The notes beneath the pieces were generated by a model. That model ran no database searches. It saw only the letters and a list, made by a program, of their open reading frames with translations, and had not been told where the DNA came from. From contig JAUNGB010000039.1 in assembly GCA_030524715.1 (NCBI GenBank), positions 1 through 45,908 of the forward strand: DNA of 45,908 nucleotides. Reading direction: 5' to 3'. Positions 1 to 45,908 of the stretch are shown here, piece after piece. A program made the position numbers and the translations under genes. How positions within the stretch are numbered: position 1 is the first letter of the stretch; each line of letters begins with the position of its first letter. This DNA comes from Eubacteriales bacterium (GTDB lineage: Bacteria > Bacillota > Clostridia > Lachnospirales > Lachnospiraceae).

Positions 1-146
1 CCATTTAGTATTTTTGAATAAGTCATATCGTTTTCTGCAAACGTAAAAATCTCCGGGCAATCAGCTTCCGGACAGGCAGACAGACGTACAATTTCATCCC
101 AATCTTTCGCAGTTTGTCCCAAACCATGTAAAAAAACTGTTTTCAT
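1..146 (-). CDS. Alpha/beta-hydrolase-like protein, N-terminal part only
   Basis: Only the first 48 codons lie in the window; the gene runs off the left edge. The reading begins MKTVFLHGLGQTAKDWDEIV, and the HGLGQTxxDW element after a short beta strand is typical of the oxyanion-hole region of alpha/beta hydrolases. A purine-rich AAGGGAA element precedes the ATG by a few bases. The nucleophile and the rest of the catalytic triad are outside the window, so substrate and role cannot be stated. The family is inferred from the N-terminal motif alone. Confidence 0.6.
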   Translation of the reverse strand, partial: MKTVFLHGLGQTAKDWDEIVRLSACPEADCPEIFTFAENDMTYSKILN

Positions 147-280
147 ACTCTTATTCCCTTCTGTTTCATTTGTTATTAGATTCGCAGCAAAACTCATTGG
201 TTTGCCTATGAGATGAAAGCCACTTTTCTTTGGCTTGACATTAACAATTCAATTTCATTCTGGCAACTCACAGCATTTGC

Positions 281-1417
281 TCAGGCGCGTCTGCGTTTAT
301 TTAAAATCCTATTGAGAATCCCTCCGCCTACGATAATGACCATGGCAATAGCTACCACTCTTTTGGCCGCCTCCTGGGGCATCTGGCTTTTGGATCCGAT
401 CGTGTCGCCATAAAAAGTAAGGGTATATGCCACCTCATGAGGAGTTCCCATAGCAGTTGTATCTGCAATAACAGGAAGTTCCGTGTCCATAGCGGCGACA
501 GGGATCTCAAAAGTGGAATTGCCGCCGTCCGTATTCAGGTTCAGATATTTCTCTGTACCTACGATCATATAATCATAATTAGAACTGCTCCAGACAAGCT
601 GCGCGTAGGCTTTCCCATTTTCCACTTTCAGGAGCGTCGGTGAAGAAATGCCTGCTTTTCCGCTTCCGCCGAAAATCTCTGTTTCAATGGAGTATTCGCC
701 GTCCTCCATATCGATCTCCATAGGTTCCACCGGTTCCTGCGCCGGTAATTCCTCTTCTTCGTCAGCCTCCGCCACATTAGAAGAAGATGTATTGGAAGAA
801 GATGTATTGGAAAAAGCTGCATTAGAAACGGTCTGCCCTTTCATGGCTGCTTCGATCGCATCATAGTCAGGAAGCTCCAAAAGGACAGCTTCTTCCGGAA
901 GTGTGGTTGCGTCAAACAAAATCACCCTGTCATACCATTTCTGTTTTCTTTCACTGAAAGCAGCGCAGTTCAGGGCTTTATCAAGGGCTTCTACCGGAAC
1001 GGTATAAGTATACATTCCCTCTGCATCCTCCTGATAATCGATATAAGCTGATTCCGGAGCAGACGCCGCTTCCTCGCCGGTTCCCATAAAAAGCTTTAAA
1101 TAGCCTTTTCCGCTTAAAGTAAGCACTGCTTCCATTTCCTCATCCTTTACCGTCAGTTCCGCCTTTGTGATCCGGAACATGGAGGAACTGGATTCCACCT
1201 CAATGGAGTAAGTACCGTTTTTGATATCCCTGGGGTATATGGGAAGCATTCCATATTTGCCCACAGATACTGCCTCCGTCTTTTCTTCGGCAGACGCCAC
1301 CCGGGAATAATCAGACGCCGCACAATTTACGGGAAATGGCAAAAAAAACGCTGCCGCCACTAAAATCATATATAAATATCTGCCTGTTTTTCTCATTCTT
1401 CTTATTATTTTTGTCAT
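281..1417 (-). CDS. Membrane-anchored surface protein with two related domains
   Basis: 378 residues. An N-terminal signal sequence follows a run of basic residues (hydrophobic about residues 15-33). Two related beta-rich domains follow, about residues 65-190 and 240-345, each opening with a 'DGxYSIE/NGTYSIE' strand; the second has WSSSNYDYMIV, an aromatic and Tyr-rich segment. A Ser/Asn/Glu-rich linker (about 195-235) separates them. The C terminus has one membrane helix (VVAIAMVIIVGGGILNRI) and an RRR tail, so it is probably anchored by that helix; there is no LPXTG motif. The Tyr-rich strands recall ligand-binding NEAT-like domains annotated as iron or heme uptake proteins in Firmicutes, but I cannot prove this. 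It is divergent from the ABC exporter across a repeat-rich spacer. Confidence 0.6.
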   Translation of the reverse strand: MTKIIRRMRKTGRYLYMILVAAAFFLPFPVNCAASDYSRVASAEEKTEAVSVGKYGMLPIYPRDIKNGTYSIEVESSSSMFRITKAELTVKDEEMEAVLTLSGKGYLKLFMGTGEEAASAPESAYIDYQEDAEGMYTYTVPVEALDKALNCAAFSERKQKWYDRVILFDATTLPEEAVLLELPDYDAIEAAMKGQTVSNAAFSNTSSSNTSSSNVAEADEEEELPAQEPVEPMEIDMEDGEYSIETEIFGGSGKAGISSPTLLKVENGKAYAQLVWSSSNYDYMIVGTEKYLNLNTDGGNSTFEIPVAAMDTELPVIADTTAMGTPHEVAYTLTFYGDTIGSKSQMPQEAAKRVVAIAMVIIVGGGILNRILNKRRRA

Positions 1418-1433
1418 TATTGAAATCCTGTCC

Positions 1434-1541
1434 TCTGTATGTAATATTACGTTATTCCATATGTAAACACTACATTACTCTGTATACAAACATTACTCTG
1501 TATATAAACATTACGTTACCCTGTATGTAAACATTGCACTA
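1434..1541. repeat. Five imperfect direct repeats, about 22-bp period
   Basis: Five copies resembling CTGTATRTAAACATTACGTT begin near 1434, 1456, 1479, 1497 and 1519. Spacing is 18 to 23 bp, close to two helical turns. They lie immediately upstream of the surface-protein gene on the minus strand, where an operator array would be expected. Seen directly; function as binding sites is inferred. Confidence 0.6.
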
Positions 1542-1600
1542 CAGAAGTAACTATAGCATAAGGCGGCCGCCATGTAAAGGCGTCCCGGAAAGCTTTCAGG

Positions 1601-1693
1601 AATCTTTCCTGTTTCGTCATCTTATGGGAGCTTATATGAATCTTCCTGTTTTATCATCTTATAGGATTCTTCCCTGTTTCATCATCTTCCATT
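1601..1693. repeat. Three imperfect direct repeats of about 28-30 bp
   Basis: Copies of the pattern ATCTTYCCTGTTTCRTCATC followed by TTATRGGA start near 1601, 1639 and 1667. The last copy runs into the -35 element of the ABC exporter promoter. They may be regulator binding sites for the exporter; no regulator gene is adjacent. Confidence 0.5.
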
Positions 1694-1720
1694 GAAAAAA
1701 AGTATCGATAATAGTATAAT
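1692..1720 (+). promoter_or_regulatory. Sigma-A-type promoter of the ABC exporter
   Basis: TTGAAA (1692-1697), 17-bp spacer, TATAAT (1715-1720). It sits about 60 bp upstream of the chosen ATG of the ATPase gene. Confidence 0.65.
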
Positions 1721-1781
1721 GTAGAAATCTCACATGGGTATCCGTTTTATTCCCATGTCACAAAGGAGCAATTTTTTTAAC

Positions 1782-2624
1782 ATGATAGAATTAAAAAATC
1801 TCACAAAAAAATTCGATGATTTTACCGCCGTAGATTCTCTGAACCTGAAAATTGAAACAGGCGAATTTTTCGGGCTTCTCGGACCAAACGGCGCCGGCAA
1901 AACAACTACCATCAGTATGCTGTCTACTCTACTGCTCCCCACAGCCGGGGAAATTCTGATCGACGGACAGACTCTGACCCGCCAAAGGCCGGATTTAAAG
2001 AGAAAGATCAGCGTAATCACGCAGGAATATTCCATGCGCCAGGATATGAATATGGATGAGATTATGGAATACCAGGGACGATTGTATTTTATGCCATTAA
2101 AGCAGATCCGTGCACGGACGGAGGAACTGCTGGATTTCTGCGGTCTGATCAATTTCCGCAAAAGAAGCGTCCGGAAGCTTTCCGGCGGCATGAAAAGAAA
2201 ACTGATGGTCTGTCGTGCGCTTCTGACAGATCCGGAAATTTTATTGCTGGATGAGCCTACTGCGGGAATGGACGCCCTCTCCCGCAGACAGATGTGGAGT
2301 CTTCTTCGCCAGCTAAACGGGAAAAACCTGACTATTCTGCTTACCACCCACTATATGGAAGAGGCACAGTCCCTGTGCGGACGTGTGGCACTGATGAACG
2401 GAGGCAGACTGGAAGAGATAAACACGCCCGCTTATTTTATTGACGAGCTTGGCGCTTACGCCGTAGACGAGACAACGGCAGACGGCGGAAAAAGCAGCTA
2501 TTTCCACAACCGTGAGGAAGCGATCCAATATCTCAGCGGAATCAGAGGGCAGGCTTCCCTGCGCGACGCCACTCTTGAGGATGTATTTGTGGAGCGTGTC
2601 GGCAAACATCTTTCTCCGCCATAA
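1782..2624 (+). CDS. ABC transporter ATP-binding protein, drug/NodI type
   Basis: 280 residues from the ATG at 1782, chosen because an AAAGGAG element lies upstream and the family N terminus (MIELKNLTKKFDDFTAVDSL) starts here; a longer in-frame start at 1734 lies before the ribosome binding site. Walker A GPNGAGKTTT, signature LSGGMKRK, Walker B ILLLDEPTAGMD and H-loop TTHYMEEA are all intact, so it should be an active ATPase. The sequence resembles the DrrA/NodI class that energises ABC-2 permeases. The permease follows 46 bp downstream, so the two form a simple two-gene exporter. Substrate unknown. Confidence 0.92.
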   Translation: MIELKNLTKKFDDFTAVDSLNLKIETGEFFGLLGPNGAGKTTTISMLSTLLLPTAGEILIDGQTLTRQRPDLKRKISVITQEYSMRQDMNMDEIMEYQGRLYFMPLKQIRARTEELLDFCGLINFRKRSVRKLSGGMKRKLMVCRALLTDPEILLLDEPTAGMDALSRRQMWSLLRQLNGKNLTILLTTHYMEEAQSLCGRVALMNGGRLEEINTPAYFIDELGAYAVDETTADGGKSSYFHNREEAIQYLSGIRGQASLRDATLEDVFVERVGKHLSPP

Positions 2625-2670
2625 ACATATTACATTTGATTAGATAAATACATAAATCTGGAGTTATATC

Positions 2671-3402
2671 ATGGGAATAATTACAATTTTATGGGAAAAA
2701 TGGACCGAATTTAAGCGGGATTTTTACAAAATCACTCTGGCGGCTATGGTTGCCCCGCTCATGTACCTGATCGTGTTTGGCCTTGGGATACAGACAAGTT
2801 CCCACGGAGAGCCTTATCTGAACTTTCTGATTCCCGGCGTGGTATCCTTAACGACCATGAACGGAAGCTTTAATGCAATTGCGCAGAACCTGAATGTCCA
2901 GAGGCTTTATGAGAAGGCTTTTGACCAGGTGATGATCTCTCCCACACCCTTATGGCAGTTTATCGTGGGACAGATCCTCGGAGGTAGCCTCCGGGGGCTT
3001 TATGCTGGAGGAATTATCCTGCTGCTTACCATGCCCATCGACACCGGGCTGATCTTTAACGGGTATTCCTTTCTTATCATGTTTTTGAACGGAGCGGTTT
3101 TCTCTTCCGTTGGTGTCGTAGTATCGTTTCTTGCCAAAAACCATGCGGATGTTCCGCGCTTTTCCAATTATATCATCATGCCAATGGCATATCTCTGCAA
3201 TACATTTTTTTCCACAGAGAGTATGCCTCACGGTCTGCGTGAATTTGTAGGGGCGCTGCCTTTGTCGCAGACCAGCGGCATGATCCGGACGATAGCCAAC
3301 GGCGGGGCTGTGGATATCAAAGGAATCCTTATCCTTATCGCCTATCTCATTGTCTTTACGGGAATTGCTTTCTGGTTTATTTACAAGAAGAAAAACCTGT
3401 GA
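2671..3402 (+). CDS. ABC-2 type permease of the exporter
   Basis: 243 residues with about six hydrophobic segments and the ABC-2/NodJ-DrrB pattern: a cytoplasmic N terminus, then MVAPLMYLIVFGLGI, a soluble loop with the conserved 'YLNFLIPGVVSLTTMNGSF' region, and a C-terminal helix ending in FIYKKKNL. A GGAG element precedes the ATG. Length suits a half-size permease that would dimerise and pair with two copies of the upstream ATPase. It would move a hydrophobic compound or lipid-linked molecule outward; the substrate cannot be read from sequence. Confidence 0.88.
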   Translation: MGIITILWEKWTEFKRDFYKITLAAMVAPLMYLIVFGLGIQTSSHGEPYLNFLIPGVVSLTTMNGSFNAIAQNLNVQRLYEKAFDQVMISPTPLWQFIVGQILGGSLRGLYAGGIILLLTMPIDTGLIFNGYSFLIMFLNGAVFSSVGVVVSFLAKNHADVPRFSNYIIMPMAYLCNTFFSTESMPHGLREFVGALPLSQTSGMIRTIANGGAVDIKGILILIAYLIVFTGIAFWFIYKKKNL

Positions 3403-3502
3403 TGCTCTCATAAGAATGAATCCTGCTCGGAGAGTTTTTTCCTCATGGGATTCCATTTATGCACTGAAGAATCTGTAATACTTTCCTGTTCTGCAAAAAA
3501 TC

Positions 3503-3542
3503 ACAGGCTGCTGTTTTCAGATATCTGAAAACGGCAGCCTGT
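3503..3542 (-). terminator. Rho-independent terminator of the CAP gene
   Basis: A 40-nt near-perfect palindrome (left arm ACAGGCTGCTGTTTTCAGAT, one G-T type mismatch). Read on the minus strand it is followed by GATTTTTTGC, giving a U-tract for transcripts leaving the CAP gene. In the plus direction there is no U-tract. Confidence 0.75.
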
Positions 3543-3609
3543 AATAAAGAACGCAGGGATTCAGTTTGGAATTATGAAACCCGTTGGCTTTAAACAATGG
3601 GCAGTTCAC

Positions 3610-4440
3610 TTAATATGTAAATAACTGTACCCAGTAATTTACGCCTCTTTCATCCTGATAATAGCCTACGCCGATATTACGGAAGTTTTTATTCAGAATG
3701 TTGGCGCGGTGGCCGTCGCTGTTCATCCAGCCATTCATGACCTCCTCCGGTGTTTTTTGTCCCCATGCGATATTCTCCCCGCTTCCTCTGTAGGATACTC
3801 CCTGTTCTGTTAAAGCTGTGCTGAAACTGCTGCCGTCAGGTCTTGTATGGGCAAAATTCTGCTTGATCTCCTTCGCCCTTACATTCGCAGCGGCTGTAAT
3901 ATCCAGATTCAAAGTAACTTCGGGAAGCCCGGCTTTGGCTCTTTCTTCGTTAACCAGCGTTACCACCTGTCTCGCATAGGCATGTACGGAATCCTCCGTA
4001 ATCCCACTGTCCGGTTCCTCTTCATCCGGTACGTCCGGCTGTTCTGGTTTCCCGTTGTCCGGGGCGTCCGGCTGTTCCGGTATATCCGGCTGCTCCGGCG
4101 TTTCCGGCTCCTGGTTATCCGGGATTTCCGGCTGTTCTGGTGTTTCCGGCTCCTGATTGTCCGGTATATCCGGCTGCTCTGGTGTTTCCGGCTCCTGGTT
4201 ATCCAGGATTTCCGGCTGCTCCGGGATTTCAGGAATTTCCGGACAAACCAGACTAATATCTCCAAGATTATTCTTAATCTCCTCCAAAGTCTGTTCCAGG
4301 CTCTCTATTCCTTGCCCGGCCACAACAACATACCCGTTTCCCTTGCTTACGACAGTTGCCTCTGAAGCATAAGCAGTCGTAAAAATACTGCATGCCAGTG
4401 TTGCTGATGCTGCTATTATAAATAATCTTTTTTTCCGCAT
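3610..4440 (-). CDS. Secreted CAP-domain (SCP/PR1, YkwD-like) protein
   Basis: 276 residues. Signal peptide at about 1-26 (KKRLFIIAASATLACSIF, cleavage after TAYA). Residues about 70-150 are a Pro/Glu linker of 14-residue repeats based on PEQPEIPDNQEPET. The CAP domain occupies about 153-276 with the family hallmarks VNEERAKAGL, FAHTRPDGSSF, GENIAWG, and GHRANIL near the C terminus. Proteins of this layout are exported and many are cell-wall associated; their biochemical activity is mostly undefined. It looks monocistronic: GGAGG lies just before the ATG and a strong terminator follows. Confidence 0.9.
   Translation of the reverse strand: MRKKRLFIIAASATLACSIFTTAYASEATVVSKGNGYVVVAGQGIESLEQTLEEIKNNLGDISLVCPEIPEIPEQPEILDNQEPETPEQPDIPDNQEPETPEQPEIPDNQEPETPEQPDIPEQPDAPDNGKPEQPDVPDEEEPDSGITEDSVHAYARQVVTLVNEERAKAGLPEVTLNLDITAAANVRAKEIKQNFAHTRPDGSSFSTALTEQGVSYRGSGENIAWGQKTPEEVMNGWMNSDGHRANILNKNFRNIGVGYYQDERGVNYWVQLFTY
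4064..4232 (-). repeat. 42-bp tandem repeats encoding the Pro/Glu linker
   Basis: Within the CAP gene the same 42-nt unit recurs with starts at 4106, 4148 and 4190 plus a degenerate partial copy before them. Each unit encodes 14 residues, so copy-number change keeps frame. This is a likely site of length variation between strains. Confidence 0.75.
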
Positions 4441-4593
4441 AGTTTCCTCCTTAAATTTTTATATTTTATTACATTATTGTTACAAAAATATGTTATCAAA
4501 TTCAAAAAAGAAATACTACCTGTAAATCTTTCCAGAAAAGCTGCAAAAAAATGCGGTTATAAAGCGGGAGTCCTCCCCCATCTGATATATATT

Positions 4594-5382
4594 CTATGCA
4601 TTTCCTCCCCGCACCAGCTCTGTGAGCGACGCTTCGATCTTTTTCGTGCAGGCGATGACATCTGCATTTTTCAAATAAGGCAGTCTTTCTCCGGACCATG
4701 ACTTCACACATCCTCCGGCTTCTGTAAGAATAAGGCTTCCGGCAGAATAATCCCAGGGCTTTAAGTCCTGCTCAAGATAACCTTCCTGCCGTCCGCAGGC
4801 GACATAACATAAATCCAGCTCCGCGGAACCTGTACGGCGAAAATCTGCACAGTTCATAAAAATCCGGTAAAAAACCGGAAACAGCTCTGCCGCCCGCTTT
4901 TTTTCGTAAGGAGAAGATCCATAAGAAACAACCGCGTCCTGAAGCTCCACATTATCAGAAACATGTATCTGTTCCCCGTTACAATATGCCCCTTCTCCTT
5001 TCGCGGCATAATACAATTCCTCATGAAAAGGATTATAGACAACGCCGAAGGTAATCTCACCCTTTTCATATAACGCCAGAGCCACGGCGCTCATTCCGTA
5101 GCGGTGGATCAGATTTGTGGTACCGTCGATCGGATCAAGAATCCAGTATATGCCATCCGCAGCCAAATCCCTGTTTTCCTTTTCCTCCGCTATCATACGG
5201 ATCTGCGGAAACCGTTCCTCCAGTTCTTTCTTTAGAAAATCCTGTACCGCATAATCCACATTTGTCACATAATCTGCGGCCCCTTTGACCGTCACTCTGG
5301 CTGCCTCCAGTTCCCGGAAGATCAGCTCCCGTGTTTTCTTAACCAGTTCTATAACTTCTTTTTGCTCTTTTTGATTCAGCAT
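4594..5382 (-). CDS. Inositol monophosphatase family protein
   Basis: 262 residues, full length for the family. The metal-binding motifs are intact: IAEEKEN (about 65), WILDPIDGTTN (about 80-90) and LKPWDYSAGSLILTEAGG near residue 210. Such Mg2+-dependent enzymes remove phosphate from inositol phosphates, other sugar phosphates or 3'-phosphoadenosine phosphate; the exact substrate here is not decidable. It is single, between the CAP gene and the AT-rich island. Confidence 0.92.
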   Translation of the reverse strand: MLNQKEQKEVIELVKKTRELIFRELEAARVTVKGAADYVTNVDYAVQDFLKKELEERFPQIRMIAEEKENRDLAADGIYWILDPIDGTTNLIHRYGMSAVALALYEKGEITFGVVYNPFHEELYYAAKGEGAYCNGEQIHVSDNVELQDAVVSYGSSPYEKKRAAELFPVFYRIFMNCADFRRTGSAELDLCYVACGRQEGYLEQDLKPWDYSAGSLILTEAGGCVKSWSGERLPYLKNADVIACTKKIEASLTELVRGGNA

Positions 5383-5425
5383 CTTTCTACACTGCCTTTC
5401 TTTCAGATTCCTTTTCCGTTATTTA

Positions 5426-6400
5426 TTAATCCCATACAATTAATTTCATATTTTTTTTAACAGCACGCATTACCTTTGAAGACAGATACACATTTGATAA
5501 TTTTCTCTTAGAATAAGCCCAGACGGGATCATTATGAGTCTGATTTATTAACAATGCTGTGAAAAATTTTTCCCAACTAACATACTCTTTACTGTCGATA
5601 TAGTTTTCCGGCTGTTGAAGAATAGATGTTACATTTGTATTTGGTATAGTATTTGATGAAAGTATTATCCACTCAAATGATTCAGGTGCATAAAGAACAA
5701 CATCTCCAATTGTATCCAAATATTCGCTGACATCCCGCATTTCTGATCCAAATGCCGCGCCGTCTACAATAACTAATTTTGTACCATCAATATTTTCACT
5801 TTCCTGCAGCTTCTTAATAATATTAGATTTCCCATTTGCGGAAATACATTTGATGTTTTTCTGTTTTGATAACTCTGCAAAAAAATCATATCCTGAATTA
5901 GAATCTTCTGTTATTACAAAACCAGGGTCAATCATATTCTGCTCAGATATTTCTCCATATAAGTGATATATTTCATTATACTTCTGCCTTACTTCATGGA
6001 ATTTTCCTGATTTACGAAAACCATAAATCTCATTCACACTATAAGGAAGCATGGGAAGTTTTTCTCGTGTTGCAATCACAAAATAATTATCGGATTTTTG
6101 TACAAGTTCTGCAAATCTTTTTGAAGTAAGGAAACGATTACCTTCATCAATGAATATAATACTATTTGAAATTTCTTCTAATTGTCTTTCCCAATCCTCA
6201 TTATCTATCGTTCGGCAATCACAATCACAAGAAAGAAAAACCCCACTATCAGAATGATACCTTCTGTAATCACGAATAAGATCGATCAATACTGTTTTTC
6301 CGGATCCGCTATTCCCTGAGAGAATAGTGATATTTCTTTTTATAACAAAATCATATTTTACTTTTCTGGATTCTACAATTACTCTATGTGTTCCTTTCAT
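5426..6400 (-). CDS. P-loop ATPase of unknown function, partner of DUF4869 protein
   Basis: 324 residues. Walker A is ILSGNSGSGKT (about residues 28-38), Walker B IIFIDEG (about 88-94) and VIATRE (about 110) looks like a sensor strand. The second half (about 165-225) has FVITEDSNSGYDFF, SANGKSN and LVIVDGAAFG, an E...G...D spacing that weakly recalls a TOPRIM-like fold; that is inference. It starts 5 bp after the DUF4869 gene, so the two are co-transcribed. The stretch is visibly more AT-rich than flanking metabolic genes, consistent with acquisition. No known function; defence, mobile-element control or signalling are all possible. Confidence 0.7.
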   Translation of the reverse strand: MKGTHRVIVESRKVKYDFVIKRNITILSGNSGSGKTVLIDLIRDYRRYHSDSGVFLSCDCDCRTIDNEDWERQLEEISNSIIFIDEGNRFLTSKRFAELVQKSDNYFVIATREKLPMLPYSVNEIYGFRKSGKFHEVRQKYNEIYHLYGEISEQNMIDPGFVITEDSNSGYDFFAELSKQKNIKCISANGKSNIIKKLQESENIDGTKLVIVDGAAFGSEMRDVSEYLDTIGDVVLYAPESFEWIILSSNTIPNTNVTSILQQPENYIDSKEYVSWEKFFTALLINQTHNDPVWAYSKRKLSNVYLSSKVMRAVKKNMKLIVWD

Positions 6401-6405
6401 ACTCC

Positions 6406-6864
6406 CTACTCCTGTCCCATTTCATTTAAATACTTACTTGCTATCGGAATTAGCTCTCTCATAGAGTGAACAATTTCACCTCCATTTTTGATAATTATCT
6501 CAAATTCAGTATCTTTTCCAAAACTCATCATATGTCTGAGATTAATAGTCAGATTTTTCTGTTTACCGATTTCCAATATCCATTTCGCACAGTTATCTCC
6601 GCATGTAGATGCATTAAAGATTTTATCCGGCTCATTCAGCATCAGCAGTAAAGTTTTTACACCCCCGGATAACCGCTCAGGAGGAATCATTCCAAGAACC
6701 GGGCTGTTAATGCACTCCCCGCTTAAAACATCAGAATCATCAATATCTTTGATCATCTTCTTCGCAAGATCCGTTTCGAACCATTCAGGTTCATAGGAAT
6801 TCTTGAAATAAACATTTGTATTATAAATACTATTTTCTGTATCGCCATATATAATAGTAAGCAT
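6406..6864 (-). CDS. DUF4869 domain protein
   Basis: 152 residues, GGAGG seven bases before the ATG. The N terminus LTIIYGDTENSIYNTNVYFKN and the block SPVLGMIPPERLSGGVKTLL match what I remember of DUF4869, a family of unknown function in gut Firmicutes. The C-terminal half has conserved-looking Cys/His positions (STCGDNCAKW, LRHMMSFG). It is first in a two-gene operon with the P-loop protein, and a TATAAT-like -10 box lies upstream (minus-strand reading, about 6934-6939). Role unknown. Confidence 0.7.
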   Translation of the reverse strand: MLTIIYGDTENSIYNTNVYFKNSYEPEWFETDLAKKMIKDIDDSDVLSGECINSPVLGMIPPERLSGGVKTLLLMLNEPDKIFNASTCGDNCAKWILEIGKQKNLTINLRHMMSFGKDTEFEIIIKNGGEIVHSMRELIPIASKYLNEMGQE

Positions 6865-7011
6865 ATGCTACCTCCATCGTTATTAACAGTAATAATAGAA
6901 AACAACAAACCATTTGCCATTCCCTGATTATCCATTATATCAGATATTATGATTTTGGTCACCCTCAAAAAATTTTCTTTCATATTTTACCCAGAATGTG
7001 GCATAATATAG

Positions 7012-7026
7012 GTAAGAAATTCTTAC
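7012..7026. promoter_or_regulatory. Perfect 7+1+7 palindrome before the AbrB-like gene
   Basis: GTAAGAA-A-TTCTTAC lies just after a weak -10 box (CATAAT) and 20 bp upstream of the AbrB-like ATG. The position suits an autoregulatory operator; this is inference. Confidence 0.5.
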
Positions 7027-7045
7027 TTGAAAGGAGTGAAATCAA

Positions 7046-7216
7046 ATGAGCGCTCAGATATTAACTGTTTCTTCCAAAGGACAGATTTCATTACCTGTCA
7101 GCATTCGGAAATTGTTGTCGATTAATACCGGAGATAAACTGGTAGCCTATACTTCAGGAGACGTTATCATACTCAAGACGTTAAAACTCCCCTCTACGGA
7201 AGAATTCGAAACGTGA
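7046..7216 (+). CDS. Short AbrB/MazE/SpoVT-type DNA-binding protein
   Basis: 56 residues, start fixed by AAGGAG nine bases before the ATG. The sequence opens MSAQILTVSSKGQISLPVSI and continues with RKLLSINTGDKLVAY, the swapped-hairpin AbrB fold: VSSKGQISLP is the hallmark strand and turn, and GDKLVAY the second. Proteins of this family dimerise through this fold and bind operator DNA, often as antitoxins. It is shorter than typical family members (about 75-90 residues), ending soon after the fold, so any toxin-neutralising tail is short (LKLPSTEEFET). No toxin gene follows; a terminator does. Its only close partners are the divergent DUF4869/P-loop genes. Confidence 0.85.
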   Translation: MSAQILTVSSKGQISLPVSIRKLLSINTGDKLVAYTSGDVIILKTLKLPSTEEFET

Positions 7217-7226
7217 AGCAACGTAA

Positions 7227-7254
7227 ACAGCCAGACCCTACAGGGTCTGGCTGT
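7227..7254 (+). terminator. Terminator hairpin after the AbrB-like gene
   Basis: A 12-bp perfect stem, ACAGCCAGACCC / GGGTCTGGCTGT, with a 4-nt loop, then CAGCTTT. It lies 10 bp after the stop codon. It may also terminate the convergent radical SAM gene. Confidence 0.75.
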
Positions 7255-7275
7255 CAGCTTTCACTCCGAATATAC

Positions 7276-7878
7276 TCACTCCGAATATACTCTCACACGC
7301 AGCGGAACCCCAAGGGAATCCGCAAGCTTTTGGCTCTTCTCTATATTTTCCTCTCCGATCACATCCACTACCGTGAAGCGCACATCCTCCAGATATTTCC
7401 GGCAGTCCTGCGCAAATTTCAGCATGGCGTCAAAGGACTTTTCTCCGTAAGCCGGACGGACGATCTCGCAGTAGGACGCCGCGTCAGGCATGTTCAAACT
7501 GATAGAAACACAATCAACTGCCCTGCAGATTTCCTCCGCAGTGGAACGCTTATGGATCAGATCACTCAATCCGTTTGTGTTCAGACGGATTTTAAACGGA
7601 TACCGTTCCCGCATATAGCTGCTCACGGCAAGCATGTTTTCCAGTGCCATCGTAGGCTCACCATAGCCGCAGAATACTACTTCTGTGCAATCCTTAAAAT
7701 CATACGCATCGATCGCCTGATAAATCTCATCAAGAGATGGCTCATGCTCAAACCAGAGGTTTCCCGCTTCTCCTACGGAATCCCCATTGTTCCTGATGCA
7801 GAAGGTGCATCTGCACGGACATTTATTTGTAATATTAAAGTAAACCTGGTTTTTATAACGGTATAAAATATCTGTCAT
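7276..7878 (-). CDS. Radical SAM protein, TatD-associated type
   Basis: 200 residues from the ATG at 7878, preferred over the ATG at 7887 because GAGAGG is eight to nine bases before it. The cluster motif CPCRCTFC gives the CxxxCxxC ligands of the 4Fe-4S centre, followed by the GYGEPT motif typical of the SAM-binding strand and LNTNGLSDL. It resembles the small radical SAM family often found next to TatD nucleases. No TatD gene is in view here. The substrate is unknown. The gene ends just past the terminator shared with the AbrB-like gene. Confidence 0.85.
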   Translation of the reverse strand: MTDILYRYKNQVYFNITNKCPCRCTFCIRNNGDSVGEAGNLWFEHEPSLDEIYQAIDAYDFKDCTEVVFCGYGEPTMALENMLAVSSYMRERYPFKIRLNTNGLSDLIHKRSTAEEICRAVDCVSISLNMPDAASYCEIVRPAYGEKSFDAMLKFAQDCRKYLEDVRFTVVDVIGEENIEKSQKLADSLGVPLRVRVYSE

Positions 7879-7914
7879 TTTCAACATCCTCTCAAATCCT
7901 ATTTCAATATTCTC

Positions 7915-8460
7915 TCAAATCCCATTTGCAAATTTTTTCTTAAATCCAACCCTATCCAGGGACATACCAAGAATAATAAATACCAGAGCGCTTCCGCCGG
8001 ACTGCACCACACTTCCGCCGATAGAAGTAAAGAAAGCGGCAGTAAATCCGAACATCAAACCTTCCGCCACATAATAGCTGACCGCTGAAATCCAGAAGGA
8101 TATAAAGCAGGCGATCACATTCCGCTTAGTAACGATCTTTCCTCCCTTTGACGTAAACGGAAGGCAGATAAGCATCTTGATGATCATGGTTGCCAGCGCC
8201 CAGACAGGAGCTGTCAAAAGGTCGGCCATGCCGCCGCCGATAGCGCCTACCGCACATGCATAAGGCATCGGAAGCAGTGCCGCCGCCAGATAAATCACCG
8301 CATCACCCAGATGCACATAACCTCCGTTCATTCCCACCGGAATATGAAAAATATACGCTGTCATTAAGGTTGTCAGCGCCGCCATAATACCCGCTACCGC
8401 CATTCTCCTTAAAGTAATGCCGGAAGCGGCATTTTCTTTCTGAACAATTGAATTTCCCAT
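7915..8460 (-). CDS. ECF transporter S component, probably for vitamin B6 or a related pyrimidine
   Basis: 181 residues, about six membrane helices. The first helix region (RRMAVAGIMAALTTLMTAYIF) and VHLGDAVIYLAAALLP are typical of S components that bind a vitamin with high affinity and share a common ECF energising module encoded elsewhere. It starts 3 bp after the pyridoxamine kinase stop, so it belongs to the same transcript. Context suggests a B6 vitamer or hydroxymethylpyrimidine as substrate; sequence alone does not prove this. Confidence 0.85.
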   Translation of the reverse strand: MGNSIVQKENAASGITLRRMAVAGIMAALTTLMTAYIFHIPVGMNGGYVHLGDAVIYLAAALLPMPYACAVGAIGGGMADLLTAPVWALATMIIKMLICLPFTSKGGKIVTKRNVIACFISFWISAVSYYVAEGLMFGFTAAFFTSIGGSVVQSGGSALVFIILGMSLDRVGFKKKFANGI

Positions 8461-8463
8461 GTC

Positions 8464-9345
8464 CTAATCCTCCCATAATTCATGTAAATAAGTCTCAAAG
8501 CAAACGCCGTCATTGCGGTCGGTTCCTTCCTCCACCGCATCCGCAATGGCCTTTGACAAAAATCCGACGGCCTTTCCCACACAGGCTTCCATGGACATTC
8601 CGCGGACTAATCCCGCGCTTAAAACGGATGCAAATAAATCCCCTGTTCCGGAATAGCTGCCGCCCTTTTTTTCAGCAAAAATCCAACTGCATTTTCCATT
8701 TTCCACGATCAGATTTCCCATCTGAAGAGGCGCTTCAGAAGGCTGGTGATCCACCCCTGTAATAACCGTCGCTTTCAGTTGAAACCTTTCGGTAAGCTCT
8801 ATGCCGATTTCCTCGATTCTTCCAGGAAAATCCGCCTGCGCTGCAGCAGAACTCAGCTCTTTCCATACCGTTTCCATGCCGTCCTTCCCGTACAGAAGCA
8901 ACAGAGCCTCTGTCAGATTGGGAGTGATCACATGCGCACGGGAGACGATCTCCCGCATTTTCCCGCAAAGCTCCTCCGTATAGATTTTATAAACGGTTCC
9001 TCTGTCTCCCATCACGGGATCCGTAAGGATCAGCGTTCCGTCTTTGCCGAAGGCATCCAGAAATTCCAGAATCTTGTCTGCCTGCCGTGCCCCCGCCAGA
9101 AATCCCGTATAGATCCCGTCCGGCTGAAATTCCCGTCTCTTCCATTCCTCCATGATCGCATCCATTTTATCCGTATAATCGTCCCAATAATAAGATGCAT
9201 ATCCGGTCTGGTTGCTTAAAACCGCAGTGGGAAGCGGACATGCCTGCACACCCATAACGGAAATCACAGGAATCGCTGCAGTAAGAGAACACTTTCCAAG
9301 CCCTGACAGATCATTCAATACTGCGATTCTTTTCAATTTTTTCAC
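8464..9345 (-). CDS. pdxY: Pyridoxamine/pyridoxal kinase
   Basis: 293 residues, ribokinase-like fold. It begins with the family N terminus (IAVLNDLSGLGKCSLTAAIP), has DPVMGDRGT about residue 115 and the anion-hole motif GTGDLFASVL near 225-235 with the catalytic Asp. It phosphorylates pyridoxal, pyridoxamine or pyridoxine at the 5'-OH to make PLP or its precursors. Followed by an ECF S component and divergent from a MocR-type regulator, it forms a vitamin B6 uptake and salvage unit. pdxK would be an equally fair name. Confidence 0.88.
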   Translation of the reverse strand: MKKLKRIAVLNDLSGLGKCSLTAAIPVISVMGVQACPLPTAVLSNQTGYASYYWDDYTDKMDAIMEEWKRREFQPDGIYTGFLAGARQADKILEFLDAFGKDGTLILTDPVMGDRGTVYKIYTEELCGKMREIVSRAHVITPNLTEALLLLYGKDGMETVWKELSSAAAQADFPGRIEEIGIELTERFQLKATVITGVDHQPSEAPLQMGNLIVENGKCSWIFAEKKGGSYSGTGDLFASVLSAGLVRGMSMEACVGKAVGFLSKAIADAVEEGTDRNDGVCFETYLHELWED

Positions 9346-9372
9346 TCCAGTCTTGCATTTCGATTTCTTGTG

Positions 9373-9409
9373 CTATAGAATATCACTAAAGTGTATCTTA
9401 TAAAATATC
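9373..9409. promoter_or_regulatory. Candidate MocR-type direct-repeat operator
   Basis: CTATAGAATATC (9373-9384) and CTTATAAAATATC (9397-9409) are near-identical direct repeats about 24 bp apart in the short spacer between pdxY and the regulator. MocR regulators of known type bind direct repeats. Overlapping TATAAA and TATTCT boxes could drive both genes. Confidence 0.5.
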
Positions 9410-9438
9410 CAAAATCAAGTATTTTTAAGGGGACAGTT

Positions 9439-10767
9439 ATGAATTTAGAATTAAAAAGAGAAAAGGGAGAACCGCTCTATCTCTCGGTATACCGTTATTA
9501 TAAAGAACTGATTATGGAAAACAGGCTTCCCCCCGGAAGCAAAATGCCCTCTTTGCGCAAGTGCTCCCAGGAATTGAAACTCAGCCGCACCACCATTGAA
9601 AACGCCTACCTGCAGCTCGCTGCAGACGGATATATTATTTCCAAAGCCCAGAGCGGCTATTATGTGACAGACATCGCCACCCATCCGCTTCTTAAACATA
9701 ATACGGCAGGAAACACCGTTTCCCGCTGCCGGTATGACTTCGCATCCTCCGGCGTGGACAAAGAAAGCTTCCGTTTCGATTTATGGCGCCGCTATATTAA
9801 AAGCGCCCTGCGTCAGGATGAACGGCTTCTTTCCTATGGGGAACCCCAGGGGGAACTGGATTTCCGCGAAGCCCTTTCTGACTATATCCGGGAACGGCGC
9901 AACGTGCTGTGCTCCCCGGAGGATATTGTTGTGGGAGCCGGGGTACAAAACCTGCTCCACATTCTTTGTCCTCTTATCCGGGAAAAGGAAACCGTATCCT
10001 TTCCCACGCCGTCCTTCATCCAGGGCAGTACGGTTTTCCGTGATTACGGCTTTGAGGTGCGCTACCGCAATAAGGACAGCGGCGTTATCTATGTCTCTCC
10101 GGCTCATATGACAAAATGGGGAGAGATCATGCCCGTCTCCCGCCGCCTTGAGTTAGTCCGCTATGCGGCAGCACACAACAGCCTGATTATTGAGGATGAC
10201 TTTGAAAACGAATTTGTTTATCTGCAGAAACCGACCCCTTCCCTGTTCAGTCTGGCAGGCGGCCAGAATGTGGTGTATATCGGTTCCTTTTCCAGGCTTT
10301 TGCTGCCCTCTATCCGAATCAGTTTCATGGTGCTTCCGCCCGCGCTTCTTAATGCCTATCAGGAAAAAGCCGACTGTTATAACCAGACGGCTTCCAAGGC
10401 GGAACAGATTGCCCTGTGCCAGTTTATCCGCGACGGGCATCTGGCCGCCCAGACAAGAAAGCTGAAGCGACTTTATTCCGTCAAATTAAAGCGGCTTCTT
10501 GAGGCTGTACAGAGCGTTTTTGACGCTCAAAGCCATATCCAGATCGGGGCCGCCGGAACAAGCCTTGCACTCACCCTCCCCTGCCGGATAAGCGGGGCGG
10601 AATTAAAAAAAGCAGCCCGTGGAAAAGGACTGCGGCTGCAGATTCTCCGGGATACGCCGGATACTGTGACAGTGATTCTCTCCTGCTCATCTATGCCTGC
10701 GGAGGATTTTCTGCCCGCCTGCAGGTTATTGCAGGATATTTTAACCCAGTCCGAGCGTCCCCGGTAA
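9439..10767 (+). CDS. MocR/PdxR-like regulator with altered PLP-site residues
   Basis: 442 residues from the ATG at 9439, where TTAAGGGGA precedes it. GntR-type winged helix at about 1-75 (GSKMPSLRKCSQELKLSRTT), then a fold-type-I aminotransferase-like domain at about 95-440. Family members use the PLP-binding lysine of a SFSK/TFSK motif; here the codon at 10294-10296 is AGG, giving SFSRLLLPSIRI (Arg at residue 286). The Tyr of the DDY motif is also Phe (DDFENEF, residue 255). It therefore may bind PLP without a Schiff base, or sense another ligand. It is divergent from pdxY and the ECF gene, which it presumably controls. Confidence 0.85.
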   Translation: MNLELKREKGEPLYLSVYRYYKELIMENRLPPGSKMPSLRKCSQELKLSRTTIENAYLQLAADGYIISKAQSGYYVTDIATHPLLKHNTAGNTVSRCRYDFASSGVDKESFRFDLWRRYIKSALRQDERLLSYGEPQGELDFREALSDYIRERRNVLCSPEDIVVGAGVQNLLHILCPLIREKETVSFPTPSFIQGSTVFRDYGFEVRYRNKDSGVIYVSPAHMTKWGEIMPVSRRLELVRYAAAHNSLIIEDDFENEFVYLQKPTPSLFSLAGGQNVVYIGSFSRLLLPSIRISFMVLPPALLNAYQEKADCYNQTASKAEQIALCQFIRDGHLAAQTRKLKRLYSVKLKRLLEAVQSVFDAQSHIQIGAAGTSLALTLPCRISGAELKKAARGKGLRLQILRDTPDTVTVILSCSSMPAEDFLPACRLLQDILTQSERPR

Positions 10768-10777
10768 TTTAACCGGG
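10760..10777 (+). terminator. Weak hairpin after the PdxR-like gene
   Basis: CCCGGT-AATTTA-ACCGGG, 6-bp stem, immediately around the stop codon. No U-tract follows, so termination is uncertain. The same hairpin is duplicated with a one-base-longer stem at about 12347-12364. Confidence 0.4.
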
Positions 10778-10834
10778 CGCGCGGCTGGAGTAAAATATTA
10801 TCTACGAAGTCTTCACTTTCAAAACTATATTAAT

Positions 10835-11449
10835 TTAATCAGAAATTTCACTTTCAAATTCCACTACATATTTTTCTCTCATTTCTGTCTTTAGCTCTTC
10901 CAACTTCTCATTCCACAATTCATTAAATTCCTGTGAATGCATATCTTTTCCTGTTTCCTCTGAATATTGCTCTGCATAATCAGACAAATATTTTTGTATA
11001 GGAAGATTCTTTTTATATACAGTAAATTCATAGTTCCAATAGTCTTCGTCGGATGGAAATGCCGATTTAATTTCATAATATTCTTCAGAATTATCTGCAT
11101 TTTCTAATTGCTCACGCAGATGTGAGAGATACTCCCATACTTCTTCATCGGAAACAGCATACCCATTATCAATGGCAGCCAAGTATAATCCTTGTCTCTT
11201 TTCTAAATATTCTTTAGCGGATGCTTCAGCCTCTGCATCCGATTCCCCTTTCAATTTATAAAACTCTATAGTATTGCTCATATCCGTATCGCTAATTACA
11301 GATAAATCATTATCTTTATCCGCCTCTAACGTAGCATCACTGAATACTGATGATTCAGCGGATATATCACCCATACTCGTATTATAAACACATACTGCTG
11401 CTATTGAGAATAATACAAGCATCATGCCAATACACTTTCTCTTTTTCAT
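10835..11449 (-). CDS. Exported SurA_N-like protein lacking a PPIase domain
   Basis: 204 residues from the ATG at 11449, preferred to the ATG nine bases upstream because GGAAGGAG would overlap the first. A signal or signal-anchor segment spans about 6-25 (CIGMMLVLFSIAAVCVYNTS), with no lipobox Cys at a convincing place. The charged helical body contains AIDNGYAVSDEEVWEYL and the pattern YWNYEFTVYKKNLPIQKYL, like the SurA/PrsA N-terminal chaperone region. No parvulin domain follows, so it cannot isomerise prolines by that route. The gene is AT-rich and lies between two copies of the pdxR-like 3' end. Confidence 0.6.
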   Translation of the reverse strand: MKKRKCIGMMLVLFSIAAVCVYNTSMGDISAESSVFSDATLEADKDNDLSVISDTDMSNTIEFYKLKGESDAEAEASAKEYLEKRQGLYLAAIDNGYAVSDEEVWEYLSHLREQLENADNSEEYYEIKSAFPSDEDYWNYEFTVYKKNLPIQKYLSDYAEQYSEETGKDMHSQEFNELWNEKLEELKTEMREKYVVEFESEISD

Positions 11450-11595
11450 AATATACATCTCTCCTTCCTATTTTTAGTTCCATCTTTACATTATATCCTC
11501 TATATGGAACATTACCGTCTGCACAAGTACAGGAAAAATACAATCTACTATTTTAGCTTTCTTTTTTACTCTTCTTTTTTCATCTGCTGCAATAA

Positions 11596-11910
11596 TTATT
11601 CCTTTTTAAATTGTTCTTCCTCCGGATATTCCTTCTTTTTGACTAAGGCGCAAATGATAACGTAGGCTATTATCACTATAAGCAAATAAAGCCCCATATA
11701 GTAATAATTATCGGTTACTTGCCACATTCCAATGGCTCCCACAATCCCGCCGAATATTGTTACAGAGAAACCACTTGAACCGGCAACAGGTTTTCTTGTG
11801 ACCACTAATCTTCTCTCTAAAATTGTCAGAACAAGCCCAAACACAGATCCGGCGGTTCCTAAAATTAAACATACATAAAGTTCGATAAATTCTTCCAAAT
11901 TAACTTTCAC
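11596..11910 (-). CDS. Small membrane protein of unknown function
   Basis: 104 residues as read from a GTG at 11910, with three predicted helices (about 10-30, 48-68, 70-92) and a charged tail (KKKEYPEEEQFKKE). The GTG is fused to the AAAGGAG element, leaving no spacing, so translation may start at the TTG four codons further in. I do not recognise a family. A degraded copy of its first codons and upstream region is present at 12386-12431. Confidence 0.6.
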   Translation of the reverse strand: MKVNLEEFIELYVCLILGTAGSVFGLVLTILERRLVVTRKPVAGSSGFSVTIFGGIVGAIGMWQVTDNYYYMGLYLLIVIIAYVIICALVKKKEYPEEEQFKKE

Positions 11911-12134
11911 TCCTTTCTCTCCGCAAAATCAGTCATATGATAAATACTTTCACTTGCAGGTTTATACTTAGGTAATCTCGCATATAATTATCGCTCACTT
12001 CAAGCAATGCCGATTGTAGATAATTTTAACAGGCAAATTATATTATAACCATATAATACCATAATTTATTTGAAAATGCTTCACAAATTCCTAGAAATAT
12101 TTTGTATATTTTATATAATCTTATAAGTAAAAGT

Positions 12135-12386
12135 ATCAGGGCCGCCGGAACAAGCCTTGCCCTTACCCTCCCCTGCCGGATAGGCGGAGCAGAATAAAAA
12201 AAAGCAGCCCGTGATAAAGGGCTGCGGCTGCAGATTCTCCGGGATACGCCGGATACTGTGACAGTGATTCTCTCCTGCTCTTCTATGCCTGCGGAGGATT
12301 TTCTGCCTGCAGGTTATTGCAGGATATTTTAACCCAGTCCGCGAGTCCCCGGTAACTTAACCGGGGCGTGCGGCTGGAGTAAAATA
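12135..12386 (+). pseudogene. Decayed duplicate of the PdxR-like gene 3' end
   Basis: About 252 bp closely match 10543-10796, the last ~75 codons of the PdxR-like gene plus its trailing hairpin. By eye there are roughly 15 substitutions and a few small indels. The copy has an in-frame TAA where the intact gene reads GAA TTA (here GAA TAA) and a 4-bp deletion in the CTGCCCGCCTGC segment, so it cannot be functional. It lacks any 5' part. Confidence 0.85.
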
Positions 12387-12431
12387 ATTTCTTCCAAAAT
12401 CAACTTTTCCTCCTTCCTCTCTGCAAATCAG
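12386..12431 (-). pseudogene. Remnant of the 5' end of a copy of the small membrane protein
   Basis: This 46-bp segment aligns with 11888-11932, the start region and ribosome binding site of the membrane protein gene, with several changes. It directly abuts the pdxR-like copy, so the rest of the duplicated unit has been deleted at this point. Confidence 0.6.
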
Positions 12432-12453
12432 GCGGCGCATGAATTCTGGAGTG

Positions 12454-13095
12454 TTAATCTCTTTTATTATCGATCATATAGAGCAGTGCATTGCAGATAC
12501 ATGCCGCAATGTTGCTGCCGCCTTTTCTTCCCCGGGCGACAATATACGGTACATCCGTATCCATGATAAGCTCCTTGGACTGAACCACATTGACAAAGCC
12601 TACGGGAACGCCGATGATCAGCTCAGGAGCCAGTTTGCCGTCCTGTATCAATTCATACAGGCGTACAAGCGCCGTAGGGGCATTCCCGATGGCAAAGATC
12701 AGCTTTTTATCCATGGAAGCAGCCTTATCCATACTGGAAGTAGCTCTCGTCGTTCCGTTTTTCTTTGCGATTTCCGCTACATCCTCGTCGGACATAAAGC
12801 AGTAAACCTCTCCGCCGTAACGTGCCAGAGCGCGCTTATTGATACCGGCTTTTGCCATCTGGGTGTCCGTGACAATGCATGCGCCGTTTTTAATGGCCTC
12901 GATTGCTTTTTTCACTGCGTTTTCGGAAAAGCACAGGTTTTTGGCATAGTCAAAATCCGCGCTGGTATGGATACAGCGTTTAACGATCAGCTCGGTTCCC
13001 GGAATCAGCGGGGTATCCCCAAGCTCTTCTGTGATGATCTCAAAGCTTCTTGCCTCAATTTCCATTGGTTTCACATTTTCTAATTCTATTTTCAT
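12454..13095 (-). CDS. cbiC: Cobalt-precorrin-8 methylmutase
   Basis: 213 residues, full length. It moves the C11 methyl group to C12 to give cobyrinic acid, the last ring rearrangement of the anaerobic cobalamin pathway. The N-terminal part has EIEARSFEIITEEL and the conserved His in CIHTSADF (likely the proton-transfer residue), and the C-terminal half has IGNAPTALVRLYEL and VPVGFVNVVQSKELI, both hallmarks of the family. It is the last gene of the cobalamin cluster, and its 3' end abuts the duplicated pseudogene region. Confidence 0.95.
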   Translation of the reverse strand: MKIELENVKPMEIEARSFEIITEELGDTPLIPGTELIVKRCIHTSADFDYAKNLCFSENAVKKAIEAIKNGACIVTDTQMAKAGINKRALARYGGEVYCFMSDEDVAEIAKKNGTTRATSSMDKAASMDKKLIFAIGNAPTALVRLYELIQDGKLAPELIIGVPVGFVNVVQSKELIMDTDVPYIVARGRKGGSNIAACICNALLYMIDNKRD

Positions 13096-13183
13096 CCCTG
13101 AACTGCCTCCTCATGTTCATTTCCGGACTTGCCATCCGTCATCCCCGGACGACTCCGGTATTGATCCGTCAGCTTTACACTTC

Positions 13184-14701
13184 TTATATCATATCAATTC
13201 CATTATCCAGGATTTCATATATTTTCTTCATGTCCAGATGCTTACGAAGCTCCGCTGCCAGAATATCGTACTGTGTTTCCTTAAAGGCGGCAAAATCCAC
13301 GCCTGCCATTTGGGAAACATCGATTCCTTTCTTTTTGCCAAGAGCGCTGATCAGCGCCTCCGCCACTTCTTCTTTATCAAAAACGCCATGCACATAGGTA
13401 CCGCACACGTTTTTGCAGAACGCACCGTCCAGCTTCTCCACGCCGCTTACGCTGTCGCAGATCAAAGCCGCAGCTTTGGCGTCTCCCTTCAGGATTGTTT
13501 CCCCCATATGAATCTCGTAGCCTTCCAGTTCCGTATTTCCAAGGGGTGCAAAATCACCTGTCAGTTCCCGGAATTTTCCGGTCACACGGGTACGGGTCTT
13601 CTGTCTGGCAAATTCTGTATCCATGGGAAGAAGTCCCATTCCTTTTACGGTGCCTCCGGCTTCCACTCCATAGGGATCACTTAAGGTTTCCCCCAGCATC
13701 TGATATCCGCCGCAGATTCCGAAAATCAGCTTTCCCCGGGAGGCCTCCTTAAGAATAGCAGCCTCCATGCCGCTTTCCCTCATCCACAGCAGATCCTCCA
13801 TGGTATTTTTTGTTCCCGGAAGAATGATCATATCCGGATCTTTCAGCTCATGGGGACGTTTCACATAGCGCAGAGAAACGCCCGGGATACTCTCCAGCGG
13901 ATTGAAATCCGTAAAGTTGGAAATTCTCGGCACGCGGATGACCGCAATATCGATCACTCCCACCTCCTGATTTCTGTCAAAGCGCTCCGTCAGGCTGTCC
14001 TCGTCTTCCACCTGGATATTCAGATACGGCGCAACGCCTACCACCGGAATTTTACTCCGTTCCTCCAGCATTTCCACTCCCGGGTCAAGAATGGTCTTGT
14101 CTCCCCGGAATTTATTGATAATGAGGCCCTTTACCATAGCCCGTTCATCCTCTTCCAGAAGCTCCACGGTACCGATTAACTGGGCAAACACCCCGCCCCG
14201 GTCAATATCACCCACTAGAAGCACCGGAGCCTTGGCAAGCTTTGCCATGCCCATATTGACGATATCCTCTTCTTTAAGGTTGATTTCTGCCGGACTTCCA
14301 GCTCCTTCGATGACAATGATATCGTTTTCCTCCGCCAGTTTCCGGTAAGCTTTCATAATATCCGGCACCAGTTTTTTCTTATATTTAAAATAGTCTCTGG
14401 CGCTCATGGTTCCCAGTACCTCGCCGTTGACGATCACCTGGGAGCCTACGTCATTGGTAGGCTTCAAAAGTATGGGATTCATAAGCACTGACGGGGCGAT
14501 TCCCGCTGCCTCCGCCTGCATAACCTGGGCCCGTCCCATCTCAAGCCCCTCTTCGGTAATAAACGAATTTAACGCCATATTTTGTGATTTAAAGGGCGCC
14601 ACCCGGTACCCGTCCTGCTTAAAAATCCTGCACAGCCCTGCGGCAAGGAGGCTTTTTCCCGCATTGGACATGGTTCCCTGCACCATAATCGCTTTTGCCA
14701 T
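13184..14701 (-). CDS. cbiP: Cobyric acid synthase
   Basis: 505 residues, full length. It uses ATP and glutamine to amidate four side chains of adenosylcobyrinic a,c-diamide, giving adenosylcobyric acid. N-terminal P-loop-like domain ([17 protein letters not shown]) of the dethiobiotin synthetase class, then a glutamine amidotransferase domain with the nucleophile in [10 protein letters not shown] and the His in YVHGVFD. AGGAAGG precedes the ATG. It lies 5 bp after cobD, so it is co-transcribed with it; cbiC follows. Also called cobQ. Confidence 0.96.
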
Positions 14702-14706
14702 ATTTT

Positions 14707-15753
14707 TTATTCCTTCCTGGAGAGTTCTTCTAACACATTAACAAGCTTCTGATTTTCTTCATGCCGCTTCACTGCCACGCGGAAATAGCCTTTGCCCAGC
14801 CCCGGATAGTTGCTGCAGTCCCGGATCAGGATTCCCTTTCCGACGCAGGCGTCAAATAAATCTTCGGGGCCCTTAAAAAAGAGATAGTTTGCCTGAGAGG
14901 GGTATACCATAAGCCCCAGACGCTTCAACTCTTTTTTCAGGTAATCCGCTTCCTGAAATACCAGCCTCCTTCCGGCTTCCACATAGGACTTTTCTTTCAG
15001 GGCGGCAATTCCGGCAGCCTGCGCAATGGAAGAGACGTTCCAGGGCTGGGTGACAGCCTCCATCTGATCAAGGAGTTCCCGGCTCTTACAAAGCCCGTAT
15101 CCCAGCCGGATGCCTGCCATAGCATAACGCTTGGTAAATGCTTTTAAAAGAAACAGTTCCGGATACTGGGATAGCCATGCTCTCAGGGTATACTCTTCCG
15201 GCTCCTTTACAAAATCAAGGAAGCACTCGTCCACTACCACAAAGATTTTCCGACTCTGGCAGATTTCCAGCGTCTTCAGAAGAAGCTCCCGATTGGTAAG
15301 GATCCCGGTGGGATTGTTGGGATTGCACAGAAAAATCATATCCAGATCATCCGACAGCGCATCCAAAAACTGTTCCGGCACCTGAAAGTTATCGTCGGCA
15401 TCCAGCCCAAAATATATAACCTCACAGTCCACGCTCCTGAGCGCCTGCTCATACTCAGCAAAGGTAGGCGCCGGAACCAGCGCTTTTCTCGGCTTTTTTG
15501 CACGGCACAGGGAAAAGATCAGGTCTGCCGCTCCGTTTCCGCAGATGATATTCTCCGGCTCAAGGCCCGTCTCACGTGCGATCGCTTCCCTTAAGGGAGC
15601 GCAGCCTACCTGCGGATAGTCTGAAACCCTGTCAAGGCTTTGTATAATTGCCTGCTTTACACTCTCCGGTGTTCCCAGAGGATTGCAGTTTGCGGAAAAA
15701 TCCAGACAGTCTGCATATTCATAAACATTTCCTCCGTGTACGTGCTTTGTCAT
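14707..15753 (-). CDS. cobD: L-threonine-O-3-phosphate decarboxylase
   Basis: 348 residues from the ATG at 15753, chosen because GGGAG lies eight bases upstream; the ATG at 15768 would overlap that element. PLP-dependent fold-type-I protein with the family start [10 protein letters not shown], the NPNNPTG motif at about 145-151 and the PLP lysine in [18 protein letters not shown]. It makes (R)-1-amino-2-propanol phosphate for the nucleotide loop of cobalamin. It has its own 240-bp spacer upstream, unlike most genes in the cluster, so an internal promoter is possible. Confidence 0.93.
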
Positions 15754-16008
15754 GTTGTTTTCTCCCATCGTTATTCATTCCCGCAAGCTGCATCCCCTGC
15801 TTTGCGGTCTATTTGTCCCAAATCCAGTCAGCGTTCTTCGCTCCACTACGATCAGCGCTTATCACTCATCCACTGAACGAACAGCGCGCCGCCTCTCCTG
15901 CCTTATTGAACCAAATATCTCTCAAATTGTAGAATACAGCTTAATTTTCAAACACACTCTGACACTTCATTGAACTAATTATTACTTCAAGATTAGTACC
16001 ACAATGCG

Positions 16009-16986
16009 CTAAATGCCCCACCAAAAAACCAGCGTCATCCTCACTGCCGCAAATACCACAACCCCTAAAACAGAAGCGGCATACAAAAGCCTGTTTGCTC
16101 TTTTAATGTCTTCTGCTTCCACAGGCCGGACAGGGTCGCCGATCGTTGGCTTTTCGTATAATTTTCCGAAATAATATGCATTTCCCGCAAGCTGCACATC
16201 AAGAGCCCCCGCCATGGCGGCCTCCGTCTGGGCGGAATTGGGGCTGGCATGGTTTCTTCTGTCTCTCTTATAGATCTTCGCCGCGTTTTTAGTATCCATT
16301 CCCACAAATAATGTCCCGGCCACCATCAGCCAGCCGGAAATCCTGGCGGGGATATAATTCACCACATCATCCAGCTTCGCGGCGCAGCGGCCAAAATACA
16401 GATATTTATCGTTTTTGTATCCCAGCATGGAGTCCATGGTGTTGATGCCTTTATACAAGAACATCAACGGGACGCCGCCTATGGCCATATAGAACATGGG
16501 CGCAATAATACCGTCGGAAGTATTCTCGGCTACGGTCTCCACAGCAGCCTTTGTCACTCCTTCTTCCGTCAGTTCCTCTGTGTCCCGTCCTACGATCATG
16601 GAAACCGCATATCTGGCTTCCTCAATGGTTCCGTTCTTCAGGCGGTCATAAACCTTCATGCTCTCTGTCTTTAAGGATTTCGTTGCCAGAAGCTGGTAAC
16701 ACCAGAAGGTTTCCAGCACAAACCCTGCCCACGGATGGATTTCATATGCCAGACAAAGAACCAGAAGCGGAATCCCTCCGCAGAACAGGCACACCAGAAG
16801 CACCTCCAGACAGCCTCCCGCCAGCTCTCCGCCGTTTGTTTTTGGAAAGATTCTGCGGATTCCCTTTTCCAGAAACGAAATCAGGTTTCCGATCAGGCAG
16901 ACCGGATGGTACAGCCATCGCGGATCCCCTGCAATTAAATCAATAACAAACCCTGCAAGCAGGGCTGCAACACTATATTTCATCAT
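16009..16986 (-). CDS. cbiB: Adenosylcobinamide-phosphate synthase
   Basis: 325 residues, integral membrane protein with several helices (about 1-20, 60-85, 165-185, 300-320). It joins the aminopropanol phosphate made by CobD to adenosylcobyric acid. Family motifs include GDPRWLYHPVCLIGNLI near the N terminus, TVAENTSDGIIAPMFY in the middle, and HASPNSAQTEAAMAGAL. The start overlaps the cbiA 3' end by 14 bp, showing translational coupling. Confidence 0.95.
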   Translation of the reverse strand: MMKYSVAALLAGFVIDLIAGDPRWLYHPVCLIGNLISFLEKGIRRIFPKTNGGELAGGCLEVLLVCLFCGGIPLLVLCLAYEIHPWAGFVLETFWCYQLLATKSLKTESMKVYDRLKNGTIEEARYAVSMIVGRDTEELTEEGVTKAAVETVAENTSDGIIAPMFYMAIGGVPLMFLYKGINTMDSMLGYKNDKYLYFGRCAAKLDDVVNYIPARISGWLMVAGTLFVGMDTKNAAKIYKRDRRNHASPNSAQTEAAMAGALDVQLAGNAYYFGKLYEKPTIGDPVRPVEAEDIKRANRLLYAASVLGVVVFAAVRMTLVFWWGI

Positions 16987-18454
16987 CTGCTCCCTGCGGA
17001 CATTCCGTCGAAGGACGCCGCTCCTTTTGATATTCCAGGCATTTTTTCAGAAATGCCCGGGGAACCCGGGGATTCCCGTAGTAATAGAGATGGGGAAAAC
17101 CCGCAAGCATCCTGTCGCCGCCGTGGATGCATTCCCATCCCCTTGAACTTAAGGGCTTCGCCGCATGAAAAGCTTCCCCGCAATTGGTGGAATCAAAGTA
17201 ATGGAACTCATGAGCCGGAATCTCCCCCAGATTTCCTTCCCCCAACACGGGGCCGCCGCCTGCAGCACTCTTCTGTTCTTCCCCGGAAGTTCCTGATAAG
17301 TTTTCCGCATTCTGCTCCAATGTAATATAACCGAACCTGGTAAGCCTTGAAGTGCGGAACACCTTTCCCGGAATGACCCCTGCCGTTTTGTAAAAAGTTC
17401 CGTCCATTCCTTCCATTTCTTCATGGAGATACATAAAACCGCCGCACTCTGCAAGGCAGGGCATTCCGTTTTTTAATGCCTGCGCAATTGCTTCCCGCAT
17501 AGCCGCATTCTGCTCCAGTTCTTTCCCTTTCAGCTCCGGATATCCCCCATAAAGCAGGATTCCGTCCAGTTCTTCGGGCAGCGCCTGGTCATGTATAGGT
17601 GAAAAGGGCACAAGCTCCGCCCCCATTTGACGCAGAAGCCGGAAATTGTCCTCATAGAAAAAGCAAAAGGCTTCATCCTCTGCCACTCCGATACGGACCT
17701 TTTCCGGTACATGGTAGGAAAAGGCCTCATCCTCTTCTTCCAGGCCGTCCGGGATATTTAATTCCGGCGCACCGGAAGCCAGTTCCAGGATACCGTCGAT
17801 ATCCAGGGATTTCTCCAGAACCTGGGAAAGCTTATAAAGCCGTTCCTTTAATTCCGGGATTTCCTCCGGAAGGACAAGCCCCAGATGGCGGCTTTCTATG
17901 ACGCAGTCCTCCACCTTCGGGACATATCCCAGTACGCGGACACTCAGTTCTTCCTCCAGAAGCTTCTTCATTCTGGGATAAAGCATGGGGGACATCTGAT
18001 TGAAGATCACCCCTTTGATATGGCTGTTTTCTTTGTATTCCAGAAATCCTTTTACATAGGCGGCAAGGGAAACGCTCATCCCTTTACTGTTTACGATCAG
18101 GATTGCCGGAGTATCCGTGGTCACGGAAAGGTCAAACGCACTGGCCCGGCTTGTAGTTCCGCCCACGCCGTCATAGTAGCCCATAACTCCTTCCATCACC
18201 GCTATATCGCAGTCTCTGGCATTTTGCCCCAGAAGATAGGACGTCCGTACCGGAGAGGTAAAAAATGTATCCAGATTCCGGGACTTTGTCCCGATCACTC
18301 GGCTGTGGAACATAGGATCGATGTAATCCGGCCCGCACTTAAAGGAAGCCACCTTAAGGCCACGGTTCACCATCGCCTGCAAAAGCCCGCAGGTGATCAG
18401 CGTCTTCCCGCTCCCGCTTGCTCCCGCCGCAAGAAGTATCCTTGGAATTTTCAT
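16973..18454 (-). CDS. cbiA: Cobyrinate a,c-diamide synthase
   Basis: 493 residues from the ATG at 18454, which overlaps the upstream stop as ATGA and has GAAAGGG before it. It amidates the a and c carboxylates of cobyrinate with glutamine and ATP. N-terminal P-loop (AAGASGSGKTLITCGLLQAM), then a glutaminase domain with LAECGGFMYLHEEM carrying the Cys nucleophile. The P-loop is of the Mo/dethiobiotin class. The following gene, cbiB, overlaps its 3' end. Confidence 0.95.
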   Translation of the reverse strand: MKIPRILLAAGASGSGKTLITCGLLQAMVNRGLKVASFKCGPDYIDPMFHSRVIGTKSRNLDTFFTSPVRTSYLLGQNARDCDIAVMEGVMGYYDGVGGTTSRASAFDLSVTTDTPAILIVNSKGMSVSLAAYVKGFLEYKENSHIKGVIFNQMSPMLYPRMKKLLEEELSVRVLGYVPKVEDCVIESRHLGLVLPEEIPELKERLYKLSQVLEKSLDIDGILELASGAPELNIPDGLEEEDEAFSYHVPEKVRIGVAEDEAFCFFYEDNFRLLRQMGAELVPFSPIHDQALPEELDGILLYGGYPELKGKELEQNAAMREAIAQALKNGMPCLAECGGFMYLHEEMEGMDGTFYKTAGVIPGKVFRTSRLTRFGYITLEQNAENLSGTSGEEQKSAAGGGPVLGEGNLGEIPAHEFHYFDSTNCGEAFHAAKPLSSRGWECIHGGDRMLAGFPHLYYYGNPRVPRAFLKKCLEYQKERRPSTECPQGADDEI

Positions 18455-20421
18455 ATCCCTTTCTCCCTCTGACAAGTGATAATGTAAATAGGATTTTCTC
18501 CCATCATCATATGATAACGCCCCAGAGCCTTTGATCTTGCGGCGTTTAATTGTACGATTTCAGATTCCGCAAAGCCGTATTCCCTGATAACCGCCAAAGC
18601 TTCTGTCACTGTCTCCAAAGTAATACAGTTGATGACAATTCTCACATTTTCGTTTTTTTGGAGCAAAAGCGCCACGATCTCTTTCAGATTCCCGGAGGAA
18701 CCGCCGATAAAGGCATGGGTAGGCGCAGGCAGGCCTTCCATGGCCTCCGGCGCGCAGCCCGGAATAACAGTAAGATTATCCGCCGCGAATTTCCGCTTAT
18801 TTTCTTCGATAAGCTCTGCTGCTTCTTCCTTCTTCTCTATGGCATACACTTCCCCCTGGCTGGCACGAAGGGCCATCTCCACTGATACGGAGCCGGTTCC
18901 CGCGCCAACGTCATAGCAGACGGAATCCTCGCAAAGCCTGAGCTTGGAAAGAGAAACCGTCCTCACCTCTTCCTTTGTCATAGGCGCCTTGCCCCGGATA
19001 AATTCCTCATCCCTGATTCCATGGGTGGTCCGCACGGGAACGGCTTTGGGATTCCATGCGCATACCACGCTTAAGGCATCCCCTTCATAATCGGTAAGCT
19101 CACGGGCTGTTTTCGCAAAAATCTTCTCGTTTTCGTAGGAAAGGTTCTCCCCCACATAAAGGAGCACATCTCCCATACCGTAAAACTCCAGCTTTTGCGC
19201 AAGCCTGGCCGCCCCATCCCTGGTTCCCAGAATCGCAAACACCTTCAGATGATGTGCGATCAGGGATACGAGATTACAGCTTCTCCCGTGAGCGCTCACC
19301 AGCCTGGCATCATCCCAGGACAGGCCAACCTTTGACATAAAATATGCCACGGAAGAGATTCCACAGATAACCTCCGTGTCCTCTCCCAAAAGATCAAGAA
19401 GCTTCTTCGCGCCGCTGTAAAAACCCACATCTCCTGAAAGGACTATCACGATTTTCTCATATTCTGGGTGATTTCTGATATATTCCACGATTTTTTCACT
19501 GCGATATTCACATAAAGTGCTTTGATGGGGCTGACGAACCGCTTCTACCATCCTTCCAGCTCCAATGATCAGTTCCGCTTCATCAAGAGCACGTTTTCCT
19601 TCGATGGTCAGGGTATCCGTACTTCCCATCCCAATGCCGAGAAGGGTCACATGGGGCCTGCGCTCTATGGAAAATCTTTCTGCAAGCATCCGCCTGCATT
19701 CCCCAAGGGAAAGCCCCTGTTCTTTTACAGGACGCCCGATGATCACAGGAACAGCGCTGCAGGAAAGGGCCGCGTCGATTTTTTCCTGAAAGCCTCCTGC
19801 CTTTCCGGTATCCTTTGTCACCAGATAACGGCAGTTATACTGACGCAGCATGGCTGCGTTCAGCTCCATGGAAAAGGGGCCCTGCATTCCGATCAGATGC
19901 CTGCCCTCAAATCCGTAGGTCTTGCAGGTTTCCAGGACAGAAGGCAGGGAAAGCACTCTCGCATACAGACGCTCCCGGTAATCCGGAAGCTTTGTAAACT
20001 TTGCCAGTTCCTTACTGCCTGTAGTCAGCAGGACATTTCCCTGTGTGCCGGAGAGAAATTCCACTGCTGCCTCCGTACTATCCACGTAAACCGCTTCCTC
20101 CTGACGGCCGCCCTCTTCCCGGAGAATTCTCTGATAAGAAACGTCGGCAGCCTTACATGCGCACAGGATATTTTCCGTCGCCTCCGCCGCATAAGGGTGG
20201 GTGGCGTCCAGGACAAGCTCCGGCCGGATTTCCTCAAACAGAGCTTCCATCTCTTCCATAGAAAGGCGCTTTGCCTGTACCTTTAAATATTCATTCTCTT
20301 CTAAGGACTTGCCGCCGTATCCGGTAGCAACACAGGCATACGCCGGGACTTTCGCTTTTGAAAGAAAACGGCAGACGGCATAACCCTCGCTTGTGCCTGC
20401 AAAAACAATGACTTTATACAT
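18451..20421 (-). CDS. Triple fusion CbiJ-CbiE-CbiT (precorrin-6A reductase and 6B methylase/decarboxylase)
   Basis: 656 residues. About 1-250 is CbiJ/CobK (VIVFAGTSEGYAV, DATHPYAAEATENI), the NAD(P)H reductase of cobalt-precorrin-6A. About 258-455 is CbiE, a tetrapyrrole methylase with LGIGMGSTDTLTIEGKRAL and GAGRMVEAV and the VLSGDVGFYSGA motif. About 470-656 is CbiT with the SAM site VCYDVGAGTGSVSVEMA. Together these cover reduction, C5/C15 methylation and C12 decarboxylation. cbiE-cbiT fusions (cobL) are well known; adding CbiJ is less usual. The start overlaps cbiH by 8 bp. Confidence 0.93.
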   Translation of the reverse strand: MYKVIVFAGTSEGYAVCRFLSKAKVPAYACVATGYGGKSLEENEYLKVQAKRLSMEEMEALFEEIRPELVLDATHPYAAEATENILCACKAADVSYQRILREEGGRQEEAVYVDSTEAAVEFLSGTQGNVLLTTGSKELAKFTKLPDYRERLYARVLSLPSVLETCKTYGFEGRHLIGMQGPFSMELNAAMLRQYNCRYLVTKDTGKAGGFQEKIDAALSCSAVPVIIGRPVKEQGLSLGECRRMLAERFSIERRPHVTLLGIGMGSTDTLTIEGKRALDEAELIIGAGRMVEAVRQPHQSTLCEYRSEKIVEYIRNHPEYEKIVIVLSGDVGFYSGAKKLLDLLGEDTEVICGISSVAYFMSKVGLSWDDARLVSAHGRSCNLVSLIAHHLKVFAILGTRDGAARLAQKLEFYGMGDVLLYVGENLSYENEKIFAKTARELTDYEGDALSVVCAWNPKAVPVRTTHGIRDEEFIRGKAPMTKEEVRTVSLSKLRLCEDSVCYDVGAGTGSVSVEMALRASQGEVYAIEKKEEAAELIEENKRKFAADNLTVIPGCAPEAMEGLPAPTHAFIGGSSGNLKEIVALLLQKNENVRIVINCITLETVTEALAVIREYGFAESEIVQLNAARSKALGRYHMMMGENPIYIITCQREKGI

Positions 20422-21145
20422 TTCGGTATCCTCTTGGCGTCACCATTTTTCCGTTCAGCTCCTTTGTCTGAGAATTTCCGATAAATACGGTGGTAAACAT
20501 ATCCACCTGCGTATCTCTTAATTCCTTTAAGGTCATGACCCTCGAGCCTTCTCCTTCCCTGCCGATATGATAAACGATACCGCAGACCGTTTCCGGCGAT
20601 TTGTACCGCATCATCAGATCGCAGGCCTTTTTAAGGTAATCGTGACGCTTTTTGCTGGAAGGATTATAGAGACAGATAACAAAATCCGCCTGAGACGCGC
20701 CCAGAAGCCTTGCCTCGATCTTCTCCCAGGGTGTCAGAAGGTCGCTGAGGCTGATCAGACAAAAATCATGGATCAGCGGAGCTCCCAGAACTGCCGCGCC
20801 GCCTGTTGCCGCCGTAACGCCGGATATGATCTCCAGCTCTACATCCGGATAGTTTACACCCACTTCATACATCAGTCCTGCCATGCCGTATACCCCGGCG
20901 TCGCCGCTGCAGATCATGGAAACCGTCTTTCCTTTTCTGGCCTCTTCAAAAGCAAGCACACAGCGGTCTACTTCTTTTTTCATTGGGGTAGTCATAAATT
21001 CCTTCCCCGGAAAATGCTCCTTTACCAAATCCACATAAACCGTATATCCGATAATCACATCGCTCTCGTTAAGGGCACGAATGGCTTTTCCGGTCATCTG
21101 GTCGTAGGCGCCCGGACCGATGCCCGCTACATATATTTTACTCAA
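20414..21145 (-). CDS. cbiH: Cobalt-precorrin-3 (C17) methyltransferase
   Basis: 243 residues from a TTG at 21145. The TTG is favoured because GGAGG sits seven bases before it, and the methyltransferase starts at once with SKIYVAGIGPGAYDQMTG. Ends in RGYRNV and overlaps the next gene. It methylates C17 and promotes ring contraction. Motifs: GIGPG, SGDAGVYGMAGL and ISGVTAATGGAAVLG are typical of the class. Its TTG overlaps the cbiG stop by 8 bp. Confidence 0.93.
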   Translation of the reverse strand: MSKIYVAGIGPGAYDQMTGKAIRALNESDVIIGYTVYVDLVKEHFPGKEFMTTPMKKEVDRCVLAFEEARKGKTVSMICSGDAGVYGMAGLMYEVGVNYPDVELEIISGVTAATGGAAVLGAPLIHDFCLISLSDLLTPWEKIEARLLGASQADFVICLYNPSSKKRHDYLKKACDLMMRYKSPETVCGIVYHIGREGEGSRVMTLKELRDTQVDMFTTVFIGNSQTKELNGKMVTPRGYRNV

Positions 21146-22283
21146 ACTGTATCCTCCAATCCCGCACGGCAAGAGCGATCGTCACACCATTGCCGCCGAT
21201 TTTTTTCTGTATCAGGTTTCCCTGCGCTGAAGCAAGAACCGCGCTTCTCTCACAGACATTATCCACCCCGGTGATTTTCTTCACAAAGGGGGACGGGGTA
21301 AATTCTCCTGGAACAGACAGAAGCTCCGCCTCTTCAAAGGTCTGAAAGGGAATCCCCCATTTCTCTGCCAGGGATAAAAAGCCCTGTTCGTCTTTTTTCA
21401 GGCTGATGCTGGCAAGGCTGCAGACAGCCTCCCGGTAAATATCATTTTTTTTCAGGCAGTCCTCCGCGGCAGAAAGAACCGCTTCCGCCTCTTTTTCTCT
21501 GCGGCATCCCATTCCAAGGGAAACCACGGAAGGGACTACCTGAACCGTGGACGCAAAGGGAAGGCAGTGACGGTGCAGGGTTACCGCAATCCCGACCTCC
21601 GGTTTTTCTGATGAACGGCGCTGCAATTCCATTCCTTCTGCAGCAACCTGCGCCTTTGCTGCAATCCATCCCTCCGCTACAATGTTCCCTTCCCCCGTAC
21701 AGGGAACCGGAAGCCCGTTTTCATCACAGACGGCCAGTCCCTCCGGAAGCCTTCCGTCCCACGGAAACTCACTGTAAAAACCCACCGTCTTTCCCGCAAG
21801 GAGGGCGGCGGAAGCTTCCTTTGCGGCTTTCATATGAAAAATCGCGCAGTTATTCTTTTTTGCAAAAACATCCACTGCAAATCTCTGGTGCAGATCCGTA
21901 GCCGTAGTCACAACCGGCGTGGCATGCAGGATCTCCGCCGCCAGAAGCGCCAGCTCATTGGCTCCGCCCAAATGCCCCGACAGCAGGGAGATCACAAATT
22001 TCCCGCATTCATCGATCACCAGGACAGCCGGATCTGTCTTTTTGCCCGCCACATAGGGGGCAATGCTGCGCACGGCAATTCCGCAGGCGCCTATAAAGAT
22101 AATTCCGTCCGCATCCTGAAACTGCTTTCCCGTCCAGCTTCCGATTCCTTCAGAAATGGAATCCGGGAGATATTTGCTTTTCCATGCAAGGACAGTCTCC
22201 ATACCCTTTTCTGAAAGTTCCTCTGTCAGACGCAGCCCTGTCTGCTGCCCGGTAAGGCTGAAACATATGACTGATATTTTCAT
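21138..22283 (-). CDS. cbiG: Cobalt-precorrin-5A hydrolase
   Basis: 381 residues from the ATG at 22283, immediately after the cbiF stop at 22285. It opens the delta-lactone and releases the C20 acetaldehyde unit. N-terminal region KISVICFSLTGQQTG, central motif GACGIAVRSIAPYV and LSGHLGGANELA, and the C-terminal subdomain VVSLGMGCRREKEAEAV are all typical of full-length CbiG. It is translationally coupled to cbiF and cbiH. Confidence 0.94.
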   Translation of the reverse strand: MKISVICFSLTGQQTGLRLTEELSEKGMETVLAWKSKYLPDSISEGIGSWTGKQFQDADGIIFIGACGIAVRSIAPYVAGKKTDPAVLVIDECGKFVISLLSGHLGGANELALLAAEILHATPVVTTATDLHQRFAVDVFAKKNNCAIFHMKAAKEASAALLAGKTVGFYSEFPWDGRLPEGLAVCDENGLPVPCTGEGNIVAEGWIAAKAQVAAEGMELQRRSSEKPEVGIAVTLHRHCLPFASTVQVVPSVVSLGMGCRREKEAEAVLSAAEDCLKKNDIYREAVCSLASISLKKDEQGFLSLAEKWGIPFQTFEEAELLSVPGEFTPSPFVKKITGVDNVCERSAVLASAQGNLIQKKIGGNGVTIALAVRDWRIQFE

Positions 22284-22284
22284 A

Positions 22285-23043
22285 CTATTTCGTTGCTTCC
22301 CTGAATTCAGTGGTAAAGCCCGGATCATACAATTTGGAGCGGTCATAGTGCGCTGCCTTCACTACGTCTCCGATGATCATCAGGGCTGTTTTTGTAATAT
22401 TATTTTCTTTGGCTGTCTGTGCAAGGGTTCCTACCGTACAGATGAATTTCTTCTCATCCTCCCAGGTAGCCTTATAAACGATAGCTGCCGGGGTATCGGC
22501 CTTATAGCCGCCCTCGATCAGGCGCCTGCTCAGTTCCTCCAGCATTCCGGTGCTTAAGAAAATAACCATTGTGGCCTGATGGGCTGCAAAGGACTGGATG
22601 CTTTCTTTTTCCGGGACCGGGGTACGTCCTTCCATTCTGGTGATGATCACGCTCTGAGAGATCTCCGGAAGGGTATACTCCAGATTCAGCGCGCTTGCGG
22701 CTCCGCAGAAGGCGCTGACGCCCGGGCAATAATCATAAGCAATACCTTTTTCATCCAGAATATCCATCTGCTCACGGATAGCCCCGTAAATGCACGGATC
22801 GCCTGTGTGAAGACGTACCGTGGTTTTTCCCTCTGCCTCCGCGCGCACTATAACAGAGATCACTTCTTCAAGAGTCATCTTCGCACTGTTATGGATCGTG
22901 CAGACATCCTTGGTATATTCCAAAAGCTGCGGATTCACCAAAGATCCGGCGTAAATGATCACATCGGCTTCTTCCAGATACTGTTTTCCTCTTACGGTAA
23001 TAAGGTCAGGCGCCCCCGAGCCTGCTCCCACAAAATGTACCAT
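22285..23043 (-). CDS. cbiF: Cobalt-precorrin-4 (C11) methyltransferase
   Basis: 252 residues, full length, with AGGAG before the ATG. Tetrapyrrole methylase fold with the start VHFVGAGSGAPDLITVRG and the SAM loop VRLHTGDPCIYGAI, then YDYCPGVSAFCGAASAL. It uses SAM to methylate C11. It starts 15 bp after cbiL and is followed by cbiG after 1 bp. Confidence 0.95.
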   Translation of the reverse strand: MVHFVGAGSGAPDLITVRGKQYLEEADVIIYAGSLVNPQLLEYTKDVCTIHNSAKMTLEEVISVIVRAEAEGKTTVRLHTGDPCIYGAIREQMDILDEKGIAYDYCPGVSAFCGAASALNLEYTLPEISQSVIITRMEGRTPVPEKESIQSFAAHQATMVIFLSTGMLEELSRRLIEGGYKADTPAAIVYKATWEDEKKFICTVGTLAQTAKENNITKTALMIIGDVVKAAHYDRSKLYDPGFTTEFREATK

Positions 23044-23058
23044 AGGTCTTCTCCTCCT

Positions 23059-23748
23059 TTACTGTTCCTTGTCTTTCACGATGATCAGGGAATAATACCC
23101 TGCTGTTTCCGGGATTTCCTCAACGCTTCTGTATATTTTTTCATCCGGCATGCCGCAGTTTTCGATCATGATCCCCTCTTCTCCCATGGCCAGGATCTGC
23201 TCTTTTACGGATTTCATCTTCTTTCCCGCTTTCATGAGAACCTTGGTTCCCGGGAGCTTCATTGCCTCATCGATCTGATAAGACGCCGGAATCACATGAA
23301 GAGGTTCCGCTTTTTCCACCAGTCCCATGTTCATTCTGGCAGCGACTGCGCAGAAGGAGGTGATCCCGCTGACGATTTCTGTTTCATAGCCCATCTGGCA
23401 GATGCGTTTGTGGACGTACAGATAAGTGGAATATACAGTAGGGTCGCCCAGTGTCAGGAAAACCACCGTGTGGCCCTTGTCCAACTCTGCTTTGATCGCC
23501 TCCGCTCCCTCTCTGTGGTATTTTTCCAGCAGTTCCTTGTCCTTTGTCATTGGCATGGGGACTGCCAGAAGCGGCTTTTCCCCTAACCGGGGATATGCGC
23601 CCTCTACGATCTTAAAGGCTACGGTTTCCTTTGGTTCCTCGCCCGGAAGGGCGATAACGTCCGCCTCCTTTACAAGGCGAAGCGCCTTTAAGGTTAAAAG
23701 TTCCGGGTCTCCCGGACCCACACCTACTCCATATAATTTTCCGCTCAT
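23059..23748 (-). CDS. cbiL: Cobalt-factor II / precorrin-2 (C20) methyltransferase
   Basis: 229 residues. The N terminus KLYGVGVGPGDPELLTLKAL, the segment FLTLGDPTVYSTY and the ring-binding region EIVSGITSFCAVAARM are those of the CbiL/CobI group. It adds the C20 methyl. An A/T-rich 173-bp spacer separates it from cbiD, with AAAGGAG before the ATG, so a second promoter for the rest of the operon is possible. Confidence 0.94.
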   Translation of the reverse strand: MSGKLYGVGVGPGDPELLTLKALRLVKEADVIALPGEEPKETVAFKIVEGAYPRLGEKPLLAVPMPMTKDKELLEKYHREGAEAIKAELDKGHTVVFLTLGDPTVYSTYLYVHKRICQMGYETEIVSGITSFCAVAARMNMGLVEKAEPLHVIPASYQIDEAMKLPGTKVLMKAGKKMKSVKEQILAMGEEGIMIENCGMPDEKIYRSVEEIPETAGYYSLIIVKDKEQ

Positions 23749-23921
23749 ATTTTCTCCTTTTCTATGTATTGTTGTATTTTTTATACATATTTTTCTATTT
23801 TTCTACATATATATTTTTTTATATATATTTTGTATAGCAGACATTCATATTCCGCCTTGCGGCATGTCCATAATATGTTTGAAAATTGCTTTGTGCAACA
23901 TGTATTCCACAATTTGCCGCA
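23749..23921 (-). promoter_or_regulatory. AT-rich spacer between cbiD and cbiL, with a repeated stem-loop
   Basis: The half nearest cbiL is almost pure A/T with TATA runs, so an internal promoter could lie here. At 23837-23855 is one copy of a 19-nt stem-loop (GCAGA / TCCGC, loop CATTCATAT) that recurs at 40507 and 43268. Confidence 0.4.
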
Positions 23922-25088
23922 TTATCTTCTGTTGACCGAAAGCTTATCTATCAGCTTTGCCGCATCAGGGGTCTGCCCCAGATATCCCTGGACATTGGAA
24001 AATATCACAGCCCCCAGCAATATCTGCTCGTAGGAACGGTGATTCAGATAAAACTGGATACGGTTCGTGATTTCCTGCATTGTCTCCTTAAGAAGTCCTT
24101 CCAAAGACAGGATTTCCAGCGCCTCATCTGTGGTATTGCATTCAAGAATAGATTTTGCACAGGAAAGCCCTGCCCCCGCACGGATGGCATTGGAGGCCAG
24201 TACCTCCATTCTTGCGTCCGCATTGTGGGAATGGGTGTTCATGATTCCGGCAGCTACCTTGACAAATTTGCCGATATGAGAAACAAACAGGATCCCCTTC
24301 ACCCCCATATCGATGGCCATATCAATGGTTTCTCCCACGTAGTTGCTGCATTTGATATTTTTTTCAAAGGGAAGGCTCATATGCTCGCGGAGATACTCTG
24401 CGCCGTAGTTGCCGGGAGTGATCAGAAGATACTCTTCTCCCTGGCTCACATGCTGCTTCATTTCCACACGGATGCTCTCGATCAGGGCTTTCTCACTCAT
24501 AGGCTCCACGATTCCGCTTGTCCCGAGAATAGAAATGCCGCCCTGAATCCCAAGCCTTGGATTGAAGGTCTTCTTTGCGATCTCCACACCCTCCGGCACA
24601 GAAATAACAATTTTCAGCCCGCCCTCGTAATCGTATTTATCCAGGGCTTCCTCCGCTTCCCGGAGAATCATAGCTTTGGGAACCGGATTAATGGCAGCCT
24701 CCCCGATCTTCTGGGACAATCCGGCTTTCGTAACACGTCCGACGCCGATGCCGCCGTCTATGACGATTTTTGCGGATAAAGGCCCGGTCATTTTTTCTGC
24801 TCTGGCATATACAAGGATTCCATTGGTAGTATCCGGATCGTCCCCGGCGTCCTTTCTGACAGCACAGGAAACGGCGTTTTCTTCTATTTTGATGTCTTCC
24901 AGAAGCAAATGCAGAAGAATGCCTTTGGGAGTCATCAGATCCACCTGGGACAGTCTCTGACCGCCAAGAAGCATCGTAACCGCTCCCTTACATGCCGCAG
25001 CCGCGCAGGAACCTGTTGTATAGCCGAAGCGCATTTTCTTTTGGTTTTTTATGACATAATAGTCTTCCAGACCAGTTTTGTGTTCCAT
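23922..25088 (-). CDS. cbiD: Cobalt-precorrin-5B (C1) methyltransferase
   Basis: 388 residues from the ATG at 25088, with AAGGAG seven bases upstream; the ATG at 25136 lies before that ribosome binding site. It methylates C1 after CbiG has opened the ring. Hallmarks: MRFGYTTGSCAAAACKGA at the N terminus, GGIGVGRVTKAGL, LGTSGIVEPMSEKALI and SHIGKFVKVAAGIMNTHS. First gene of the cluster as transcribed. I see no B12-box or cobalamin riboswitch upstream. Confidence 0.95.
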   Translation of the reverse strand: MEHKTGLEDYYVIKNQKKMRFGYTTGSCAAAACKGAVTMLLGGQRLSQVDLMTPKGILLHLLLEDIKIEENAVSCAVRKDAGDDPDTTNGILVYARAEKMTGPLSAKIVIDGGIGVGRVTKAGLSQKIGEAAINPVPKAMILREAEEALDKYDYEGGLKIVISVPEGVEIAKKTFNPRLGIQGGISILGTSGIVEPMSEKALIESIRVEMKQHVSQGEEYLLITPGNYGAEYLREHMSLPFEKNIKCSNYVGETIDMAIDMGVKGILFVSHIGKFVKVAAGIMNTHSHNADARMEVLASNAIRAGAGLSCAKSILECNTTDEALEILSLEGLLKETMQEITNRIQFYLNHRSYEQILLGAVIFSNVQGYLGQTPDAAKLIDKLSVNRR

Positions 25089-25440
25089 GCTTTTCTCCTT
25101 CTTTGCGGCAGCGTATTCTGAAACATGAATTTTCATAATTCAGTTGTTTCTTTGACCCCACCTCTAAAGCTACACAGATTTTTTCATTTCTACAAAATTG
25201 TATTCTGCAAAAAAAGAAGTCCTGTTATGACAACAAAACCCCCTCTTACCCGGAATTTCCCGGTTGCCGCAGGTCATTCCGCATCTGAAAAGCATCCCAG
25301 TATCTGGCTTTGACAGTAACGGACTTGCGCAGGATTTCCACCCGCTTCCTAAGGACGCCTTTCTGCTGATTTCTCCTAATTCCGCTATTTATTATATAAT
25401 TATCCATACGAAAAGTCAATTTTCTTTGCAACAAAACAGA
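25089..25440. other. Intergenic region between cbiD and the ABC-F leader
   Basis: 352 bp with no gene I can support. No cobalamin riboswitch (no CAGTGGC/GCCACTG box), no tRNA, no IS end. The cbiD promoter is presumably here but I cannot pick convincing boxes. A short open minus-strand stretch at 25246-25400 looks like noise or a worn remnant. Confidence 0.5.
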
Positions 25441-25469
25441 TTGACAAAAGAATCCCGCCGTTTTATAAT
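25441..25469 (+). promoter_or_regulatory. Consensus sigma-A promoter of the ABC-F gene
   Basis: TTGACA (25441-25446), 17-bp spacer, TATAAT (25464-25469): a perfect match at optimal spacing. The predicted start point near 25476 gives a leader of almost 290 nt before the ABC-F start codon. Confidence 0.9.
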
Positions 25470-25484
25470 GTAGCCACAATACAG

Positions 25485-25621
25485 AGAGAGGTGAAAAGAT
25501 GAAGAGATAATCTGCTTTTGAGAACATGGAACTTATTTTTTGCAGTATTTCGGCCGCAGAAGGCAGATACTGTATTTCATGTTGCCAAAAGTGGATTATG
25601 TACTCATAACCTCTCTTTTTT
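25485..25621 (+). promoter_or_regulatory. Candidate attenuator leader of the ABC-F gene
   Basis: The leader contains a short uORF with its own ribosome binding site. AGAGAGGT (25485-25492), which holds that site, is complementary to ACCTCTCT (25609-25616), which runs into a U-tract ending at 25621. Alternatively a local hairpin TTATG/CATAA flanked by GG/CC ends in the same U-tract. The two foldings exclude each other, as in leaders where a drug-stalled ribosome on the uORF lets transcription go on. Which one is the default cannot be said. Confidence 0.6.
25499..25510 (+). CDS. Leader peptide MKR upstream of the ABC-F gene
   Basis: ATG AAG AGA TAA, with GAGAGG seven bases before the ATG. It is too short to have a function as a protein. 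In regulated ABC-F resistance genes such uORFs sense stalled ribosomes; this is the likely role here. Confidence 0.6.
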   Translation: MKR

Positions 25622-25762
25622 GGTGTCAATATTTATAGTACCATATATTTTTGTGCTGTATGCATTCCGGAGCGCGAGGTTTTCTGTACACAATTCAGAA
25701 TCGTTTGGCAACAGATGGTTCTTTTTTTATACAGAACCATACCGCAAAAAAGGAGGTATTTT

Positions 25763-27301
25763 ATGGCACAGATAAATGTAAGCAATCTGACATTCTGTTA
25801 TGAGGGTAGCTTTGACAATATTTTTGAGAACGTTTCTTTCTCTGTGGATACAAACTGGAAACTGGGCTTTATCGGAAGAAACGGAAAGGGAAAAACAACT
25901 TTTCTCAATCTTCTTCTCGGGAAATATGAATTCCGGGGAACAATCCGAGCTTCTACGTTTTTCGACTATTTTCCATATCAGCTATTACCGGAACATATGG
26001 AAAGCTGCGCCGCTGATTTTCTTGAACAAATGAAGCCCGGCTGCGAATTATGGCGGGTTCTTTGCGAACTCGAACAGCTAAAGGTAAACGCAGAGGTTTT
26101 ATACCGCCCGTTTCGCACGCTCAGCCACGGGGAGCGCACAAAGGTCATGCTGGCTGTCCTGTTTTCAGGAGAAAATGACTTCCTGCTGATCGACGAACCA
26201 ACCAATCATCTTGACCAGGAATCAAGAAACGCCGTAAAACATTATCTTTCGCAGAAAAAAGGCTTTATCCTTGTCTCCCATGACAGGGACCTGTTGGATG
26301 CCTGCGTGGATCACGTTCTTGTTTTAAATCGCCGTTCCATTGAAGTACAGGCCGGAAATTTCTCAAGCTGGTGGGAAAACAAAACCCGGAAAGACGCCTT
26401 TGCCCAAACAGAAAACGAAAAGCACCAAAGAGAAATTAACAAGCTGAAAAAGGCATCTGAAAGAACAAAACAGTGGGCAGACAAAAATGAAAAAACAAAA
26501 ATCGGCTTTGACCCTGTAAAGGAACACGACCGAAGTATTGCAACGCGCGCTTTTATCGGCGCAAAAACGAAAAAAATGCAAAGCCGTGTAAAGCAGATGG
26601 AAGAACGTCTAAGCAGGGAAATCGATGAAAAAGAAGGTCTTTTGCAGGATATTGAAAATCCGGCCGACTTAAAGCTTACCCCGCTGCAGCATCACAAGAA
26701 CACATTGATTTCTGCCAGGGACTATGGACTGAAATACTGTGATGGGATATCCTGTATATTTGAACACCTGAATTTTGAGCTTCATCAGGGAGAACGCATC
26801 TTTTTAGACGGCAAAAACGGCTGCGGGAAATCCAGTTTTATCAGAGCAGTTCTCCGGCATCTTTCAGAAAATACAGATGCAGAAGCCCGCCGGGCGGATT
26901 TTACAGAAAGTGGAAGCCTCAGCACAGCCCGGGGCCTTACGGTTTCCTATATCAGTCAGGACACCTCATTTTTAAAGGGAACACTCAGGCAGTTCTGCAG
27001 CCGCCGGCAATTGGAGGAATCGCTTTTTTATGCAATCCTCCGTCAATTGGATATGGAACGAACGCAGTTTACCAAAAACATGGAGGACTTTTCCGAAGGG
27101 CAAAAGAAAAAGGTACTCATAGCTTCCAGCCTTATGACTTCCGCACATTTGTATATCTGGGACGAGCCTCTGAATTACATCGACGTTTTTTCACGGATGC
27201 AGATTGAAAAGCTCCTGCTGGAGTATCGGCCCACCATGCTGGTCGTCGAACACGATATCACGTTCCGGAAAAAAATCGCCACAAAAACAATAAACCTGTA
27301 G
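25763..27301 (+). CDS. Lsa-type ABC-F ribosomal protection protein
   Basis: 512 residues from the ATG at 25763, with AGGAGG before it. Two ABC domains without membrane segments: first Walker A IGRNGKGKTTFLN, signature LSHGERTKVM, Walker B FLLIDEPTNHLDQES; second Walker A GKNGCGKSSFIR, signature-like FSEGQKKKV and Walker B LYIWDEPLNYIDVF. A charged linker of about 60-70 residues (around 205-275) joins them. N-terminal sequence and length fit the Lsa group of ABC-F proteins, which displace lincosamide, streptogramin A and pleuromutilin drugs from the ribosome. It is driven by a perfect promoter and an attenuator leader. The drug range here is inference. Confidence 0.88.
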   Translation: MAQINVSNLTFCYEGSFDNIFENVSFSVDTNWKLGFIGRNGKGKTTFLNLLLGKYEFRGTIRASTFFDYFPYQLLPEHMESCAADFLEQMKPGCELWRVLCELEQLKVNAEVLYRPFRTLSHGERTKVMLAVLFSGENDFLLIDEPTNHLDQESRNAVKHYLSQKKGFILVSHDRDLLDACVDHVLVLNRRSIEVQAGNFSSWWENKTRKDAFAQTENEKHQREINKLKKASERTKQWADKNEKTKIGFDPVKEHDRSIATRAFIGAKTKKMQSRVKQMEERLSREIDEKEGLLQDIENPADLKLTPLQHHKNTLISARDYGLKYCDGISCIFEHLNFELHQGERIFLDGKNGCGKSSFIRAVLRHLSENTDAEARRADFTESGSLSTARGLTVSYISQDTSFLKGTLRQFCSRRQLEESLFYAILRQLDMERTQFTKNMEDFSEGQKKKVLIASSLMTSAHLYIWDEPLNYIDVFSRMQIEKLLLEYRPTMLVVEHDITFRKKIATKTINL

Positions 27302-27316
27302 GTGTGTAAAAAATAC

Positions 27317-27343
27317 GTTACTCTGACCGCAGTGCACAGTAAC
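27317..27343. repeat. Palindromic element with GTTACT/AGTAAC arms
   Basis: 27 bp between the ABC-F and RluA genes. Similar arms with a central CCGCAG occur at 43089-43121, and related ones at 41396-41479. Probably part of a dispersed intergenic palindrome family. Confidence 0.45.
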
Positions 27344-27394
27344 GAAAATACTTGTCAAACATACCTGTAAATCTTGCAGGAGGACAGAAGGGAA

Positions 27395-28276
27395 ATGCAG
27401 AGGACTTTGACTTACAGAATTACGGAGAAAGACTGCGGAACTGAAATTATTCAGTTTCTGCGGGAAAAGGGATTTTCCAGGCGTCTCTTATCCGGTATGA
27501 AGGCCGATAAAGGAGCGATTATTCTGAACGGGGAACGGGGCTTCGGCCATACAGCATTAAAAGAAGGAGATGTTCTTAAGGTTCGGGTTTTGGAGACAGA
27601 ATGCTCAGAGAACATACTTCCTGTGGAAATGAAGCTGGATATTCTTTATGAGGATGAAGATATCCTTGTCATAAATAAGCCCGCGGACATGCCCATCCAC
27701 CCTTCTATAGGGAACTATGAAAACACTCTGGCAAACGGAGTCGCCTATTATTACCGGCAGCAGAGAAAGCCTTTTGTTTATCGATGCATCAACCGCCTTG
27801 ACAGGGATACTACCGGAGGACTGATTCTTGCCAAAAATGCCCTGAGCGCGGCAATCCTTTCCACCCAGATGAAAAACCGCCAAATACGCCGGACTTATCT
27901 GGCGGTTCTGGAAGGTATCCTTCCCGAAAAAGGAACAATTTCCGTTCCGATCGCAAGGATGAAAGGCTCCGCCATTGAACGGGAAGTCAATTTTGAAACA
28001 GGGGAGCCTGCGGTAACCCACTATGAACGGCTGGCGTTCCGTAACGGGCATTCTCTTGCGGAGCTTCATCTGGAAACAGGCCGTACCCATCAGATCCGGG
28101 TACATATGAAATATCTGGGCTTTCCTCTGCCGGGAGACTATCTGTACCACCCTGTTTATGACCGTATCGGACGGCAGGCGTTACATTCCTACCAATTGGA
28201 ATTTATCCATCCGGTTACAGAAGAACCGCTCCTTTTCACCGCGCCCGTGCCGGAAGATTTCCGCAACGCCTTCTGA
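27395..28276 (+). CDS. RluA-family pseudouridine synthase
   Basis: 293 residues from the ATG at 27395; an in-frame TTG at 27374 is possible but the ATG has GAAGGGAA just before it. An S4-like N-terminal domain (RLLSGMKADKGAIILNG) is followed by the catalytic domain with the Asp-bearing motif INRLDRDTTGGLILAKNA and the C-terminal HLETGRTHQIRVHMKYLG. It isomerises uridines in rRNA or tRNA; which position is unknown. It follows the ABC-F gene on the same strand. Confidence 0.92.
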   Translation: MQRTLTYRITEKDCGTEIIQFLREKGFSRRLLSGMKADKGAIILNGERGFGHTALKEGDVLKVRVLETECSENILPVEMKLDILYEDEDILVINKPADMPIHPSIGNYENTLANGVAYYYRQQRKPFVYRCINRLDRDTTGGLILAKNALSAAILSTQMKNRQIRRTYLAVLEGILPEKGTISVPIARMKGSAIEREVNFETGEPAVTHYERLAFRNGHSLAELHLETGRTHQIRVHMKYLGFPLPGDYLYHPVYDRIGRQALHSYQLEFIHPVTEEPLLFTAPVPEDFRNAF

Positions 28277-28395
28277 GCACGGCGGTTCGAAAGTTTCATA
28301 GACTAACTGTTCAATCACTGGATTCATATTTTATTTTCTTAATCAAATAACTCTCCGACGGATTTATGAAATTATAATGAATTTTCGATTTTTCA

Positions 28396-28424
28396 TTGAT
28401 AAAAAATCAGATTAGTGGTACATT
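28396..28424 (+). promoter_or_regulatory. Candidate promoter of a small RNA
   Basis: TTGATA (28396-28401), 17-bp spacer, TACATT (28419-28424). It points to an RNA start near 28431. Confidence 0.5.
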
Positions 28425-28430
28425 AGATAT

Positions 28431-28526
28431 AGAAAGAGCACCCACTCCAAAGTGGATGCCTCTCGAGATGGTAATTGTCCTTACGGACACCGCCTATCCT
28501 GTGGGCAGACAGGATAGGCATTTTTT
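28431..28526 (+). ncRNA. Candidate free-standing structured small RNA
   Basis: About 95 nt between a plausible promoter and a strong terminator, with no coding sense. It could fold into AGAG-CA...CACT-CCAA-AGTG...TG-CCTCT, then GGT-(AATT)-GTCC-TTAC-GGAC-ACC, then the terminator stem. No plus-strand gene follows before the convergent proB gene. I could not match it confidently to tRNA, SRP, 6S, T-box, fluoride or ZTP classes. It may be an sRNA or a riboswitch left without its gene. Confidence 0.5.
28492..28526 (+). terminator. Strong rho-independent terminator of the small RNA
   Basis: An 11-bp perfect stem, GCCTATCCTGT / ACAGGATAGGC with a 6-nt loop, followed by A and TTTTTT. In the proB direction there is no U-tract. 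Confidence 0.85.
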
Positions 28527-28545
28527 ATTGTGTACATACAGGGAT

Positions 28546-29343
28546 TTATCTTTGCGCCACAAATAATGTACCGACTTTTTCACCTTTGACGACGCTGTAT
28601 AATGCCTGTGGGTTTTTCCCATTTGTTACAATAACATCTATTCCCTGCGCTGTGGCAATGTCTGCAGCCTGCAATTTTGTTTTCATTCCGCCGGTTCCCC
28701 GCCTTGAACCGGCGCCCCCTGCGAGTTCATATGTACTGTCATCTATTTTTTCTACACGGCTGATCAATTTCGCGTTCTTTGAAAGTCTGGGGTCTTTGTC
28801 ATAAAATCCGTCAATATCCGACAAAATAACCAGCTTATCAGCTTTGCATAAAACCGCGACTACCGCGGAAAGCATGTCGTTGTCTCCGAAGATTTTTTCT
28901 TCTGATTCAATTTCTTTGTAGCTAACGGAATCGTTTTCATTTACGATCGGGATAATTTCCTGCTCTAACAATGCCTCAAAAGTACTTGCAAGATTTTCTT
29001 TCTTTTCTTCGTCCTTAATATCATCTGCATTTAATAATATCTGTGCAACGGTTTTATTATAATAGCCAAAGAACTTATCATACAGAAACATATTTTCACA
29101 TTGCCCCACTGCCGCTGCCGCCTGTTTCATTCGCAGCTCCGTGGGCTTCTCTTTCAGGTGCATTTTCTGTGCGCCAACAGCTATAGCCCCTGATGACACC
29201 AAGATCACTTCATTTCCCATATTTTGAATATCTGACAATATCAGCGCCAAATCTTCAAACTTTCTTAAATTGCTGTTACCAATTTCATTGGTTAATGTGG
29301 AAGTTCCAACTTTGACAACTATCCGGTTTCTTTTAATTCCCAT
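28546..29343 (-). CDS. proB: Glutamate 5-kinase
   Basis: 265 residues, amino-acid-kinase fold without a C-terminal PUA domain, which is one of two common layouts. Motifs: IVVKVGTSTLTNEIGN, LVSSGAIAVGAQKM, IPIVNENDSVS, FGDNDMLSAVVA and GTGGMKTKLQAA. It makes glutamyl-5-phosphate, the first step of proline synthesis, and is likely inhibited by proline through the kinase domain. proA, usually beside it, is not in the window. Confidence 0.93.
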   Translation of the reverse strand: MGIKRNRIVVKVGTSTLTNEIGNSNLRKFEDLALILSDIQNMGNEVILVSSGAIAVGAQKMHLKEKPTELRMKQAAAAVGQCENMFLYDKFFGYYNKTVAQILLNADDIKDEEKKENLASTFEALLEQEIIPIVNENDSVSYKEIESEEKIFGDNDMLSAVVAVLCKADKLVILSDIDGFYDKDPRLSKNAKLISRVEKIDDSTYELAGGAGSRRGTGGMKTKLQAADIATAQGIDVIVTNGKNPQALYSVVKGEKVGTLFVAQR

Positions 29344-29399
29344 AGCTAAAGTACTCCTTATTATATTATTTAATCATTCGCATTTCCCATTATAGCAAT

Positions 29400-29458
29400 T
29401 TTCCTGCCGACTCGCAATATTTCCTGACGGCTTGTATTATTTCCTGACCGCTCGCCGG
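29400..29458. repeat. Three 20-bp tandem repeats
   Basis: Units of pattern TTTCCTGMCGRCTYGYAWTA start at 29400, 29420 and 29440, exactly 20 bp apart. They lie between proB and the MATE gene, about 75-135 bp before the MATE promoter. Possible regulator sites or a small unstable repeat. Confidence 0.6.
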
Positions 29459-29474
29459 CTGCGTCTGGATTGTG

Positions 29475-29498
29475 TCAAGACTCTCGCGCGAGTCTTGA
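29475..29498. repeat. Inverted repeat TCAAGACTC / GAGTCTTGA
   Basis: A perfect 9-bp stem with TCGCGC between. A T-run (TATTTTTT) comes only about 15 bp later, so it is a poor terminator. It could be an operator between proB and the MATE gene. Confidence 0.45.
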
Positions 29499-29534
29499 TA
29501 CGGGATGCTGCATATATTTTTTACTTCTCCCCTC

Positions 29535-29562
29535 TTGTTCTTTTACGCAGATATGCTATAAT
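29535..29562 (+). promoter_or_regulatory. Promoter of the MATE gene
   Basis: TTGTTC (29535-29540), 16-bp spacer, extended -10 TGCTATAAT ending at 29562. The untranslated leader is about 80 nt with a GC-rich CCCGCTT...AAGCGGCGGG stem. Confidence 0.65.
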
Positions 29563-29651
29563 GCTTCTTGCACTGTTTTGAACGCAGATAAGCATTCCCC
29601 CGCTTCAAGTACGCAGAGCACTAAGCGGCGGGTATGAAGGAGGATTTACAT

Positions 29652-31004
29652 ATGAGGCAGAATTCTGATGCCGGAAATCAGATCATTGAGGGGACCATCT
29701 GGAAACAGTTGCTCTTCTTTTTCTTTCCGATTTTGCTCGGCACTTTTTTTCAGCAATTTTATAACACCATCGATATGGTCATTGTGGGACGTTTTGTGGG
29801 AAAGGAAGCCCTTGCCAGCGTAGGCGGCTCCGCCGGGCAGATCGTAAATCTGGTGGTGGGCTTTTTTACCGGGCTTTCCGCAGGCGCGGGCGTGATCATC
29901 TCCCAGTTTTACGGTGCAAAGGATGCCAGAAGCCTGAATGCGGCCATCCATACCGCCTACGCCTTCTCTCTGGCGGGGAGCGTGATCTTTATGATCCCGG
30001 GGCTTCTGCTCTCTTTTTCTGTCCTGGAGACGATGAACACCCCGGCGGAATTACTGGAAAGCTCCGCCGCCTATCTGAAGATTTATTTCGGCGGCATTGT
30101 TTTTGTTTTTATTTATAATATAGGCTCAGGAATCCTCCGTGCCCTTGGCGATTCCAAACGGCCCCTTTACTATCTGATCATCTGCTCCCTTTTGAATGTG
30201 GTTCTGGATCTGATCATGGTTCTGGCTCTGGGGCTTGGAGTTGCAGGAGTTGCCATTGCCACTGTGATCGCCCAGGCATTCAGCGCCGGACTGGTCACAA
30301 GGGCCTTGATGAAGCCCGGCAATCTCTACCAATTAAAGCTTCGTCACATCCGCTTTCATCCAAGGGTGCTGAAATCCCAGCTCTACGTGGGACTTCCCGG
30401 CGGCTTTCAGTCTGTCATGTACAGTCTGTCCAATATTATTATCCAGTCGGCTGTCAATGTCTACGGTACGGATACCACGGCGGCATGGGCGGCGTATGGA
30501 AAGCTGGACGCGCTTTTCTGGATGATCAGCGGGGCGTTCGGCGTTTCCATCACAACCTTTGTAGGCCAGAATTACGGCGCCGGAAAATACGACCGTATCG
30601 AAAAAAGCGTCCGCATCTGTCTTGCCATGGACTGTGTTGTTTCTATCTTTATAGCCGGATTTTTGATTTTGTTCCGCAGCCCGCTGTTTGGCATCTTCAC
30701 CAGCGACAGCGAGGTTGTCCGGATCGGCTCCGATATGCTGAAAACCATCACTCCGTGCTATGTGGTATTTATATTTATTGAGATATATTCCAGCGCGCTT
30801 CGCGGCTTAAGCGACGTAATCATCCCCACGATTCTGACCCTGTGCGGAGTATGCCTCTTAAGGATCGCATGGATTTTTGTGGTAGTTCCCATAAAACCTT
30901 CCATCCATACCGTCATTCTCAGCTATCCGGTCACCTGGATCACGACTTCTGTTCTGTTCATCATTTACTATCAGTACAGAAAGCGCAGGCTCTGGCCATC
31001 GTAA
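29652..31004 (+). CDS. MATE family efflux transporter
   Basis: 450 residues from the ATG at 29652; AAGGAGG lies eight bases upstream, whereas the ATG at 29634 lies before it. Twelve hydrophobic segments in two six-helix halves; the N-terminal helix carries FFFPILLGTFFQQFYNTIDMVIVGRFVG, read here as the typical first helix of the MATE family in two parts. It should exchange Na+ or H+ for organic cations or drugs. It stands alone with its own promoter and a terminator. Confidence 0.92.
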   Translation: MRQNSDAGNQIIEGTIWKQLLFFFFPILLGTFFQQFYNTIDMVIVGRFVGKEALASVGGSAGQIVNLVVGFFTGLSAGAGVIISQFYGAKDARSLNAAIHTAYAFSLAGSVIFMIPGLLLSFSVLETMNTPAELLESSAAYLKIYFGGIVFVFIYNIGSGILRALGDSKRPLYYLIICSLLNVVLDLIMVLALGLGVAGVAIATVIAQAFSAGLVTRALMKPGNLYQLKLRHIRFHPRVLKSQLYVGLPGGFQSVMYSLSNIIIQSAVNVYGTDTTAAWAAYGKLDALFWMISGAFGVSITTFVGQNYGAGKYDRIEKSVRICLAMDCVVSIFIAGFLILFRSPLFGIFTSDSEVVRIGSDMLKTITPCYVVFIFIEIYSSALRGLSDVIIPTILTLCGVCLLRIAWIFVVVPIKPSIHTVILSYPVTWITTSVLFIIYYQYRKRRLWPS

Positions 31005-31005
31005 A

Positions 31006-31042
31006 AAGAGCGCCGTCAGACATCACGGCGGCGTTCTTTTTC
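31006..31042 (+). terminator. Terminator of the MATE gene
   Basis: CGCCGT / ACGGCG stem with flanking partial pairing, then GTTCTTTTT. It lies just after the stop. Confidence 0.65.
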
Positions 31043-31107
31043 ACAGTAAAATGGCCATACCCCTGCTTAGAGCTCTGTGCACTTGAAACGGGGTATGCTT
31101 ATCTGCG

Positions 31108-31518
31108 TTAATAGATAAACTTTCTGATCCAAAGGTGGTTCTGGCCATGCTTATATTCATAGGCCAGTTCATCCATACTTTTTTTCACCATATAGATGCC
31201 CAGCCCGCCCACAGGCCTTTCTTCTGCCGGGAGCGTAACATCCGCATCCTCTTTTTCCAGGGGATTAAAGGGAACTCCGCTGTCGATAAATTCCAGTTCC
31301 ACCTTCTTCGGCTCTTCCTTGATATCGCATCGGACCGTTACCTGCCCCACTTCCGGAGCATAGGCATAATGGGCAATATTTACATAGATTTCTTCCACAG
31401 CAATTCCGATCTGCATCATAAGCTTAAAGGAACAGTCGGCCGCTTCCAGCTCTGCCTCTATAAATTCCCGGACTTTATCCAAATTTTCCAGTGTTGCCTC
31501 CAAAATCAGTTCTTTCAT
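31108..31518 (-). CDS. RsbW/SpoIIAB-type ATP-binding protein
   Basis: 136 residues, a stand-alone GHKL ATPase domain. N-box EEIYVNIAH has the Mg-binding Asn at residue 47 and His 50, G1 is DSGVPFNPL (79-87) and G2 GGLGIYMVKK (104-113). In the family it is a Ser/Thr kinase that acts on a STAS protein or binds a sigma factor; neither is encoded here. It is the last gene of a five-gene minus-strand operon, 58 bp after the phosphatase. Its partner may be elsewhere in the genome, or the operon works differently. Confidence 0.88.
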   Translation of the reverse strand: MKELILEATLENLDKVREFIEAELEAADCSFKLMMQIGIAVEEIYVNIAHYAYAPEVGQVTVRCDIKEEPKKVELEFIDSGVPFNPLEKEDADVTLPAEERPVGGLGIYMVKKSMDELAYEYKHGQNHLWIRKFIY

Positions 31519-31576
31519 AACTACAATCCTTTCATTCTAGGAGGAATCCGCTTTCTTTATGCGTTTCTTCTCCCTG

Positions 31577-33259
31577 CTATATGGACTTGATTTTAACGGC
31601 CAGCATGGTAATATCATCAAACTGGGGCGCTTCTCCATTAAAAATATCGATATCCTCTTTCACGGCCTTTAATAACTGCTCCGGTGAAGCGTCCGGTTCT
31701 TTATTTAAGGACTGCAGCATTCGCTCCGTCCCATAAAGCTCTTCCTCAGAATTTGTCGCCTCGGGCACGCCGTCCGTATAAACAAATATCGTATCTCCCA
31801 CATTCAATAGAATATCATATTCCCGGTAACGGCTTCCTTCCATTCCTGCAAGTACGAGGCCATGTCTGTCTTTCATCAGTTCAAACGCCCCGCCTGCCCT
31901 TCTGATAGCCGGATATTCATGTCCTGCATTGGCCGCCGTCATTTTTCCGGTGGATATTTCATAAATGCCAAGCCATACCGTCACAAACATTTCCGCGTCG
32001 TTATTCTCGCACAATTGATTGTTTACCGTTTCCAGGATCTCCTTGGGAGACGCCCCTGTCAACGCCTTATTCTTTATCAGGGTTTTGGCGATGACCATGA
32101 ATAGAGAAGCCGGAACTCCCTTTCCGGATACGTCCGCGATCACCAGCGCAAGATGGTCGTTATCAACCAGAAAGAAATCATAGAAATCCCCTCCCACTTC
32201 CTTTGCCGGGTTCATGGAAGCATAGATTTCAAACTCATCCCTATCCGGAAACGGCGGAAAAATGCTCGGCAGCATAGACGCCTGAATATCGGTTGCAACA
32301 GAAAGCTCCGCTCCGATCCGTTCTTTTTCTGATGTTGCTTTTACCAGGTTATCGATATAGACCGTAATATCCTGCTCCATCTGCGCAAAAACAGTGCTGA
32401 GGTTTTCCAATTCGTCTCCGGTATGTATATCCAGTTTTTGGAAAACGGATTCTTCTTTAAGCGAAAGTCCCCTTTCCTTTTCTTTCACATAGCAGGAGGC
32501 CGCGCCAGCCAGCTTGTTGATGGGATTAATGATCGTTTTATTAATGACACGTATCGCCAGAAAAATAACGATCAGAATAAATATAACCAAAAAGAATATC
32601 TGATAGCGGAGATAATCATGCCGGTCCTGCATCACCTGATTCATGTCAATATCCACCATCGCATAAGCAATGACATTCCCGTCCGTCCCTACGAAGGCCG
32701 CGCCTGCGGAACAAAGCCATCCGAACTCTTCTGTTTTCGTGATATATGCAGGGAATCCACCCTCTGGATCCTGAAAGACACCGTAATTCTGCTCATAAAT
32801 GATATCCCATGTTCCGGCAGGACATGCGGTTTCTGACTGATCCGCATCAATAATATAGACGCAGGTTTTAGAATCCGGATCTACATAGATGATATACAGG
32901 GATTTTACCTCATTTGCCTTTTTCACTCCGTCCAGCGTTTCATACAATTCCTGATATTCTGTGTCCTTGATTTTGTCATATTCCGCTAAATATGCTTCTT
33001 CCTGCCCGGCGTCCTCCCATACGGGAGCCGGATTCTGAAGATAGATCTCTGCCACGCCTTCTACATATCGCTGGATCTGCCTGTGATCCACAACAGATAC
33101 TGTGGTCTTTGCCACGTTCATTGCCAGATTGCGGTAGTGCTCATCCATGGTCCTTGCATAAATATTATAACTGATCGATGTCATTCCTGTTGTCAACAGT
33201 ATTACAATAAATAATATCAGTAAAACTGACTTTTTCCGAATAGAAAATCTGACTTTCAT
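31577..33259 (-). CDS. Membrane RsbU/SpoIIE-type PP2C phosphatase with sensor domain
   Basis: 560 residues. Helix at about 12-32, extracytoplasmic region about 33-215, second helix about 222-243 (FFLVIFILIVIFLAIRV), HAMP-like region to about 300, then a SpoIIE-type PP2C domain about 335-560. Metal-site motifs are present: GGDFYDFF, VIADVSGKGVPASLFM, VYTDGVPEATN and FDDITMLAV. It should remove phosphate from a protein in response to an outside signal. The sensor part (WDIIYEQNYGVF, FGWLCSAGAAFVGTDG) looks Cache-like, inferred. It follows the MATE fusion gene by 21 bp. Confidence 0.9.
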   Translation of the reverse strand: MKVRFSIRKKSVLLILFIVILLTTGMTSISYNIYARTMDEHYRNLAMNVAKTTVSVVDHRQIQRYVEGVAEIYLQNPAPVWEDAGQEEAYLAEYDKIKDTEYQELYETLDGVKKANEVKSLYIIYVDPDSKTCVYIIDADQSETACPAGTWDIIYEQNYGVFQDPEGGFPAYITKTEEFGWLCSAGAAFVGTDGNVIAYAMVDIDMNQVMQDRHDYLRYQIFFLVIFILIVIFLAIRVINKTIINPINKLAGAASCYVKEKERGLSLKEESVFQKLDIHTGDELENLSTVFAQMEQDITVYIDNLVKATSEKERIGAELSVATDIQASMLPSIFPPFPDRDEFEIYASMNPAKEVGGDFYDFFLVDNDHLALVIADVSGKGVPASLFMVIAKTLIKNKALTGASPKEILETVNNQLCENNDAEMFVTVWLGIYEISTGKMTAANAGHEYPAIRRAGGAFELMKDRHGLVLAGMEGSRYREYDILLNVGDTIFVYTDGVPEATNSEEELYGTERMLQSLNKEPDASPEQLLKAVKEDIDIFNGEAPQFDDITMLAVKIKSI

Positions 33260-33280
33260 AGTCTTCTGCCCTCGTATGTA

Positions 33281-35020
33281 TTATATTCTGACAACCAGCG
33301 TATTAAATCCCTGATACCTGCGGTAAGAAAAATCCCTTGCCTTTTCTTTGATCACCATAATTCCCAGAGCATCTGCATTGAAGTCTTCTTCACTTCCCGC
33401 CTTTCCGCTGTCCATGCTGAACGGGTTAAAGGAAACGGCATCATCACGGATATGCAGTTCAAAGCTCCCGTCCTGTTCTGCGATCAAGGTTATCTGGATA
33501 TACCCTTCGTTCTTCCCAAAGCCCCAGGTCAGGATGGCCATACACAACTCCTCTATGGCCAGATTTATGAAAAACTGCTGTTTTATTGTACTTTCCCATT
33601 TTCCGCAGAAATCCCCAGCTTCCTTAAGAAGCTGCTGCATATCCTCATCCTTGCTGCGTATTGTTTTCGTATAGACTCTTCCCTCGTCGGCATTTATTCC
33701 CTGAGTCAGGAAACACTTTCGTATCAGCAGCGCGGCAATCAGAGAAATCAGCTCCGTCAACGGGAATACAAACCAGAAATATTCCGTTCCCGTAAAAGAA
33801 AACAACACCGTAAGCGGAATCAAAACCGCGGCTCCCCTGAGAAACGCTATGGTAAACGCGCTTTTTTCCTGACTGCTTGCCTGAAAATAGCTTTCCAGTA
33901 TCATACTGATCCCCGCAATGACAGCGCTGGGCGCGTAAATTCTAAGGGCATGTCTTCCAAGACGCAGCGCCTCGCCGCTTCTGATCCCCAGCAGCATACA
34001 GACCGCATCCGGAAAAGCCATTACAAGCGCCGCCGCCAGCCCTCCGATCACTGTGCCCCATATCAGCCCTGTTTCTAAGGTTTTCCGGCATCCTTCCTGA
34101 TTCCTCTCACCAGAGTAATTGCTCACAAGAGGCTGCGCGGCTTTTGCCACTCCGTCATACAGATACAGCAGCAAAAAAGAAGTACTCTGTATCATCTCGA
34201 ATACCGCCACCGGGGCGCTTCCTCCAAGTCTCATCAGCATACGGTTCGCCGTCAGAATGAAGATCATAGAGAAAAAGTATTGGGACGAGGTAGATAATCC
34301 GACCCTTATACATTCTCCCAGTCCTTCCGCCGATGGACGGAGGGGAAGCATGACAAGGCAGCTCTTATTGCGGTACATTCCCCAAAGATAGATGCTGACA
34401 GACACAATAAGCCCCGCCAGCGTCGCCCATGCCGCTCCTTTTACCCCCATACGCATTCCCAGGACCAGAATAATATTAAGGGAAATATCCGTAAGGTTCC
34501 CCGCCGTAAAACCAAAGCCCGCCAGCTTTTCCTGGTCGTCGCTGCGGAGATAATAATTTAAAATATAAGAAATAAAAAAAAGAGGCGTACCTGAAATAAT
34601 AATCTGTATATAAGTACGGCTTGCCTGAAACAGTTCTTTGTCATCAGGCGCAGCGCCCAGCATCTCCAATATGGGAGCTAAAAAAAGATTCCCCAATACT
34701 GCCAAAGCGATGCCAAAGAATACTGCCGTCAGGATAACGCCCTGAAATCCGGCGGCAGCCTTCTCTTTTTCCCCTTTTGCCTGCAGCTTCGCATAGCGGA
34801 TAGAGCCTCCGCTTCCCAGTCCGTGCATGATAATATTGATCACCATAAAAACCGGCAGGGAAATGCTTATCGCAGCCAATCCGGTAACGCCCATACGATT
34901 GCCCACCACGATGGCGTCCGCCATATCCCCGAACGCAAGCGCTACGGCGGAAATCATGATAGGTATCAATTGCCGTATAAACATTCTGACAGTGAAATAA
35001 TCCATTGATCTACGCTTCAT
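33281..35020 (-). CDS. MATE transporter fused to a degenerate RsbW-type ATP-binding domain
   Basis: 579 residues. About 1-445 is a 12-helix MATE transporter (PIMISAVALAFGDMADAIVV near the N terminus). About 461-579 is a GHKL/RsbW-like domain. That domain is altered: at the N-box it reads EELCMAILT (Ala 495 in place of the Mg-binding Asn, Thr 498 for His), and G1 is DDAVSFNPF with Ala 528 where Gly is expected; LGIMVIKEKA keeps G2. It may therefore bind a partner or nucleotide without kinase activity. The start overlaps the DUF2156 gene by 11 bp. Such a fusion is unusual. Confidence 0.85.
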   Translation of the reverse strand: MKRRSMDYFTVRMFIRQLIPIMISAVALAFGDMADAIVVGNRMGVTGLAAISISLPVFMVINIIMHGLGSGGSIRYAKLQAKGEKEKAAAGFQGVILTAVFFGIALAVLGNLFLAPILEMLGAAPDDKELFQASRTYIQIIISGTPLFFISYILNYYLRSDDQEKLAGFGFTAGNLTDISLNIILVLGMRMGVKGAAWATLAGLIVSVSIYLWGMYRNKSCLVMLPLRPSAEGLGECIRVGLSTSSQYFFSMIFILTANRMLMRLGGSAPVAVFEMIQSTSFLLLYLYDGVAKAAQPLVSNYSGERNQEGCRKTLETGLIWGTVIGGLAAALVMAFPDAVCMLLGIRSGEALRLGRHALRIYAPSAVIAGISMILESYFQASSQEKSAFTIAFLRGAAVLIPLTVLFSFTGTEYFWFVFPLTELISLIAALLIRKCFLTQGINADEGRVYTKTIRSKDEDMQQLLKEAGDFCGKWESTIKQQFFINLAIEELCMAILTWGFGKNEGYIQITLIAEQDGSFELHIRDDAVSFNPFSMDSGKAGSEEDFNADALGIMVIKEKARDFSYRRYQGFNTLVVRI

Positions 35021-35888
35021 CCTGTTTTTTTCTCCCTGTATACATTTCCATTTGTCCCACCGGCCTCATCTGGCGTTTCATGGTACGAAGGCCCGGAATC
35101 CCCAGATCCTCTTCCGCATTGATCCATTCATACTGCTCCGGCAGACTGAGAAAAAGCTGGTGCTTTACATATACGGATAAGCCTGTGAGAAAGCTTTTCT
35201 GCTTTGCCAATGCCAGATCAAAGGTGCTATAGCTCAAGGGATAGCCCGCCGCCACAGCATAAGGTTCCTCGTCCACGTAGACCAGAATTCCCTCCACAGA
35301 CAATTCCCGTCTGTGACCCAGCAGGTTCCTGACAGCCTCTGTATCCCGGATTCCTCCCGTTCTCTCTCTGTCCCGCTCCCATAACCCGCAGATTTCCATC
35401 GCGGTATCCATGTTTTCATCGCACAGCCGTTCCCAGCGGAGCCTGTGATCATGCAAAACTCTGTTGATATGATTTCTCTGTCCGGAAAATTTTCTTCCCT
35501 GCAGCTTCTCCTGCTGTTTTCTGTCATACAGATATTCACTGTCGTTTTCACACAGCCGGATCTCAAAGCATCCGGGAAACTCCTGTTCCAAAAAGAGAGC
35601 GTCCTCACGCCTCATATAATAAAAGCAAAGCTCATCCTCTTTTATCTGACAGGAGATCCATTCTCTTACAGCCTTCCTATCTCCACAGGGAAAAAACCAT
35701 GCGTGTTCCCCGCGTAAACCATAAGACACAGAAAAAAAATCCTTTTCCAGACAGATTCCAAGCTTCATTTCTTCTTTCCAGATATACAGAGAGGAAAACC
35801 CATGGGAAGCAGCCTCATGACCTGCTTTCATACGCAGGCTCTCCACCTGGTCTTTCATTGACAGCTTAATCGGTTCCAAATGACTCAT
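35010..35888 (-). CDS. DUF2156 / phosphatidylglycerol lysyltransferase-like acyltransferase
   Basis: 292 residues. The C-terminal half has the acyltransferase pattern SGQRNHINRVLHDH, then GILVYVDEEPYAVAAGYPL, FDLALAKQKSFLTGLSVYVK and EWINAEEDLGIPGLRTMK, as in the DUF2156 part of MprF-like proteins, which use aminoacyl-tRNA. No MprF membrane part is attached. It overlaps the formyltransferase stop by ATGA, so it is translated with it. Substrate unknown: a lipid, a peptide or the molecule exported by the next gene. Confidence 0.82.
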   Translation of the reverse strand: MSHLEPIKLSMKDQVESLRMKAGHEAASHGFSSLYIWKEEMKLGICLEKDFFSVSYGLRGEHAWFFPCGDRKAVREWISCQIKEDELCFYYMRREDALFLEQEFPGCFEIRLCENDSEYLYDRKQQEKLQGRKFSGQRNHINRVLHDHRLRWERLCDENMDTAMEICGLWERDRERTGGIRDTEAVRNLLGHRRELSVEGILVYVDEEPYAVAAGYPLSYSTFDLALAKQKSFLTGLSVYVKHQLFLSLPEQYEWINAEEDLGIPGLRTMKRQMRPVGQMEMYTGRKKQDEA

Positions 35889-36691
35889 AACAATCTTCTT
35901 ATCCTTTTTGCGCTGATAAAGCCCCCGTTCAGGGGAAGATTATCCGTACTCCCTTCCCCTTTATGGGCCTGGCCTTCTAATACGCCGTATTTTTCCGCTC
36001 CCGTATCATAAATACACTCATATCCGTAAAAAGCCCTTAAAATAAGATCCGCTTCCTCCGGCTTCATCCGAGGCATAATGGGAAAATCCTGTTCTTCTAC
36101 GGTTTCCCAGTATTCCCCGTCTTCCTGGGGAACGGCGTCCCGATACAGCGCGTCAAAATCAGAAACTAACCTTTTCATCATTTCCGGGAGAAGCTGCCGC
36201 TGCCTTTCCAGCAACGTCCTGTGGTTATCCCGTGGATAAACAGGAATTTCCCGCTGCAGAAGGATATCTCCCTCATCCAGCCGGTCAGTCATTTTGTGCA
36301 GTGTCACGCCGCTTTTGTCCAATCCCTTTAATATCGTCACCGGCATAGGCCATGCTCCCCGTCCTATGGGAAGCAGTGCAGGATGGATATTGATGACCGG
36401 CAGCTTGTCCGACACCGGGATTTTATAGTAATATCCTCCGCAGACGGCAAATCTGCAGCCCTCTCGATACCAGCGTTCCAGATCCTCCGGGCAAACCTTC
36501 CCTATCTTTAAAGGAATGTGGTTTCTCTCTGCAAAGGCGCATACCTCCCTGTTAAATTCTGTTTCATTGTCTGTCCGGCAGCTTACAACCTCCGCAATTT
36601 CACAGAATGAAGCCAGGACCGGAAGCGCCGGATACAGCAGATCGATCCCGATATATGCTATTTTATATGTTTTCACCGCCTTATTCTCCAT
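35885..36691 (-). CDS. Formyltransferase-like protein (Fmt/ArnA fold)
   Basis: 268 residues, shorter than a methionyl-tRNA formyltransferase. The catalytic Asn and His are in VINIHPALLPIGRGAWP and the Asp in LDEGDILLQREIPVY, so it should use 10-formyl-THF. The first gene of the operon, with AGAGG before the ATG. Because the N-terminal tRNA-binding partner domain is lacking, its target is more likely an amino group on a small molecule than Met-tRNA. Followed by a DUF2156 gene with a 4-bp overlap. Confidence 0.85.
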   Translation of the reverse strand: MENKAVKTYKIAYIGIDLLYPALPVLASFCEIAEVVSCRTDNETEFNREVCAFAERNHIPLKIGKVCPEDLERWYREGCRFAVCGGYYYKIPVSDKLPVINIHPALLPIGRGAWPMPVTILKGLDKSGVTLHKMTDRLDEGDILLQREIPVYPRDNHRTLLERQRQLLPEMMKRLVSDFDALYRDAVPQEDGEYWETVEEQDFPIMPRMKPEEADLILRAFYGYECIYDTGAEKYGVLEGQAHKGEGSTDNLPLNGGFISAKRIRRLL

Positions 36692-36797
36692 AAATGACCT
36701 CTAAAATCTGACCAATTCATTCACATGGCAGATGATCAGGCTGCCTTTTTGGCATTCCTCTTTTTCTGTGTGCCGAGAAGTTTTCTGATTTTATTAT

Positions 36798-36833
36798 GTC
36801 GAATGCCCCGCAGCAAGTTGCGGGGCATTCGAC
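36798..36833 (-). terminator. 15-bp perfect inverted repeat between coaX and the formyltransferase operon
   Basis: GTCGAATGCCCCGCA / TGCGGGGCATTCGAC, 6-nt loop. It lies 28 bp after the coaX stop, in a good place for a terminator, but no clear U-tract follows on the minus strand. Confidence 0.55.
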
Positions 36834-36860
36834 TGACAGAGCCATACCCTGTTCCTGCCG

Positions 36861-37625
36861 CTATTTATTTTTTTCGTAGATGACCATAAGCCCCTTCAGC
36901 AGCAGATCCTCATCCAGAATGATCTCCCGTTTGCAATGGGGAATAATCTTCTTCGCCAGCCCTCCGGTAGCAATTACCGTAGCCTTCTGTCCAAGCTCTT
37001 CCTCAATACGGTCGATAATTCCGTCAATAGCCGCCGCGCTGCTGTAAAGCACGCCGCTCTTCATACATTCAATGGTATTTTTGCCGATGATACGCTTTGG
37101 AGCCTCTATCCCAATGGCGCTTAACTGGGACGCCCGGGAAGTGAGGGCGTCCAATGACACCTGAATCCCCGGAAGGATCATTCCCCCGATATAATTTTTC
37201 TTCCCGTCTACAACGGAAGCCGTGGTGGCCGTGCCCATATCGATCACGATCAGAGGAACCGGATATTCAGCAATTCCCGCAACCGCGTCCGCCACCAGGT
37301 CGGCGCCAAGCTGTCCGGGATGATCCATCATAATATTCAGCCCTGTCCTGGTTCCCGGGCCAAGGACCATAACCTCTTTTTTCAGGATCTTTTCCGCCGC
37401 CAGTTTCGCAATGTTGGTGATCTGGGGCACCACAGAGGAAATAATACAGCCTTCAAGATCATGGCGCTTAATATGGTAAATATCCAGAATCGTCTTGATA
37501 TCAACGGCATATTCCAATTCTGTTTTTGTCCTTACTGTGGAAATACGTTCAATAAAAAACGTCTTTTCCCTGTCGATACATCCTATCACAATGTTAGTGT
37601 TTCCAATATCTATTGCTAAAATCAT
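36861..37625 (-). CDS. coaX: Type III pantothenate kinase
   Basis: 254 residues, full length. ASKHA fold with ILAIDIGNTNIVIGCID, PGQLGADLVADAVAG and VIDMGTATTASVV. It phosphorylates pantothenate with ATP, the first step of CoA synthesis, and unlike type I is not strongly feedback-inhibited. It starts 3 bp after the panT-like gene, in the same transcript. Confidence 0.95.
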   Translation of the reverse strand: MILAIDIGNTNIVIGCIDREKTFFIERISTVRTKTELEYAVDIKTILDIYHIKRHDLEGCIISSVVPQITNIAKLAAEKILKKEVMVLGPGTRTGLNIMMDHPGQLGADLVADAVAGIAEYPVPLIVIDMGTATTASVVDGKKNYIGGMILPGIQVSLDALTSRASQLSAIGIEAPKRIIGKNTIECMKSGVLYSSAAAIDGIIDRIEEELGQKATVIATGGLAKKIIPHCKREIILDEDLLLKGLMVIYEKNK

Positions 37626-37628
37626 ATT

Positions 37629-38279
37629 TTATACCGCCTGTTTCGTCGGCTGCCTCCATGCAGCCTGATATACTTTCAAAAGAGCCTTTCCAAGAGCTGT
37701 GACAAGAATAGCCGCCGCTATCGCTTCCGGGATGCCGGACGCTGTGACCGTACCCATGATCAGCCCGAATACGGCTGAAACCGCCACATTCTTAGCTTCT
37801 GCATACTGCTGCGCAAACAGGAAATAAATACTTCCCATGACAAAAACAGTATTTACCATGGAGCCTGCAAATCCGGTTATGATAAGCGATACATAGGAAT
37901 TCAGCTTCACCTTTTTCAATAAAATCCAAAGCCAGCCGGAGATCACGCCGATCATGATCCGGCAGCCCACCGAAATCCAGAGAGCCTTCAAAACCCCGGC
38001 CAGCCCGGTAGTGCTCAGAAACGGTGAAAATGCAAAGGACAGCAGTGTGGGCGCCATGGTGTTGCTGATTAATGAGCATACGCCAAAGGTCGCTCCCAGG
38101 ATTGCCCCTGCCATTGGTCCTAAAATCACAGCTCCTACGATCACCGGAATGTGGACGGTGGTAGCCTTAATGATCGGAAGCTGGATCATTCCCAGAGGCG
38201 TGTTAGCCAGAAGAATAACGATCGCCGCCATCAACGCGACGCTGACCATCCAGCGGGTGTCTTTTTTGTTTTTTTTCAT
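37629..38279 (-). CDS. ECF transporter S component, PanT-like
   Basis: 216 residues with about six helices; the block GMIQLPIIKATTVHIPVIVGAVILGP is typical of pantothenate S components (PanT). It captures pantothenate for the shared ECF module. Between coaBC and coaX, its context fits pantothenate uptake and use. Direct proof of substrate is lacking. Confidence 0.85.
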   Translation of the reverse strand: MKKNKKDTRWMVSVALMAAIVILLANTPLGMIQLPIIKATTVHIPVIVGAVILGPMAGAILGATFGVCSLISNTMAPTLLSFAFSPFLSTTGLAGVLKALWISVGCRIMIGVISGWLWILLKKVKLNSYVSLIITGFAGSMVNTVFVMGSIYFLFAQQYAEAKNVAVSAVFGLIMGTVTASGIPEAIAAAILVTALGKALLKVYQAAWRQPTKQAV

Positions 38280-38384
38280 GTTGGTTCCTCCTTGTTATCA
38301 TTCCCTCTTACGGGATACAATACGGTGCGGAATAACGGGCAGCTCTTTTTATGACTCGCTCGCCCGTTTCCCTGTGTAAACGGG

Positions 38385-39584
38385 TTACGCTTCCTTCATA
38401 AGAGAAAGAATTTTATCCAGGATTTGGTTTGCTGCATCCTCCTTGCTCATTAACTGGAGTGATACGTCCTCATCCTTTGTGATCAGGGTCAGCACATTGG
38501 TATCTCCCTGGAATCCGGCCCCTGCCACCTTAAGATTATTGGCGGCTACCATATCCAGATTCTTCTTTTTAAGCTTTTCCCTGGAATTGTCCAGCATATT
38601 CTCGGTTTCCATAGAAAATCCGCATAAAAACTGTCCCGGACGCTTATGCTCTCCCAGATATTTCAGAATATCATCTGTCTTTTCCAGAGCAATGGACATT
38701 TCCGCGTCCTTTTTCTTGATTTTCTCGCCGCTGACAACACATGGGCGGTAGTCCGCAACGGCGGCGGCCTTAATGATAATGTCCTGTTCTGCGCTTATCG
38801 AGGTAACTGCTTCAAACATGTCTCTCGCCGTAATGACAGGAACAACATTCACAAACATCGGCGGCTCAATGGCAGTGGGGCCGCTTACCAGCGTGACCTC
38901 TGCCCCCCGCATCATCGCCATCTTTGCAAGGGCATAGCCCATTTTCCCGGAGGAATGATTGGTGATATATCGCACGGGATCGATGGCTTCCTGAGTAGGC
39001 CCGGCTGTCACCAGGACCTTTTTCCCCTGCAGATCCTTCGGGAAAGCAATTTCCCTTAAAATATACTGAAGCAGGGTTTCCGGCTCCGGCATTTTTCCTG
39101 CGCCTGTATCTCCGCATGCCAGATAGCCGTACGCAGGTGCAATGACCTCATAGCCGTAATGTCTCAATGTATCCAGATTATCCTGAACAATGGGATTTTC
39201 ATACATGTTTGTGTTCATGGCAGGAGAAACCAGAACCTTGCATTTACAGGCCATGATCGTTGTAGTCAGCATATCGTCCGCGATTCCGTGGGCAAGCTTG
39301 CCGATAACATTCGCGCTGGCAGGGGCAAGCATGACCACATCCGCCTGCTTCGCAATCGATACGTGCTCTACCTGGAACTGAAAATTCCTGTCAAAGGTAT
39401 CCACCAGGCATTTATTTCCCGTCAGAGACTCAAAGGTAATGGGATTGATAAAATTTGTGGCGTTCTGAGTCATCAGGACGTGCACCTGCGCGTGAAGCTT
39501 GTTCAGCGCGCTGGCCAGATATGCAATTTTATATGCCGCGATACTTCCGGTGACTCCCAGAAGGACGGTTTTTCCCTTTAACAT
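38385..39584 (-). CDS. coaBC: Phosphopantothenoylcysteine decarboxylase / phosphopantothenate-cysteine ligase
   Basis: 399 residues from the ATG at 39584; AGGAGGGAGACA lies right before it, and the CoaBC N terminus (MLKGKTVLLGVTGSIAAYKI) begins here, so a longer open frame upstream is not used. CoaC part about 1-190 with PAMNTNMYENPIVQDN and ACGDTGAGKMPEPE; CoaB part about 190-399 with VTAGPTQEAIDPVRYITNHS and AAVADYRP. It converts 4'-phosphopantothenate and Cys into 4'-phosphopantetheine. First gene of the CoA cluster. Confidence 0.95.
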   Translation of the reverse strand: MLKGKTVLLGVTGSIAAYKIAYLASALNKLHAQVHVLMTQNATNFINPITFESLTGNKCLVDTFDRNFQFQVEHVSIAKQADVVMLAPASANVIGKLAHGIADDMLTTTIMACKCKVLVSPAMNTNMYENPIVQDNLDTLRHYGYEVIAPAYGYLACGDTGAGKMPEPETLLQYILREIAFPKDLQGKKVLVTAGPTQEAIDPVRYITNHSSGKMGYALAKMAMMRGAEVTLVSGPTAIEPPMFVNVVPVITARDMFEAVTSISAEQDIIIKAAAVADYRPCVVSGEKIKKKDAEMSIALEKTDDILKYLGEHKRPGQFLCGFSMETENMLDNSREKLKKKNLDMVAANNLKVAGAGFQGDTNVLTLITKDEDVSLQLMSKEDAANQILDKILSLMKEA

Positions 39585-39620
39585 TGTCTCCCTCCTTTGT
39601 TTCTGTATGATATTTGATTC

Positions 39621-39650
39621 ATTATAAAACAAACCCTTCAGGGAGCGCAA
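39621..39650 (-). promoter_or_regulatory. Candidate promoter of coaBC
   Basis: Read on the minus strand: TTGCGC, 18-bp spacer, TATAAT (plus coordinates 39645-39650 and 39621-39626). Confidence 0.5.
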
Positions 39651-39690
39651 CGTTTTTTTTCTATGTTCTGTATTTTGTCCACACAGAACG

Positions 39691-39753
39691 TTGCTGTTCA
39701 CACTTGTGGTGTTAACCAATAGCAGACAGGTTACATAACCTGTGAACAGTAGC
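39691..39753. repeat. Palindromic element with CTGTTCACA / TGTGAACAG arms
   Basis: Long imperfect palindrome; inner CAGGTTA/TAACCTG stem. Between coaBC and the divergent methyltransferase. Related to the GTGAACAGTAAC element at 41396. Confidence 0.5.
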
Positions 39754-39773
39754 GCCATAAATACGATCACATC

Positions 39774-39802
39774 TGTTTTTCTCCGGCAGGAAATGATATA
39801 AT
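39774..39802 (+). promoter_or_regulatory. Candidate promoter of the MnmM-like gene
   Basis: Weak TGTTTT -35 (39774-39779), 17-bp spacer, extended TGATATAAT -10 (TATAAT at 39797-39802). Confidence 0.5.
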
Positions 39803-39852
39803 ATCGGATGCATGATATGAAAACAGATGAGAAAACGGGCAAAGGAGGCTTT

Positions 39853-40422
39853 ATGATGGATAATCTTCTTATCACGCAATGGTGCGCGCGCTTTATCCGC
39901 GAGCAGGTAAAGGAAGGGGATTTTTGTATAGACGCTACTATGGGAAATGGAAATGATACCCTTTTGCTGTCGCAGCTTTGTAAGGAAACCGGAAAGGTGC
40001 TTGCATTCGATATCCAGAAGCAGGCTCTTGAGCACACTGCAAAACGTCTGCTGGATGCAAAGGCTCCGGATAATTACCGCCTGGTCCTGGATTCCCACGC
40101 AAATATGAAAAACTATGCTAAGCCGGACACGGCAAGCTGCATTGTTTTCAACCTGGGATATCTTCCCGGTGGAGATCATAAAAAAGCGACCCATAAGAAC
40201 TCCACCATTTCAGCTTTGAACCAGGCGCTTGACATCCTGAAAAAAGGCGGATTGCTTTCTCTTTGTATTTACAGCGGAAGGGATTCCGGCTTTGAGGAAC
40301 GTGATGCAGTTCTTGAATGGCTGAAAGCTCTGGAGTCCCGGAAATACCTGGTGATTAAAAGCGACTACTACAACCGCCCCAATCATCCGCCTATTCCGGT
40401 ACTTGTGATAAAGCTAAAATAG
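39853..40422 (+). CDS. MnmM/YtqB-like tRNA methyltransferase
   Basis: 189 residues from ATG 39853; the next codon is also ATG and the AGGAGG spacing slightly favours 39856. SAM-binding motif FCIDATMGNGNDTLLLSQL, then VLAFDIQKQALE and the family block IVFNLGYLPGGDHKKATH. Members of this rRNA_methylase-like family include YtqB, which methylates mnm5s2U34 of tRNA. Function transferred from family, so moderate. It is monocistronic and divergent from coaBC. Confidence 0.8.
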   Translation: MMDNLLITQWCARFIREQVKEGDFCIDATMGNGNDTLLLSQLCKETGKVLAFDIQKQALEHTAKRLLDAKAPDNYRLVLDSHANMKNYAKPDTASCIVFNLGYLPGGDHKKATHKNSTISALNQALDILKKGGLLSLCIYSGRDSGFEERDAVLEWLKALESRKYLVIKSDYYNRPNHPPIPVLVIKLK

Positions 40423-40455
40423 CCTTCTGCGGTCTTTATGGATTGTTCAAGCGCA

Positions 40456-40501
40456 GAAGAGCAACGGCTCCCGGCTTATCGCCCGGGAGCCGCCGCTCTT
40501 C
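40456..40501. terminator. Long GC-rich hairpin between two convergent genes
   Basis: GAAGAGC / GCTCTTC outer arms and GGCTCCCGG / CCGGGAGCC inner arms. It could end both the MnmM-like and the cyclase gene. No U-tract on either side. Confidence 0.6.
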
Positions 40502-40506
40502 GTAAA

Positions 40507-40525
40507 GCGGATATTCGCGCTCCGC
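40507..40525 (-). repeat. 19-nt stem-loop, copy 2 (GCGGA / TCCGC)
   Basis: GCGGATATTCGCGCTCCGC. Same pattern as 23837 and 43268; in the minus direction it comes just after the cyclase gene and before the long hairpin. Confidence 0.6.
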
Positions 40526-40547
40526 AAACTGAATTCCTTCTGGCAGG

Positions 40548-41300
40548 TCATTCTGTAATCGCCCATACTCGTGCAGGAAGCCCTGTCGCCCCTTCAAATC
40601 TTGGGTAAGATACAATGATCACCGCTCCGGCAGGGGCTACCTGATCGAGATTCGTAAGTACCTCTACCTGCAGCTTGCCCTGATCCAGCACGTATCTTTC
40701 ACATGCCAGATCTCCCGCCGCTGCAGCCACTACGGAGGCGTCCGTATCAAGAGCTTCATGCCCGTTAGCCGCAGCATTTCTCTCTTCATAAATATATTTC
40801 AACGCTTCCAAGGACCAGCCCGGGAAATGCTCACCGCCTTCTGCATCTGTTCCGGAAAGCGCGTCCATATCCGGCCATTTTTCTGACCAGCCCGTATATA
40901 AAGCCACAAAAGCGCCGTCGGGAATGTCGCCGTATTTCGCTTCATATTCCCTGATGTCTTCTACCGTTACCGCATACTCCGGATTTTCTTTGACTTTTTC
41001 GGTGACGTCGATCACACATAACGGGAAGATTAAGTCTTCTACCCCATATTTCTCGGATAGCTCACGACCCTTTACAAAATGTCCCGGAAAATCAATATGT
41101 GTTCCAAACTGTCCCGGAAATTTAAAAGTCTGGATGAGGCAATCCAGCATCTCATTTCCCCAGTCAAAGCAGGTACGTGCCAGATCTACAGACCCTTCCG
41201 GAATTCCAGCCCAGTAAGGACTGTCATTATTAAGAAAATGCGACAGTTCCACCCATTTGTATTTCTTTGCTTCCTTTAATGCTTCCCATAACTGATACAT
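40548..41300 (-). CDS. Cyclase family (kynurenine-formamidase-like) hydrolase
   Basis: 250 residues. The metal-binding signature GTHIDFPGHF is intact at about residues 66-75. The family hydrolyses amides, such as formylkynurenine in KynB, or cyclic acids. A specific substrate cannot be derived. AGGAGGG precedes the ATG. It is single, with hairpins on either side. Confidence 0.88.
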   Translation of the reverse strand: MYQLWEALKEAKKYKWVELSHFLNNDSPYWAGIPEGSVDLARTCFDWGNEMLDCLIQTFKFPGQFGTHIDFPGHFVKGRELSEKYGVEDLIFPLCVIDVTEKVKENPEYAVTVEDIREYEAKYGDIPDGAFVALYTGWSEKWPDMDALSGTDAEGGEHFPGWSLEALKYIYEERNAAANGHEALDTDASVVAAAAGDLACERYVLDQGKLQVEVLTNLDQVAPAGAVIIVSYPRFEGATGLPARVWAITE

Positions 41301-41395
41301 AAAAAAGCCCTCCTATATTTCCTATTATTCTTATAGGTAATAATACAGCATATTCCTGATTTTGCCAAGACACTTTTTTACATTATTTCCCGGGA

Positions 41396-41479
41396 GTGAA
41401 CAGTAACTGTTACTGTTCATTACCAAGCCTTGCACCGGCTGCAAGGCTATGGGCCGGTAGCGCTGAGTAACCAGTAACT
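41396..41479. repeat. Palindromic element with GTGAACAGTAAC arms
   Basis: GAACAGTAAC-T-GTTACTGTTC at 41398-41418 is a perfect palindrome, and CAGTAAC recurs at about 41472. Inside is AGCCTTGCA / TGCAAGGCT. Right after the DUF4097 gene stop. Confidence 0.55.
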
Positions 41480-41480
41480 T

Positions 41481-42665
41481 TTACTCGATCCCGCAGACCT
41501 CAATATCTCCGCTGACAGTGGATAGCTGCAGCTCACCGCAGACAGTCTCGCCGTAAACAGCGTTCCCCTGCTTCTCTCCCAGAGTACCTGCAAGGGGCAG
41601 ATTTGTCATAAATTTCCCGCTGACTGTACGGTAAGAAATGTGGAAGCCCTCTTCTGAGGAAATTTTAATATCGCAGTCTCCGGATATGGAATTGCCTCTT
41701 GCTTTCTCAGGCAGCTTTGTCAGATGCAGGCACACATCGCCGCTGGTACTGGAGCAGTTTATTTCTCTGCTTTCGCCTTTAAACTCAACATCCCCGCTGA
41801 CAGAAAAAAGCTCGCACCGTCCGTATCGTCCCTCCACTTCGATGTCTCCGCTTTTTGTCTCCGCATGAAGCTCTCCGTCCGGCTCGCCGCAAAGCTGAAT
41901 ATCGCCGTTTACCGTAGAAACCCATATTCTGTCCCAGAGCTTTTTAGGAAGCCGCACTTCGATATCTGACCGCCGCATTCCTCTCATGAAAAAATAAGCC
42001 GCTGTGGCAGTATTTCCCTGACTGATGGACAAAACCCCATCCTCTTTAAGCATTGTTTCGATTTCTTCCGTGTCTCCCGAAATCTCAATAAAAGAATCCT
42101 CTTCATCCGTGCAGGTGATATCAATGCTGCCGTTTGTCAGGCGGATTTCCAGAGAATTTGCATACTCCGACGGAATTGCCGTACAGTCCACCTTTTTGCC
42201 CCGCTTCGGGGAAAAGCCTGTAAATACGCCGTCCGGGTATTTCTCTTTGATCTGGTCTGACACTTCCTTTGCAACGTCCCGCGCACAGTCAACCGCCACC
42301 TTTGCCGTAGAAAACGCTGCCTTTACGATCTCTTCAATCCCGTTTTCCAGGTCGTCTTTAAAAGAAGAGGAACTCTTTTCCTCCCGGAATTCTTCTTCCT
42401 GATAATCTTCCTGATAGTCTTCCCGGGTGTTTTCCTCCAGTTCTTCCTCCTTCAGATAGGCAAGAAGCTCTTCTACATCGCCCAGGCTTTCCATTGCCTT
42501 TGCAAGCGCCTCTTCCTCCGGTATACCCTCCGCAGCCAGATCCAGATAACGCTGGTACAGATTCTCACTCAGTTCTTCGATCATTTCTGTCTTTGCATTG
42601 CTGTCCTTCGCGTCTGCCAGACGGTTGGTGATCATAATCACAATCTTTGTCTCAATCCGATTCAT
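41481..42665 (-). CDS. DUF4097 beta-repeat protein with HAAS-like N-terminal domain
   Basis: 394 residues. About 1-75 is a charged helical HAAS/DUF1700-like domain (MIEELSENLYQRYLDLAAEG, ALAKAMESLGDVEELLAYL), then an acidic linker, then from about 165 a right-handed beta-repeat domain with recurring SVSGDVEFKG, TSGDV and SISGDCDIKI units, as in DUF4097. Such proteins follow PadR regulators in envelope-stress type operons of Firmicutes. It has no membrane segment. It overlaps the padR-like gene by 14 bp. Confidence 0.88.
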   Translation of the reverse strand: MNRIETKIVIMITNRLADAKDSNAKTEMIEELSENLYQRYLDLAAEGIPEEEALAKAMESLGDVEELLAYLKEEELEENTREDYQEDYQEEEFREEKSSSSFKDDLENGIEEIVKAAFSTAKVAVDCARDVAKEVSDQIKEKYPDGVFTGFSPKRGKKVDCTAIPSEYANSLEIRLTNGSIDITCTDEEDSFIEISGDTEEIETMLKEDGVLSISQGNTATAAYFFMRGMRRSDIEVRLPKKLWDRIWVSTVNGDIQLCGEPDGELHAETKSGDIEVEGRYGRCELFSVSGDVEFKGESREINCSSTSGDVCLHLTKLPEKARGNSISGDCDIKISSEEGFHISYRTVSGKFMTNLPLAGTLGEKQGNAVYGETVCGELQLSTVSGDIEVCGIE

Positions 42666-42999
42666 ATTCTACCTCCAATGTGAGCAGCATATCCAGAAGA
42701 GCACGGATTTCCTTCCATTCACGGCTCCGCTCTTCCCATTGCTTCTTTCCTTCCTCCGTAATCTTATAGTAACGCCTCCTGGCGCCCGTACCTTCCTCTC
42801 CCCAATAAGAGGTGATCAGTCCGTTCTGCCCCAGCCGTTTAAATGCTGTATAAAGAGTTGCTTCTTTAAACTCATACCGTCCCTGTGTACGCTGCTGTAC
42901 TTTCTTATTGATCTCATATCCGTAACTATCCTTATTCATCAATTGAGTCAGGATGATCGTATCCGTATAGCCGCGCAGAGTATCTGCTGAAATTGACAA
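42652..42999 (-). CDS. PadR-family transcriptional regulator
   Basis: 115 residues from a TTG at 42999, with GGAGG seven bases before it; the ATG at 43059 lies inside the promoter and is unlikely. The winged helix is clear: YTDTIILTQLMNKDSYGYEI, EATLYTAFKRLGQNGLI, ARRRYYKITEEGKKQW. Short subfamily-1-like PadR ending in a coiled-coil helix. It probably represses its own operon with DUF4097. Confidence 0.92.
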   Translation of the reverse strand: MSISADTLRGYTDTIILTQLMNKDSYGYEINKKVQQRTQGRYEFKEATLYTAFKRLGQNGLITSYWGEEGTGARRRYYKITEEGKKQWEERSREWKEIRALLDMLLTLEVEYESD

Positions 43000-43030
43000 A
43001 TTCCTACCTCCTCTTCTTTTTGATATTGCC

Positions 43031-43067
43031 ATAATAACACGATATACCTCATCTGTCAATGTATATC
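43031..43067 (-). promoter_or_regulatory. Promoter and candidate operator of the padR-DUF4097 operon
   Basis: Minus-strand TTGACA (43054-43059), 17-bp spacer, TATTAT (43031-43036). Arms GATATAC (43041-43047) and GTATATC (43061-43067) form a palindrome that flanks the -35, a good place for PadR repression. Confidence 0.65.
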
Positions 43068-43088
43068 ATTTATAAAAGTGTACTTAAA

Positions 43089-43121
43089 GTTACTGTTTGC
43101 ACCGCAGGTATGAGCAGTAAC
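43089..43121. repeat. Palindromic element GTTACTG...CAGTAAC
   Basis: 33 bp, core CACCGCAGG similar to the 27317 element. Upstream of the padR promoter, in the gap to the PPIase gene. Confidence 0.5.
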
Positions 43122-43218
43122 TTTATTAAAAGGCTAAATCCCCCGATGCAAGCATACGGCCAGCAAGATAATACTATGCAAGCATGTCCGTTTGGCTCGT
43201 TGCTCGCAGAAACAAAAA

Positions 43219-43255
43219 CAGAGCGGTAACTGCTGCTGTCAGTTACCGCTCTGTC
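43219..43255 (-). terminator. Terminator of the cyclophilin gene
   Basis: 15-bp perfect stem, ACAGAGCGGTAACTG / CAGTTACCGCTCTGT, 7-nt loop; on the minus strand TTTTTGTTT follows. Confidence 0.8.
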
Positions 43256-43267
43256 ATGATGGGCAAA

Positions 43268-43286
43268 GCGGACATTCACATTCCGC
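43268..43286 (-). repeat. 19-nt stem-loop, copy 3 (GCGGA / TCCGC)
   Basis: GCGGACATTCACATTCCGC, extended by GCAAA/TTTGC on either side. Between the PPIase stop and its terminator. Confidence 0.6.
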
Positions 43287-43306
43287 TTTGCTAAACGCCC
43301 ATGAAA

Positions 43307-44164
43307 TTAGTCAATTACTTTTACTGTTTCGATCACCGGCTGTTCCTCACTTGGAATCGTACCGTTATCGTCCGTGGGTTCTGCCTCCTTGCAGATCTCA
43401 TCCACAATATCCATTCCCTCTGTTACATAACCAAAAGCTGCGTAGTCTCCGTCGAGGAAGGTACTGTCAGACTGCACGATAAAGAACTGGGAACTTGCAC
43501 TGTCCGGCTGGGAAGAACGGGCCATGGAGATAGCTCCCCTTGTGTGGGAAAGATCATTTTCCACACCGTTGCTGGAGAATTCACCCTTGATGGTTTCTTC
43601 GGAACCGCCGGTTCCGTTGCCCAGAGGATCGCCGCCCTGCATCATGAAACCGTCCATAATACGGTGGAAGGTAAGACCGTCATAAAAATCCTCCTGAGCA
43701 AGCTTGACAAAGTTTGTAACGGAAATCGGGGCGGCATCTGCATCCAGCTCCGCTTCTATTGTTCCGTAATCCTTGATCACGATCTCAACATGATGCTTCC
43801 CGGTTAAGGGTTCGTCGGTATTTAAAACAGTTTCCGAAGTCTCGTCTTCCTGGCTGTCTTCCGTATCAGAGGTTTCATCGTCAGTCCCGGCTTCACCGTC
43901 TTCTTCCAGTTCCGTTCCGTCAGAAAAGCCCGCCGCCTCTGCCTCTTCTTCTCCTACCGCTTCGTCCGTCTCAGCATCGTCAACCGCTGTCTGGCCTTCG
44001 TCCTCCTGCTCAGTATCGGTATCCTCCGTATCCGTGGTGTCCTCCGTATCTGCAGTATTTTCTGTATTTGTAGTATCCGTATCGCCGGAATCACTGCCGC
44101 AGCCGGCCAAAAGACTTGCTGACATAGCTGTCACACAGAGCATTGCTATTAATTTACGCTTCAT
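43307..44164 (-). CDS. Cyclophilin-type peptidyl-prolyl isomerase lipoprotein
   Basis: 285 residues from the ATG at 44164, with GGAGG eight bases upstream. Lipoprotein signal with lipobox LLAGC (Cys about 22). An acidic Asp/Glu/Thr linker covers about 25-110. The cyclophilin domain about 115-285 has FHRIMDGFMMQGGDPLGNG and SQFFIVQSD. It should isomerise Xaa-Pro bonds in exported proteins, tethered to the outer face of the membrane. Confidence 0.93.
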   Translation of the reverse strand: MKRKLIAMLCVTAMSASLLAGCGSDSGDTDTTNTENTADTEDTTDTEDTDTEQEDEGQTAVDDAETDEAVGEEEAEAAGFSDGTELEEDGEAGTDDETSDTEDSQEDETSETVLNTDEPLTGKHHVEIVIKDYGTIEAELDADAAPISVTNFVKLAQEDFYDGLTFHRIMDGFMMQGGDPLGNGTGGSEETIKGEFSSNGVENDLSHTRGAISMARSSQPDSASSQFFIVQSDSTFLDGDYAAFGYVTEGMDIVDEICKEAEPTDDNGTIPSEEQPVIETVKVID

Positions 44165-44278
44165 TTTATTTGCCTCCAAAATATTTGTCCTGTCAGCGGT
44201 ATAATAACGGCCGCATCTGACCTCCCATTATACAGGACAATCAGGAAAATGCAACTTATTTCACAAAAAATTCAGATT

Positions 44279-44293
44279 CTGCCTGCGAGGCAG
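44279..44293 (-). terminator. Candidate terminator of trpS
   Basis: CTGCCT / AGGCAG stem with a 3-nt loop; on the minus strand a T-run (ATTTTTTG) follows about 9 nt later. Confidence 0.5.
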
Positions 44294-44367
44294 GTATTCC
44301 GCTGATTCTCCGCAGGCTTTGCAGTTCTCCTGCAGGTTTACATATCTTCTGTGAATTACCCGGATTT

Positions 44368-45372
44368 TCAGCGGATTCTATCAGGGAAGCCTACCTTCCG
44401 CTGTACCTTGCGCAGGGTTTTCGTCGCATAATAATTTGCTTTTTCCGCATTCTGTTTAATAATGGAATCAATATATGCCTTGTCCTTGCTGAGTCTTGCA
44501 AACTCGTCCTGTAACGGCTTCAGCACGCTGATCACAGCCTCTCCTACGGCCGGCTTCAGTTCTCCGTAGCCCTTGCCTTCAAATTCTTTTACGGTTTCAT
44601 CAGGAGTCTTACCGGTGCATGCGCTGTAAATATCGATCAGGTTTTTGATTCCCGGCTGTTCATCCCGGTAACAGATACATGCCTCGGAATCCGTTACGGC
44701 ACGCTTGCATTTACGCATGATCGTATCCGGATCATCCATCAGATAAATGCTGCCGTTAGGATTTTCGTCAGACTTGGACATCTTCTTTGAAGGATCCTGA
44801 AGGCTCATGATCTTAGCTCCTACCTTGCCGATATATGCCTCCGGCACAGTAAACACATCGCCGTAAATATTGTTGAAACGCTCCGCTACATTTCTGGTCA
44901 GTTCCAGATGCTGCATCTGGTCAATACCTACCGGAACCACGTCCGCCTGATAGAGCAGGATATCCGCAGCCATCAATACCGGATAGGTAAACAGTCCGGC
45001 GTTAATGTTGTCCGCATGTTTGGCTGATTTATCTTTAAACTGCGTCATACGGTTCAGCTCACCCATATAAGTATAGCAGTTCAGGATCCATGCAAGCTCT
45101 GCATGTCCCGACACATGGGACTGGTAATAAATGCAGTTTTTCTCAGGGTCAAGTCCCGCCGCAATGTACAGTGTCAGAAGATTTCTGGCACGCTTACGAA
45201 GCTCTGCAGGATCCTGTCGGATCGTAATCGAGTGCATATCCACAACACTGTAGAAGCATTCGTATTCATCACTTAAGGTAACCCAGTTTTTCAGAGCTCC
45301 CAGATAATTTCCCAAAGTCAGATTTCCTGTTGCCTGCATTCCGCTGAATAGTACTTTTTTACCATCTATCAT
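44368..45372 (-). CDS. trpS: Tryptophanyl-tRNA synthetase
   Basis: 334 residues from the ATG at 45372; an in-frame ATG at 45384 is almost fused to AAAGGG, so it is less likely. Class Ic aminoacyl-tRNA synthetase with the HIGH-like motif TGNLTLGNYLGA and KMSKS in PSKKMSKSDENPNG. Also GIDQMQHLELTRNVAERFN. It charges tRNA-Trp. No T-box is seen in the short leader, so it is probably constitutive. Confidence 0.95.
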   Translation of the reverse strand: MIDGKKVLFSGMQATGNLTLGNYLGALKNWVTLSDEYECFYSVVDMHSITIRQDPAELRKRARNLLTLYIAAGLDPEKNCIYYQSHVSGHAELAWILNCYTYMGELNRMTQFKDKSAKHADNINAGLFTYPVLMAADILLYQADVVPVGIDQMQHLELTRNVAERFNNIYGDVFTVPEAYIGKVGAKIMSLQDPSKKMSKSDENPNGSIYLMDDPDTIMRKCKRAVTDSEACICYRDEQPGIKNLIDIYSACTGKTPDETVKEFEGKGYGELKPAVGEAVISVLKPLQDEFARLSKDKAYIDSIIKQNAEKANYYATKTLRKVQRKVGFPDRIR

Positions 45373-45462
45373 AATACTTTCCATCCCTTTCCACTCGCCG
45401 CAGCGCAAAACGTTGTGAAAAAGCGTCGGACGCGGGCGACTTAAACAATTGATATCCTGTCT

Positions 45463-45492
45463 ATTTTAGTATGGTAAATTCCGGCTTGTCAA
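45463..45492 (-). promoter_or_regulatory. Promoter of trpS
   Basis: Minus-strand TTGACA (45487-45492), 18-bp spacer, TAAAAT (45463-45468). Confidence 0.65.
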
Positions 45493-45527
45493 GTATTTTC
45501 CAGAAACTAAATGTTATTGTTCACAAA

Positions 45528-45908
45528 CTAAATTTCATTCGCCATTTTTCCTCTCCGGCTTTCCAGTTCCACAGTCATCTCACCGCGGATACTGTCCAGT
45601 TTATAGAAGTATGTAAGTACTGCGATCAGTGCACACAAAACAATAGGAATCCAGATAAAACAGATTTCAATGTAGGAAAGTGCTTTCTCTGTCTGGACCG
45701 CATTGGCAACATAACCGCCGTTTTTCAGGAAAGCGCCGATGATAAAGCTGGTAAGTCCCATTCCGCCTTTTACAAAGAAGCCCTGGAATGCCGCGATCAG
45801 ACCGGATACGCTTGCATTCTTTTTGTACTCTGAGTAATCGATAACATCCGGCTGCATTGCAAATGTAATTCCAAAAATACCATAGATTCCAAGTCCGGTG
45901 ATCACTAA
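45528..45908 (-). CDS. GPH-type (MFS) sugar:cation symporter, C-terminal part
   Basis: About 127 residues; the 5' part is outside the right edge (the frame is open through the last base). FAMQPDVIDYSEYKKNASVSG and the helix pattern GLIAAFQGFFVKGGMGLTSF are typical of the C-terminal half of the glycoside-pentoside-hexuronide symporter family. The tail KLDSIRGEMTVELESRRG is cytoplasmic. Substrate is likely a glycoside, not identifiable from this part. Confidence 0.82.
   Translation of the reverse strand, partial: LVITGLGIYGIFGITFAMQPDVIDYSEYKKNASVSGLIAAFQGFFVKGGMGLTSFIIGAFLKNGGYVANAVQTEKALSYIEICFIWIPIVLCALIAVLTYFYKLDSIRGEMTVELESRRGKMANEI

Follow-up and report, generated by a model that had tools for sequence, protein, structure and literature searches.

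The window, by which we mean the whole 45,908-nucleotide stretch of DNA that was analyzed, carries five genes on one strand, with the following features.

35885-36691, minus strand: formyltransferase-like (Fmt) ORF, 268 aa; Pfam Formyl_trans_N, 9.4e-18
35010-35888, minus strand: DUF2156 ORF, 292 aa; Pfam LPG_synthase_C (DUF2156), 8.9e-27
33281-35020, minus strand: MATE fusion ORF, 579 aa; Pfam MatE, 1.2e-34, and HATPase_c_2, 3.8e-9, residues 456-578
33284-33655, minus strand: C-terminal RsbW-like domain of the MATE fusion, from Pfam and motif alignment; degenerate ATP site
31577-33259, minus strand: RsbU-type PP2C phosphatase, 560 aa; Pfam SpoIIE PP2C, 1.7e-48
31108-31518, minus strand: stand-alone RsbW-type kinase, 136 aa; Pfam HATPase_c_2, 5.8e-24
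31011-31030, minus strand: terminator-like hairpin and T run directly after RsbW, a consensus match only

According to the ORF coordinates, Fmt and DUF2156 overlap by 4 bp and DUF2156 and MATE by 11 bp, while gaps of 21 bp and 58 bp separate MATE from RsbU and RsbU from RsbW, respectively. The ORF list and Pfam matches thus bear out the one-strand layout with two overlaps and short gaps described in the first-pass annotation. That annotation had also seen neither a STAS gene nor a sigma-factor gene beside the cassette, and both statements hold: the only two PF01740 matches of the genome sit on other contigs, and none of the 10 matches from a search with SigB/F/G models lies on the window's contig.

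The exporter carries a degenerate RsbW-like domain

The exporter belongs to the MATE family, scoring 181 bits against a cut-off of 147 for TIGR00797 in addition to its MatE match. In its C-terminal domain, the Glu-Glu pair is retained, while the N-box Asn is replaced by Ala, DxG reads DxA, and the first GG of GGxG reads DA; the N-box, DxG, and GGxG are ATP-site motifs of RsbW-type kinases. In the alignment of our named set, Glu-Glu is present in 83/83 MATE C-domain rows and the N-box Asn in 2/83, both of which are second MATE fusions (loci L159 and L189). When the motifs are read by clade, the window's own clade retains Asn in 1/12 and DxG in 0/12 members, clade C retains both in 13/14, and clade D retains Asn in 34/36; the GG doublet is gone in 71/71 fusions. 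By these motifs, the C-terminal domain is a relative of RsbW with a degenerate ATP site. A PDB search with the C-domain profile gave no match at 0.01. Loss of the ATP-site Asn is associated with a local RsbW as a simple table (Fisher 4e-6), an association that does not hold in an independent-pairs test (5 pairs).

The phosphatase and the stand-alone kinase

The SpoIIE match (1.7e-48) places RsbU among the PP2C phosphatases of the kind that act in partner switches. Asp 358, 376, 496, 548, and 549, presumably metal-binding, are among the invariant columns of an alignment with 34 homologues. The N-terminal part resembles a membrane sensor, with membrane segments judged by eye from the translation, and a HAMP domain is recognized in 26 of the 34 aligned homologues but not in the window member. 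The match to SiaA is weak (68.6 bits, where the cut-off is 700). At E<=1e-38 for PF07228, this is the one RsbU-type PP2C of its genome, with two further PF07228 matches at 1e-10.

The N, G1, and G2 motifs expected of an RsbW-type kinase are intact in the window RsbW, and all six ATP-site positions are intact in 80/84 RsbW rows, the remaining 4 having gaps there. Against the NCBIfam equivalog models of the anti-sigma factors for sigma-B and sigma-F, RsbW stays under the cut-offs. Among the HATPase_c_2 matches of the genome, a presumed SpoIIAB and the window RsbW score near 85 bits, the MATE domain 41, and the rest no more than 30; by the cut-offs used, the first two are the only clear RsbW-type kinases of the genome.

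Recurrence across related genomes

We collected 80 named loci through the MATE protein alone and counted same-strand partners at most 6 kb away. RsbU was found near the MATE fusion in 76/80 loci, Fmt and/or DUF2156 in 73/80, RsbW in 55/80, and a small STAS protein in 43/80, with STAS, RsbU, and RsbW together in 35/80. A second count was lower (Fmt 46, DUF2156 50, RsbW 52, and STAS 42 of 80) because overlapping ORFs were dropped. No STAS lies within 6 kb in 37/80 loci and RsbU has neither RsbW nor STAS in 19/80, figures that include some loci cut by contig ends. L130 and L109 are complete, tightly packed operons that read STAS-Fmt-DUF2156-MATE-RsbU-RsbW and STAS-[Fmt-DUF2156]-MATE-RsbU-RsbW, respectively; elsewhere Fmt and DUF2156 are fused, RsbU and RsbW are fused, or Fmt follows MATE. 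Related cassettes also occur in cultured commensals: L158 of Oscillibacter valericigenes An907 includes STAS, Fmt, RsbU, and RsbW, and L203 of Coprococcus catus includes DUF2156, RsbU, and RsbW. The idea that the five families are conserved together in this order therefore stands only in part, since the enzymes stay with the exporter and the switch, but the order and exact set of genes vary.

Both 9-kb flanks are present for 35 of the 80 loci; 34 of these have RsbU within 4 kb of MATE, and none has it at a distance of 4.8-8.8 kb. This inner/outer comparison led us to reject a chance neighborhood. The 9 ordinary MATE loci of the window's own genome, viewed with 1.5-kb flanks, have none of the partners. 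Across all 397 family genomes of the sample, an RsbU-type PP2C (E<=1e-38) occurs in 49/53 fusion genomes compared to 72/344 others (Fisher 1.6e-24, a value inflated by shared ancestry). At least 53 fusion genomes were recognized by open-frame length among the matches listed; 50 were confirmed in loci (all but G284, G390, and G407), and G218, G259, and G393, whose candidates end at a contig edge, were left out. Clade D makes up 36/71 fusions, most without local switch genes, and across all clades a same-strand switch gene lies no more than 5 kb from the fusion in only 29/71. Altogether, these comparisons indicate that the window cassette is one version of a recurrent cassette.

A STAS protein elsewhere in the genome

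The first-pass annotation had proposed looking for a STAS protein in the same genome, and one was found: of the two PF01740 matches, one is an orphan RsbV-type STAS, the only one of its type in the genome, on contig C161. Its nearest relatives from cassette loci share 58-61% identity with it, and it carries the SSAGL motif, which is present in 61/69 aligned STAS rows; a STAS tree gave it no settled place. STAS proteins of this type are also present in genus members without a detected fusion (G002 and G003, for example) and missing in G034, although G034 has the fusion. We considered the 538-aa neighbor of the C161 STAS as a chemotaxis receptor and rejected this; it is an SDF-type symporter. 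Judged from sequence, the C161 STAS may act in trans on the window cassette.

In the SigB/F/G-model search, no protein of the genome exceeded the cut-off for sigma-B. Only a SigG and a SigF-like protein exceeded the cut-offs, both far below that of Sigma_B, and the SigF-like gene adjoins SpoIIAA/SpoIIAB-like genes; the weaker matches were one RpoD and seven more. Since no sigma-B exceeds the cut-off, we reject the possibility that the switch serves a distant sigma-B.

Several enzyme types accompany the exporter

Fmt is not the housekeeping methionyl-tRNA formyltransferase, scoring 61 bits against the fmt equivalog cut-off of 201.5, and among solved structures it comes closest to a dTDP-4-amino-4,6-dideoxyglucose formyltransferase (4e-11). 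The Pfam family of the DUF2156 protein is the C-terminal domain of phosphatidylglycerol lysyltransferases, and the one relative with a solved structure that was detected, 2hqy, is itself a conserved hypothetical protein. MprF-type synthases combine an LPG_synthase_C domain with a membrane flippase domain; the window protein has LPG_synthase_C alone, covering most of its 292 aa, and so does not qualify as an MprF-type aminoacyl-phosphatidylglycerol synthase.

Sister clades of the MATE fusion adjoin NRPS or GH3 enzymes. Clade C fusions adjoin an NRPS, with a terminal reductase in both examples scanned (L065 and L071). The neighboring enzyme class tracks the MATE tree, with 4 changes over 32 rows compared to 14.5 in shuffles, and 0/300 shuffles were as low. 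Going by gene neighborhoods, the MATE fusion thus has at least three types of companion enzyme, and the Fmt/DUF2156 pair is just one of them.

A probable partner switch with an exporter as its output

Since the genome has no detected sigma-B that the switch could serve, the MATE C-domain is its most evident output, and the cassette is probably a partner-switching system with the MATE exporter as output. An extracellular signal would act on RsbU through its sensor part, and RsbU would then dephosphorylate an RsbV-like STAS, here probably that of C161. Unphosphorylated STAS would dock on the RsbW-like C-domain of MATE, predicted to be no longer a kinase, and docking would gate the exporter, with switching on somewhat favored over the opposite sign. 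The stand-alone RsbW would compete for STAS, re-phosphorylate it, and so end export. The putative cargo is the product of Fmt and DUF2156, probably an aminoacyl or acyl conjugate that carries a formyl group. The earlier proposal that the switch acts on the MATE C-domain rather than on a sigma factor thus gains from the partners being kept together and the lack of a detected sigma-B, but it needs an addition: with STAS near MATE in 43/80 loci, STAS often belongs to the system.

Alternatively, RsbU, RsbW, and STAS could control transcription through an unrecognized sigma factor or other regulator; the MATE C-domain would then tune the switch, as a decoy or a sink for STAS, instead of being gated by it. 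Partner switches mostly end in sigma factors or transcription in the available portions of PMC8256260 and PMC11418112, the genome has the seven weak sigma-family matches besides SigG, SigF-like, and RpoD, and in L142 the MATE fusion and RsbU are separated by a LuxR/MalT-like regulator. We nonetheless consider this unlikely, given that no sigma-B exceeds the cut-off, that 0/10 sigma matches are on the window's contig, and that the RsbW-like domain is built into the exporter with Glu-Glu invariant in the named set despite decay of the ATP motifs. The motif counts bear on another reading, in which the C-domain is a membrane-tethered STAS kinase or nucleotide sensor with the free RsbW as heterodimer partner. 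RsbW-type kinases act as dimers, and the Asn and DxG of clade C and the Asn of clade D would fit such a role; the near-complete loss of both motifs in the window's clade and of the GG doublet in all 71 fusions makes it quite unlikely.

It is also conceivable that the genes form a co-inherited island with a common promoter, in which the switch has no action on the pump. The distribution is that of an accessory element: the fusion is found in 4/37 genus genomes, and in ten chosen genus relatives coaX directly neighbors the gene for pseudouridine synthase, with no cassette there. Such an island leaves unexplained the fusion of an RsbW-like domain to the pump, the invariant Glu-Glu amid decaying ATP motifs, and the genome-wide co-occurrence with RsbU-type phosphatases, and we regard it as very unlikely. 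Returning to the exporter as output, we give even weight to a broader reading: gut Clostridia may carry a family of exporters gated post-translationally, in which a pseudokinase RsbW domain on MATE senses STAS phosphorylation and, in a cassette with interchangeable Fmt-DUF2156, GH3, or NRPS-reductase enzymes, an extracellular signal controls metabolite release.

Relation to known systems

Partner switching is known mainly for the control of sigma factors; for several STAS systems the target is not yet known, as stated in part of PMC8256260. A MATE-RsbW fusion was not found described among the matches listed from openly licensed PMC papers, and the whole word MATE is absent from PMC10663231. 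A switch with its read-out domain built into a transporter would offer a target open to direct testing and a new mode of control over small-molecule secretion. Because it occurs with conjugating enzymes of three unrelated kinds, this exporter type provides a handle for unrecognized gut metabolite clusters, including NRPS-free ones that standard searches may overlook.

The RsbU-RsbV-RsbW/sigma-B system of Bacillus subtilis, as outlined in an excerpt of PMC11418112, consists of a sensor PP2C phosphatase, a STAS substrate, and a GHKL-type kinase. The present system is alike in phosphatase and kinase and, with the candidate C161 protein, in the STAS substrate, but the window genome has no detected sigma-B, the apparent output is a MATE with an RsbW-like domain, and no STAS gene lies in the window. 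SiaABCD, as far as partial sources describe it, is a partner switch that does not target a sigma factor; its SiaC is a STAS-type protein. In SypA/SypE, too, a STAS protein acts on a non-sigma target (PMC8256260, in part). Compared to these partial accounts, the cassette likewise has a non-sigma target, which here would be an exporter with the docking (RsbW-like) side fused to it. SulP/SLC26 transporters carry a STAS domain (PMC8256260, in part). On that account, both are transporters bearing a partner-switch-type domain; the STAS side is used there and the RsbW side here, on a MATE with adjacent kinase and phosphatase genes.

NRPS-reductase clusters of gut Clostridia produce peptide aldehydes. 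The fatty acid amide cluster oaa, also from gut Clostridia, has amino-acid-conjugating enzymes according to the accessible part of PMC13142362, a part in which the terms transporter and anti-sigma are absent. As far as that text goes, amino-acid-conjugating enzymes of gut Clostridia are the common ground, and the clade C fusion adjoins an NRPS; in contrast, the window carries Fmt and DUF2156 instead.

Organization and genomic site of the cassette

ORF reading and a domain search of the window bore out the five genes and overlaps of the first-pass annotation: a formyltransferase (Fmt), a DUF2156 (LPG_synthase_C) protein, a MATE transporter, an RsbU phosphatase, and an RsbW kinase. Residues 456-578 of the MATE ORF, third in order, form an RsbW-like HATPase_c_2 domain (the C-domain). 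As that annotation had also noted, no STAS gene lies beside the cassette, and a STAS search of the genome placed none in the window. The features of the site are as follows.

27374-28276: pseudouridine synthase gene
29634-31004, convergent to the cassette: ordinary MATE transporter, 456 aa, 103 bp from the RsbW stop
31108-36691, minus strand: five-gene cassette
36801-36830, in the coaX-formyltransferase interval: perfect hairpin of 12 bp, verified base by base, that lacks a clear T run and is absent from the terminator scan's list

In ten selected genus relatives, the pseudouridine synthase gene follows coaX with no cassette between, while in the window the interval holds the cassette, the ordinary MATE gene, and an amino acid kinase gene. 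The occupied versus empty site would fit cassette gain by transfer.

Recurrence of the MATE-RsbW fusion and its partners

A C-domain search of 61 genomes (this one and relatives) hit eight, five of which carry the fusion: the window's genome (G000), G031 (locus L027, cut by the contig start), G034 (L028), G022 (L030), and G052 (L029). Four of these five belong to the genus, for which 37 genomes were searched, and the remaining matches were RsbW-type or RsbU-RsbW proteins. At 1e-6, a profile built from the five C-domains hit 99/397 family genomes, and our family survey comprised 71 fusions in 65 loci (60 fetched stretches, the window, and four earlier loci). In a wider phylum sample, 7/299 genomes matched at 1e-15, including G000 and two more from the same family. 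Scanning genome contigs with the window-clade alignment yielded 127 relatives, of which the best 80 (the named loci) were used; these include Lachnospiraceae, Oscillospiraceae, Christensenellaceae, Synergistaceae, and one Kiritimatiellia bin. Metagenome bins make up most of the set, and among those with strain names are Coprococcus catus (L203), Oscillibacter valericigenes (L158), and Pseudoflavonifractor phocaeensis (L201), where neither Fmt nor DUF2156 was found at the locus. At L186:3081-4843, the fusion is broken into two ORFs (168 and 405 aa) in the assembly, a pseudogene or sequencing error.

Partners were counted on the same strand within 6 kb of the fusion in these best 80 of 127, with the many loci cut by contig ends counted as they are. 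RsbU was present in 76, Fmt in 56, DUF2156 in 54, either enzyme in 73, RsbW in 55, and STAS in 43, each of the 43 having a small STAS protein. RsbU and RsbW form a single protein in 24 loci and Fmt and DUF2156 in five; in 39 loci the DUF2156 gene adjoins or overlaps the start of the MATE gene. All three switch components occur in 35/80. Counting against the pattern, 19/80 have RsbU without RsbW or STAS. The first-pass annotation had proposed a search for conserved co-occurrence of the five families in this order; the families recur together, but the set and the order vary. In the nearest relatives among the matches listed, L125 and L126 (55 and 53% identical), an NRPS lies upstream, then STAS-MATE-RsbU-RsbW-Fmt-DUF2156.

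Other gene arrangements were observed around these loci. A STAS domain fused to an APH-type phosphotransferase immediately follows the RsbW of a complete cassette at L130:12872-14053 (also in L131; Pfam for L130), and further STAS proteins of ~400 aa lie near several loci. A 786-aa LuxR/MalT-like regulator sits between the MATE fusion and RsbU at L142:11042-13402, with same-sized genes in L144, L145, and L186 (only L142 was domain-scanned). Single-chain RsbU-RsbW fusions, joining phosphatase and opposing kinase, occur at L112:2843-5434, L027:2098-4179, and L031:6601-9186; the last adjoins a gene resembling CstA, and no MATE fusion was found in the L031 stretch.

The clustering is local. Across 35 named loci with both flanks, the inner 4 kb held RsbU in 34, Fmt in 26, DUF2156 in 23, RsbW in 22, and STAS in 19, versus one STAS and no other partner at 4.8-8.8 kb. 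The nine plain MATE loci of the window's genome had no partner genes, their flanks being shorter than in the named loci. RsbU-type PP2C was found in 49/53 fusion genomes (among the matches listed) versus 72/344 others, a contrast inflated by shared ancestry.

Clades and neighboring enzymes

A tree of the 71 fusions and one plain MATE resolved clades A (9 rows), B (12, including the window), C (14), and D (36), the basal fork of D lacking full support (94/91).

Partner genes within 9 kb of the MATE fusion by clade; some genes enter more than one count, as L099 and L118 each contain fusions of both clade A and clade C
Clade A (n=9): RsbU 8, RsbW 8, STAS 5, GH3 5, NRPS 1
Clade B (n=12): RsbU 11, Fmt 9, DUF2156 8, RsbW 7, STAS 5
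Clade C (n=14): NRPS 12, STAS 6, RsbU 4, RsbW 3, GH3 2
Clade D (n=36): RsbU 7, NRPS 7, STAS 6, RsbW 4, GH3 3

Most fusions of the large clade D (e.g., L105, L112) have no switch genes nearby; some genomes hold several of these fusions, and two adjoin HD-CE domain proteins. Pfam confirmed examples of GH3 (L029, L112), NRPS with a terminal NAD_binding_4 reductase (L065, L071, L126), Fmt and LPG_synthase_C in one protein (L109), ATP-grasp (L092, L116), and GNAT (L093, L096). Many other Pfam-scanned neighbors fell outside these enzyme kinds, for example a nucleoside hydrolase (L071), a sulfate permease with STAS (L086), ABC-type transport proteins (L094), a chaperonin (L113), an rRNA methylase (L123), and a C39-peptidase ABC exporter (L130). 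For six neighbors Pfam gave nothing at 0.001 (L065:11186-12271, L089:11139-12137, L066:11223-15002, L132:12471-16205, L159:12497-13441, and L135:10744-13686). Enzyme class was assigned for 32/71 rows from same-strand genes within 3 kb; along the MATE tree it changed four times versus a mean of 14.5 over 300 shuffles, none of which (0/300) was as low.

Fmt resembles N-formyltransferases; for DUF2156 the resemblance is to the phosphatidylglycerol lysyltransferase C-terminal domain. Considered with the GH3, ATP-grasp, and NRPS of sister clades, these similarities suggest amino-acid-derived conjugates as the putative cargo.

The C-domain and the switch

RsbW domains for comparison, stand-alone or RsbU-fused, were chosen by profile at 1e-8; 80/84 rows kept all six checked ATP-site positions, and the remaining four were gapped there. 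The MATE C-domain has a Glu-Glu pair in 83/83 named rows (family survey: first position 67/71, second 71/71) and the N-box Asn in 2/83, both second fusions (L159, L189). By clade in the family survey, Asn was kept in 0/9 of A, 1/12 of B, 13/14 of C, and 34/36 of D; DxG in 0, 0, 13, and 5, respectively; and the GG doublet in 0/71. Because these motifs are lost in the window's clade, its C-domain should not act as a kinase, and a docking role would be the simplest reading. Kinase-motif loss where a separate RsbW exists fits a simple table and was non-significant on independent pairs.

HAMP was recognized in 26/34 RsbU homologs, and at most three had a Cache-type domain (dCache_1 in two, sCache_3_2 in one). 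RsbU thus looks like a membrane sensor, and these sensor-type domains suggest that its signal probably lies outside the cell.

Elsewhere in the window's genome, a SigB/F/G family search gave 10 match rows: two over the cut-off, RpoD well below, and seven more weak rows. NCBIfam names these two SigG, which clears the cut-off of one SigG model out of two, and SigF, a fragment that falls slightly short of the cut-off. HATPase_c_2 had 15 matches: a SpoIIAB-like protein beside SigF (85 bits), the window RsbW (84), the MATE C-domain (41), and twelve presumed ordinary histidine kinases, of which four pass the cut-off at 27 to 30 bits and eight do not. PF07228 had three matches at 1e-10, the window RsbU alone reaching 1e-38.

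The search for a STAS protein in the same genome, proposed in the first-pass annotation, yielded two, a SpoIIAA-like protein and an orphan on another contig (C161) neighbored by CstA, an SDF symporter, and a phosphorylase-like protein. Its identity to the 14 nearest cassette-locus STAS rows is 58-61%, but the STAS tree gives it no firm position. STAS of its type occurs in 13/41 genomes of the genus, including some where no fusion was detected, and is absent from G034, a fusion genome. Contamination of this draft assembly is estimated at 5%; the C161 stretch matches the window in GC (0.474 and 0.469, respectively).

Comparison with known systems

The first-pass annotation offered as one reading that a formylated or acylated molecule is exported by the MATE under control of the kinase/phosphatase pair. 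This is partly right: enzymes, exporter, and switch do recur together, but STAS belongs to the switch in many loci (43/80), and the cassette is one form of an exporter cassette that recurs with a STAS-based switch. No description of a MATE-RsbW fusion came up among the openly licensed PMC papers listed. A review of STAS-only proteins includes several systems with unknown targets, and the parts examined name no transporter as target (PMC8256260). The parts of the switch are already known, and the proposed output alone is new.
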